Shown: positions 1 to 64,000 of the stretch, in pieces
Layout: each line of letters starts with the position of its first letter
Numbering within the stretch: the first letter of the stretch is position 1
Assembly: GCA_009192285.1 (NCBI GenBank)
Contig: CM018605.1
Location: 124,001 to 188,000 of the forward strand
DNA: 64,000 nt
Reading direction: 5' to 3'
Origin: Morchella semilibera
Lineage: Eukaryota; Ascomycota; Pezizomycetes; Pezizales; Morchellaceae
Program-made: the position numbers and the translations under genes
The notes under the pieces: model-generated
The model's input: the letters and a program-made list of their open reading frames with translations, nothing else
The model's database searches: none
Told to the model about the DNA's origin: nothing

Positions 1-2046
1 AGAGGAAATGTTGCCGAGTGAGACACCATGCCGAAAAGAATCCCTATTAACCTAAGTCAATTAAGATTATATGATTCTGATGGAAGGTAGGCAACCGCAG
101 CTAAAATATGAACAGATATTTTTTTTATCGAGCAGACACACGTCACGCAGTGTTGCGATCCCAAGTGTTACATATTTGCGGGGTATCGAAGGTTAGACAA
201 AAGATGGCACTTTGTAAATTATATGTATGCTAAGATGTGGGTTATGTACTAGATATACAATGCAACACTAGAAAGTTGATACTCTGCTGGGAGTGTGCTT
301 TGGCACTTGGCCTCTTTTTCCGCGCCGGTGGTGGTTTAGTACTTATGTACCCTATATAATTTTATCAGCATGGCCTGCCTTCAGCTTCTTATAGGGTTGG
401 CTTTTTTTTTTTACTTCTTTTTGGAGCATAAATTCTGCGTAACCTTCAACGAGTGTAGATCAGAGCGCGCACACATACTTTACATACAGTATGAAAAAAT
501 GGGGTGAAATCACTACCATAGGACTACGGAATTTAGTGACAAATACCGAATTAAATCGGCATTAGAGGAAGAGTACTGTACAAATACCGTATGCTTACCG
601 CAATGCTAGCGTACCAACGGGATTACCGTAGTGATCCCACCCCTCTTTTTGGTACTGTACATTATAGGAATAGGCGTAGGGCGTAGGAAAGCCTGGAGGT
701 TACATGTAACTCATACTATGCCAAATGATCTGTACCCATAAGTACATTGCAAGCACATAAATCTTGTAGATGTAGTTAAACTATTAGGTGAATAAGACCT
801 AGGCAATATGCATGATCAGTACTCGTAAAATACATGTACGTATATGTAGGGGGGACCCTCGCGACCGCGAGGTCTTACTTTTAGTAATGGCCGGCCACCT
901 TGAGTACTTGTAATTGTAGTTTGACTATGACATTTCCCACAGCTGCCCACCCCCTCAGTTGCCCACCTCCCCAGTTGCCCACCACCTCCGGCCACCAATG
1001 ATCAATCTTTTTATGTTTAAGTAGAGATATATTTTAGCTAGAAGTTTATCTTCATGCCACTTCCAAAGCCACCATTAATGCAGGTAATCAATGGTAATCA
1101 ATGCCATTCACAGTTAATACCACCCCGGTGTCCTGTACCCCTGTAAAGACTAAGTCTCTGGCTCTTCCTAGTGGTTGCGCGCAGTTTGTACTTACTAAAC
1201 CACCCCTGCCACTCTCAGCCAATCAGTGTTCAACAATCTTAGGCCAACGGTAGCTATATATAGTACATATTAGATTCACACTATTGCATGCAATACAAAG
1301 GTAGCCTTGGCGGGTTTTTTCTGTGTATGCAATATAATATGGAGTTACGAGTAATATTAAGGGCCCATTTGGCAGCCGGACAAAACGGAGTTTCCAAGGA
1401 TCAAGGCCTAACAAACAGATCGTTGAAACGGAGTTTACAGCCTCTTGTACTAAAAACAGGGTTTGGGTGTCTGGCCTAGCCAATAGAACTCTTGTCACAC
1501 TTCTACCAGAGGCTAAAGGGTGAAAACTCAAGTTTCCCATAATTGAGCAGGCCACCCGAAAAGCATGCATCTAAACGAGTGGGGCAATCTGACGACGTAA
1601 TCTCTTTCTTGGCATCCATTCTGTTGATACAAAAACATTGAGTATACTTGCACATGTATTTCCGGGCTCTTGAAACGATTTACCCTCCCCAAATCACAAT
1701 CGTCAATATGCAATGCCTTTGATCTGCCTCTTTCTAAATCGCGGGGTTACTTCAAAGTTAGAATAGTAAAGTGTAATTATCACTTAAAACCTTTCCCTTC
1801 TACTTGTAGGATCTCTTCTGACACCAATTATACCTTATATATCAATCACAAGGTATCCTGTACAGTGATTGTTGTTTTATGGCCACTTTTGTTGGACAGA
1901 ACGTACCACCCCAGAATGCTGTCTTCTTGCCTAGCTTGTGTTCCGCTTAATACTCAAACTAGTTTTGTCTACATCTATCAGGTATAATATGCGCGCTTTT
2001 ACCTAACACAACCCGTATCCCGGAGCTTGTTAACACTACATGTAAT
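1..2046. other. Non-coding AT-rich region
   Basis: I see no gene in this stretch. Reading frames are short and carry no recognisable domain. It holds three TACATGTA palindromes (701, 831, 2037) and, at about 1283-1335, a piece resembling the core of the inverted-repeat element at 43684-43791. Confidence 0.6.
1283..1335 (+). mobile_element. Truncated relative of the 43.7-kb inverted-repeat element
   Basis: The stretch from attgcatgcaatacaaagg to ctgtgtatgcaatat matches the centre of the hairpin element at 43684-43791, which has attgcataccatacaaat and then the same ctgtgtatgcaatat. The long outer arms of the 43.7-kb copy are absent here. I infer a decayed or truncated copy of the same family. 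Confidence 0.4.
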
Positions 2047-2366
2047 CTATGGATCTGCAGTGTTAGTTTTAGCTGAAAGATTTACTGCAGCATCCCTTGA
2101 ACCTCGGGTCTCGACACTTTCTGCGACACGCATAACTGCATTTCCTTGCGACATTTTAAGTTCAGGAAACCTGAACGTGCACACATCGACGTCAATCTCA
2201 AGTTTCGGCACTCCCAGCGCAATAGCAATCCTTGGGTTGCAGACTCTGATTTTCCAGTGAATTTCACTACCCGGGTCGGTGACTAGGAGCTTACAGAATC
2301 CCTCTACGTGAATAGAAGCCCCAGAATCTTCAGATTTTTCAAGACGGGAAATAGAGTACTTTACTC
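2047..2366 (-). CDS. Orphan terminal exon, unknown protein
   Basis: On the minus strand an open frame of 105 codons runs from an acceptor-like site (CCGCAG before position 2366) to a TAG at 2049-2047. It has no internal start that would make it an obvious stand-alone gene, but its composition is protein-like (stretches such as EIHWKIRVCNPRIAIALGVP and FRFPELKMSQGNAVMRVAES). I do not recognise the family. No upstream exon between 2367 and 2731 could be joined in phase. It is either the last exon of a small gene with an unresolved 5' end, or the remains of one. It lies downstream of, and on the same strand as, the epimerase ending at 2732. Confidence 0.4.
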
Positions 2367-2731
2367 CTGCGGTGATTTAATAGCCAGTAAGAGCTCATTA
2401 TGCATTCTTCGGATCAGTTACCATCTGGGGACACCAATCGCCAAATGATGGTTAGTATAGATATTCGATAAATCCATGTGATAATGATATGCAAATCAGA
2501 CGTAGATCAGCAAATCTCCCGAAGGCGCCTTGGTTATCAGTAGTGGAGTGATCCTATGTATGCAGTTTTTTCTTGGGCTTGTCATAATCGTCTGGCCTCT
2601 TAAGCTTTGTGTCATATGAGAATACTATTGGATTTTAAATCCTGACACCTTTGAAACATTTGATTATACAGGCTTTGCTATTTTGAACATCAACTAGCTG
2701 GGAATAGCTTCCCCGGCGCTATAGAGGAAGG

Positions 2732-3965
2732 TTACAACTTCCCAAGAGCCTTGGCTGCCATTTCTACTTCCTGTTCCAAACTATCAAAAAGCCCCTTTTG
2801 TTTAGATTCCCAGCCTAATTGCCTAGCCCGTTCAGCCTTCCCTCTTGAGTTACTACCCCATTCCAAGTGGCCAGTAGGAGCAAACGTCTTAATAACCTCT
2901 GGTTCCAAAGACTCGATCTTGTTGTCCTGGATAAGCTTTTTGTCTTTGCAAATATTGGCAATTGCCTGAGAAACATCTCCCCAGATCTAAATTTCCCAGG
3001 TGTTAGTAGCAACTCGAGAATTGGGGGAAATTAAGAAGTATTGACTCACATGTTCACCATTCTCAGCAAAGTAATAGTTCTCGGGTCCCCAGGTTACCTT
3101 TCCGCCATTCGGCTTCAGAGCCTCCTCAACGAGCAAGGCGTAAAGCTCGGCAAGATCAAGAACATGGACATTGTTCCAATAGGTCTTGCCATCGTTGACT
3201 TTGAACCCTTTGCCACGCTCAATGGTCCACCTAGCAAGCTGGGGCACTTGCCAGCTGACCTTTTTTCCTGGCCCAGTCCCAAGACCATAAATACAGCATG
3301 GGCAAATGATTCCAAGCTTCTTGCCCGATTCAAGAACAACTTTGTCGACATCCCGGTGCCAAGCGTCATCAGGAAGAGAAGTGACTTCAGAGACACCGCT
3401 AACATCATTGTAGACGTGGGTCCCAAGGTGGGTGCCGTATCCGTTCTTTTTCCAGTCCAGGAGGATGGAAGTGCCAGATGTGTGAATCAGGTAGGAGGAG
3501 GGGGAAAGGGCGGTGGTAATTGTGCGAGCGGAAGCCACATGATCATTATTGGCGCAGTCTATTCCAAAAATAAGATGAGTGCTCATTGACAGAGACAAGG
3601 ACTGAGAAAGGGGAGATGGACATACTAATGACAATATCCGCCTTTGCAGTCTCCTCGGTAAGGATATCAAGACTACGTATGAATTAGGTACAAATCCAAG
3701 ACCTCGAAAGTGAAATTTAGGTTTACCAATCCAAGTCTCCAGTCACGACCCTTGCATTGGGATACTGAGCAGTAACCTTTGCGGCTGCTCCGGGTGAGCG
3801 TACAAGCACAGCGTACTCTAACTCTGGGTGCTTCTCCACAAGTGAATTGAATACCGTTCCACCGATATAACCGGTAACTCCTGTACTAAGTGACACAGCC
3901 TCTGTCAGCGTCGGGCCCCTTAAGGGCATTGGCCAGGGAACATACAGAAAGACTTTGGTAGGCAT
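2732..3965 (-). CDS. NAD(P)-binding SDR / epimerase-like protein
   Basis: Five exons on the minus strand (3965-3946, 3885-3727, 3672-3626, 3558-3050, 2986-2732) join in phase to 329 codons plus TAA. The first two exons together create the dinucleotide-binding loop TGVTGYIGG near residue 10 of a Rossmann fold, followed by a beta-alpha-beta stretch ending in VVTGDLD. Family knowledge: this is the extended/atypical SDR group (NAD-dependent epimerase/dehydratase) common in fungi. I did not find a clear YxxxK catalytic pair, so the reaction cannot be named; it could be a regulatory NAD(P)-binding protein. The C-terminal exon (from IWGDVSQAIANICKDKKL) is typical of these fungal proteins. The start is the only ATG that gives an N-terminal MPTKVFL strand before the loop. 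It is a cytosolic protein; there is no signal peptide. Confidence 0.85.
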
Positions 3966-6436
3966 TCTTATATCGATTGAGTTTGGGAGAAGATGTGTTG
4001 ATCACAAAAAGTAAAAGTGAAGTTTGCGAGATTTATGGATAGCCAACTGGAGCCGATGAGGGATGATGAAAGTGCTGATGGGAACCTGCAGATGTGAGTG
4101 AACACAGGAGATGGGATGTGGTGGAGTGGTGGAGAAGAAGGAGGGGATTAAGTACATGTGGGTGGGTGACATCAGGGTTAGGCTTTGTGCTCTGTATCTG
4201 CCGTGTTTACCAATCGAATCCATCCTTAGCATTCAATATCAGGCCGTCTTATATACCTCGATTGAAGCCGCTCATACAAAAGGCTACCACCCGATAAAAC
4301 CAATCATGGAAGCATTATAAGTACGAGTGTACTTGCTGAAAAATAAAAATAAAGTATGGCCCCAAGGTGAGCCAACCGGGGATCTTCGGTTTAGGATTAG
4401 AACGTTGATGCATGTGTAGACGACTACATCATATATGCATACATGTATACTTTATTTAAGATGGCTCAGAGACCTTTCCCTTATAAGTATTATTAACTCA
4501 CGCGTATTATATATATAGTATCTACTGAATTAAATGTACTTAGTAGTGATTATCGATCATGGAACAAATACAGTCGGCGCATAATTTGAGAAGTCTAACA
4601 TTATTATTTACCCTACATTATTGTTTAAATGTAGACGCCTTCCCCCTCGCCAGAACACCCCCTCAGCGGGACAACTAAACCTAAGAAGGGAAATATCGTC
4701 GTTGTAACTGGCCGTTTTACTATATAACCAAATATCAACCAATATCTGTTCCAGTGAGTGGGGTGTTCCAGTGGAGGGGGAGCTGCCCATTCAAGCTTGA
4801 GGAATATATGTACTATGTTTCAACAGGCCTATCACCCGGACAGGCAGAGAATCTCCCTCATGCATTAGCGTGCCCAATCCAGGAAGTGATTAACCAAAGT
4901 ACTTGCTATCCACCATAAGAACCTGAAAATGCAGGTGCCAATGTTTGTATGGCCAAGACGATTTTCCTTACAAATTATACCTGTCTTTACTTGCATTCTC
5001 AGGTTCTTATGGTGGATAGCGAGTACTCCGGTGTGGAGGACACCGTAGTACATGTAGGGCAGCAATGTGTATATAGCATATCCAAGTTCCCTCACCCAAA
5101 ATCGAGACCACATGATATTTATGCATGAAAGAGAGATTCGAGTCAATGATCCGGGTGATAGCTGTATACATGTATCTAAACGCACGCATGACATGTACCG
5201 AGAAGGATATTTCGTTTATTACCGAGACATCAGTTACGTTTAGAGTTCGATAATCATCTCCAGTCAACGGTCACACAACCTTCCCTTTATCGCCGAGAAT
5301 GCCGATATATCATTACATTTAGGTACATGTAGTTCATACAGACAGGAAAAAGAAGCCCCCACCATACTACTTATTTACGATTAAGTCAACCTTCGTTGCA
5401 ACAATAGAGGTTAGCTCGATCAGATCCCACAGGTATGTTTATGATACTATACCAAAGGCTTCCGCGAGCATTGTTTAAAATGTCATACTTACTACCTCCG
5501 GCTAGTACACGCGCATGCTAATATTTTTTATACCAATCGTTTTTCTCTCTCTCACTTTAGCTTAAGCTCTCTAGATACCCCCGCGGCTGGACCGAGGTCC
5601 CGTACAACAAGAAGGGTAGTTGACCTGAACACTGCAAGATAATTAGACTTACTAAATGTAGCTATATATACCAGATCGCTCGCCGCAGTTCTTCAAGGCG
5701 GCCGCGGGAGTGGGTAGGTTGTGTAATTAGTGGGCTGAGAATCACTTCAGGCCTTGCGAATTTCGTGCGGCTGAATCAATCCACACATGCGTGCAGTTAG
5801 ATATACGTGCAATGGCTAGCTAGAAGGTTTATCTTACAGTTAATTTTATATTAAGGGACGGGTAGCCATCAGATTATCTGCACGTGCGTAGCCTTTTCAG
5901 GAAAGCCTTAGAAAGGCTACCAGGCTAATTATGCTTTGGAGGAGTCGAGACAGTTCTGCTTGAAGAGATGGACGGCTTCACATGAAAATTTAGATTCCAG
6001 AACCTAAATCTAAACAGGAGAGGAGGAGGAGGGGAGGTTCTGGTTTCTAAACGTCGGAGACCTAGAAAGCAGCAATAAGATTGGCCAATTGGGCGGCCGT
6101 GAGCCTTTGCCATACTGGCCATAAAAAAGATTCTAAAATATTTACTATCAGCCTTGATATGATTGTTTTGGGGTTGCAAAAATTACCTCATGTTTTTTTC
6201 AGCTGCCAGTCTTGATAGCCTTACAGAATCAAATGGAAGCACGGCATATTGAGCTTTGTGTTCAAGACAATTAACCATCTTTCGTCCGAGAATGTCCCCG
6301 GTATTATAGCCCGAAGAATCATTACCTAGAGAAATCTTCAGGCATAAATAGGACGGTTTTTCCCTGAAATGCATTCCTACCAGCCTAGCATTTTACCTCC
6401 TTCTCCTAGGCCTCCTACTCCTCATTCTTCTTCTCC
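3966..6436. other. Intergenic region between divergent genes
   Basis: This region separates the divergently oriented epimerase and dehydratase genes, so both promoters should lie here. It holds one TA-flanked inverted-repeat element (4902-5023) and four TACATGTA palindromes (4440, 5049, 5167, 5324). I see no supported gene; the short frames are unconvincing. Confidence 0.5.
4902..5023 (+). mobile_element. MITE-like element, family A copy 1
   Basis: Near-perfect terminal inverted repeats begin CTTGCTATCCACCATAAGAA and end with the complement GGTTCTTATGGTGGATAGCGAG; the arms extend inwards past a shared CCTGAxAATGCA. The element is flanked by TA on both sides (4900-4901, 5024-5025), as expected of Tc1/mariner-type insertion. 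It has no coding capacity. A second copy in opposite orientation lies at 46745-46877 and shares the interior (TGCCAATGTTTGTATGGCCA in both), so this is a real repeat family and not a chance hairpin. Confidence 0.85.
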
Positions 6437-9378
6437 ATGTCTTGCACTACAGCTCTTCCTATTCCAACGTTCAAAGAATCCATCATCCAATCCCACAGAG
6501 AGGATGGTTACTGGATTGAAACCTACTGGGCTGATCCCAAGGATAAGGTCCCAGGGCTCATTGGGTAAGGCCATTTAACGATATATTCATCTCATAAAAC
6601 TCAATAGTAACAATTATGGAATAATCAGATACGGCCTAGCGGTTGGCGATATATGCGTCTTTGATAACCCGCTAAACGGCGGTCCCCAGGAAGCCAACGG
6701 TGGTAAGTAAATAGATATATCAACGCGTAAGTAAATATAGGTCACTTAATTAACAACCCACCAAAGACTGGAAACGTTACTGTGTTAAGAAACTCAACTC
6801 TCCTGTTGCTGTCTGTCCTGGAAATTGCTCTGGCTCTGGCCGTAACGACATCGTCATATGTTACGAATATGGGGAGACATTCTTGACTGCTAACCCCAAG
6901 GGTGGTATCATATCATGGTTGGAGAACCCAGGGAGATGCGAGGAGACAAAAGCTTTGACGGAAAATTGGGAGGAAAGGATGATAGGCAGATGGCCTGCTA
7001 TGCATCGATTGAAGGCAGGATACTTCACACAACGGTATATACCTCCTTTATAATCTTAAGACGTTCCAATAGCTGATACAAGATAAAAAGATCCATCTTA
7101 GAAATTATCGCTTTACCGAGTTAGTCAATCAACCCCTTATAATAATCTAGCTATAGGTTAAGTGCTGATATCCATGCAGTTGTGAACGGGCTCACTCAGG
7201 GTGACATTGTAAGCAGGTCCCTATCCACCTAATTGGGGCCTACTCGTTAACAATCCCATTCAGGATACTCCAGTTCCCGTTTTCCTATATCAAAAGCCGG
7301 AGAAGTCTTGTGAAGCGTAAGAGTTTTAGGGCCTTTGAAACTTTGTCCTAGACATTGTCTAATATCTATGAATAGTACCGAGTGGAATCGATCAGTAGTT
7401 AACGATAACTCCTTCACAGTCATTCATGAGGGGACTGTCAAGAGGTATATATACCATCACACCATACCCAGAGAGATTGAACAATGTACAGCTAATATCC
7501 TTACAGGTTTGAGGCACAGACTGGTCGTGATTCGATCTTTGTAGCATCCCGTGAGGGAATTGACTGGATATGTAAGTCTGTTTCGATAGTAACCATATAT
7601 ATAGGTTTCCAGACACTGACCCAATAACAGACTTTGATGACCAAGGGTGGAGAAAGGAAAAGATTACCGAGGGGCTACCAAAGAAGCCTGGTATGGACTA
7701 TTACGGATGTGAATGTGTTGATGTCGGGAAACTTGGTGGTGACCCTTCCGCATACATCATGACCATTGATCCCTTCCATGGTGAGTCAAACCTAAATTAT
7801 ATGAAGTAGAACTTAACTTATAATCATTAGGTGGTACTGTCGCGCTTCTCACAAAGGAAAAGACAGGACCTAGATCCCATAAGTGGAACCGTGTTGTTGT
7901 TGATGTGTATGGTACTCCAGAGCAGCGACAGTGGAAGGGCACTGGTACGTACTCCTAGAATTCGCCCTCTTATCAAGCTAACTAAAGAAGGGCCCGGCCA
8001 CTATGTTACAATGGCGGACTTCGATAACGATGGTGATGATGAGTGCCTCATTGCCCTAATGGGGCCCTATCCCTACAAGGTAACAACCAGTCCCAATTAA
8101 TAACTCTATATCTGATATTTAACGCTAGTTGTGGTAGGGGGTATACTACTACAAAGCTATTGACCTCGAAAGGAAGGTGTTCGCAAAGTGGCTAATTACA
8201 AAGGAGTCTGCTGCTCGTATTGCAGTAGGGTAAGTTGTCACAAATCAACGTGTCTATCAACTAGTACTCGCTAACAAATATAGTGACTTCAATGGCAACG
8301 GGAAAATGGACTTTGCCACAATCTCTTATAACGTGCCAAAATATTACGAAGAACCTGAGCCGAAAATCAGGCTCTACACCAATCAATTTGTCACCGAAGT
8401 CATAGATAGCACCCCTAAAATCATTGCCACGGTCTGGGGAGGGGAAGCATTGTACTACGTCCCCAAGCCTACCGATATCAAGACTGCGCAAATAAGCCCG
8501 CTCATGGAAGTTGCGAATTACCAAATGCAACTAGAAATCCACCCCCCCAATTCAAGTGTCCCAACATCCACCGGAGATGCCATCAAGGTTCTTTACGGCC
8601 AGGTTCAAGACGGAGATTTTGTGCGAAGAGCACTCAGTGTTCCCCAGAACGAGAAGGCTTCCACTATGCTCATCCATGATAAACTTGACATCTCAAATGA
8701 AGGAGCTATCTTGGTACGGATCAGGCCCATGGGTGCAACTAACCCAATCCTTGATCCACCGCTATGTGCTAAAACAAATGATGTCCCGGTGGTGAACTCA
8801 TTTGAGTTCAGTTATCCACAGCTTGAGCTGCCTACACCTCTCAAGTTTATCAAAGTCGAGGATCTTGATTGGGGACAAGCATTTGCAGGTGTTGATTTCA
8901 ACAACATGACTGGTATCGACTTCAGATTCATAGGTGGGGAACATCTATGCCACATGCAATTCTGGACCGCAGGTATGGCCAGATCTCCCTCATCCTTCTA
9001 TCTATTTAAATTACTAAAAATCGCGTTTTAGGCAAAGGGGTGAGTTGTGGGACGCATAACCATTCTGAGGATACATTCCTCGAGGTACATCTTTGTCTCT
9101 CTGCCGGCACCGGAGATTGTGGCATGTGGCGCGTGAAAGAAGATTACCAAGTCGATCCGGAAGACCCTAACGCTGTTCCGGAAGACCAGTACGTTAAGCT
9201 CTATCTAGATACATTAGAGCAGCAGGGTGGGTTTTGGGAAAGAGATACTTATGGCAAGCCCCTCTGGGCGGATAACGGGGCTATCAAGTACCCATGGCAT
9301 AAGTGGCAGAGTGGAACTAAGGGAGATAATCTGGATATTTGGATAGCATTTGAGTTTAATCCTGAGGTAGATCTCTAG
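6437..9378 (+). CDS. Aldos-2-ulose dehydratase-like protein
   Basis: Thirteen exons (6437-6564, 6629-6702, 6767-7034, 7157-7208, 7264-7316, 7376-7444, 7507-7571, 7631-7780, 7831-7944, 7988-8079, 8138-8229, 8284-8972, 9032-9378) close in phase to 730 aa. Acidic FG-GAP/propeller-like loops such as ADFDNDGDDE and GDFNGNGKMDF are visible, followed by a cupin-like C-terminal part with HNHSEDTFLEVHLCLSAG and YPWHKWQSG. This order is what I know of fungal aldos-2-ulose dehydratase/isomerase, which dehydrates 1,5-anhydrofructose (from alpha-1,4-glucan lyase) towards microthecin, and glucosone towards cortalcerone. There is no signal peptide at the chosen ATG, so an intracellular enzyme is likely. The characterised basidiomycete enzyme is longer (about 900 aa, from memory). 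No glucan lyase or pyranose oxidase is in the window. The family call is fairly firm; the exact substrate is inference. Confidence 0.78.
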
Positions 9379-9925
9379 TGGATCAGAGTCCCAGGTCAAT
9401 TGTCTTTGGGGAGCATACTTTCTTTTTCATTTTAGCTGATAGCTTGGGTAACTTTCACTGCCCTGACATGTAATAGTCGCTGAAATCTGAATTGATATAC
9501 TGCAAAAGCGCTGAAAACTTGATATAACATTGAATCAGTCGTTACCATTGTCTTTATGATAAACCAATCTTTACCTATAATCTAATGCCCTTCGACACAA
9601 AGGTCTTTAGCTCCGGACATAAAATATCATAGAGTACATATATGCGCATATATTCTGGTATACATTAGATTCATAGCATATCACTCGCTAATTCTAAGCG
9701 GTATCTAGTTTTTTAAATTCCTATAAAGATAGTTAGGAAGATTGCGGAACCCATAATGAAGTGGGTGGGGTGGGATAATCAACGGTAGATCTACTCTATT
9801 GAATTATCCAAACTTAGATACGGACAAAGCACCGACTAGCAATAACGTATTTTACAGTTCATTAAATCTTTATAAAACCTAACTCCCCCTTAAACGCCCA
9901 CTATTCATTTTCAAACTAGCATGAA
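9379..9925. other. Convergent intergenic spacer
   Basis: This is AT-rich DNA between the 3' ends of the dehydratase and the rhodopsin-domain gene. I see nothing beyond likely 3' untranslated and terminator sequence. Confidence 0.5.
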
Positions 9926-11546
9926 TCAGACAGAACCAAGTACCTCATCAAGCCTCTGCTCCATCGCTGTATTATCACTCATCTCCTCACCATGGCTTGA
10001 CCCCGGAACTGGAAAGTCTACGCTGTGGCTATCATAATAGCTTTCTCCGACCTCTCTCCCTGTCATTGTCACCACCCCGACGCTTCCTGTCCCTCTGACC
10101 GGTTTACTAGCTCCCTCAACCGACCCTAATGACATTGAAACTCCCTTTGCCCGAGCACCCCGATTTTGATAGCCACTGGTGCGATCCTTTTTGATTTTAG
10201 GAACGCTCTTTACGGTACCTAGTAGCCCGGGAATAAGCTTTTTAAGAAGTGGACGGATGGTGGGCATGGAGCAGCAGATTATTGCGATGTCGACCTCAAC
10301 ACTGTGAGCGTTAGATAGGCCTTCTAAAATGTCACCTCAGCGTCTATCATGATCAACTTACACCGACCAAGTACCTATCTTGACACCGGCTATATCTAGA
10401 TTAAATATCAGCTGGACGTATTCCAAAACAAGTGGAGGGCTTCACCGACATGTGATATCGGGCAGAACAGGACCAGATGACCCCAGATTTGTAATGACAA
10501 TAAGCTTTGTAACAGATGCGATTGGGACCCTAACCGTAAATTCCGTCAGCTCTATCTTATTTGCGCCTCTGGTTTCTTCTTGATCCTTACAGGAAACCCA
10601 ATAGAAACACAATATATAAGCCCCACTTCTGCCTCCTTGGCAATTTCACCTGCGTAATCAGCCTCAAAGGCAGTAGCCACAATACAAAATCTGTCAAAAC
10701 ATTTATCCCATATATAGAGTATTGCAATAGATCAAAGTGCAGACATGTCCCCTTCAAATTTGACATTGGATTGATTCTTTCCCAACGATAGTGAATAGGT
10801 GTACACTGAAAGATAGTAGCTATGAGTGTGGATACCGTTGCTGCAGTAGTAATTCCAAAGATCGTCCAGTTGAGTTTAATAGTTCTATTTGTAGTAGATA
10901 TTCGTACGAGGAGTAGGCCGAGCGAAGCCTTTGTGAAACCTAGGCTGACAGCGCATATTAACTGGGATATGTATGCGATCTGCACCGATTTATTAGAAAG
11001 CATTATATCGCGGGGGACGTGAATTTTCACGGTGGTGGACTGACTTTAATTATTTCAACCAGGTTGAGGGGAGGAACATCCCAGGAATGTTTCCCGATAC
11101 CATAATGCACTCCTAAAAACAATTAGATTTAGATGGCTCTTATGAGAGTATTAGGCTGACTCACCCATACAAGAAAGAACAGTTAACCCTATGGCCGCTG
11201 CCTAAACCTGTCAGTAAAATTATTGTAACTTTCAACAGGTGCTCCCTAGTCACAATGGGTTTAAAGTAGGGGTTTAACTTACAGTCGCAGCCAAAATGGA
11301 GTAATCATCTGCACCCAAAAATCCTAGTAGGACTGCCCGACTATAGATCCGCGAAGAAACAATTACAGCAGTAACAGTTATTAATACAAGCGTTAGTACT
11401 ACCAATGACGATCCAATATTATCCACTTCCTTGTTAGTTGTTATTGAGGAGGAGGAGGAGGAGGAGGAAGATGCATTGGTATAGTTCGAGGCATAGGATG
11501 AAGTAAGATTGAAAGGAATATCCTCCTCCCGTAGTACTAGAAACAT
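9926..11546 (-). CDS. Rhodopsin-domain (PTH11-related) integral membrane protein
   Basis: The exons begin at ATG 11546-11544 and include 11546-11283, 11201-11165, 11112-11045, 10979-10591, a start near 10529, a short exon around 10400, and 10301-9926 (TGA 9928-9926). Most junctions close in phase; the junction near 10400-10460 is uncertain. The protein shows an N-terminal ectodomain with N-glycosylation-like sites and a nine-serine run (AGG repeat), then several hydrophobic segments (SSLVVLTLVLITVTAVIVSS; VSTLIATIFQC; VLTDFVLWLLPLRLI) and a cytosolic Ser/Gly-rich tail of about 100 residues. Conserved blocks typical of the fungal rhodopsin-domain family are present: GADDYSIL, HYGIGKHSW and TWSVVEVDIAIICCSMP. 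Family members include PTH11-like putative receptors; the ligand is unknown. The start is chosen because it precedes the first membrane segment by about 50 residues, as usual. Confidence 0.8.
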
Positions 11547-13866
11547 ACCGACAGTTGCGCATTCATACGTTAAGGTAAATGAAAAGGTCTTCCCCTCGAG
11601 GGAGCTAGAGGGCTTATATGGCCTATTTTGTTATTCCTTATCCCCGGAGAGGGCCGGTGCCGCTTACTATTTTACTGGGTATTTCCCTCTTCGTTTCTCC
11701 AGTATTGCCTGGGGCAAGGTTTCGTATGTGGCGCACTTGCCAAGGTTCTAGGGATGTTTGATTTGAAGCATCGAGATAGTTCCAAGATAACCACTGGTTA
11801 GGATACTTGCCTCAGATATCCAGATAGTAGCTAGTCAAGTTTAACCTGAAAGAACCTCATATCTGTGAATCGTGCCGGAGAGTAGTAGACCTCTAGAAAC
11901 GATGATGAGAATACCTGCTCATCTTTCGCTTTCGAAGCCATTTGTTGATATATGGATATTCTGCTTTACTTTAGTGCATGTGAAACTGCGTATCTCACGC
12001 GGGGGATGAATTTCGGGAGCACCCTCGAAACGTCGACGGGATCCACGGCGCCGCGAGACCCCCGGCCACGTCCCCGACTTACCAATAATCAACTATTCTT
12101 TATTAAGAATAGGTGAACCTTCGCCCCCTGAGAGATGGGATCGTCTGAGCTAATTTAGACCTAGAAAATTACCGAGAGATTCGATACTCGGGACTACGTA
12201 ACAGCACCCAATACTCCCCCCTAAAGACATTTACCTGGTAAGCTATCTCTAGCTTCGAGAAACACCTCTAGTCATAAAGACTGACAGCTTGAGACGCTAC
12301 GGGACAAGTTCCAGACTAGCCTGATTGTAGAGTAGAGTATGTTGAGTAAAACCAATTACGAGGCATCGATCCAAACAATTAACATTTTTGAGAATACCAT
12401 GTTGCACATCATGGACCCCGGACCCACTCTGTAGTGATGTCTCTCAATCCTATGGTGAAGCTAATCCCGGACGTCGACGGAAGACCAGTGCTGGGGCCTG
12501 GGGGGGTGTTACTCTAGCTTGTAGTTCCCGTCCTGACTTAGGATGAGGTAAATCAAACAAACGCTCAAGACCCCAAGCTCTTAGCGCTGTAAGCGTAGCT
12601 GATAAGCCAAAATATAAGTTATATAAACCCCAGTAGAAGGATGATGGAACTAACGTCTTTGATCCTTTGTAACACAAACCCCACTTTATTGATTTCACGG
12701 TTTGTGTTTGAGAACATGAACTTAGAAAAAAGTAAAATACATGTGACTAAGTCATGTTTCAACTCCCCAACCCTTAGGGGAAGCAAGGCCCAAAATCCGG
12801 GGATGAGCCTTGTAAAGTAGAGGTCGACCCTTGACGCCACTCATCCATGGAGCCTTCGTTTGTTGCAAATCCCATCTAAAGTAGACCTAAACCTGATTCC
12901 GTCACGCTCGTCACACCTCTCCAGCAGATCTTGGAGCATGGGCAGTGTGACAGCCCCAATAACGGCTAGCCTGTTGAATACCCCCACGCTAATACACACT
13001 TACCAGTAATAGAACTAGGGATTATTTATATAAGAGAACGGCGCCACTCAATACAAATTATCCTTGCCTTGAGCAACTGGTTCTTATGCTGGTAAGCGTG
13101 AAAACCGGCAACAAGCGAAGACATGCCCTATCCATGTCCCCAAAACGGATACTGCCGCGCACTAGCCCCAAATTAGCAAGAGCTGAGGGAAACAGAGGGT
13201 ACCTACATACATGTACTATCCTTGAGAGTTCCGTTTCGACAACCCAAACATTAAACCCAAGGAGGTTCATAGGATAAAAAAAGAATATATACATGCACAT
13301 CAGGTGGCCATGCCATTTATTGATTTCTTCAATCAATCAATTCGCGGCTTTCAGCAAGGATAATATGGACAGGAGGAGCACATCGATACGCGTAAGAGGG
13401 TGGTCACTGCGCTGGTACCCACTTTGATTTGTTAGGCTTCGTATTCGTGGCCTAAAGTACTACGACCACTGTCCACTGTCTACAGACTTACCCCTACACC
13501 CGTAGTACATGTATATACATGTATACGTACTTACCGTGCCCAGATCTATGGTGGGGGAATCCTTGACACGGAGCAGTTTGAACACCTCAAGTTTGACCGG
13601 TTATAGCCCACCAACCACAACACATATTCTTAATCTTATTAGATGGATAGACTCAGTTTTACCTACTCCATCACTCTATTTGCTTGAATTTTTGAAATCA
13701 TTTCTGGTTGTTGAGCTATAAAAATATTTGGGCGGGACAATGTCCAAAAAAAGCGTTTTTGCTGGTCTTGGCGCGCAGTTTGATGTATTTAGTAAGCAAG
13801 ATCAATGTCCGTCTGAAGGGTTCCCCACAGTAGGACAAGGGTTGGGTGCTGACGTGTGCTGACGTA

Positions 13867-13977
13867 CAGCAGCGGGTAATTAAGTGATGGAACACGGAGA
13901 TACCTGTTTTGGCAAAACGCCACCAACATTTGGTGTTTGTACTCTCAGGGCGTTCCATCACTTATTACCAGTCGCTG
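13867..13977 (+). mobile_element. MITE-like inverted-repeat element, CAGC termini
   Basis: The arms CAGCAGCGGGTAATTAAGTG and the complement of CACTTATTACCAGTCGCTG pair over about 27 nt (shared block GGTAAT-AAGTGATGGAAC). TA lies directly outside both ends (13865-13866, 13978-13979), consistent with a TA target-site duplication. There is no coding capacity. Confidence 0.7.
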
Positions 13978-14106
13978 TACTACTACGGGCTGACTTGTGG
14001 CACCCGATATCGGTTTAGTTTGTTTTCGGAATCATCCCAGGCTGTGATGTCAAAGCCAAGCCAAGCTTTCACGGAGCGGAGATCAGTCATGCAAGACTAC
14101 CTACCA

Positions 14107-14241
14107 CAGAGTTTTGACGAACACGGGGTTTTGGCGAATTTCCCCGCAGCAACGCCTAAACTGGCGAATTTGTCTAATAGTAACGGTTTTTATTGGCCCC
14201 AACCCCCTGTTCGCCAAAACTCCGTGTTCACCAAAACCCTG
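14107..14241 (+). mobile_element. MITE-like inverted-repeat element, CAGRGTTTTG termini
   Basis: The left arm reads CAGAGTTTTGACGAACACGG and continues GGTTTTGGCGAA. The right end, reverse-complemented, reads CAGGGTTTTGGTGAACACGG and continues AGTTTTGGCGAA. The arms match over more than 30 nt with few differences. I could not define a target duplication. It lies 130 bp from the element at 13867-13977. Confidence 0.65.
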
Positions 14242-16433
14242 TGAACGGCTGTAATCCTCTTTGACTGTAGCAGACTCGAGTAGCCCCTGGGCCTCCGCAA
14301 ATATTACAAATACATTTTACCTAACATTGGAGGGCCCGTACCCTTCAATATTTTACCCATACTGGAGCACAGTCTACCATTCCCCCTATAATAAAGCACT
14401 AGTGGAGGACTTGTGCGAATGAGAGAATCAATAACCCCCGACCCATTGCCCGATTAAATAACTTTCACTTACCGATATGGCATAAGAGATATACTACCAC
14501 AGTGTACATACGTTGAATGAGCTAGTGTGAGGACAGGTATTTATGTACTTGAACCAGTTCGGTTCAAGGATCATATATAAAAACGTTCTATCAGTAGCCT
14601 ACCCTCCTCTTCCTATCAATCAACCAACCAACGAGCTTCTAAAAACGAGTGATCTTCGATGATTACTCTCTGCCCTAGCGGATAGGAAAAACACACTGAC
14701 TTGTACCTTTCTGACACTCCGTTGATGAAGTAAATATTCACTATTCTTTCTGAGATTAGAGTTTAAGCCCAATTGAATATTCGGTCTAAGCCTCAGGTAA
14801 GTGTTTATCTCATATATATAAAGGCAGAAAATGTCCCAAAACGAATTAAAATCACCTATTAATGATTGATATAATTACCTCCTAAACACCTATCAATTAT
14901 TATCTCCAACAGAATCGTCTATTTCGCTGTACGTGGAAATCCGCGATCTAAACTACATAGTATATACCGCGAGTGGATAGCCAATTGTCATGGCGGGCTG
15001 GTAAATCTCTGGCTTAACCATTTTTACAACCAAAGGTGGTGGCGGCATCTAGGCCACTTACTGCAGCTGTACGCACCCGGAGTAGAGAACCTCAGACCCA
15101 GATACCAGTCAAACTCACTCATAGACACAACTGGTTCTGGGTGGAGCTATATTTAATTCAGCCTGTGGGGGAATTCGAAGCTTTTTTGGTTCTGCTGTAC
15201 GCACATTATGTACGTACCCCGCGCGCGCGCCGGAAGCAGGGAACCCAACAAGAGCGCACCTTTTCAGTGGCCCGAGGCTGCTTTCGCTTCTCGCTCTTCA
15301 GTACCTCCCGATATTGCCCCCCCGGGGCCCTATCGACCCCACCTCTCAAACCTGCAACTCCGGGGTTCTATCCTCAGTCCCACCGCGGTAGTTCCGTCCC
15401 TATACTCCAATTTGTTTCTGGATCTCCCGTTGCGGTAGACGCGATATGCAGGTACTGCCTGGTGTATTAATAGCCACGGATGGAGGGGAGAGGGGTGTGG
15501 AATGTGCCCCCCTTGGTACACAAATACCTAAATTGATTCGGCAGAGTCTAACTATAATTAAGAGTCACAACCACTAGCTGTTTGCAGTAATTATACCTAT
15601 GCTGATAGTGCTGGTTGCCGTGATATAAAGATGCTTTAGGATTAATTAATCTAATTATACGTAGAAATTACACATATATCCTATAACTCCACAGGATATA
15701 ATAAACGCAACTCGGTAATTCCTAGAAATATTTTACTAAGCTAAAAAAAATTTTATTAAGAGACAGTTTACAATAATTCTATCCAGCATCCCACCCACAT
15801 GGCTACCTTCAACGCTGAAATCCAAACATTTTGAGAGTTGTATTTACATCGGGCCTCCCGTGTTAGGTGCTGATACCAGCCTGACCTAAAATAGCAAGGA
15901 CACTAGCTAGGCAGTTTATGTAAGTGCCGAGTGACTCCGCGTGACGAAACATCTATTAGAAGCTAACTTCACCAAAAATCACTCGACTCCAACCACCACA
16001 CCACGACCGTTATGGGGATTAGCTTTCTGATCAACCTCAAAGATAATGTCACCAACCCAATCTTGTTTTATGAGAATTATACGGTTCTTAGCTTAAAGAA
16101 CATAATTGGTTGAGGAAATGCTCAGCATATGCGACCGCGACCAGCTGCGTCAGTATCAATCAACTCTGGGAAAGAGTTTTGACTGCGGGGTATTATCGAA
16201 GCGGGGCACAGTAAATACATAGAATAGACGGTCTCGTCAACACGCATTCAAGTAAGGGGTCTGTGAGAAGAAAACCACCACCCGAACAGGCAATTTCCCG
16301 AAAACGTCACAACCACCGACACACTACCGCTTGCGGTAAACTCTGCTAGTTATATAAGATTCCACCATAACTCTACTAACGTCCAGACGTCATATTTCAA
16401 ACTATAGCTTTGCCGCCCTGGTGGAAAAAAAAA

Positions 16434-16819
16434 ATGCATATTCCTCTCAGGCTTCTCACTCTATCACTTTTTGCATTGTGCCTTGGCATTCCGGTTGCTG
16501 AAGAAAGGTCTGGACAGGATACTCTTACTCCAGAGGCTGCTACAACGACTACCACCACGACTACCACCACCCCCACTGCCACCACCACTTCTACTCCTAG
16601 CACAACTACTAGCACAACTACGACTGCTGAGGCGATTGAGGGCGCAGCGACACCTACGGCTACAGCAGCTCCAAAATGCAAGGGCATTACGTATCTTCTA
16701 TGTGTGCAGACTTGTCTGCTTGGTGGCGGGGAGGCTTGCGAAACTGGGTGTGGTAAGTGCAACCGTTTTATTTCAATATTAGATCTCATTGACATATGAG
16801 CTAAGATGCGAGTAGCTAA
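16434..16819 (+). CDS. Small secreted Thr-rich, Cys-containing protein
   Basis: Two exons (16434-16752, 16806-16819) give 110 aa. The N-terminus MHIPLRLLTLSLFALCLG is a clear signal peptide. A mucin-like block of Thr, Ser, Pro and Ala follows (about residues 34-65, encoded by an ACN-repeat tract), then a short tail with five cysteines (KCKGITYLLCVQTCLLGGGE and ACETGC). The Thr block is a likely O-mannosylation target. I do not recognise a family. Size, secretion signal and cysteines fit a small secreted or effector-like wall protein. The second exon is only 14 nt, so the C-terminal residues (DASS) are less certain than the rest; stopping in the retained intron is the alternative. Confidence 0.6.
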
Positions 16820-17781
16820 AACACACTGCGGGGGATTGTAAGCAGGCGGTGAATCATCACTGACCAAGAAAAGATAATGCAAGCATAGTTAATACATACA
16901 TTTTATATAATCCATTCATATTTTTCCCCCCCTATCAGTAGAGGTGTTCCATCACCCACATGTACGCAAAAAATAATCTTGTTTAACAAATTGCGTGATT
17001 TGCGTTTACCGTCTTCCCTGTTTCCAATTCTTTCAAACCTATTGCCAGAACATGCATCCATATCGTCCCAAATGTAATCCAACATCATGACAAATTACGT
17101 GACGTAGTAATCTTATGGAGTACATATAAATGTCTCACTAGACCATCCAGGCCCCCGGGGCACGACCACGAGTACTCCGGTATTAAGGGTAAGTGAGTAG
17201 AACATTGTGGTGTAAAACAGGGATGGTAACAGCATAAGCCACCCCCAAGTTCTTCTACCCACCTACCCTTGATACATTCGGCTTCACCAGAATTCGAGAG
17301 GTCAAGCGAGTGATGATTCATGATCCATAGGTAAAAGCTTGGTGCATTGTAGACGTAGTTTCCAACGTACTCTTTATCAATAAGCTAGAATCTCGAGGAA
17401 AACTTGACGACTTGGGCAACGCAAAAAATAATAAGATGCAAAGAACTAAATGATGTATGACTTAACTAAATGAATACTCGCCTTAAAAGAGGAAAAGAAA
17501 AAACCGAAGGAAGATCGAAAAACAATCGCTATCCTACCCCATAAAGCTCCCGATCCATTACAACAAGTAAACAAATCAAAACCCCAGATCCGCAATGCAA
17601 TGCGTCGTATAGCCACCCAACCAAACTAATCAAATCAACCATCCAACAACCAACTTAATGATATTTATATGATACAGTGTGTTCATTCAGGGTTGAGAGG
17701 GGAAAACAAATGATTCGCTCAAATAAAAAAGCTTTCCAAATATGAAGGGAAAAAAAAAAATAGAACACAGTTATAGAGATA
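16820..17781. other. Intergenic, histidine kinase 3' side
   Basis: No gene is seen. AT-rich sequence from about 17400 to 17780 with short A tracts is probably the 3' untranslated region of the histidine kinase gene. Confidence 0.45.
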
Positions 17782-20700
17782 TCACAGTGGCGCTGAGGCG
17801 GCATGCATGATTCGTGGCATTGACTCTGTTGTTCGTCCCCGTGTTGTTTTCCCGTTGCTGATATCTTTCAAATTTTCCCTCTCTCGCCCATTCCCCCCAG
17901 ATGTGGCGCTGTTCATAACTTCCTCCTGAAGCTGTCTTTTTAGTGCTGATATGTTGATTCCATGCATACTATTCTCATCACGATGAGAATAAATTGAGTC
18001 GAACGGATCCTCCACCGGTCTTCCATGGTGGTCAGATGCTTTGGGTGTACTATTCACCGACACAACCGTCGAGAGTGATGGCGGCTCCATGACCATCCTC
18101 TTGACATCGTGACTCGATATAATTCCTTTCTCCGTTACCACTACCGCCACTGGCCCCGACATTCCATTACCGTCCGTCCCAGCAGCGTGTGCAATCGCTG
18201 CCGTCGTAAATGCCGACTTTTTGGGACCCGCAAGTGGAAGGTCTCCACTACCAGCAAAAGGCGTCGGCGGCGGCGCACTGATCGGGTAACTATTGCTGCG
18301 CAATGTATGCTTTCCAGGACACCATTTCAGCAGCATTTTCTCAAGTGTTGTACATTTCACGGGCTTGGCTAGATAGTCGTCCATCCCAGCGTCCCTACAT
18401 TTTTCACGGTCTCCTCTAATTGCAGAGGCTGTCATGGCAACGATTGGGACTGTAGACAACCACTCTGAAGAGGGGCTAGGCCCTTCGGGGAGTTTAGGTG
18501 TTTGTTTGGGGGTTCGCGGGTTTCTCCAAAGCGAAACTTCTTTGTTGCCTTCAGTTGGATACTCGTATAACTTACCGGAACGGATTATGCGGGTGGCGCT
18601 GTATCCATCGAGTTCGGGCATTTGAACATCCATCAGAATAATGTCTGGCCGCTGTGGACGTGTTGTTGATGAAGAGGTAGAAGATGAAGCATCACTATTA
18701 GAAGGTGACCCGGGTTCTGTGGGGATTGGTGGTACAGCTTCCTTGAGGAACTCCAGGGCCTCCAGGCCATTGCTTACAGCAGAAACAGAGAAATTAAGCT
18801 TCCTAATCAGCCTTATTGCAATCTGCTGGTTAATATCATCTAATTCACACCATCAGTAAAACCGGTCTCCCCCGCGCTGTGGGGAGCAAACTGACTATCT
18901 TCAACGACCAACACATGGGTTCTCTTCCTCTCCTCCATATTCTTTTCAATCTCTGCTGCCGTCAATGGCCCTGGGGAAATTCTTTTCAACAAATTTGTTG
19001 AATGGCTTGAGGACCTTGTCCTTTTTAGGGCAATATCTATAGGGGACTCAGGTGGCGTCGAAATACCGCAATCAGATGATCGACAAGATACGGATACATC
19101 TGACTGCAATCTGTCTGGAAGACTACTGATATCTGCTGGTTGCGGGAGGCACCCATTTTGGTACTGCGGGCGATGAAATGGTATCGTGAAGTATGCAGTA
19201 GTACCGGCGCCAAGACTAGATGAAAGGCCAATAGTACCACCCATAAGATCGACAAGCTAAAATCCGGTGTCAATCATCAGATAAACCACTTTTAGGATTA
19301 TTTAGTGGGAAACGAACGTTTTTGCTAATGGTTAGACCTAAGCCTGTCCCGCCAAATCTCCTCGCCGTTGATGAATCTGCCTGAGTAAACGGCTGGAAAA
19401 GCTTTTGTTGGACATCGTCGTCAATTCCGATACCGGAATCTTTTACTTCGAACCGTACAATAATCGAATCCTCATCCTCCTTCTCAACCTCGACGTACAA
19501 CTTAATAAAACCCTCGTGAGTAAACTTTATACTATTTGTTAGTAAGTTTGTTAGTATCTGCCTAATCCTTCCCGGGTCCCCGATAACCGTCATGTTTTCC
19601 CCAGCCTCTCCCCAATCAGCATCACATTCAAAAGCCAGTTTCCGCCTCTCAACATCAAAACTCAACATCTTAGTCACATCCTGAACCACAAGTGGTAAAC
19701 TGAACTGGACCTCTTCGATATCAAGTCGTCCGGACTCGACCTTAGATATATCGAGAATGTCATTGATAACGGTTAATAGTGCATTGGCTGACCGTTGGAT
19801 GTTCTCTGCAAATTCGCGTTGCTCCGTATCTAAGTTCGTATCCAATATAATCTCCGCCATCCCGACAACCCCAGCAATCGGCCTACATTACACTATCTAA
19901 GCCCCACTATCACGTTTTTCGGGAGGGGGAAACTAACGTTCTGATTTCATGCGACATAGATGCAAGAAACTCGCTCTTGAGCTTACTCGCCTCCTTTGCT
20001 GCACTCTCAGCTGCGGCTAATACTCGATTCTCTCGCTCCCTTGCTTCGAGCTCCTCGCTCGCCTTGTGTACCTCCGTGGTATCGAGAGAGACGCCAATGA
20101 TGCCTGCCACGTAATTCTGGTCATATTGCCCGGCACTACCCTTCTTGCCTAGTATGGGCACATACTTTGTTCTGAACCAGCGCCCGTCTTTTAGTTCGGT
20201 TTCAGAATATAGCAGATTGTCTTTACCGTTCAGGATGTTCTCGATAGGGTGGAGAAATTCCGGGCAATCTTGGAATAATTCGTAAATGTCCACGCCAATA
20301 TACGATTCTGCAGTGTTATGAAGATCCCAAATAATTGACCCTTCAAGCAACGTGATATGGTTGCTACAATCAATTGCCCATAGCGTTATCTGGGAATGTT
20401 GGAGAACTTCTTGCAGCTGCTTACGAGTACGGCGAGCCTCGGATCGGGCTTCGACAAGGTCGTGGATGTCCGTACATGTTCCGTACCACTTGATGATCTC
20501 ACCTGTCCGGGGGTCTCGAAGCGGTAACGCTCGACCGAGCATCCATCGCCACACTCCGTCATAACGTCGGCAACGGTATTCCACGGTATAGTCTTGCCCA
20601 GTTTCCAGACAGCGCTTCCACTCCTTGATTACTAATGGCATGTCTTCCTGCTAGGAGAAAAAACGATCTGGTTAATAATTCTGCATGCATTTCAAGCTGA

Positions 20701-22479
20701 CAGTGGTAAGGGGGAAATAAAAGAAATTGGATTAGAAGGCTCTGTCAGGGGTTATTACGGGATGAAATGGTGCTTTCCAGCCCTTGGTAACAGAAATAGT
20801 CAGCGCCCATGGTTCAGCAGAAGATGTGATAGCCAGACCGTTACCATTCCCAAAGATTCTTCTTTCGAAAGACCTGTAAAATCGTACCACCTTTTTGAAT
20901 AGTAGTCGTGGTATCCGTCCGGTCTGGTGGTCCATATCTGTAATGCAGAAGCCCACACGATCAATTATTACCCGTTAGACTTATATTGCGGAGTTTAAAT
21001 TCGCAAATCGAAACTTACCAACTGAGGCATGCAATCGCACATCGTCATGAACCTCAGTTCGTTCGTTTCTTCCTGTACCACCAGCTTCTCTTGGTACTCC
21101 GTAACGTCCCTCAACCATATTAATCCGCCAAGAAATTCCCCAGTATCGTTATCGTAGATGCTGTCGCCATGGGCGTCAAATACCATCTTTTTGCCCTCTC
21201 TTGAATACATGCCAAATCTCCCAGGGCTAACGGCTTTCTTTGTTTTGACTAACTTGACCAATGGGTATTCGTCCGCTTCCAGTTCACGCTCAAAATCTTC
21301 AGAGTATAGCTTATACCATTTCCGGATATCATCGCGGTGGAAGGTATAGGTATCTTTCTCTGCAAGCGAGATCGCTAGGGCTGCACGGTTGGTAAAGCCC
21401 ATTGAGCCATCATGCCACATCCCGAATACAGGTATCTCCATCGCATCAAGAACTGCGTCTTTCATACGCATCATTCTATCGAGCACTGAAGGAGATGTCG
21501 ATATGTCTGAAGAGGCTGGGGCACCCATTGGTAACAAAGCAGACCCAAGTCTGGCTGGTTTTGGATCAACGCACGGCGCACTCACTTTCGGGAAAAATGA
21601 CCCATCTACAGCAGTTGGCGAAAGTGGTGAAGCCATGGATGTGAATGTAAGAGTAAAGTATCTTTCGGAGTCAAGAACCCAGATAGAGACAATCATCTTT
21701 GCTTGTATTTGGAGGGGGCGTGGGTGTTTATCACTTTCTTTGTGTCCATGATTGCTCAAAGATACATCCAAAGCCACATCCCGAACTGGATGTCCTCTCA
21801 AAAGTGGAGGCGCATCTGCAGCAGGCGACGTAGATCCCGCTTTATTTATCAGGGCATTGGCGTTCGCAAATCCATCCTCATCCCCAGTCATGTCTTTTGC
21901 CAAAGCTTCAAGAAATAGCTCCCAGCTAACCCATAGCGGACTATCACGTTGCAGAATGTTGACCCCAAGTTCGGACAAATCTTTTCCCTGTAATAGTTCG
22001 GTGATGGACGGACTCGATGGCTCCTTGATTTCTGATCCCGATAATCGATTGACGTTCTGGTTCGGTGGTTCCAAACCTAACAGCCTGCCCATAGCTTCAT
22101 TTGCCAAGACCACCGTCTTGTTGTTCCCGAGTACCAATAACGGAGTTGGTAGGAATTGAAGTGCTGTGAACGCCAACGAAGCACCGGATGTCGGTGGGGG
22201 TACTGCAGGCGGCGAGTCACTTGTGGGATGAGTCCTCACTGTTGGAATTTCTCTATTAGAGGAATGACGGTAGGGAAACGCAGGAAGGGGGATGGATCCT
22301 CGGGTTCCATGATGAGGAATGTCGGACTCGTTGTCCCCGAACGCACCGCTGGTAGATGCACTCCTTACGGAGCCATCATTGGAGTTCTTGACGTTCGGTG
22401 AGGATGCTGCTCCCGTTGTGGTTGCCACCGCTGCCTTCTCGGATGTTTTCTTCAGCCGATTATCAGAAAGCCGGACCAT
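17782..22479 (-). CDS. Hybrid histidine kinase (PAS-HisKA-HATPase-REC)
   Basis: Seven exons (22479-21019, 20937-20845, 20782-20759, 20650-19938, 19882-19318, 19256-18896, 18839-17782) close to 1424 aa. Order seen: a low-complexity N-terminus; PAS-like segments; a canonical PAS ([16 protein letters not shown], then a PAC-like block with RRYDGVWRW); a coiled linker; HisKA with phospho-acceptor His in SMSHEIRTP (about residue 760); HATPase boxes N (LLTNSIKFT), G1 (DSGIGI), F (LFQPFTQ) and G2 ([10 protein letters not shown]); and a receiver with VVEDNDINQQIA, acceptor Asp in [12 protein letters not shown] and Lys in DYLAKPVK. All catalytic residues are present. It should feed the Ypd1 phosphorelay in the cytosol; no membrane segment is seen. 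The H-box context resembles what I remember of fungal HHK group IX, but a tree is needed. The receiver carries a Ser-rich insertion before the Asp strand. I chose ATG 22479 because it begins [11 protein letters not shown]; the upstream in-frame sequence lacks an ATG. Confidence 0.92.
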
Positions 22480-25400
22480 CTTGGCCAACCCAAGATGTCT
22501 CCTTATTTCCCTCCCACTTAATATTCCTTTGGCGTGAATTCGACCACCTATGGTGGTGGAAACCAACGCAGAGATGACCGGTTTTCTTTTTAGAATGTAG
22601 ACTTGTGGTGTGTAAAGTAAAGGTTGCTAGTTGTAGGTCATGTAAGGGAGAGAGATTTGGTTAATTATTCTAAACTACTAGTCGCCCTTCCGCAGGATTG
22701 TGCCGCAGCTTGAATGAACCTGTTTTTCCCTTTCCTTTTTGAGTACCGTGAGATGTGGGGACTTCCCTTGTCGATGCTGCAGTTACATAAGGTGTCGATC
22801 CTCGCTTCTCCAGGATGTGCTCGGTGATGATCTGCGCGGCCGTTTGAATTGATGTTGAGGAGGGGGGTCAGGCTTAGAAGGGTCCGGGGGTTTTTTCTTC
22901 ACTTTCTCACACTGATGAGGTATCTCTGAGTTCTTCGGTTGGTGAAGGGGATCAGATCAAGAGGAATTTGTAGACGAGCACTTTCCTTTCCAAAGCACGT
23001 GGCAAGCCTTTCACTCTTGATCACTCACCCTTTTGGTCGGATGGACAGTGTGCAGGGAATCCACAAAAACGGGTAAAACGGGCTGCCTATGTAGTGGATA
23101 GGGAGACTCAGATCAAAGTCGAGGGGTGCTGGCCTAAGTAATTGCCCAGCTAGCTGGGGGAGACTGGGAGACTCCTGCAAGATTGACAACTCACTGGTTA
23201 CTAGCAAGACAACAGTTGACGATTTGCAAAAAGCAGGTACTTGCCCACCATTCATTCACCTCGAAGTTATGGCCGAGTCTTCGTGAAGGAGGTAGCTGCC
23301 ACTGCTGCCACTGAAGCTCTTTTGTATGTGTGCGCATAAGAGATTAAGTGTGGAACCTAGGAGGGGAGCAAATGATTCAGTTTGATGTAGTTCGTTCGCT
23401 CTCCTCGACCCCCTCACCTCCATAGCAACCACAACCACTTCCTGCGGCTCGCCTCTCCGCGCCGAATCCGCGGACAGCATTGGAGTCTCGACCCGTCGCC
23501 CACGGCACCGGGCCACACAACTCTTCGCCGCAGTCTTGGCACCCCGCTCACATCTACCCTAAGCCTAAATCAACTACATACCGGGGCCGGGGAGGGGGGG
23601 GGGGCGAAGACCCTTTTCCTGCAGCGAATGTGATCCGCCTGCCAACTGTTCAGGGTCCTGGATTTTCAAGGCATTTACTTTTAACGCACTCTATCTTAAA
23701 GGATCGCCATAGGCAGAGAGAGAGACCTGCGAGTGCTTCTGGGCCTACAGCTTTCCCATGCGGAGGCAACATCGCAAAGTCCCATGATCAGGATCCTACA
23801 AACCCTTTCTCATTCCCGATTTTTTCTTTTTCCACTTTCAACCCCCTCCCCCGCTCTCCCTGATTTAGAAGTGAGCCAGAGAGCTTTCGTGTAACTTTAG
23901 CACTGGGGGCAAACCCAGGGCCAGTTCTTGGGAACCCACAGACATGTATGTGCGGGTATCTCTGGGTAACATCAGCGGATGATCCTTCGATTTCTGTGAG
24001 TGTTTTTGGGTTTCTGGATCGAGCGGATTCGCCTGCTGGATTAGATATGATGTAGGTACAGCATATGGTAACCTGAACATGCAGGTTATGAAATAATCCT
24101 TGGTTGCCAGGATAAACGAAATCCACTGTCACTGAATCTCACTGACGACAAAAGATGTTTTCAGGTTGTTGTCCGTTGTGAGTAGGACACCGACTAGAAC
24201 GGAAACAGCAATTTTCGGCTGGCCCTTTCCCTGGGGGCTGATAAGCTAGGATATCATGCAGGGCACCTAGCTAGGCTTTTCTACATACGGGGAAGAGGGA
24301 AAATGCAAAATAAAATAAAGTCCTGACCACCGTGCACCTACGTATTTATGTTAGGTGCTTTGAATGCAGGGCAGTCAGTCAGTGCCTTTTATCATGAACG
24401 TTCAGAATCACCCCCGTGCGACTTTTCAGACTTGATACTCCCTGAGCTTGTGATTGCACATCCAGTCACATTATTGACATATGATCAACATTATGACAAG
24501 AATTTCATTCGCCATAAATACATATACTACGTATACCGGGTAATTATATAAGTCTATAGACAGTGGTCGCGGTTGTAACAGTAGGTACATGTACTAGTAG
24601 TCACTACATGTAGTACACAGTACTCTCCATCTTATATTGATGTAGTGCACAGCGAAACTCTTTGTTTCCTTCCAACAGTGCGCTGCGCGTAAAAGAAAAA
24701 AAGAAAAAAAGAGCCGCAATAGTGCTCTAATGACGTCAGACTTGCGAAGTAGCCTCCACCGCGCGATAAGGTTTCGGGATTCGGAAAATTTCCCCCTTCC
24801 TGCCTACTAAACGGGGGTGAATTAAAGCTTATTTTCAATGCAACCAGCCCGTCATTTCTCCAAATTTGATGATGATGGCCGGCTTAAGGAATACACCACC
24901 GCATCATCATCATTGTCGTCATCGTTATAATAATTATCTCCGCAGTGTCTCCGCAGCTCTCCCCGCCAGCGCCGGCCGCAATGGAAATCTGCACTCCTTG
25001 ATCTTTAGGTTTTTGTCATCATCATCTTCCGGATAAAAAGCAGGTTAGTCAGGGAGAAACTAAGCGATGGATGGATCTGCATCCAGCCCTAAACCGTGCA
25101 TCTGGCTTTTTCATGCCGTGCTGATTTCCCCTCTTTTTGTCAGCAGTATATGGACGCAGAGACTCGGATCTCTAATTCGAAAGTTTTGCGGCAATTTCAT
25201 TTAGTACCAACCTTCGAACCCCAAACATTAATAGCTGTCCACTCACAATCAGTCACTCGGCGTCACTTCATCTGGACATCTGAATACAAGCCACTGCAGC
25301 CGGTGACGGGCAGGTAATTGTCTACCAATACTTTATGGTGATGGGATTGCTATAGGTCTAACCATTCGGTATCAAAATTTGGCCGACAACTTTCCTATGT

Positions 25401-26353
25401 AATTGGTCTACCATCGAGAAAGCTCTCTGATATGAATCTTATCCAACTCGTGGATTATCCTCAGGCACACATTGGAAAACATCACCTTACCCTATAATGT
25501 ACTTCAGATGCATTAATCAATCAATCTATATAGTACCTTCACGAAACATCACTCGGTTATTTCTCTCAAAAGTACTTCACTGTTACATCTTCTTAGGTGT
25601 GTTTATCCGACTCTGGTACCCTTGTTTCGTCAGCTACATGTATTTATGCTTAGATGGTGTCTACATCAGGTCAAGGGCGTTTTTGGCAATACCATAAAGC
25701 TCAAGAATATGCATGTTAAACCCTCCTCCCCCGGACTTTGGTGGTCCATCGCCCATAGTATTATTAATAACACTTCAATTGCGCCGGCCTTGGTTTACAG
25801 AGCACTGTCAATTAACGTTATACATCTGAAAATTATCTGGGAAGAAATTATCTACTATGTACCTTCGTCCCCATAATTTAGCACTTGCATGACATTCCCT
25901 GCCAAAACTTTGTTAGCTGCTTTCAGTGGTCTGCCCTTTCCCCGCGCCGACCTGGAAGCTCAAAATACGACTCTGGTACCAGGACTTACTTGGCCGCAGC
26001 TCACTCCAGAAACATTCCATGCCCGCCTTATCTCTGCAATCCAATTATGTTGACAGCTATCATAGCCGCCGCTAATTGCACTTGATCTGTGTGGTTTGCT
26101 GCAACACTGATATGCACGACGTGTCTTCAGCCTACCGAAGTGCTGTCTAGGCTTCGTCCTCCTGACTCCCAGGATTATGCCTGCGTGCTTTTCCCTTGGC
26201 TGTCCTACTATTGCTTGGATCTGTAAATCCGTCGAGTACCCTCCCCGCTTTTGAGGACGCAAAGTCATCGGGTGGGCTTCTAATTTGAACCACTTCCTAC
26301 AATATGAACCCGTATCCTATACTTTCAGCGGCTCTTCCGTTTTTAGGTTGGTA

Positions 26354-26487
26354 CTCGGGGCAGGTAAAAAGTACTGGACAATAAAGGTTTTTAGTTCACC
26401 AATGGGTGCGCGTACTAGGCGAGAACTACTGCAAAAAAAGCCCAGAGACAAAACTTGCATTGTCCGGTACTATTTACCTGCCCCGAG
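26354..26487 (+). mobile_element. MITE-like element with TA duplication
   Basis: The arms CTCGGGGCAGGTAAAAAGTA and the complement of TACTATTTACCTGCCCCGAG pair over about 30 nt, including GTACTGGACAAT against ATTGTCCGGTAC. TA flanks both ends (26352-26353, 26488-26489). It is non-coding. Confidence 0.75.
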
Positions 26488-28252
26488 TAGGTTCATCATG
26501 GGCTCTTTATTCCGGAAGTCACCGAGCCGCCCAGGAATAGGCCTGAATATGGTAAAACCCCACCTTTGCCGCACCAGGGCAGATAGATCTACGGTTACAC
26601 TCTACGAACCTAGTAAGTATAAGGGCATCCCCATAGGGGAGGCTTTTATTGTACTTTAACAATTGATATTTAAATCTCGGCTAACATGTTTATGTGCCCT
26701 CGAGGCCTCCTAAATGTTCTCGTCGGCGACCTTTTGACGGGTGACGAAGATGGTTTTGAGATATGTATGTACCAGCCCGAAGACGCTATATGTTTACGAT
26801 TAACATTGACCAATCCACGCGTGGGTGGCTTTCATCATGAACTTCTATCCGATAAATTGCTCGCGCACTAAATGTCATGGACCAATTTATTTCCTCGCAT
26901 GCGTGAACATCTCAACATTGAATTTATTCTTCCAATACCGATACTGCGGGTTCGGGTTCACACCCCCGACACTTGACCGCGCTGCATATTCACCACCTCT
27001 TTAGGACTTCCCTGACCCACTAACTAGGTCATTATTATCTAATCTAATCAAACAGGGTCCAATTGGACCCTGGATATATCTCACGTAATATCATTAGCCC
27101 TTTATGATGACGTCGTTAGAGTTGCCACAAAGTCTTGGGCTTGTTTTTTCCCTTGCTTTGGGGTTCGGAGAAGGCGAAATTAGATTTCGCTAGTGTAGGT
27201 GACTGTAACATGGCGTTCCAGCGGCCCGGTGTTGATCCGGTAGAGAGGACGGCACCCCTCCTTAGCTCGGTGCGGGACATGTCACTACATGTAGTTTCTT
27301 CTGGTATGCTAGAGACAACTCCGACTTTGCTGCTACTGGCGTTATCACTTGCTTGATAATCCAGTGGTGTAGATGTATTCCGAAGTGGAAAAATCTAGAA
27401 ACCGTTGATAAACCGGGGCATCCCTCTAGCTAGTCAGATTTTGCCGGTTGGAGAGGCCTGGTAGATGAGGATGGCTAAATTCGAGTGATGCTTGATGACC
27501 GGCTTATTCCAACAGTAAATCCTAGAAGGGAAAAGGATTGGCTTAGGTTAGAAGAGTTTGGATAAGATAGATTGGTTTTCTTATGTCACCTCCGGTCACC
27601 AACTAATTCTTGTTGAGTCTTTTGAAAAATGCAAAACTTTCCCTTCTCGCATATTCATTATAACCATTCCCTAGCTAACACCGCGCCGAAGATACATGTC
27701 CATACTTCCCAAATTAGGTGCTATCTACCCTTGAGATTATAATACTTGGGGTACTAGGAAAGGTTTTCTATCAGGTAAACCTAGCGCAAGGCTCAGTTAA
27801 TCAAAAACAAAAAACTAACCGGCTGCAGGCGTATCAGACGTTGTATTCCATGGGTACCTATGTGGAGAATCTAAAATCCTGCAATAGTATACGTATAGGA
27901 GCCGAATACATGTACTAATCGACTTAGTACACTACATGTACTTATGTAGCAAGCCTAGAATCCTTAATCTATATAGCTGGACAGAGAAATGACTATAATG
28001 GAACTGTGGCCATGGTTATATACCTTAGAAATTTGGTAAGAATATTGGGTTAAGCTCAGCAATAGCTTTACCAAGTGTACATGTAAGTACCTATACAGAT
28101 CATTAGACAGATAATCTAGTAGTAGCGATCCTACAAACATTAGCTATATGGGGCTTTGTTAATATTATGTATTGCATACATGTGTCACTAAGAAAGGTCG
28201 GTGGCTTTTTCGGACTCGGCCAAAGTGAAATACTTATTTATCTTAAGTAGAC

Positions 28253-28358
28253 TCACTTATGGGGGTATGGGGGAATGCCGAACAGACAAGAGTAGCTGCA
28301 GCGCCGAGTTTGAGTGTAATTCGGCATTCCCCCATGTTCGGCATGCCCCCATAAGTGA
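28253..28358 (+). mobile_element. Hairpin element, possible MITE
   Basis: The left arm TCACTTATGGGGGTATGGGG continues GAATGCCGAA. The right arm holds TTCGGCATTCCCCCAT followed by GTTCGGCATGCCCCCATAAG and TGA. The outer 13 nt pair perfectly. The motif GGGGGAATGCCGAA recurs within the arms. No target duplication is clear. Confidence 0.6.
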
Positions 28359-28433
28359 AAAATCCTGTGTACGAGCGAGGGTAGCGCTTGCTACAATTAT
28401 TGACCAATTTATAGGCGATATCAAATCTCACTT

Positions 28434-28607
28434 TTAATTTTGATCGCTTTCCAGCACTAGCTCAGGCAACATCCGTTCGAATGTCTTGGGACGAAGCTTA
28501 ATTCTATATCTCAACCAGTGAGGAACGCGATATTCGGATACTGGCAGCTGCACAACACCAAATGCATAAGCGCCCCACATTTTTGTACAGCATCTGGGGT
28601 ACAGGTA
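28434..28607 (-). pseudogene. Orphan protein-like fragment, unknown family
   Basis: A minus-strand frame after an acceptor-like CCCCAG reads MWGAYAFGVVQLPVSEYRV, then PHWLRYRIKLRPKTFERMLP, and ends at TAA 28436-28434. Residue content looks like real protein, and the FERMLPEL end is vaguely like the N-terminal part of Harbinger-type transposases, which is only an impression. No neighbouring exons are evident, so I treat it as a relic. Confidence 0.25.
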
Positions 28608-29291
28608 AGAATAAAGTTATTGTGTATTTGTATTTTTTTAAAAAAAAAATTTCTTCGTTTCGCTGTCGCGCGAGAAGGTAGAACATAGCAAGTTGAAGCA
28701 TTTGAGGGTCGAGTAAACGAAACACCCGAGTTTCATGTCGGAACGAGAAACTAAAAGGTTGGTTAGTAGTAAATGTGTCACCGTCTCATCTGCAGCTTTC
28801 AGCCATTACACGCATCGACAGCTACTCGGTACTCGGAGGCAGTAACACAATGATTACCGATCCAACACTCAATTGGATCTAAGACTGATTTTATCCCTTT
28901 TCTTCTTTCCCCCTCCCCTCCCCCTCCCTTATCTTGAACAGCCTCGTTCCCTTCTTTCTTCCCTTCCCTTCTCTCCTCGCAATCTAGACTGACCTATAGA
29001 TATGAAACCCTAACCCACACGCCCCTTAACTCAAACCTAACCCTGCATACGACTACTCTATCTAACTTGCTATTTCCATTTCGTCATATCCAAAGCCATC
29101 TCCTCATTCTCTCTTCGCCTCTCTTCCATCACCACGTCGCAACCCCCATTTTATGTTCGTTTGATCGATATACCTTTATAGCTTACCGTTCTCGCTTGTC
29201 TTATCACTGCTCGCGCATAAAAACCTGCTGCTATCCTCATCCATATAGATAGATAGCCAGGAGGAAACCAACCTCCCTTCAACCCAGCACC

Positions 29292-31017
29292 ATGGGTTTC
29301 TCACGTTCTGCGCGGATCATCACTTTACTAGTGATTGATACGCTGTTTTTTCTGCTCGAGATCATCGTCGGGTATTCCGTGCATTCGCTGGCTCTGGTGG
29401 CGGATTCGTTCCATATGGTAGGGCAGATCCTGCGGTTGTTGCTGTCGTGTAAGTAGTAGACTGACTGTGGTCTGGTGTGCCCTATCTAGCTGAATGATGT
29501 TTTTTCATTACTTGTCGCACTCTGGGCTATCAAGCTCGCAAGACAGAAATCTACTTCGAATTATACTTACGGGGTATGTTTCCTGCTGTGGGAAGGGAGG
29601 AACAATGTTTTCTGCTGTTAGCGCTCGGTGTCCAGGCTGATCCTTTTTTCTCCTTTAGTGGCAACGTGCGGAAGTTCTCGGCGCTTTGATCAATGGCGTT
29701 TTCCTCCTCGCCCTGTGTTTATCGATTTTCCTTGAAGCTATCCAGAGATTTTTCGAGCCGCAAGAGGTCGGTCAGCCCATACTCGTGCTCGCTGTCGGGA
29801 GTGCCGGGTTGGCGTCGAATATTCTTGGATTGTTCCTCTTCCATGACCATGGCCACTCTCATGGAGGCGATTCTCACGTTCATGATCTTGAAACTGCAGC
29901 CGGCGGTCACGAGCACCATAGGCACACCCACGGTCTACCCGGCCATATTCACGACCCCGCCGAAGATGATAGTGGCGATATCGAAGAAATTCTTCCCGCC
30001 AATGTTGTAGCTCGTGTCGCGTCCGATGCAGTCACGATCTCTAGGCCAGTTCAAAAACACAAGAGGAGCAGCAGCAGACAGGCACATTTCGCATCACCGG
30101 CAACCCATATTCATGTTCATCCCGCCCGTAACCGACAGGAGGTCATTGCCGCTGCGGTTAGCGACACCGAAGCAACCTCCGGCACGTCCGACGACGAAGC
30201 CAGTGATGAAAGCACCCCCCTTGTACCTAAGAATGGTGACGCCTCTACTACTCGTAGGCGCGCATACTCCGCTACCCATACCGGCCACAACCACACAAAG
30301 CCCAAGCCCAAAGGCGCCTCCGGCCATTCCCATGAAAATCTCAATATGCGCGGTGTCTTTCTACACGTTCTCGGCGACGCTCTCGGAAACGTTGGTGTCA
30401 TGGTTGTTGCTCTGTGCCTGATGTATATCCCGGACAAGTACACATGGAAGAACTATCTAGACCCCTCCATTTCCCTCATCATCACGGTAATCATCTTCTC
30501 GTCCGCGCTACCGCTTGTTAAATCCGCCTCCAAGATCCTCCTTCAAGCCGTCCCAACCGGAATCTCGCTCGAGGAGGTCAAGGAAGATATCGGAAACATC
30601 CCCGGCGTTGAGTCCGTCCATGAACTCCACATCTGGCAGCTTTCGGACGTCAAGATGATTGCTTCTCTCCACATCCAGATTGCTTTCGATCCTGACCAGG
30701 GTGGTCGCTACATGCAACTCGCGCGCTCAATCAGAACCTGCCTTCACGCCTATGGTATCCACTCCTCTACAATCCAGCCAGAGTACACAAAGCCGGTCGG
30801 CGACGACGTCATTGCCGCAGATATGAGCCCCAGTGACGAAGCAGTGACAGGATATGGTGCTATCCCTGGTGGAAGCCATGCAGGAAGCGTGGAAGGAAGC
30901 GACTCGGCATGTCTATTGGAATGCGGGGACGGATGTGCGACTGTGAAGTGCTGCGGGCCAGTTGGACAAGTGACCGGTGATGGAGGACAGGGTCATGGCC
31001 ATGGCCATTCTCACTAA
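29292..31017 (+). CDS. zrc1: Vacuolar zinc transporter, CDF family (ZRC1/COT1-like)
   Basis: Three exons (29292-29417, 29490-29573, 29659-31017) give 522 aa. Cation diffusion facilitators exchange Zn2+ (or Co2+) for H+; Zrc1/Cot1 load the vacuole. Seen here: TM1 (IITLLVIDTLFFLLEIIVGY), the TM2 metal site HSLALVADSFHMLND formed across the first splice junction, the TM5 site HVLGDALGN, and a long TM4-TM5 loop with two His-rich tracts (HDHGHSHGGDSHVHD and HEHHRHTHGLPGHIHD), which is the hallmark of zinc-type members. The C-terminal cytosolic domain has ESVHELHIWQLSDVKM. The tail is Cys- and His-rich (CLLECGDGCATVKCC and GHGHGHSH), a possible extra metal-binding end. Length fits the family. The gene stands alone, with a pyrimidine-rich leader. 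Confidence 0.92.
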
Positions 31018-32060
31018 AGGTGCAAATTTGGAGAAAGCAGTTGGGGGCGGGCGAAAAGAACCTTTTTTTTTTATATACTGCGGCTAGGAAGTTCGCGTGC
31101 GAGACACACTTTTAATCCAGCTATATACCTAAAAAGAGTCTCTATTGAGGTTTTCCCTTTTATTTTTTTTTTGCTACTACCAAATATGTCCTTTTTCTAA
31201 ACCTCTTTACGACCCTTTTTTTTTCTTCCTACATTTATAGTATTCGTTTTAACGATGGACTGGTTGCGTACTAGTGATTTGATTGTAATAGAGCGGGGAT
31301 GGCGGGAAATTCTTATGTATAGTAGAGTTCTAAAAAAAAACAAATATGTATAGAGGTCCCGAAAATGATCTTCACAGACTGTCACTCGGATATGGTGTAG
31401 GTTGAACATGTACCTGCCCTACTATGTATATAACAAACATTGTATGCCGAGACTCCAGTTCCCATAGCCTGTGGGCGATGCCGACTATCAGAGAGCCTGA
31501 ACATGTATGCACCAGGAGCTACTTGCTTACTTACTTACACAGCTCCGTGACGACGCCCTCTATACAGAATTCAGGACGGGGGCACTGTTCTTGGGTACGT
31601 GTATGTATGTGTGCAGGTAGGTTACCGTGGAGGAGGCCGTAGAGTAGACTCTTGGCTTCATGGCCTTTTTTTGTGGCGCTGGTTGGGTGCCTTCCTCTGT
31701 GTGTATATACTTATACTAGCCATTGCGCAATATGTAGCTACATGTACCCTTCCCGGGTGCTGGTTCTCTTGTGTTACGGGTAGGCATTGAATTCATCGTT
31801 TGTACCAAAGAGCTGCATAACTATGTACTTATAGATCCAATTGTAACCCGGCTCTAGGTGGGTGTAATGGGGTTTGTATAGCTCTGGGGTCCGAGTCTCT
31901 GGGGGCACATCGAGAACGAACGGTGGGCGGGTGGTAAGCCCTTGGATTATAGTAACATACACAACTCATGACACCAAGCGCTTTCTCTTGGGGGCAAATC
32001 AACTAACCCCCCGAACCGGGATGCAACACATGTATCCATACATCCAGCACCCCAACACCG
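31018..32060. other. Intergenic spacer
   Basis: T-rich 3' flank of the Zn transporter followed by unremarkable sequence; one TACATGTA at 31739. No gene is supported. Confidence 0.45.
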
Positions 32061-32605
32061 CTAGACCTTGAACCCAGCCCACAGGTTATCCCTGTTCACC
32101 AGCATCCCCCTCTCATCGAACCTGACGCCCTCCTGCTTCAGCAGCTCCAGCTTCTTCTCGCAGTTGGCGCCCGACGGCGCGTTGTGCCGCCAGTCGCCCA
32201 TGAACCCGCCGATATACTACAGCTCCTGTCAGCGGCGGACCAAAACCCGCGGGGGGGGGGGGTGCTACCCCTGTTGAGGCGATGATGCGGTGGCAGGGCA
32301 CCTCCGGCGCATACGGGTTGTTTCCTGCGCGGCGACTGCTTAGCTAGCTATACGACCGGGAGGGGAGGGGGGCAACGTACGGCATGCGCCGCCGACGGCC
32401 CGCGGGGAGGAGTCGAGGGCGTCTGAGAGCGCCTTGTAGGTGCTGACCTTTCCGGGGGGGATCTGTCGCTCTGCGGTTTAGCTGGCTGGCTGGCTGGGGG
32501 TGGTGGGGGGGGGGACTGTTTAAAGATCGTAGACCTCTGGGCTTTGTTAGCTTTGTTGGGGGGGTGGGGGGGTCACTGGCTTGCCTCTTGGAATGCGGTG
32601 ACCAT
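32061..32605 (-). CDS. Methylated-DNA-cysteine methyltransferase-like (MGMT/Atl)
   Basis: Minus-strand exons 32468-32381, 32324-32269 and 32216-32061 join in phase and read QIPPGKVSTYKALSDAL, then a segment holding NNPYAPEVPCHRIIASTG, then YIGGFMGDWR. This is the core of O6-alkylguanine-DNA alkyltransferase: the DNA-binding helix-turn-helix (TYKALSDAL, with an Arg finger in SSPRAVGG) and the reactive-Cys motif PCHR(I). The Cys is present, so it is an alkyltransferase and not an ATL with Trp. It would repair O6-methylguanine in a one-turnover reaction. The product is small, without the N-terminal domain. The 5' end is unresolved: ATG 32605 gives MVTAFQEA as expected, but the usual VYxxL segment occurs only as GTC TAC GAT CTT followed by an in-frame TAA. 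Either I miss a junction or the gene is damaged at its start. Confidence 0.75.
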
Positions 32606-33164
32606 TGTTGCGGGTGGTTTGGGTGTTGGTTGAAGTAGGATTGAGTATATATATATATATATGGGGGGAATGATCTGGTGGGGGTGGTGAGAAGAGGAGG
32701 AGGAGGAGGAGGAGGATGAGGGATGAGGATGAGGACTGCTAGATAAGCTTAAAGGGGGGGAGGGGGGGGGGGCGCGTAGAGTGGTAGACGCGAGTCCCAA
32801 GCTACGTATGCTGCTGTACCTGTGCCTGCGCGGCAGTACTCTAAGGAAAAGGAAGGCCGGCTGCTACCTCATGCACTTCATTGGACCGACGGGGGATGAT
32901 GCATGCGGCTAGATAGAGTAGTCATCCATCCATACAGAGCCGGGGGTTGGTCTGTGCTCCTAGCTCTGGGGATACGGGGGCCATTTAGAGTATTGACTAC
33001 GGTAATTAAATGGGGATTATACTCAAGTGACATGTAATATCAGGGTGCGTATATTCGGAGCACTGCCTCTTCTATCGATCACGCGCTTAAGGTTAACTCA
33101 GCTAAGTAGCTACATAGTAGAGAAGCACAAGCACGCTACGTTAATACCGCAGCTCAGTCCGGCC

Positions 33165-33355
33165 AACCAACCGACCGACCGACCGACTGAGCCATTGAAT
33201 TATTATATGTACTCTACCTACTCTACCCCACAGCCTGCCAGGCTGAGTTCGCGTCCGCCGGACTGAGTCGTGGACTGAGTACGTTTGCGGCTTTTTTTCT
33301 GACTGACTGAGGTGGTGCCGTCCGACTGAGTCGGGTACCGACCGACTGACTGAGC
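33165..33355 (+). repeat. GACC/GACT tetranucleotide tracts
   Basis: Clusters of ccaaccaaccgaccgaccga and of gactgactgagg and accgaccgactgactgag recur across the interval, giving an irregular tetranucleotide-rich patch in the non-coding DNA between the methyltransferase and the LPMO. Confidence 0.6.
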
Positions 33356-34067
33356 TACGTACGTAGTAGAACGCACGTGATCCTCCGGCCCCCGATTCGT
33401 GCGTTGACGTGCATCTATAATTCCCCGGGTCCAATTCGGCGTCGGAATATACTGTCTCGGATAAACTGCTCCAGCTAGCCAACAGATTGCTACTTGACTG
33501 CTACTTCTACCAGACTGCGGACCAAGAGTATGTAATTCTTACTACCGGTGGCACAGGTAGAGTACTGAACTCTGTGCTATAGGTACTTCGTTAGTGGATG
33601 TCCAACCGCTACGGCCAAGCCTTATGAAAGTTTCCCGCAGACAGTATTCATATATAGTGCCATTACTCGGAAAATTGGCAATTGCTGTAAGCAGACTTGA
33701 CCCTCCAACCAATTGTGAAGGAGGCAATCCCTGGCCAGAGATGGCCAACTTTTCGAGTTTGTGCGGTAGTGTCATTATGGCTCCTTTTGGCTTATATTAT
33801 AAGACTACATGTACTACCCCCACCATCAGTGGTACAATTTACTACACTGATAAACCCACCACACAGGTACATACATCTACCACTCCGGTACCAAAAAACC
33901 AAAAAACAAAAGTTAGTCCTCCAGGCCCATGCGCGGCTGCGGGACCTCTCCACCACGACCTCTCAACGCACAGCGGCTGTCGCTTCTTCTGCTCCTTGAG
34001 CCACAGGCAGGAAACGAACCCTGGCCCTGTCCGTAATAAACCTCAGTTCCAACAACACCACAGACTA

Positions 34068-34213
34068 CAGTGGACTCTCGCTATAAGGATACCAGTGGCC
34101 GGCCCGCAACCGCCGTTTTGCTAGAAACTTTCTATAAGGATAATTTGCTATTAATTCGCTATAAGGATACGTACTCTTGGTCCCGACCATATCCTTATAG
34201 TGAGAGTCTACTG
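34068..34213 (+). mobile_element. Pogo-type MITE with TA duplication
   Basis: The termini CAGTGGACTCTCGCTATAAG and, on the other strand, CAGTAGACTCTCACTATAAG pair over 24 nt and are flanked by TA (34066-34067, 34214-34215). CAGT termini followed by a CTC-TATAA block recall pogo/Tigger-like elements and plant Emigrant MITEs. An internal third copy of the arm (TTCGCTATAAGGATA near 34157) suggests internal rearrangement. It is non-coding, 146 bp. Confidence 0.85.
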
Positions 34214-34392
34214 TAGCATTAACTTTCAACACACACATAGATGCGAGAATACCAAAGATCCAAATTGGGTGAAATTGTATATAAGACAACTACCAAAGCC
34301 CCAGCCACAGGGGAGACAAAATAAAAATAAAAAGCGAACATCACAGCCAACCCCCCATCCAACAAAGTACCGTATAGCTAGCTACACATTCC

Positions 34393-35177
34393 CTACACAC
34401 ACCCCGTTCCATTCGGCGGCGCGCCCTTCTCCCCCCTGACCACCACGGCGCCCGGGTACGGAAACTCCACGGCCGTGCCCTCGCGCACGGTACACGGGTT
34501 CGTCCCGATCTGGGCGACAAAGACGCGCGGGTTGTCGGCCATGCTCGCGAAGCCGCTGCCGCCGCCGGTGATGGTCACCGCCGCGCAGTTCATGTACATC
34601 TCGCGGTTGCCGATCTTGTTGAACCACGTCCAGGCGAAGAGCGCGGCGCCGGACGGCGCCGACGCCGGGATGCCGAAGCTGAAGGGCGTGTCTTCGGCTG
34701 GGCAGGAGCCTGGTGGTGGTAGGTTAGTATTGTGGTGTGCTATAAGTATGTATGTGGGCGAGAGGGGGGGGGGGGGGGTACCGATCCAGGACTTGATCAC
34801 GCGGAACGTCTGCCCGTCGTCGTAGGATAGCGATACCTGGCAGCTCCCGCCGCCGTGGACCGCACCGCCCATGGTTCTACACCTCGTCAGCCGTCCACCC
34901 CACTATCGACCCGGAAACACACACACACATACCTAAACACCTGCGTGCTCCCCGCCGGCCACGTCTCGACGCTTCTTCCAGCGCCGCGCGCAAAGTCCTT
35001 GTGGTACTGCTTGCACGGGAACTGCGGGCCCTTGATGGGTGCCTTGAGCTCGTAGTCTGGCGACGTGACGAACTTGTTTTCCGCCCAGCCTAGCGGCGCG
35101 GGCTTGGACATGAGGACGTGGGGCGCTGCGAGCGGCGCTAGGAGGAGGAGCACGGCGCGGCGGATGTGGAGGTGCAT
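34393..35177 (-). CDS. AA11-like lytic polysaccharide monooxygenase
   Basis: Three exons (35177-34933, 34876-34782, 34709-34393) give 218 aa. The signal peptide (MHLHIRRAVLLLLAPLAAP) would be cleaved to leave an N-terminal His (HVLMSKPAPLG), the first ligand of the copper histidine brace. The second brace His is in GGAVHGGGSCQ, and the axial Tyr is probably in GNREMYMNCA. Conserved FPCKQ and AWTWFNKIGNREM support AA11, the fungal chitin-active LPMO family. It is a single-domain protein with no carbohydrate-binding module; an even number of cysteines suggests disulfides. Secreted: it would oxidatively cleave crystalline chitin or act on the fungus's own wall. A related but distinct copper-protein family is the main alternative. 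Confidence 0.82.
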
Positions 35178-35184
35178 GTTTTTG

Positions 35185-35212
35185 GTGGTGGTGGTGGTGG
35201 TGGTGGTTAGAG
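35185..35212 (+). repeat. (GGT)n microsatellite
   Basis: A tggtggtgg run immediately upstream of the LPMO start codon, probably in its leader. Confidence 0.7.
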
Positions 35213-35986
35213 TTTGTGATGGTGGGTGGAATTGGGTATCTGTGCTGGTATATATAAACGGCGGACAGACAGGCCAGTGGACCAAACAAGGGAAGGAAGG
35301 AAGGAGGGGAGGAAGGAGGGGAGAAAGGAAGAGGCTGGCTGGCTCGCCGGTGGCTGGCCGGACTGCAGGAGAACTTTGGCCGATATCTCTAGCAGGTCTG
35401 CAGAGGATTTATATACCCCCTCCCCCACCAGTCCGTTCCAGAACATCTCTGGCTCACGCATACGAACCCCCAGGAACCCCCCCAAGAGGTGCGATTCAAC
35501 ACTTCTAGCCCGGTCCTGACGGAAACAATTGCTCTCTCCCGTCTGTCCGTCCGTCCGTCCGTCTCCAACCTCCCCCCTATAGCAGCTGGCCAGCCCCAGC
35601 ATTCCACCCGACGGAAGGAGTCGCAATGTAGCGCTACATGGCATAGCATTCCAGCCGTCGTCTGCATGACTAAGCTGCGAAAAAGTGGCCGTATCGATCA
35701 TTGGTAGTGGCAACGCCAAGAAGCGCATTACATAACAAGGGGGTGATGAACGGTATTTATCAGCCGTTTAAGTAGATTCTCTTTGCGGGTAATGGATGGG
35801 AAAGGGAGTCTGTTATCAGTTCTCGTTTTTGCCATCCCTTAAGTGGCGATTACATAGTTAAACAAATCAACGTATATCTCTAGCTGTTCTAAACACATCT
35901 ACTTCTACTATGTACCAGATTACATCCTTTTGCGCCCCGCAACCACGTACCATGGAGAGAGGATTTGTCTACCACTGTTAAATGAT

Positions 35987-36142
35987 AAAAAAAGCCAGCA
36001 ACAAAAGACTTATGTGAAGAAGTAATCATCCCTCAAGAGCGTCGCTACCATGTTGGGCTTTCTCATCACTGCTCCCACCAGGATTTGAACCTGTCGTTGT
36101 CATATGACGAAGCCCAGTGTATTACCACTAGGCCACGCCACG
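35987..36142 (-). mobile_element. tRNA-derived SINE-like element
   Basis: On the minus strand an A-box-like TGGCCTAGTGGT (36135-36124) and a perfect B box GGTTCAAATCC (36091-36081) lie 32 nt apart, as in tRNA genes, but the would-be acceptor arms (CGTGGCG and TGGGAGC) do not pair and the anticodon arm is malformed. About 90 nt of unrelated sequence follows the B box and ends in a T7 run (35993-35987) suited to pol III termination. This is the layout of a tRNA-derived SINE. A decayed tRNA gene is the alternative. Confidence 0.6.
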
Positions 36143-37152
36143 ATGCTTTCGTTTGTGTCGTCGTAGTTTATGAGCCCCCCAAAGTTTGTGGAAAGATCAA
36201 TCTCCTTGGCAACGCATCAAAACCAGTGAACTGAATTGCATCACAGGGCAATGAAATGTCTAACTGGCAGGAATGGGAAGGGGGGATAACCAGAGTACAT
36301 GTATACATGTATGTACCTGCTTGAGTATAAGTACACTACTACCAAAAAAAGAGGGGCGGGACCACTACGGTATACAGCACTCCCCTCCAACAATTAACAC
36401 GTTTAATTCTGTCTCCGCCATTACATGCCGTAGTTCTAGATCTAGTACACGGTAGTGACTCCACCCCACCCTTCCATACCGTATCCAGCAGCAGCAGTAG
36501 AGAGAACACACCCCTAGCCTTGACCCCCCGCCCACCGCCAGCTAGCAGGTACTCCACATTTCACAGCCACCCTGGCCTGGGCAGAACCGGCCAGCGCTGC
36601 ACGGGGGGTACACTTGTATACACGGGCTGCCGCAGTTGCTGGCACTGGCACTGGCACTGGGTAATACGGGCTCAGCCAGAGGCCGACTTATAGTAAGTGT
36701 ACTGAGAAGACACCACACTGCCAAGATTGCGTGAAGGGTGTCTTCCCCCGAAGTGCAGAACATGTACATGTAACTACCATCGGCCCCGCCACAATAGTAC
36801 AAAATACTGTAATTGTTTACTACATACCCCCCTCCCCACTCCCTACAACGGTTGTCAATCTTTTAACCCCGGGGTGGGTCAGGGTTAGGGTTATCACTCG
36901 TTCATTTCGCCGGGAGAGAGGGGGTCAATCATATGTGGAGGGAGTGTATAGATGTCTGTGGGACATTGGCCTCTTGGTTCGGAGATTGAAGAGAAGACTC
37001 GATTGGGGGGGTGATATATATCGTGTCTGTCCGGTACGTAGAGAAAGGAAGCGGAAGAGAAAGCACAAACAAGTAAAACTATAGGATATCTATCTATCAT
37101 CTAAAAAAAAAAAGAAAAAAAAAGAAACAAACAGAAACAGAAACAGAACCCC

Positions 37153-38539
37153 CTACCTCATCTTCCTCCTCCGCATCAGCACCGCCAACGGCACATCCTC
37201 ATCGTCCCCCTCCGCCTCCACCTCAACCCCATAATCCGCCAACGACTCCCCCTCGCCGTTCCGCCACTCCCACGGCCCGCCGCCGCGCTCCGCAATCCTC
37301 GGATACCTGAGCTCCTCCTGGCGGGCGCCCGTCTCCCCGCGCGCCCTGCGCCAGTCCATGTCCTCCCTCTGCCTCCGGCGCACGCCCTCCACCCACTCGC
37401 CGCCGTCCTCCTCCACCAGCACGCCCGGCGCGGCAGTGTCCTTCCCGAACCCGCGCGCAGAGAGCTTATCCGGGTCTGCCGGGGGCCACAGCACGCCCAT
37501 GTCCTCGAACCCGTTGATCTCCCACTCGAGCCCCGCGCGGAGCCGGATATCCGGGGTGCTCCCGCGCATCACGGACCCGACGCGGGGCGTGCGCGACAGC
37601 GGGGACAGCCACGACAGCACGTTGCCCGTGCCGCCGAAGGCGCAGCAGAGGTTGTCCCAGAGGCCGATGTCGTATGGGAATTCCTGGCGGGGGACCTTTC
37701 CGCGGGCGACGAGGGCGTCGTGGCGGTCTTGCTCCCAGGTCTCGATGGTGGTGTAGCCGGTGGTGGTGGAGTAGAGGGTGCGCAGGGTGAGGATCGCGAG
37801 GGCGAAGGTTGTGAATATCGTGGTGAGGGTCAGGAAGGCGAGGAGGAGGAGCTGCGGGAGGGTGTGCGGGCTGTGGTACTGCGGGGGTATGTTAGTATGG
37901 GAATGCCGGGAGGAGGGGAGAAGGGGGGGGGGTACAGAGGGCCGGTCGCGGGCGGACCAGACGGCGGAGCAGCGGGAGAAGAGGTGCGTTAGAAGGTAAA
38001 AGGTTGTGAAAGCGCTATATCCAAGGAAGCGTAGAAAATGCGGGAGGTTTCTGAATCCGACGCAATTATTTGTCCACGGACAGTGATGATCCATCCTGAG
38101 CACACAGCTAACATCCATCATCACCACATTAGCACTCCCCTCCCATATAAAAACAAGGAATATATAAAATATAAACATACACCTTACACGTCCGGCAGTG
38201 GTGCGCCCTCAACGGCCTATACCTCTCGCACTTGCGACACCATTTGCCCGTCCCCACGACCAACGTCCTCTCGCCGGCCCTCCCACGGCCCTCCTCCGCG
38301 TCCTGCCCATCGTGCTCCGCGGCGGCGGGCGTCCAGTCGGCCGGCGCGCAGCCCGGGTGCGTGGTGATGGAGCGGTAGTAGCTGACCCAGATGCAGGCGA
38401 CGAGGGCGTTGAAGAAGATGCTCTGGCGGCGCGAGAGGTACGGCGCTAGAAGGAAGAGCTGTGACGCGTAGGCGAGGGTGCAGATCAGGACGATCCATAG
38501 CACGATGAGCGCGAGTAGAGAACGCGCTGTTCGGAGCAT
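37153..38539 (-). CDS. pfa4: DHHC palmitoyltransferase, Pfa4-like
   Basis: Three exons (38539-38181, 38107-37936, 37878-37153) give 418 aa. Two N-terminal membrane spans (ALIVLWIVLICTLAYASQLF; SIFFNALVACIWV) precede a cysteine-rich domain (KWCRKCERYRPLRAHHCRTC, then VCVLRMDHHCPWTNNCVGF). The intron falls inside this domain and the catalytic DHHC is intact. Two further spans follow (RFLGYSAFTTFYLL; QLLLLAFLTLTTIFTTFALA). TIETWEQDRHDAL and the tail FEDMGVLWPPADPDKLS are typical of Pfa4, the ER enzyme that S-acylates chitin synthase III in yeast and many wall or signalling proteins in filamentous fungi. Length fits. The donor AAGGT|GTATGT is chosen because it alone keeps the CxxC spacing. Confidence 0.88.
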
Positions 38540-39825
38540 GTACGCACAGGTGGGGGAGACTTGTTGTGTCTGTGTGTTGGTAGTGTTGGGAGGAATGTGT
38601 ATGGTATCGTTCGCGAGAGTTATTGAGAGATGTCACGCTAGGCACCATATTATGTGTATATCTCCAAGTATAGATAGAGCAAGATAATTGCTGGTTGGCC
38701 TTTTGGGGTTGGTTGGTGATAGGGGCGGTGGCTTGGCTCATGGGCTGTCACTCGGGGGAGGAAGGGGAATGATTGAGGGGCGGGTTTTTGGCGCGCGCGC
38801 GTGTGTTTTGGGGGTTTGTAGCCGCTCTCGACAGACGTTAATAGTGATAATAATAATACCCCGCCATTTCCACCGATAGACCTGTAATGTCTAGTCTCGC
38901 TATACATACAGATCGATATAAAATATATGTCATGTACAATAGTCGAAGCTAGACGCATGGACGGACATTATTGCATGCACGTACTCTACGTCGAGTCGAT
39001 CCTTCGATCTGTAGTTACAACATACTGACCGTCTTTTATCTGTTTGGAGAGAGAGAGGGGGGGGGTGACTACATTACCCCCGGATTCCCAGACCCGACTC
39101 TCGACATGCATACATACATATATGCCGTTAATTTATACATACGTATATATATGCATGCATGACAAGACATATTGCTGTGTCCCCAAATTCTGTGCATGAA
39201 GTATAAGCATTATGCAGCGACATACTTCTTAAGATGGGACAATACCAAACACGACACAGACCAGCAACCATCCTGCCCCCCCCCCCCCCGCAGCATCATA
39301 TAGCGCCGTGTCGAGTGATTCGCCGTGATAGCGGGTCATGGGGTGTCACTCGGCAGCTGGCTTGTCTGCCGTGAGCCGAGTTCTGTGCTCCCCTTTCTCT
39401 TTTACCGTTGGTAAATGCGCCTAGGGAAAGAGGGAGTGAGAAAGGTGTTTTGGCTGATAGTGTTATAATAGCGCATGCGCATGCGCGCACATTAACTTTC
39501 TAACGCCTAGCTTACTCGCAGTTTCATATTATGGACACAAGAAGCCCCGCCAAGAGTGCATTTTTGCAAGGCATGCAGTATGGTAGCGGTCGTGTTAGTG
39601 CAACCGGTAAATGCATCGCCGCGCCTTGTTCAATATCCCGTTCATACATGTAATATTCCCCACATGCTAATAAAATGCTTTGCCACCCTAATGCATGCAA
39701 TAGTACCAGCTACCCACTTGCATCAACATGCACGAATACCAGACTCGTTTCCACGTTATTTCTCGTACGTATAGATACCGATTTAACCGATCACTGTTCA
39801 TTGCTAAGTCGGCCGGTAGATGGGT

Positions 39826-39874
39826 TTTTTTTCTTTTTTTTTCTTTTTTTTTTTTTTTTTGGGGGGGGGGGGGG
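39826..39874 (+). repeat. Poly-T to poly-G tract
   Basis: An almost pure T tract of about 34 nt, broken by two C, switches abruptly to about 14 G. It abuts the hairpin element to its right. Confidence 0.8.
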
Positions 39875-39901
39875 CTCATCAGGCCGCCGTGGTTCGAAAT
39901 A

Positions 39902-40027
39902 CCGCAAAAGGCCGTTGGATAAGACCGGTCTGTTCTTCCGGGTTCACGGCATAAGCCACAGAAAAATGGTGTGGCTTACGCTGCGAACCTGTAAAAAGAG
40001 ACTGGTCTTGCCCAACGGAATTTTGCG
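39902..40027 (+). mobile_element. Nested long-hairpin element
   Basis: The outer arms ccgcaaaaggccgttggata / complement of tgcccaacggaattttgcgg and the inner arms ggttcacggcataagccaca / complement of tgtggcttacgctgcgaacc together fold the whole 126 nt into one imperfect hairpin with a short loop (gaaaaatgg). Similarity may extend outwards to about 39875 and 40042. It could be a MITE; no target duplication is clear. Confidence 0.6.
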
Positions 40028-40424
40028 GCGCACTGCTGATCATAGAAAGCCCTATTGATTGCATGTGCCTCGAATCACGGGGAATCACTCGCGTTTAGGA
40101 TTCTATGTTATCGAGTGCAGCGGTTGGGTCGGTGGAGGATTCTGGTCTGATATGATGTGTGGATATGCCTAAAACCAGAGGTTCCATAGGAGAGTACTCT
40201 GATGGTATACGGCCTAGACCTGGCCGGTATGTGAACCGGAACCATATGGCGTCCAGCCCGTTCGTTTCAGACTTCTTGAACCTTTTTAGGGCCAGAAGGA
40301 GATATCATTGATCATGATGTCAAAGACCCGATATGTACATGTAGTACCCGTCCAGCTATCAAACCCCGCGAGATCCTGGTGCTGGCCAGGGCTTTAACCA
40401 AGACGATACTAGCTTACAGAGCCA

Positions 40425-42727
40425 CTAAAGCCCATCTCCAACAGAGCCCTGAAAGATAGTAGCCAAGTCCAACAATCTCCCATCATCTCCCGACCCCGCC
40501 AACAACGTGATTGAGAACGGCATCCGAGTCCCACCCAAGTCATAACTTCCCACCGGCAAAGCGATCGCGCAGAGGTCCAGCACGTTTCCGAAATGGGCAA
40601 AAGTCCCCAAGACCGAATTGAGTGAGATTGGGTCCTTTAGAACCTCTTCAATGGTGGGATGGCTGGGTGCCGTCGGTACTACAAGTGCATCGATGGCAGA
40701 TGCGTGGGAGGGGTTGAAAACGGTTTCGTGGACTCTCCGTGTGAGGCTATATAAATAGGGCTCTCATTAGTATTTGTAAGGGGAATTTGAGGAAGGGGAA
40801 CGTACATTTTCATCTTCTTCAAATCCCTAAAAACGTCTTCCGCGCTGTTTTCTCTCGTCAACACACCCCCAAAAACCTGCCTGGTAACCGGGTGCAGGTT
40901 GTCTTTATGTGATTGATACCAATCCTTCCCCGAGGAGGGCATCGCAGTGAGCCTTTCGTTTACTAATGCACCGTCATACAGCAATCTTCCCGCCTCCTCA
41001 AACGGCGCCCAGTTGACCTCTATAAGCTCGCCCCCCAGCCCCTGCAGCCTTCCAACAGATTCGTAGAACAGCTGGCAAAAAACTGCTGTACATTCAGCGA
41101 TAACCTCTAGTGGCGGTATCGCGAACCGGAAGCTGATTCCTGGCGTCCCTAGTGTGCAAAACCTTCTAGATCTCAACGGTGGGGGGATATTCGGAGGTTT
41201 CGAATAAGGGTCGTCCGGGTCATATCCCCGAACATATTTCCATATCTTCCTGGCATCCTGGACTCCACCACGTCTGGTGGTCATGAACGCTATGCAGTCA
41301 AGCGACTCACACGCTTTAGCAACTCCCGATAATGAGACGGTGCCTTTTGTCGGCTTCCATCCGACGATACCGTTGAAGCCCGCGGGTATGCGCCCAGAAC
41401 CCGCAGTATCGGTTGCAATGGCGAAGGATACGAGTTCAGCGCCGACCGAGACTGCAGCGCCGGAAGAAGATCCGCCGGCGATGTAGAGTGGATTGAGAAC
41501 AGATGCGGGAATACCGTATGGAGAGCGGCATCCGGTCATCCCAGTGGCAAGCTGATCCATGTTTGTTTTCCCGATGAAGATTGCCCCAAGAGATACTAGT
41601 TTCGTGTATATCTTTGCAGAAACTGTGGGTATATGGGCTAGCGGGGGACATGCTAGGGTTGTAGCCATCCACGCAACATCGATGTTATCTTTTAGAGAAA
41701 ATGGGACGCCAAAAAGGGGTGGTCGAGATGTGCGGTCGGGGTATTTTTTGAGGAGGTCCTGTGCGAAAGAGATGGCGGCGGCTTGGGGAGTAATTGTAAT
41801 AAATGTAGAGGTGGTTTTCGAGAGATGTGACTCGATCTTTTTATAGACATCCATGACCACTGCAACAGGAGAAACACCAGCTTTATAGGCCTGACGCAGT
41901 GAAAACAAATCTAAAGATCCGTCCCAACCGCTAGCCATACCTCCCTCCTCTTTATCCATGGTAGATGCATAGAATTGTAAGATTAAATCGTCAAGGTTTG
42001 CGAAAGGCACAGGTGATATCGATCCCTGGGATAAATGCTTCGTTTCCAAGGGAGAAGTTCGGAATGGGTCGTTATCATCCACTAAAAAATCATGAACAAT
42101 GCCTGGGGATGTCAGCCCGCTGCTTCTTGATTCAGAGTATAGTTCTTATATATATATATAGACCTTCGTCTGATACGATTTAGACTCACAGCACTTAAAC
42201 CCTCGATCATTTACTTCTCTGGCAGTAAGTGCGGCACAGGCTTGCGTGGTAACACCTCCGATTATGAGATGAGTAATTCCCCATACAAGTAGTTGCTCGT
42301 GCAGTGCCATATTCCACACTGTAGTGTTGCTTGACCTATCAATGACGACTTCCCACGGCTTCGGTGCCCATTCCTCGATCAGGTTGCGGCTGTTTTCCTC
42401 TGTGTTTAGCGCTTCTCCTCTTTTGTTTGCACCCACTTTGGAAATCGTATGTTGCTCGGAACTCTGAACTCCTTCAAAGACTTGACAGTGGGGTTCCCGC
42501 ATGTGAAAAATAGGCATGTTGAGCTCCCGAAAGAATTGTATAAGGGTGGTAAATTTGGAGACGCTGGATTCTATGTCTAGTTGAAGGTGATTGAAGTCAT
42601 CTAGAGATGAAGAGTGATCTCCCAACCTGTGCGCATCGATGATCATGATGGCAGTCGACGTCGACGACATTGGGAATGAGTACGAATTTGCTTTTGCCGG
42701 TATCGTGAATCCTCTAATGTTTGACAT
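40425..42727 (-). CDS. Isochorismatase-like cysteine hydrolase fused to allophanate-hydrolase-type amidase
   Basis: Exons 42727-42190, 42102-40806 and 40746-40425 close in phase to 718 aa. Residues 1 to about 200 are a cysteine-hydrolase domain: catalytic Asp in IMIIDAHRLG, cis-peptide and nucleophile region GGVTTQACAALTAREVNDRG, ending CCIVHDFLVDDNDPF, a strand completed only after splicing the 87-nt intron. Residues from about 240 form an amidase-signature domain with the full triad: Lys in SLKDNID, Ser in GGSSSGAAV and Ser in DTAGSGRIPAGFNGIVGWKP; this block plus ACESLDCIAF is characteristic of allophanate hydrolase (AtzF type). The AtzF C-terminal domain is absent. Inferred role: successive hydrolysis of a biuret- or ureido-type compound to allophanate and then to NH3 and CO2. 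It is cytosolic. The usual Lys of the first domain appears to be Arg (VVIDRSS). Splitting into two genes is unlikely, since the amidase frame has no ATG near the junction. Confidence 0.82.
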
Positions 42728-43683
42728 GATGGTGGCCAGGGTAAGTCACAGTGCTAGTAACTATCATACCTGAAATCTCCCGGTCAAAGTTAGAGCGCGG
42801 GATTATAGAACTTGAGGTCGTGAAGAAATCCACGATATATATATATACGGGAATATAAGCAAAGAAGGGTTTGAGCCGAAAATGTTCCGAATCCCGAATC
42901 TTCCAGTTAAACTTAATTAACTGACTAAACTAGGGCAGTGCCGGGTTAATTGTTAGCAGTGTTTGATAGGTCTGCAGCTGGTCGGATAGACACTGCCTCT
43001 AGCCCCAGCACAAGCAAACCTTAGGCATCTGGGCGTTTTTATATTAATGCAGCCGGTGAATCGATTAATTATTGATAAGGATAGTGGAACATGAGGTTAT
43101 TGAGTGATGTGAGATCAGAGTAGGTACGTTTGTCACAAGCTTGACTATTACCCTTATGGTTGGGGACATGCGCCTAGGCCTTGAGTTGCCGAACTTTGAG
43201 ACTTAATGGCCAACCACCACCACAACACATTAAAATTAAAACAGTTCAGTAAGGTGATAGAGAAAGAGATGAATAACACTGTAACAAAGCCCAATTAATT
43301 TTGTTTGTTGTGGTTGTTGAGCTATTGAAGTTCTGAGAGTTGGGTTTTTGGTGAAAAGGTGATTGAATGTCGCCCATAAACTACCCAATTGGGAAGTACA
43401 CTAATTACTGGGACCAATGTCGCACGGTCACTCGCACCCCCTCTAGGTGTTCCCAACCATACTACTACTTTACTTTACTACAACCGACGCGACGGGCCGG
43501 AGCCGAAGTGTTGTGGTCTAACGTTATCGATAAACTACTTATTAAGCGAAAAGCTTCTTCTCCTTCCCCACAAAGCCTCATCCTTGATGTCATCATCCAG
43601 TTAGATGTTTAACCACATCACATTTATGTGCCCACATGGCATCGGCTTATCGGGGCAGTTTGGAGAGCATACTCTACTCGTCC

Positions 43684-43791
43684 TTCCATGATGTTTCCGA
43701 ACACGGCCAATATTGCATACCATACAAATAGGGGGACCTGGCACTTTTTTCTGTGTATGCAATATTGGCCGTGTTCGGAAACGTCATGGAA
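43684..43791 (+). mobile_element. MITE-like hairpin element
   Basis: The arms TTCCATGATGTTTCCGAACA continuing CGGCCAATATTGCATA, and their complement ending CGTCATGGAA, pair over 36 nt with one or two mismatches, separated by about 36 nt. The core recurs at 1283-1335. It is non-coding. Confidence 0.75.
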
Positions 43792-46395
43792 TTAGTAGCA
43801 CTAAGTTACATTTAGGTGCACATGCCCTGCATAATAACCAGGCCGCACAGTCTGTGGTCTTGTCACATCTCCAAACTGCAAGGGACTCGTGAATAGGAAA
43901 GTGTGTCTTCAGTGTTCCGTTGTTTCGTCGATCAAATCTATGTTGAAACGGTCAGCTCTCGTCTCATCAACTTACAAATATTGTAAATACCCTCGTTTAC
44001 CAGTTACTCACGGTGAGGATAATTTGTTAAGAGTGGCGATGATCTCTCTTACAGATCATCTCTGTTTCAGTCACCTACAGAGCGGTTTCAGGCGCCGAGA
44101 ATTCTCTGATATTGTTACCACCTGTGTTTAACTTGGGGGTCTAGTAGTGGGTAAACGAGTCCCCCTCAGGTTGCAGAATTTTAAGTTATCAACCCAATGC
44201 TTATCCGCCAGCGACTGTGAGGATGCAGCCTATTACTACATTCACAACAAATATCTGAAAAATCTATCCACGTTTCTTAGCTAATATAAGACTTGTCTTT
44301 TTCTGGTCAGATGAACTCGCTGGATATTAACCATAGGTATTAGTGTCAGTGGGGTGAGTACCATCCTAGATTTCAAACCCCTTTATGCACAAGGAAAATT
44401 TGCTGAAAGAGTGCAGTTTGGTCATGAGATCTCAACCAACAGAGTGCTCTTTTGGAATCAATGGGGCTTACGAGACAACGAAATATGGTATATTTGTCCC
44501 GAAGATAACAAATATCTACTTGAGACACCCAGATATCCCTAGGCGCCGGCCACCTTCCATATGCTAGCCTATTTCTGCTTGGGTTAGCGGACTTATACAC
44601 TAGCTGGGTTCTCTGAACATTCGGGACCTCCACCCCCCTTCCGTCCCCTGTTAGTTATGGGGAAATGGCCGGCCCAGCTCCCAGAAAATAGGGAACGTTT
44701 GTTGGTAGTGACAAGCTGTCGGGTGGTTCCTCGTGTCTGTCAATCCATGGTGTTCTGGTAGATCACCCGTAACTCTCACCACGAGAGGACAACCTAGGGC
44801 GATTGCCCATTTTTGGGGGAATAAATGATCTGCTTTAATAAACAGAACTACGCCGCTGAAGGAGCATAAGACCAGACGAAAAGCGAAGATAGCGAAGGTA
44901 CACATTCTCAAAGTATATTTGAGTGGTTTCTAGATTGTTCTATAATCAAACTCTGACTAAACACAATCCTCATCTCGAGCACATGGGCTCGGTGTACTGA
45001 CAGTTTTCACGTTCATGTCTGACACAGAGCAGAGTCCAATGGTACAGTCCGGAAAGGCTGATGGCTCCTCCAGGGGGAAGATTCATATTGGCTGCAACTG
45101 GGCCACTGGTATATACCCCCACCCACTGTTAGTACATGTAGGTATGGATATGTATTGACTAAATCTTATTTTTTTTAGCTAAGAGTGTGGGATTTGTTCG
45201 TTATTAATAGATCTTTCAAAGTTATTTGGATCGGCCACGTCGCGGATAAATCGTTAGCAGTATTTACGCCCCTGGCTATAGTAGGGAGGCCTCAACTGTT
45301 CTATAAGGTAGGTACTCATGAGCATTTTTTTGTTGGGTATTCATCTGAGCGCAGGGTTAGGGGTGGTTGCTTGATGGACTTTGGAGGAGCTCACAGCATG
45401 TTCAGGGTAAACATGCTATCCTCCGGCCCCTCCCCCGCCCGTCTAAAATAAAAAGAAACATACCATGGAATACAATCCCTTTCCTTTTCCTTGTTTTCTG
45501 GCTGAACCCCAATTATAAAATCACCTTAGAACACTACCAACTGGGAACGAAAGTTAATAGAAGGACCATAGGTACATATATATCAATGTCTATAGGCAGT
45601 ACATGTAGGTACTTACACTTCTCGACAGCTCCTGCACATATTACTAAGCTTCGCCAAGGATATCAACCTTAAAATGTGGGGGGATGCACGGAACGTGCGT
45701 TGCTCGTGCATCACTTTTCTTTTCTTTTTCCCCCCGGCCCTCGACCATGTTTTCAGTCTTGCAAGTGGCAAGTGCTTGGATGATTTCTATGGCTGTCGAT
45801 CTGACTTGCAACTACTTTCTTCCAAAAGAGAATCGGGTCGGGCCGAGAGTTTCGATTTCCAAACCTACGATACGATAGGTATCAGATGATCGAGAATGAC
45901 GGGTAGTATATTGAATACCATGACATGAGATTGGGTGCTGTATGGGTTATAGTTGGCTTTGATGCGCCTATATAACCGTCGGAGAGCCCTAGCGGCACCT
46001 CCGTGCTACCACCGGGCAAGAGCGAAGCTGAAGAAGGGTCGGCACTTTGAGAAAGTGGTAGAGGCCGTTGTTAATGGGACAAGCTACTTGGTCCAAGATC
46101 AGGGGTCTCCTGGTAATTAATCGTTGATGTGTCAGGAACACTAGCGGCAATATCTATCAGTCTTTTGATGTCCTGTCCTATTCTGCCCTGATACTTATCG
46201 CGTGTGTTTGGTTGAAATGCAGCTATATATGTGTTTATTTGCCTATTAGACTTATTCTTCCAGACTCACCCAGGTGTAAGTAAGCAATGGTTCTGTGACG
46301 GGCACTACTGCAGGTAGACAGTTTTCATCACGCCTGTCATTTGAATCAACACCATCGAGTATGCATGTGATACATCCCCCGTGTTATTCGCCCAA

Positions 46396-46611
46396 ATGTC
46401 TGAAGATATAGAATTGAACTGGCATGGGGTAATCTGTATCGAGATTAGTAAGAGAAATAGGTTCAAGATGTCTGAGAGCTTGGAAGAGCATAATCTAGTG
46501 GGAGGATCACTTGTTGACTTGGATAACTTGGACAGTGAGCAGGTACTCTACGTGAAAATTGATGTCTCTTCTTGTTTTATCTGCAGACACGAGAGGAGGT
46601 CTCTCAATTGA
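46396..46611 (+). CDS. Possible coding fragment, unknown
   Basis: From ATG 46396 a frame reads MSEDIELNWHGVICIEISKR and goes on through an acidic stretch to DNLDSEQ. A GTACTC...CTGCAG intron (46543-46586) would then join it to TREEVSQLIN and a TGA. Residue use looks coding, but no family is recognised and no upstream exons are evident. It could be a relic. Confidence 0.2.
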   Translation: MSEDIELNWHGVICIEISKRNRFKMSESLEEHNLVGGSLVDLDNLDSEQVLYVKIDVSSCFICRHERRSLN

Positions 46612-46744
46612 TTAATTGATTGTGGGGAACGCCGACATTGCAGACGCGCCATGCGCAGATTAAACGACGGTTACTGCGAGGTGACGTACATGCATACTAC
46701 TCTCGCTCACCCATAGAAGTATAACTGGGTGTATTGAAAACCTA

Positions 46745-46877
46745 CTCGCTATCGATATATCCACCATAAGAACCTGAGAATGCAAGTGGCAAAGACAGGG
46801 ATAACTTGTATGGAGAATCGTCTTGGCCATACAAACATTGGCACCTGCATTTTCAGGTTCTTATGGTGGAAAGCGAG
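46745..46877 (-). mobile_element. MITE-like element, family A copy 2
   Basis: Reverse-complemented, this matches the 4902-5023 copy almost throughout, including AAAATGCAGGTGCCAATGTT and GTATGGCCAAGACGATT. TA flanks both ends (46743-46744, 46878-46879). One arm carries a 7-nt insertion (CGATATA) relative to copy 1. Confidence 0.85.
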
Positions 46878-49390
46878 TATACTTCTACTGTCGCACAACA
46901 TCTTTTTTTTTTCTCCTTTTTTTTTTTTTTTTTTTAATCCCTTCAGTTAGAGCAAACCTCGTTCCTAATTTTCCCTACTCCCAAGAGATCAGTACCATTG
47001 AGATCCACTACAATCTTTTTTACCAAGACGAAAAAGAACGGAAAACACCCTGGCCGGTTACCGGGAAAAAAGGACAAAAATCTGGCTTTCTTCTTCTTCT
47101 TCTACTCCTCCTCCTCCTCCTCCTCCTCCTCCTCCTCCACGTCCTTCTCCTCCTCCATCGATTATTTCTTGCTTACCCAAATTCAATTCCCACCCTCCCT
47201 GCTATATGCAGGTATCATAAATACGTCAACTATGATAGGCTCTCCTGCCTAATATTTATCCCCACCTCCGTGAAAGGGACCCCATCCTGGCTAGTCTATA
47301 CTGTAAGTAATGGTATCGTAAAGTGCCGCTAGAGGTGTAGGTACCTTATTTCATTCCATTGCCCAGCCAAAAAAAACCCCGGGAGATTCGATCCCCCCCC
47401 ATCGTCAAAAAGTAATTCCGCTGCGAATACCTCTCCTCCGTACACCCCCCGTCACCAAATTCCTCACCCTCGTAGATGACAGAGGCTTGTCTACGCCTTT
47501 ATGTAATTTTTCCCATGACAGATAACTTAACCCTCGCAATGTCTCGGATTTCGACTAGTCCACTTCTAGTCCCTCCCTTATCTCTGGTCACACCCGAAAA
47601 ATAACCGCTATCAACAAACCACCAGCGCGAAAATGCGAGATAACCAAATATCCCCATACCTGCTAGGTTTTGTGCACTTAACTTACCAGCCACCCTTTGG
47701 GTGATGAAGAATTACACTTATTTTATTCCTTTCAATATACACCCCACGTTCTCTTGATTCACTTTTTTTTCTTTTTTTTTTTTCTTTTTCCTTTCATGAA
47801 CTATTGAGATCGCTATTTTGTGTGGGGGGTCTCAAGGTTCGTCCTGTATGCAAACGTGAGTGTGGGGTGTTCATATTGTTGTTACTCGTTGGACACTCTG
47901 TCTTCTCTATCTTCGATCGTACCTCTTGCCTCTTTGAAAAGACACGCTATACATACATTGTTTATCAAGTTCTAGTGATTATTCTTTTGGGGGTTGCTCA
48001 CTCTCTTCGAATTTCTTCTCTTCCCATCACCCTCGCCATCTGGTAGTAATTGAGGTCTTCTGTTTTCGGGCTCAAAGTTGGTGGTCACGTCGTCGTCGTC
48101 GTTCATTCAACTGACATCTGATCTCGTGGAGACCAGATACGGACGTTACAAACTAACCCCCTTCTTTCGTCAGTAATACAAGTTGTACCCCTACCATAAC
48201 AGCCCAAACCAAACCAAACTGGGCCAAACCATATCATACCATACCATACCTTTCGTCTCACTGTAATCAGCCTCAATATCGCATACCTCCAATCCGTACA
48301 ACTGTATTACAGATTACATGAGTGTAGACTGATCCCAAACGGACGTTTCCATTCCATAATAACATATAGGTATGTTACAGAGAACCCTCCTTATAGTATC
48401 CCCCATTTAAACAAACCCGGGGAGTTATGAACACCCAACTACATAGTCTTCTTGAGTGTACTCTGTATCCCGAATTCTCTTGATTGATCAGATCAGTGTC
48501 CAGACTCACTTCTCCCCCCCCCCCCCTCCCCCCTCTCTCCCCCACAGCCATACGCATTCAAACAACCAGCCAGGAATACAGCCAGCCTCATCAACAGGGA
48601 AAGGGAAAAGGACTTATCTGCAGACCTTCCTCATCGCACCCATTCGGGCATTCTACTCTCTCCCCCCTTGCCCCATTTAGGATCTCACTACTCACCTTTC
48701 CCGAGAGACCCGTAACCCTGGGATCCTGGAAGTCGGAGCCAGAGCTCTACATTCCCTTACCGTAATCTAATCTACCAATTGCCTGGTCTGTTCAACTGCG
48801 ATAAGCTCAGGACAGAATACAACCCAAACCCAGCACACGACCAATCTTTTCCCCTTCGATATTCCTCCATCTTTCTTTTCACAACCTTCCGCGCTCACCA
48901 CCACCCCCCCCCCCACATATACACACATTCCCTTCCCTCGCCCCTCCGTAACTTATTGTCGCTGCTACTACTGCTACTACTGTCTATCTGCTATCTATCA
49001 CTGCCACTTACTGTTACTGTTACTACTACTGATCTGCTGCTTGCTTTGATATTTTTGGTCTTTGCGCGCGTGCTGTTCTCTTGACATATCTCGTTTGCCG
49101 TTATCACGATTCTACCGTCATCTTCACCCTTTCCGCCCGCGAGTTTCACGTTAAATCCGTGGCAATAAAAAGTCTTGCACAAGATTTTGACTTCTTGGAT
49201 TTGGAACGGGAGTTGTATGTGCTTTTGTTCATCTCCTAGCTACCGGTAGCACCCCTACATACATACAAAGAGAAATTACAGGTTCAAAAGAGAGAAAAAA
49301 AGAAAAAAAAGGTCAAACAAGAAAAACAATAATTCCGGAATTAGAAAATTCCACAGGTTATCCCCCCATCAAAGGCACGAAGAACAGGCC
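46878..49390. other. Pyrimidine-rich upstream region of the Zn2Cys6 gene
   Basis: A long T/C-rich stretch with a (CTT)n(CTC)n microsatellite (about 47086-47151), C runs (48511-48530) and small upstream ATGs. It probably includes the promoter and a long leader of the regulator starting at 49391. No gene is supported. Confidence 0.5.
47086..47151 (+). repeat. (CTT)n(CTC)n microsatellite
   Basis: A run of cttcttctt followed by more than ten ctc units, a perfect trinucleotide tract in non-coding DNA. Confidence 0.85.
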
Positions 49391-52300
49391 ATGAGTTTGA
49401 ACAAGTCGGGCGAAAGTGGGAGTAGCGGTAATAGCATTAGTAGTAGTGGAGCGACAGCAGTCGCTACAACTGCTGGTGCAACAACTACTACTAACGCTGC
49501 CCCCAGTACAGCCACCAGTAACACCTCCGGCACTTCTTCCTCTAGCACTGTTCCTCAAGCAAATGCGACGGTATCCACAAACGGATCATCCTCGTCATCC
49601 GCTGCCTCTCAACCTCAGAACACTCCTCAGAAATCAACCGGTAATGCGGGAAAGTCCACGGGATCCAGTGTCAATGGAGAGAATGGGACGAGTCGGGGTC
49701 GGAGGGACCGCCCCTGCGATGCTTGTCGTAGACGGAAGAGCAGATGCGTCATGAGCGACGGCGCTGAAATATGTGTACTTTGCCAGTTCCATAGTCAGGA
49801 ATGTACCTTCGTGCAATCGCCACAACCACGGAAGCGACGATTGGCATCCTCCAGTGTTCAAGGCTCGGAAGAGCCGACAGTCAATAAGAAGCGGTATGTT
49901 GTCTTGTTATTTGCAACTGGAAGATTTTATTAGAAAACCGTATAGAGAAAGGAAAGGAATATCATTTAGCATCCCTTACTTGCTACTGATTCCCATGCCA
50001 TGTTCCTTTTCCTTTTCGTTTTGGTTACCCTATATCTTAGTCACTCCCCAATTTTCTGGTGCAAAGCTCATCTCTGGGAACCGCTCCCTAGCAGCAGGTC
50101 TACCGAGCCAGATTCACCGCTAGAAACTCGCGGCAATGTTCCGGTAGACGACCACTCCCACTCCAACCAGCGTGGCCAATCCCTCCTCAAAGAGTCTTTG
50201 GGTCTCCAGAGTAACCGACACACCCAGTTGATAGGCCCTACCAGTGAATATGAATCTTGCCTGGTAGACCTGTGCCCATTTGACAGTAAGGACGAGTATT
50301 CACTCTCCTCCATGGGTGGGTCATTTCGCCGGGTATCCGACGAAACTACATTCCTAGTGTTTCCTGACCACTCGACGCAGAATCATATGGAGATGTTTGA
50401 GGACCTAGATGCTATTGAACGCATCGTCGCACCACACGGATTGCCGCTCATAAAGTTGTATTTCAAAGTTGTACACCCTTCATTTCCGATTCTGCACAAG
50501 AGGGTATTCCTTGAAAAGTATGCCCGATCATACAGAGAGTTCTCACCGCCGCTATTAGCCGCAGTTTACATCCTTGCCCTTAACTGGTGGTCATACGACA
50601 GGGAGCTCTCCGCATCGAAGAAACCTGATGCTCAGGCGCTTGAAAAGCTCGCCAACAAGACAATCTCTGACGTCATGCACCGTCCTAAGCTATCTACCGT
50701 CCAAGCCGGCCTTCTACTTCTTCAGCAGCACTCGGATCTCAAAAGCGGAAGTTGGGCATTAACAGCGCAGCTGGTGGCAGTTGGGCAAGACCTAGGCCTG
50801 CATCTAGACTGCACCACGTGGAAGATCCCAAGTTGGGAACGCGGGCTCCGAAAGCGCCTAGCATGGGGTCTTTTTATGCAAGACAAATGGGGTGCGCTAA
50901 CCCATGGCCGACCCTCCCATATCACCAAAGCGAATTGGGCAGTACCCCCCGTCAATTCGGATGACTTTCCGGAAAAGGCAGAGGACGAATCTGACGAGGA
51001 AGGGGGAGCATTGGAGGTGGAGAAGGGTCGGACATTATTTGAACAGATGATAGTACTGAGTGGAATAATGGCGGATGTCTTGGAGACATTTTTCACGATT
51101 GAAGCCCAAAGTGGACTGGGTGGACGTGGAGGTACGAACAGGGTTCTAGAAAGGGCGAAGCCGATCCAGATTCGGTTGAAGGAGTGGTTCACAAAACTGC
51201 CAGATTGCTTAAGGATGGATTCAACAAGGCTGAGAAAATTATCTTCTAATGGTTAGAACCCAGTGCTTGGATTTTGTTAAGCATGCTTAATACCGGCATT
51301 GCGAGAACATTCCGGGAATAGGTTGGCATTGTATGGGGTGATTTTCCACATAGATGAGTAATCTGTTGGACGTTCAATCGGCGATGCGGAAATGCACTTC
51401 TCGACACATTGCAGAACTCCGGGTCATGGAATGAAACAGAGAAACTGGCTGCAAGAGAGCGCAACAGGAAACTGCGGGGGGATAGATGGGGTATCTGTAT
51501 CCTTGTGTCACAGCTCCCCCATCTTGTTCCTCTTCGCCGACATCTCGAAAAGAAAAACGATACGTGAAAAGCCTTCTTTTCCATAAAGAATCAGTTTCTC
51601 TGTTTTATTCCCTTGACTTAGAGTTTGTAGGACGGGGCCACTTTTCCTTATGTACATCATTCCCGGAGGAGTTCTCGCAATGCCGTAAAATAAAGTATAC
51701 CTCTCCTCAAGACGAGTTTCTGACGAATCTGTAGGCTATCTTCATCTTGCGTACTTTGCGACAGAGATAACACTCCATCGTCAAATTCTCCGCTCCCTTA
51801 CTCCACCAACCAATGTTGACCCCTACCTCTTGCACATCTGCCGCTCGGCAGCCAAGACTCGTCTCATTTCGGCAATGGACTTTGTTAACCGTCTCAAGCC
51901 AGAGCACCTTCAATCGTTCTGGTATTTTGCTTCAAAGGTTAACTTTGCACTGATCGGAACTTTTGGGTCGTTACTTTGGGCAACCTCCCCTAGTGCGCAG
52001 GAAGCTGAGTTCTATAAAGCAAGGCTCAGTGAGTATAGGTGGACACTCCGTGTTTCATCACGAGGTGCAGAATTCATGGAATATGCTGTTGGTGTGCTAG
52101 ACGCCTCCGCTGGACACTCTCAACAAGAGCAATTCAAGAGGAAGGGTCTAGGAAACCTGGCACCCGGATATACATCCACTGTAGGAGCTGGAGAAGGGTT
52201 CGGCCTGGGAATGGGCGTAGGAATGTCGGGGGGTGAAATTCAACAGCATCCATCCATCATCATGTCTCAACAATGGCGCTCCAATGTCATACCGCACGAA

Positions 52301-52678
52301 CGTGGGAATACCCCTCCTGGAACTGGTGACGAAGATAGCGTGGACGAGATGGACGACGAAGGCGCAGAGACAGATGGATCTAGTACGTCAACCAGGCGTA
52401 CCCGCGATCAAACAAACAGTCAATCACCGAGCATGAGGGCGTTCCACGGGTTCCCATTCCACCACACTGACAACCCTTTCCCACACAACGATCCGTTGGC
52501 CACCAACGCCTCCACGCCCACATCCACCACTTCCTCTGCAATGGACTTCTTTATGATCCCACATAATAATATGATGACAAGAAACAACGTTGTATCAGCT
52601 GTCGGAGGTGGAGGTGGAGAGCTTGATTTCCTGGCGAACACGGCAGGGTGGCATAGTCGAAGAGATGTTGACGATTAA
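49391..52678 (+). CDS. Zn2Cys6 transcription factor, Dal81/TamA-like
   Basis: Exons 49391-49893, 50092-51251 and 51735-52678 give 868 aa. After a Ser/Thr/Ala-rich N-terminus, a binuclear zinc cluster lies at about residues 107-140 with spacing C-x2-C-x6-C-x8-C-x2-C-x6-C (CDACRRRKSRC, CVLCQFHSQEC), then a basic PQPRKRR stretch. The fungal-specific TF domain follows: LIKLYFKVVHPSFPILHKRV, LAAVYILALNWWSYD and GSWALTAQLVAVGQDLGLHL. The region from RLRKLSSN joins GYLHLAYFATEITLH across a 483-nt intron. The whole pattern resembles what I remember of TamA/Dal81, nuclear co-activators of ureide, urea and GABA catabolic genes, but this is recall and not a search. The C-terminus is low complexity. It lies 6.7 kb from a gene carrying an allophanate-hydrolase-type domain. 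Confidence 0.85.
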
Positions 52679-55600
52679 GCTCTTCCCTTACCCCGCTGTT
52701 TTAGAGAAGAACATTCCGTGGGTAAATAGGATGGATAGTTCTTCCGGCGCAATCCTCGGTTAGGCGTGTACTGGTGCGTAGAAACTAAAAAACAAAACAA
52801 AAAGAAATTCAGGCAAGAAACCAGAAGGGAGAGAAGGGAAAGAGCGGAAGTCGGTGTCCTTAACATCTCGTGAGCCCTTCCGCGGAGATGGTCAACTGTA
52901 CTCTTATTTAGGCATGGTACGAACATTTTGGGCTTAGTGGCAGAGCTGCTTGGTAGCATGGGTGGATGATGACACCTGGGGGGGGGATGGCCTCAGACAC
53001 ACTCATGTGAGGCTCGCGGGAGTGTTGGATTGGTGAAAGGGGTGGTGTATGGCGAAATTTTCCTCAGATGCTTCTATTTTTCTTTTTTTTTATTCCTTCC
53101 TTTTTCCTTCTTCCGATCTTTACCATGAGCAGGTTTTTTTTTTTTTTTCGGGTAAAAGCTTGGGTAAGGGAAGTTGTTATCGGATGTGAATTTGAATTCG
53201 GCAGTGTCTGTCTTAAGCTTCCTCTTCTTATAAAGATGGGTTGCTTTTATATTATAACTAGGTGACTATTTATAGACTATCCTTAAGTGTTGAATAGCTT
53301 TTCTTGTCCTCGATTTGATTTGGGCGAGTGTTGTCGATTTTTTCCTTTTTTTTTCCCTGTTGTATTTTTGCGGGGTTGAGCTTACGGTAGCTCAACTAGG
53401 TGGGTTGGCGGATTTTTTTTTTTTTCTTTCCCATAGCTCTCGGGGAGTTGTGCTGTGCTCCATGTATCGATGATCAACGGACAGCTGTATGTGTTTGAAA
53501 GAGAAGTCAATGATTCAGACTGCACTCCACGGTACATTATAGGTATTCGTTGTTTATGATTGCGCCGGTTGGATCGATCCTCAGTCAGGTTGACGAGAAT
53601 GCTACTCTGCTGTCTACTGTTACAGATACCCGTAGTCCCTCATGCTCATGCACGCTCTGTCCCCATTCTTGCTTCTCAGTCAGTGGATGAGGCCCACCAT
53701 GAGGGCGATACTTATTCCAACATTTACGTACTCTCGAGCGATATTTCAATAATCGCCCGTCCACGCAGTCAATCAATTGTACACGTCGACATCTCTACAC
53801 CTCTAACTATACACTTTCCCGACTAAGGTGTTTTCAATATTCATTACTACAGTGAGTCACGATAATTCATTGGCCGACTGACTGTGAATATGCCCTTCTC
53901 TCTCTCTCCCTTCCTCTCTCTCTCTCTCCCTCCCCCCTCCCACCCGTACCTGGTATTTGACGCACCCACTCACATTCCTCATTACGATTCGTTAGCCCCG
54001 TTGCGGCAGTGCGGAAATTCCGGGGTGCAGGAAGAAATGCTGGCTGGCTGGCCAGTGCACGGGCAGCTATCCGGGTGCCAATATCGTGGCCTGGTTTTTC
54101 TTACGAAATCGATGGACTGGGACCCTCTTTCTCTATTTTTTTTTTCATCCTGTCCCTTGCTAGGCCTATAGGGTAGACATACTCTAACAACTTGCCTAGA
54201 TTGGTAGGTAAGGGGAGGAAGGCATCCAAGGAGATGCTACCTGTGTATGTCGGTATACAATGTCGGCACTCGTCGGCTTCCCCTAGAGGACAGAATGTTA
54301 CCAGATTGGGGTATTGCGGGCTTCGTAGTCCTGAGCTTGTGAGATGATGAATACGTACATGCGTGAATTGATGGGCCGATGGGGGGGGCGGTGGAACAGA
54401 CGAATTGGGGATTATTCACTCAGAGTATGCTGATGCTATTGGCCATCATTGCTTACTTACCTGCTCAAGGAGAAGTGGTCGAGGCAATTGTGTATGTGCT
54501 CTGCTCTACACGGATACATTCACTACCTACAGCCGGGCCAGGATCAACAGGGGATGCACTTGAAGTCTCGTGGAGAATTTACAGCGAATCCACTTCCACG
54601 GATTCGGGTCGTGGTTCACCTCACGATGAGATTCAAATGCCATCCACATAGCTAGCACGTCTGTGCTCTACAGGCTGGGTAGAGGAGAGAGACCTCATCC
54701 ACCGGGCACATGTAGGAAGGAACCGCCCAACTAGATGTATGTATTGATTAATGATACTCATAACAGTTGCGTAAGTATCGCTCTTTCTGTTGGGATTCCT
54801 TTATTTATGAGCCCACTCGTTCATCGCGGTAGCTGCCCTACTACTACTGTAAGGGACAGAAACAAAACAGAGCTGACACCAAGGTTTATTTAGAATTGAG
54901 CGAGGGTAGGGTTGATCCTGCCTCATCTGATTATCATTCAAGTAATCGTTGCCCATTTAAGTTTTTCGGCCTTGGCATGGCGTGTGTTTAGTTAGTCTTA
55001 CTCGTGACAGCGAGTTGCTAGCTAAAGGATGCAGCTATCCGTAGAAAGAAAGAAAAATGGGAAAATGCATGGAACTGCCTAACCTTACATGTGCTGTAGG
55101 AAAACCTGTACATAACGGGCCTACATCAAGACACACATATATCCACTTGTTCTAATCTATGCTTGGTTACTAAATATGAATTGGTATGCAGCTGTCAATA
55201 TTTGCCATTCGTCCTGGTGAGCTATAAGCTAGCGGGTTAGTTAGATTAATATTCAATTGACGAAACGAGAATCGTGGCTCCACTACTTTGTGAAATACAT
55301 GTTTTTGTAGTCTCAGCGTAGTTGTTGCAACCTGATTCCAAAAGCTACTGGCATGAGAAAATTTAAAAAACAGCCTTCATTCTGTTACAGACTTGGAATT
55401 CACGATAACTGTCAGCTTGTTAATATGTGCCATCATCTTCTGTAGTTGTTGGTTGTTAAAGGGTTTTTATTGTGCGATAGAGATCGATCGTGGGACCAAT
55501 TTTTTTTTGCCCTCCCCTCTTGTGCCTCTGATTGATTATTCAAGTTCACTGGCTCATCTCCATGAGGAAGAGGTTCGTGCGGCGTTGGATCTCTCTACTT

Positions 55601-56064
55601 TGACTAAAAAATTTCACTCAAAAAAATTCAATCGACTGATCTTGTTTACTTATTTTCTCTTGTGCGGCGTAGGTCCCGGGATCGCAGGGTCTAGGCTCGG
55701 GGCCTTCGGGGCCTCACATCCCTAAAGGGGTATCTTAAGACCGCTGACTTTCAATCCGAACAGAAGTGATATAAGATCAACTAGATCTGTGTCTGCGTGT
55801 AAAAGAAAACAAAAGAGAACAAAAGAAAGAAGTGACGTCGACGCAAGACATATATCTGTAGTATATGTACCTACTAGAAAATACCAAGGCCTGAAACAAC
55901 TACAATTTAAAATTTTTTAATACTCTAAGCCCTAAACCCTGACCCAACTTCTATTGTACACAAACCCATGAAATAAACTCTTTTATTTCCGTCAGCCTAC
56001 CGCCCCAGCAACAAGGTGGAAATGATAGAACTTACCGAAAATTCGACCTTCTCACAACCCACAA
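52679..56064. other. Intergenic region
   Basis: T-rich 3' flank of the regulator, simple T and CT tracts, and no supported gene. A frame at 53599-53826 begins MLLCCLLLQIPVVPHAHA, like a signal peptide, but is otherwise unsupported. Confidence 0.45.
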
Positions 56065-57435
56065 CTATAACCCACGATATGAAAGATCGCTATCACGGGT
56101 ATAATTGTTGCCAGTATCAACGTTATCAGGATTATCCAGCCTCCCAAACTCTGCATCCCTAGTCAACGCAGGACTCCCAAAATCCGAGCCATCCAATCTA
56201 CCAAATTGTGCATCCCTCGTGAGCGCCGGGCTCCCAAAATCCGACGCCGCTCCCCCCTCCCAACTAACGCGCTCCATAATCTCCGGTTGCCTCCCAAACA
56301 GACAGCCCCGTGCGGCATCTAGGTCGATGGGCTCCCCCCTGGCCTGGGAGGATAACCCAATTTGCAATGGGACTCCTTTTCGTGTCTGGTAGTATGTGAG
56401 CCTGGGATTTCGTCCTTGAAGCTCCTTCTTCAGCACCACCCCAGTGTATGCGCATGTATCTGGGCCTAAGTCTTCCTTAATAGCTTCAGCAACATCAAGG
56501 ATGGCCCTGACCTTGCCGATGCGGTGGCCGGCTTGGTACAGCTGGCAGCGGAGGCAGGCGTCTAGCCAGAGGAGAAACATGCCGAGCACCCAGTACAGGT
56601 GCAAACCGCAAGCAACTTTCCAGACAGCCTTTGAGAAGCCGTATGAATAATGGCCCGAGGGGTGGTTGAGGCAATTGGTCATGTTGTAACTGAGAGGGTA
56701 CCAGGTCCCGTTCAATACCAGCCTGTTGCCTTCTTGTTCGGCGCCGCTCTTGAAATCATCAAGCGGAATCATTGATTGGTCCTCAAACACGATGTAGGGA
56801 GACGTGTGGTTTGTGTAACCAGTCATTGCTGACATGAGTGTGGGGAACAAGGCGATATATGCCACCGAGTAAAACAAGAATAAGATCTTGACCAGATGGC
56901 GTCTTGTGGCTAGGATATGGTTCCTGATTGCCCTAATCATGGCCCATGGGCCTATCTCGAATGCTAATGAAAGATAAAAGTCGTACCCGACGGTAGAGGT
57001 CTCAGCGACGTGGTCAAGGGTAGCAACATATGCCTTGTGTGCAATCCGTAGGAGCACCAATTGCCCCCCACGCCCAACGATGATGTCCCAGGCGATGTCC
57101 AGTGACTTTGCAGCCGTAAAGTCCAGGCTCCCGAATGAGAGATCGATGGTGATCCCTTTTCCCAGCGGGGAGTAATGTCTACCGCGGGCTGTCTGCTCCC
57201 CAGGATCAAAGATCACTGGTGTGCCGGATCCAGGGCAGAGATCTCTGACAAGGCTTTGCGCTTTGGTTAGGAAGATCACGCTAGATATTATGAATAATGC
57301 CATAAAGCAGAACACGGCGCCGGAAACTATTGCGATCTTTTTTCTCTGCTCTTGCGAAGATATTCGTGTTAGTGTGATAGGAGGAAGATGAGATTGGAAG
57401 TCCCGCGCGCGCTGGTACTTGCGGGCAAAGAACAT
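56065..57435 (-). CDS. Fungal integral membrane protein of unknown function
   Basis: A single exon from ATG 57435-57433 (MFFARKYQRARDF) to TAG gives about 456 aa. Membrane spans are visible near the N-terminus (IVSGAVFCFMALFIISSVIF) and further on (LVKILFLFYSVAYIALFPTL; GLHLYWVLGMFLLWLDACL). A large non-cytosolic segment carries N-glycosylation-like sites (NHTS, NGTW, NMTN). The C-terminal tail contains two tandem copies of FGSPALTRDAxFGRLD. The set of blocks (SFGSLDFTAAKSLDIAWD; GRGGQLVLLRIAHKAYVATL) is familiar from uncharacterised ascomycete proteins; I know no function. The open frame continues upstream of this ATG for 55 codons, but that part looks like leader sequence. Confidence 0.75.
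   Translation of the reverse strand: MFFARKYQRARDFQSHLPPITLTRISSQEQRKKIAIVSGAVFCFMALFIISSVIFLTKAQSLVRDLCPGSGTPVIFDPGEQTARGRHYSPLGKGITIDLSFGSLDFTAAKSLDIAWDIIVGRGGQLVLLRIAHKAYVATLDHVAETSTVGYDFYLSLAFEIGPWAMIRAIRNHILATRRHLVKILFLFYSVAYIALFPTLMSAMTGYTNHTSPYIVFEDQSMIPLDDFKSGAEQEGNRLVLNGTWYPLSYNMTNCLNHPSGHYSYGFSKAVWKVACGLHLYWVLGMFLLWLDACLRCQLYQAGHRIGKVRAILDVAEAIKEDLGPDTCAYTGVVLKKELQGRNPRLTYYQTRKGVPLQIGLSSQARGEPIDLDAARGCLFGRQPEIMERVSWEGGAASDFGSPALTRDAQFGRLDGSDFGSPALTRDAEFGRLDNPDNVDTGNNYTRDSDLSYRGL
56105..56232 (-). repeat. Tandem duplication in the C-terminal tail of the membrane protein
   Basis: Two near-identical units encoding FGSPALTRDAxFGRLD sit next to each other within the coding sequence, an in-frame duplication of 19 codons. 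Confidence 0.75.
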
Positions 57436-59124
57436 TTTTCGTTTTGAGGGTTGACAAGGTGGTTGACTTCTGAGAGAATAAGCCCTATATTCGTTTTTGG
57501 AATAGAGAATATATATAGTAGCTATGGGAAGTAACTGGTTTTGTAGTCTAGAATCACCCCGCAATTCAAATTGACTGGAGGAGTAAGTTGAAAGGCTCAC
57601 GCCCTGAGTGAAACGGCAAAGGAATGGATGGAGTCAGATGAATTCCAGTTGAGAGATAGGGCTATGGGTTGGCAAAACTTGGCAGTGAATCATTTGGGTG
57701 TTGATCTTTGATCTTATGTGAGGGGTGGGGCTGAGATAAAAACAAAAAAAAGCAAATCCAATTGAGTGATAGCTATGAATAAACATATATATATAGGGTT
57801 TATTCAGTGCAATCAGCGGGAGATAAGCTAACAATGTGTTCGCCTTGTGTGGGTATAGATTAAATGTTCAATTTATAATTTTACTAGACTACGAAGCAAC
57901 CAGATCAAGCTTAATTAAGATCACCAATGGCCAATACTCATATAGAAGAGCTGTGTTGTGTTTCATATGATTAAAGTTTTGATATCCCTGGACCGTACTG
58001 TGTAGATCAGATAACCTTATCTAGACCCAACGTCGCCTAGCCGCAGAATGTCTTAAGGGGACGACACTCGCTATCACAATCTTTATATTCACTACATGAG
58101 AGCGCCTAAGCCCCCGTGTCCCAAATACTTGGCCTAGGTTCTGCCAGTGGTACCGAACTGACATTAGAGTTCTATATCTTACAAAAATTACCGAAACCGG
58201 GGGAGCTTTGACGAAACGCTTGTGATTTCTCTCCGCTCGTTAGCGGGTATAGGCGCTCGTCTGGGTCGGTAGAAAAGTAACATGCCGGCAGACGCTAATC
58301 CCGGGACTAGTACACGCGACCCACGTCATTCTTGGCGCCATTTCCGGGTCTTAAGCAATCTCGAGTACATATCTCCCTACCCCATATTCCGACACCTTAT
58401 GCTAACGTCTATATAGACCTTAGTCCACCCCCAGGACACGCCCAGGGTTACGCCTAGGACATGCCCAAAACCACGCCCAAAACGACGACCTCTGCGGGCA
58501 GGGAGGTGGGCGGGCGGGCATATATGTACCTCCTAGAACAAATAAAAGATATACCGTTCATCACCTGAACTGTCCAATCGTCGATGTGCACTAACGTCAT
58601 TTCCCAGCGAAAATTAACGTCAAGGTTCTGCCATGACTACATGTGTACTAACCTAGTAAAAAATACAAGGCGAGGTTTTAGAGACTAATGACGAAAGGTC
58701 GACTTCTGACTCCGAGACGACGCCGAGACGACCTTGCTGCGCCGGGGCGAGGGGCTACAGGTAAGCAATTGTTTTGGTGCGTCTTTTGCGTCTTTTGCGC
58801 CGGATGCGCCCAGGCGCAGCAAGGCGCAACCTGATTTTTTGCTGACGACTGGTTGGAGGCCTGATTGAAACTTTAGATTTTCTGCAATGGCCAGTTGCAA
58901 TTTGAGAATAGCGGGATCAGAAAAGGATGGACGGGGACAAACGCTCACAAGAATCCTACTTTATCTACATGTAGAGTACCTGCATGCCGGACCCTAACCC
59001 CTGAAACTTCTCTTTTTCTCGTGTTACCTGCAGTCTAGATATGATATATATGACTAACTCAACCTCCCCCGCACGAGCTAAGTACATATACCCGGACAGA
59101 GCATTATCAACTTTCACACCAGCA
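57436..59124. other. Intergenic region upstream of the NLR
   Basis: No gene is supported. It contains four short imperfect repeats around ACACGCCCAGG (58436-58480), a GC-rich patch at 58720-58850 and one TACATGTA (58966), about 160 bp before the NLR start. Confidence 0.5.
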
Positions 59125-62100
59125 ATGGAGGTTATGGGCGCAGTTTCTGGCGCTCTTGGGATTATTGCGGTAGCTTTAGGGACAGCGAAATCCATATCGA
59201 GTTTAATTTGATAGGAACGATCGTCGATGCTCCTCACAGTCTCCGGAGACTGCACCAGGAGCTTCAGGACCTCGAACAAATACTCACGCAGTTATATCAA
59301 TCCAAAGAAGATGATCAAAGAATAAACACGCGCCAGAGTCCCCTTGTAAGTGCAATCAATAGCTGCGCAGCTGAATTAGAGCGACTCAAAAGCCTCCTCA
59401 AACCCCTTGCCTCAAAACCAGGTGATAGCAATAGGCTGTATCGTCGAGGGATTCAAGGGATTAAGACGCTCTTTAAAGATGACGATATCAGAGAGGCGTC
59501 CGCCGCAGTGCAATCACGGAAGCTATCTATCTGCTTAGTATTGATTACAGATATGTCGGAAAGGTTTGGCGTATCCTCAGTATTTAAATCCACAAGCTGA
59601 TCGATATTGCTATCCAGCCACAAGGTCGGGGGCGGTAATTCTGAGTCTTCAATTGGCCAAATCTCTACGAAAACGTTAGAGGAAATAATCTCCCAGACTA
59701 TTCGAAAGGTTCAAGAGGAGTTTATGCAAGAACCCAGCACGAATATTGGAAATATCTTGATGCTTGACCGTGCAGAGTTTGACAGGCTGTGGACAACAAA
59801 TCTAAAATCGACCCAGACTCTTAGAGGTAGGAGTGAATTTTTCAATTGTGAGGTATATGATTGCTTACACCAGAAGTTTATAGCAATGGTCCATGATCGA
59901 CAGCGTGAAGGTACTTAACATGAGTAATTTTAAATTAGATTTTTATGATTCGAACTAATATGATGAAAGCGTTCATGTTGTCTTTGAATCACCCGGACTA
60001 TTACGGCGACAAGCTCAAACTTAAGAAACCCCGGTCTGGAACTTGCGAATGGATCTTCGCCCACTCTCAGTACTCAGCTTGGTGTACTGATCAAAACACA
60101 TCTGTCTTGTATGCTATGGGCAAGCCTGGGTCCGGAAAGACTGTTCTTTCTAGACATTTATTAGAAATCCTACAGAACTCCAACCCAGAAACTACACAAG
60201 TTCTTTACTATTTCTGCAACAACCGAGATAACCCTAACCTTACCGCGACAAACATTCTAGCAGCTATAGTTCACCAGCTCCTTTCCCAAACACCTTCCCT
60301 GTTCTCCAATATCGCCGAAATGACAGCTCTAAATAAACCTAGGTCGGAGAACACTTCGTGGCCATTGGAATCACTTTGGGAGATGTTTTGTATTATGGTG
60401 GCGGCTTCTCATTCAAAGGTTATCTATTGTATACTTGATGCCCTTGACGAGTGTGAGGCAGAATCAATCTTAGAATTGTCCTTGTTGATCACAACAATGA
60501 CTGAGGAATTCAAAGAATCACAGAATTCACCAAGATTAAAATTCTTCCTGACGAGCCGACCTTTTCAAACTTTAACGGAGGACCTGATGACTGCCCGGGT
60601 TATTCATCTTACCCCGGAAATTGTCAAGACAGACATCGAAAAGATCATTGATGATGGGATGAAGAGATTACAAAGACGCTTACACTTGAAGAAAGACGTC
60701 AAGGAAAGGCTTTGGAATATACTGGTAGAACGTTCGGAAGGCATGTTTCTTTGGGTATTGTTGGCAATTAAGCAATTGGAGGGGGCACGAGCTTTAACTG
60801 CGCAAAGGTTAGAAGCCCTTTTGCAGGGGCTACCTAAAGGCTTAGACGGCATTTACGACCGGATGTTGGAGGCCCTGGAAAACGATCCCGATGATCTGGC
60901 TCTGGGCCGACGGATGCTGAGCTGGGTCGTTTTGGCTCCGAGGCCTTTGACAGTTCCTGAATTTAGGGAAGCAATGGCTGTACAAGAAAGTTCAAATTCG
61001 GTCAGCTCTATCCAAGGGAATTTGTTGTTCAACACTCCCCTTGCTATACGTACTATCTGTGGCTCATTTCTAGAAGTGGTTTCGGGAACTGAGGATCTAA
61101 AGATGGAAGCTAATAGTGACGACGGTGCCCAAGAGAGCGATATTGATGAAGACCCGAGAGCTACAGTCCGCCTTATTCATCAGTCGGCAAAGGATTATTT
61201 TTTTGACCGACTTGGACCCCGCCTTTCTATGTACAGAATAGACGAGCAACAAGGACATAACGAAATTGCAATCACATGTCTTACATATCTTCTTTTTACG
61301 GATTTCATGGAGGGCCCTATCAAAGTTAACCATACCGGTTCTTCAAATCCTTCTACAGCGGGAGTCACAACAGGGGGCCATGATACAGAAGGTCTGCAAG
61401 TACTCCTCAAAAGACGTATTGCACAATATCCATTTCTTGAATATGCAGTACTCCTATGGGCAGATCATGCTAGAGCTGGTTTGGAAACTTTGGAGGGTGA
61501 TTGGGACACATTAATAAACTCATCTATCATAAAGCTCATATGCCGGTTTTTAAGACAGCCAACATATCTCGAGTTCTGGCATCAATTATACTTCTTTCGC
61601 TCACCCCCCATACAGCGAGGGCGCGATCCCACAGATTACACCAAAATAATTACCCCACTGCACGCTGCTTGCTTCTTGCGGCTACCTCATATCGCACAGT
61701 ACCTTCTGCAGAATTGGGATGTCGACATAAACAAAATTTCTAGCTCAGGCGATAACGCACTTTTATATTCCATATATACTCTGAGTGATCGAGCGAGTCT
61801 GCGGACCCTGAAACTTCTTTTGGATTATATTCCAACGATCAATATACGAGAGGAGTGTAATAATTCTGCACTTGTCGATGCCGTTTTCACTGGTTCAGTG
61901 GAGGGGGTAGAGCTGCTCCTCGATGCAGGGGCAGATATAAACGCAAAAGACAAAGAAGGGCGAACCGCATTATATGCTGCTGCAATGCTGGGACATGGGA
62001 GGATTTTGGAGCTACTTCTCGATAGGGGTGCACACGTCGAAGAGAAAGGCACAGATGGCTTGACTTCATTGTGTATAGCATCACACAAAGGCCACACCCA

Positions 62101-64000
62101 GGTAGTCGGCTTACTTCTTGATCGGGGGGCAGACATCGAAAGCAAAAACCGGGAAGGTCGGACTTCACTGAATATTGCAGCGCAGAAAGGCCACGCCCAG
62201 GTGATCGGTTTACTTCTCGATCGGGGAGTAGACATCGAAACCAAAAGCACCCCTGGCATGACTCCACTATGTATAGCAGCTTGGAATAGCCACCTCGAGG
62301 CAATCAGTTTACTTCTCAATCGAGGAGCAGACATCGATAACGTAACCAACTATGGCTCGACTTCACTGCTTTTAGCGGCAGAAAACGGCCACGTCCAGGC
62401 AGTCAGTTTGTTTCTCGATCGGGGAGCAGGTATTGAAGTAGAAGACCAGTATGGTTCGACTCCACTATCTATAGCAGCACAGAAAGGCTACACCCAGGTG
62501 ATCAGTTTACTTCTCGATAGGGGAGTAGACATCGAAACCAAAAACACCACTGGCATGACTCCACTATGTATAGCAGCATTGAATGGTCACCTCGAGGTAA
62601 TCAGTTTACTTCTCAATCGAGGAGCAAACATCGATAACCAACTATGGCTCGACTTCACTGTTTTTAGCGGCACAAAACGGCCATGCCCAGGCAGTCAGTT
62701 TACTTCTCGATAGGGGAGCAGATATCGAAAGCAAATGCGGTAATGACATGACTTCCCTGCATATAGCAGCATGGCACGGTAAAACTGAGGTAGTCAGTTT
62801 ACTTCTCGATAGGGGAGCAGATATCGAAAGCAAAGACCAGCTTGGCCGGCATGCCCTGTACACAGCATCATACAACGGTCACCACAAGGTAGTCAGTTTA
62901 CTTCTCGATAGGGGTGCAGACATCAATAGCAAATGCCTGGATGGTCAGACTTCATTGCATATAGCAGCACAGAACGACCGCGCCCAGGTATTCAATTTAC
63001 TTCTAGATAGGGGAGCAAGACTCAGGGATCACGATAACGTAAATATATTATTATTAGCCGCACAGGCTGGTCACGCCCAAAAAGTTAGTTTACTTCTTGA
63101 AATGGGAGGAGACGTCAATGCGGCAACCCTACGAGGCTGTACTGTACTCCATGTAGCTGCCTCCTTTGGACATTTGGAAATTGTCGAAAACCTATTAAAG
63201 CATGGAGCGACCCCCGACTTCAGAGGTGCACAAGGATGGACACCAATCATCTGTGCCCAGAAAAACCGGCAATTAGAAATTGTCGAACGATTAGCTCAAT
63301 TCAAACCTTCGTCTGCCAACAACGATCAAACCGTAGCCCGATCTCCGACATGTTGGAGCTCGGAAGACAAATCTTTACATATTCAGCTTTCAGAGAATGG
63401 TCTTCGCGCAAAAGTTCCACGTAGGACCCTTCTTGATCTAGAATTGATAACTATTGTTTTTTTAACCTTTAAGCAGAGGTGAAAGGGTTAGGGCACTCGA
63501 CCCTAAGAAGTAACTTCTGTATCTCAGCGGAAAAGGATAGCTTCTATTACGAGATTGAAATTATCGAAGGAGGGGACGCAGAGTAAATTTCAGGTTGACT
63601 TTTCCATAGGTAATTCATTGGTCTAAAACACTGGAACCCCGTTCAGTGAAATAGGTATCGGTGTTTCGAGAGACTACCTAAGGCTACAAGCCATGCCAGG
63701 CTGGGACAGAGGGAGCTATGGCTATCATGGGGATGATGGCTGTTTATACAAGGGCACTGGACCTGGTGTGCCATACGCAGACACATTTTCAATTGGTGAT
63801 GTAGTTGGATGCGGTATTAATTATGATAAGTCAACTATCTTCTTTACCAAAAATGGCAAGTTCCTAGGTACGTTAACTAGTGAAATCGTGAAGCTCCTAT
63901 CCGGCCCCATGAGCAAAACACAGAGTGTTAACATAATGAAAATTAATTAGGTATTGCCACAGAGATTGTCATAGGTCAACTATGTCCGATGATTGGGTTC
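59125..64000 (+). CDS. NLR: PF17111-like N-terminus, NACHT, ankyrin repeats, SPRY (partial; two frameshifts)
   Basis: Inferred exons: 59125-59570, 59625-59910, 59970-63420, 63474-63582, 63647-63867 and 63951 past the edge. The N-terminus (MEVMGAVSGALGIIAVALG, then TIVDAPHSLRRLHQEL) is the PF17111-type domain of fungal STAND proteins. NACHT: Walker A GKPGSGKT (about residue 294) and Walker B ILDALDEC, followed by SRPFQTL and a winged-helix region. From about residue 800 run roughly 15 ankyrin repeats (VISLLLDRGVDIETK units). Two short introns then lead into a SPRY domain (FYYEIEIIEGG, IGIGVSRDY, MPGWDRGSYGYHGDDG, SIFFTKNGKFLG) and its next exon (IVIGQLCPMIGF) reaches the edge. Fungal NLRs of this kind act in non-self recognition and cell death. 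Two lesions are seen: a 1-nt frame change at about 59207 and a 4-nt deletion at about 62637. It is therefore a pseudogene, an inactive allele, or mis-sequenced. Confidence 0.85.
62216..62640 (+). repeat. 297-bp duplication of three ankyrin repeats
   Basis: The block beginning ctcgatcggggagtagacat at about 62216 recurs 297 bp later (about 62513) with only a few substitutions, that is a 99-codon, three-ankyrin unit. Adjacent 99-bp units are also closely similar. Confidence 0.85.

Follow-up and report, generated by a model that had tools for sequence, protein, structure and literature searches.

Gene structure and genomic surroundings

The window is the whole stretch of DNA analysed here, 64,000 nucleotides of the Morchella semilibera genome (C3:124001-188000; the assembly has 56.8 Mb in 23 contigs). 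The fusion gene lies on the minus strand at 42727-40425 and has three exons, which give a single predicted protein of 718 aa. It starts with ATG at 42727 and ends with TAG at 40427-40425, and the length of the joined exons is divisible by 3. The features of the gene are as follows:

Exon 1, 42190..42727, minus strand: residues 1-179 and base 1 of codon 180; bulk of the isochorismatase-like (IHL) cysteine-hydrolase domain
Codons in exon 1, minus strand: D31 at 42637-42635; E78 at 42496-42494; R131 (position of the catalytic Lys) at 42337-42335
Further codons in exon 1, minus strand: N134 at 42328-42326; C164 at 42238-42236
Intron 1 (predicted), 42103..42189, minus strand: 87 nt, phase 1, GTGAGT...CTGAC...CAG
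Exon 2, 40806..42102, minus strand: end of the IHL domain (residues about 180-230), linker, and bulk of the AtzF-type amidase
Codons in exon 2, minus strand: K317 at 41692-41690; S415 (nucleophile) at 41398-41396; also S392 (cis-Ser), R417, Y555, and R563
Intron 2 (predicted), 40747..40805, minus strand: 59 nt, GTACGT...ACTAAT...TAG
Exon 3, 40425..40746, minus strand: C-terminal part of the amidase and stop codon TAG, with no AH_C domain after it

The sequence-only reading had proposed that an 87-nt intron at 42189-42103 joins the two domains in phase and without a stop. The place, phase, and signals of this intron were found to be right. It was compared with other models, 160 in total (159 GT/GC-AG pairs and the unspliced sequence), using an HMM built from 139 bacterial TrtA/BiuH domain hits. 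Intron 1 ranked first with 92.1 bits, followed at a small margin of 3.2 bits by a model with a GC donor 3 nt upstream (88.9 bits), and 38 of the 160 models kept the test stretch open. The unspliced sequence scored 87.5 bits, and the gain of only 4.6 bits over it is therefore support for the intron and not proof. The range 40425..42727 held as a single predicted gene; the second intron in it (40805-40747) had been missed, which leaves the original claim unchanged. This intron was the top of 110 models scored against an HMM of 26 AtzF sequences (429.0 bits), with the next model at 427.0 and the unspliced sequence at 337.6.

Codon statistics came from a small training set (3,375 codons of unverified frames); in the predicted frame, they gave scores of 0.08 for exon 1 and 0.12 for the amidase part. 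The 46 codons past the intron 1 junction had a weak score of 0.01, and the other five frames were negative. The 628-base piece of exon 1 plus intron 1 had a single location in the genome.

The few bits that intron 1 adds, and an internal ATG (MDKEEGG) that could begin the amidase alone, would be in line with a splicing artefact or with two genes side by side. However, the top-scoring intron is in phase with good signals, and exon 2 begins with an open stretch whose coding score is above zero in no frame but the predicted one. Based on the model scores for both introns and the codon statistics, separate genes were rejected as very improbable. In the spliced protein, Pfam detected Isochorismatase at residues 51-184 (E 9.5e-15) and Amidase at residues 261-704 (E 1.2e-67), as expected from the proposal that an isochorismatase-like hydrolase and an AtzF-type amidase share one predicted chain. 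By its predicted gene structure and domain identities, the fusion gene encodes one two-domain protein.

Several other elements were observed in the window. An inverted repeat with 37-nt arms (43684-43791; 97% complementary, 34 nt apart) lies approximately 1 kb upstream of the fusion gene, and we take it to be foldback or MITE-like. Another one (39902-40028; 59-nt arms, 80% complementary, 9 nt between them) lies approximately 400 bases downstream. A fungal transcription-factor domain is located near the fusion gene and, like the introns, is in keeping with a filamentous fungus. Positions 59939-62713 encode an NPHP3_N/NACHT domain followed by ankyrin repeats, which is an NLR-like fungal protein.

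N-terminal isochorismatase-like domain

Residues 1 to about 230 form an IHL domain of the TrtA/BiuH type. The best PDB match was TrtA 6xix (E 2.8e-18), followed by BiuH 6xjm (E 6e-12) and BiuH 6azo (E 4.8e-9). Among 11 plasmid-borne relatives, the type of which was assigned from motifs, the domain was 27–30% identical to TrtA-type and 22–28% identical to BiuH-type rows; one BiuH-type row reached 28%, equal to most TrtA-type rows. The score against the BiuH model NCBIfam NF050097 was 66.2 bits, below the cut-off of 370, and the TrtA-like protein of locus L027 was likewise below this cut-off (238.5 bits).

The AlphaFold2 model of exon 1 alone, made with 38 bacterial relatives, had a mean pLDDT of 75. 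Residues 81-111 were below 50, and the lid (31-50) and residues 131-140 were also poorly predicted. Foldseek gave TrtA 6xix as the best match (probability 1.00, query TM-score 0.63, rmsd 6.6), and this fold match is not independent because the alignment was built from relatives found with the TrtA/BiuH family.

In a quick tree with 73 of the 139 bacterial rows, the domain was placed on the TrtA side with an end branch of 10 (saturated), a placement flagged as unsure by the tool. The end branch of the amidase in its own tree was 1.88; with the reservation that these are two different trees, the N-terminal domain has probably changed faster than the amidase. Overall, the comparisons suggest that the domain is somewhat closer to TrtA than to BiuH. 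BiuH makes allophanate, which AtzF consumes, and the product of TrtA is carboxybiuret, not allophanate (PMC7948467).

In TrtA, the catalytic triad is D24, K129, and C162, and the residues that bind triuret are D24, E72, K132, and, from the neighbouring subunit, Q202 (PMC7948467). In the alignment with the 139 bacterial rows, the fungal domain keeps D31, E78, the oxyanion-hole (cis-peptide) Thr T160, and the nucleophile C164. The catalytic Lys (TrtA K129/BiuH K142), present in 139/139 rows, is replaced by R131, and the substrate Lys (K132/K145), present in 137/139, is replaced by N134. The lid Phe (F29/F41; 138/139 rows) has no counterpart, and a Gln sits one alignment position off from the partner-subunit Gln (Q202/Q215). 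Since the rows compared are all bacterial, these changes could be peculiar to this one fungus.

The effect of such changes can be judged from published BiuH variants (PMC5806882). Lys145 variants with Ala, Arg, or His were effectively inactive; Asn, as in the fungal domain, did not belong to this set. Phe41 variants had kcat/KM values approximately 70- to 700-fold lower, a range computed from its Table 2. When Lys142 was replaced by Ala, His, or Arg, only Arg was tolerated; the kcat/KM of Lys142Arg was 504 vs. 149742 M−1 s−1, and its activity was approximately 25-fold down. Since the fungal domain is without residues needed by a biuret hydrolase, it probably does something else, and biuret hydrolase activity is unlikely. 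As BiuH Lys142Arg retains some activity, a residual or changed activity of the domain is possible. The sequence-only reading had cast the first domain as a biuret hydrolase that supplies allophanate. This is disfavoured by the two replaced lysines (Lys to Arg, Lys to Asn), the lost Phe, TrtA as the closest characterised relative, and a separate BiuH-like gene described below.

The domain could be an active Asp-Arg-Cys cysteine hydrolase for another ureido or guanidino compound, such as a guanylurea-like one, and its product would reach the amidase either as such or after a spontaneous reaction. Chemistry with an Asp-Arg-Cys triad is conceivable in principle, and we consider this enzyme a tentative possibility. 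The retention of Asp, Cys, Glu78, and the oxyanion Thr fits such an enzyme, as does the fact that Arg is the one replacement of Lys142 that BiuH tolerated (PMC5806882), and a pocket without the substrate-binding Lys could favour a substrate with positive charge. A guanylurea hydrolase of the IHL type, GuuH, acts in a pathway ending at AtzF (PMC9800807). However, Arg at the catalytic-Lys position occurred in 0/139 bacterial rows, and the poorly predicted stretches of the model include the lid and both 81-111 and 131-140.

C-terminal amidase

Residues from about 240 to 718 form an AtzF-type amidase in which the catalytic residues are present and the AtzF C-terminal domain is absent. Among its PDB matches, AtzF 4cp8 (E 2.4e-88) and 4gyr came first, and the K. 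lactis enzyme 4iss (E 6.5e-64) came after them. The amidase was 38–41% identical to the 25 plasmid matches listed, over 94–99% of its length. K317, S392, S415, and R417 were identical in 29/29 AtzF rows, which gives a complete Ser-cisSer-Lys site. Y555 and R563 were identical in 26 of the 29, with gaps in the other three, and we assume that this Tyr and Arg of the AtzF motif have roles in allophanate binding. In total, 12 of 13 checked AtzF motif positions were kept, all catalytic ones included; the Trp of the LLYxGPWVAER motif is Leu559 in the fusion, as in one other row. The nucleophile of AtzF itself is Ser189 (PMC6219798).

In a quick tree, the amidase fell within the AtzF rows, and together they split from AtzE-like amidases with an SH-aLRT of 99 and a long-branch warning at the join. 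An AtzE-type amidase was rejected because of this grouping. The amidase scored below the curated cut-offs (TIGR02713, 392.8 vs. 511; NF006043, 420.4 vs. 487), and the C-terminal part of these models was unmatched. Judged from these similarities, the amidase most likely hydrolyses allophanate.

AH_C had no match in the window or in the whole genome of the fungus, and 2/14 controls matched. Among the AtzFs of the fetched bacterial loci, five (four from actinobacteria and one from SAR324) ended in tails of <60 aa, and none of the five was preceded by an IHL domain in its frame; a sixth AtzF was cut by a contig edge.

The N-terminal domain may instead be a pseudoenzyme for amidase assembly or stability, which would replace the missing AtzF C-terminal domain. 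We find this plausible, at somewhat less than even odds. The loss of three key residues, the saturated end branch of the domain against the shorter one of the amidase, and the missing AH_C all point to it, and the bacterial relatives are oligomers (BiuH a tetramer, TrtA a dimer; PMC5806882, PMC7948467). However, the nucleophile Cys and the general base Asp are kept in the domain, and the five short-tailed bacterial AtzFs indicate that a replacement for AH_C is not a necessity for the amidase.

Bacterial relatives of the two domains

The genome_contigs collection was scanned with two motif patterns, and the best 80 of 380 confirmed relatives were analysed, a selection that favours proteins with those motifs. 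Frames at these loci ran from stop to stop (>=100 aa), and distances were measured between frames, not start codons. Both domains in one frame were found in 0/80 bacterial TrtA/BiuH loci (best 80 of 380). An AtzF (>=200 bits) was present in the fetched flanks of 25/80 of these loci, a lower bound as some contigs were short. In 19 of the 25, this AtzF shared its strand with the nearest TrtA/BiuH gene, and in 14 the frames were within 430 bases of each other. In 20 genomes hand-picked from the best 80 of 380 loci, the AtzF cut-off was passed by 18, vs. 1/14 controls; since general amidases gave a match of some kind in all 20 genomes and in 13/14 controls, the only informative figure is the count above the cut-off.

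TrtA operons that contain BiuH and AtzF have also been published (PMC7948467). Together with the AtzF genes near bacterial TrtA/BiuH genes, these operons indicate that the two fused domains are probably functional partners and did not come together by chance. The pairing was thus meaningful, as had been supposed: genes for cysteine-hydrolase-type and AtzF-type proteins lie near each other in 25 of the best 80 loci. The searches found no close relatives of the N-terminal domain alone in genome_contigs and none of the whole protein in viral_contigs.

The HMM search also showed ORFs like the AtzF C-terminal domain near TrtA/BiuH-like genes at some cyanobacterial, Nitrospira, and other loci. Examples of these AH_C-like ORFs are L037:10777-11190, L073:10549-11082, L043:10683-11072, and L035:6834-7271. 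The small gene beside trtA on plasmids was considered as a free AH_C. This was wrong in the three cases checked, which were cupin (L026, L030) and AtzH-like (L028) genes. The AH_C-like, cupin, and AtzH-like neighbours may act on carboxylated intermediates.

Pathway genes elsewhere in the genome

The fusion was the best AtzF match in its own genome (302 and 78 bits for two exons), and the next gene scored 131. The whole fusion protein had 10 matches in the genome; three were its own exons, and the rest covered one domain each at 27–40% identity. No close paralogue of the fusion was found in this genome.

A BiuH/TrtA-like gene was found at C19:5252324-5252833 (L113, L118), with both lysines and the Cys and 253 bits to the family HMM. 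It was 56% identical to BiuH 6azo over 165 columns and, without its first exon, scored 248.6 bits against the BiuH model (cut-off 370). For the tree and alignment, its exons were joined at a guessed junction and the Phe position was left out; the Q202/Q215 position is Glu in this alignment. By its sequence, the C19 gene is possibly a fungal biuret hydrolase. A gene for an amino-acid-permease-type transporter adjoins it.

Urease is present in the genome. Matches to urea carboxylase were confined to the biotin-carboxylase and biotin-carrier parts of the model (positions 13-446 and 1125-1200), which other carboxylases have as well. All 14 controls matched these shared regions too, one of them over the cut-off. 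PF02682 had no match in the genome and matched in 6/14 controls. The search was made by exon, in which a fragmented urea carboxylase could be missed. As no urea carboxylase was found, a biuret-type substrate would be a likelier source of allophanate than urea. The search of this genome for the cyanuric acid hydrolase family is uninformative, as none of the controls matched, and AtzH-like proteins had no match in the genome and matched in 1/14 controls.

An isochorismatase gene with a 552-aa frame on C9/C10 was not among the amidase matches of the genome. An amidase-like stretch at C9:1260988-1261760 and C10:1260838-1261610 had several stops in both copies and may be a gene remnant or contain unrecognised introns. 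The matches on C9 (2,071,371 bases) and C10 (2,071,177 bases) were the same and nearly coincided in position, and the two are perhaps duplicated or alternative-haplotype contigs.

A bifunctional enzyme that degrades biuret to ammonia and channels allophanate between its domains, as the sequence-only reading had imagined, is improbable and the least supported of the single-gene options. In its favour, the product of BiuH is the substrate of AtzF (PMC7948467), the two are neighbouring genes in bacteria, and fused urea amidolyase is more efficient than its separate parts (PMC5770610). However, the positions of K129, K132, and F29 are changed in the N-terminal domain, which is therefore unlikely to be a biuret hydrolase; this domain is somewhat nearer to TrtA and far below the cut-off of the BiuH model (66 vs. 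370). Both lysines are also present in the BiuH-like gene that the genome has elsewhere, and the authors of the yeast urea amidolyase study themselves argued against channelling (PMC5770610).

Proposed function of the fusion protein

Our preferred explanation, with a probability of about 0.6, is that the gene encodes a fungal two-domain protein made of an allophanate hydrolase without its own C-terminal domain and a TrtA/BiuH-type IHL domain of altered or lost activity. The amidase half would hydrolyse allophanate as the last step of a ureide-nitrogen route, and the allophanate would most plausibly be derived from biuret by the separate BiuH-like enzyme of C19. With Asp, Cys, and the oxyanion-hole Thr kept and Arg in place of Lys, the IHL domain would be either a hydrolase with a changed substrate or a largely inactive assembly domain, and these are two branches of the preferred explanation. 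The lost Lys residues provide a clear test of whether the IHL domain works with Arg or has turned into a scaffold. We also considered a one-chain eukaryotic two-step ureide hydrolase, in which an Asp-Arg-Cys first site with a remodelled pocket would act on a substrate new to the IHL family and pass the product to the attached allophanate hydrolase. We consider this unlikely.

With a urease and no urea carboxylase found in the genome, allophanate here should derive from something other than urea carboxylation. The fusion would point to the use of biuret-, triuret-, or guanylurea-type nitrogen in fungi. On fungi, the TrtA study states only that some carry genes of this kind, and it names mycorrhizal ones (PMC7948467).

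Comparison with known systems

The N-terminal domain of the fusion shares with TrtA/BiuH the fold, the Asp, the Cys, the equivalent of Glu72, and the cis-peptide Thr, and differs from them by Arg for the catalytic Lys, Asn for the substrate Lys, the absence of the lid Phe, and the attached amidase. The amidase resembles AtzF over 94–99% of its length in the plasmid matches listed, whereas it has no AH_C and carries an IHL domain in front.

Dur1,2, the fungal urea amidolyase, is also a fusion with an allophanate-hydrolase-type amidase, but its amidase is followed by a urea carboxylase, which is absent here. A Dur1,2-type enzyme was rejected because the chain ends after the amidase, AtzF is closer than 4iss, and the genome has no urea-carboxylase-specific match. 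Fungal amidases of the allophanate-hydrolase kind other than Dur1,2 have been treated as stand-alone proteins (PMC3073912); these are the same kind of amidase, and the accessible text of that report mentions no IHL domain in them. In the GuuH pathway, an IHL enzyme and AtzF likewise belong to one nitrogen-release route, but this route is bacterial, its genes are separate, and guanidine carboxylase and carboxyguanidine deiminase act between the two (PMC9800807).

In the accessible parts of the open-access literature, no description of an isochorismatase-amidase or biuret hydrolase-allophanate hydrolase fusion was found. The best reading is that an IHL domain and an AtzF-type amidase in one chain represent a new fungal domain architecture, and similar fungal proteins may exist unannotated in databases. 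Fusions hint at which enzymes cooperate, and this fungus appears to unite in one chain two enzymes that bacteria encode separately, often side by side.
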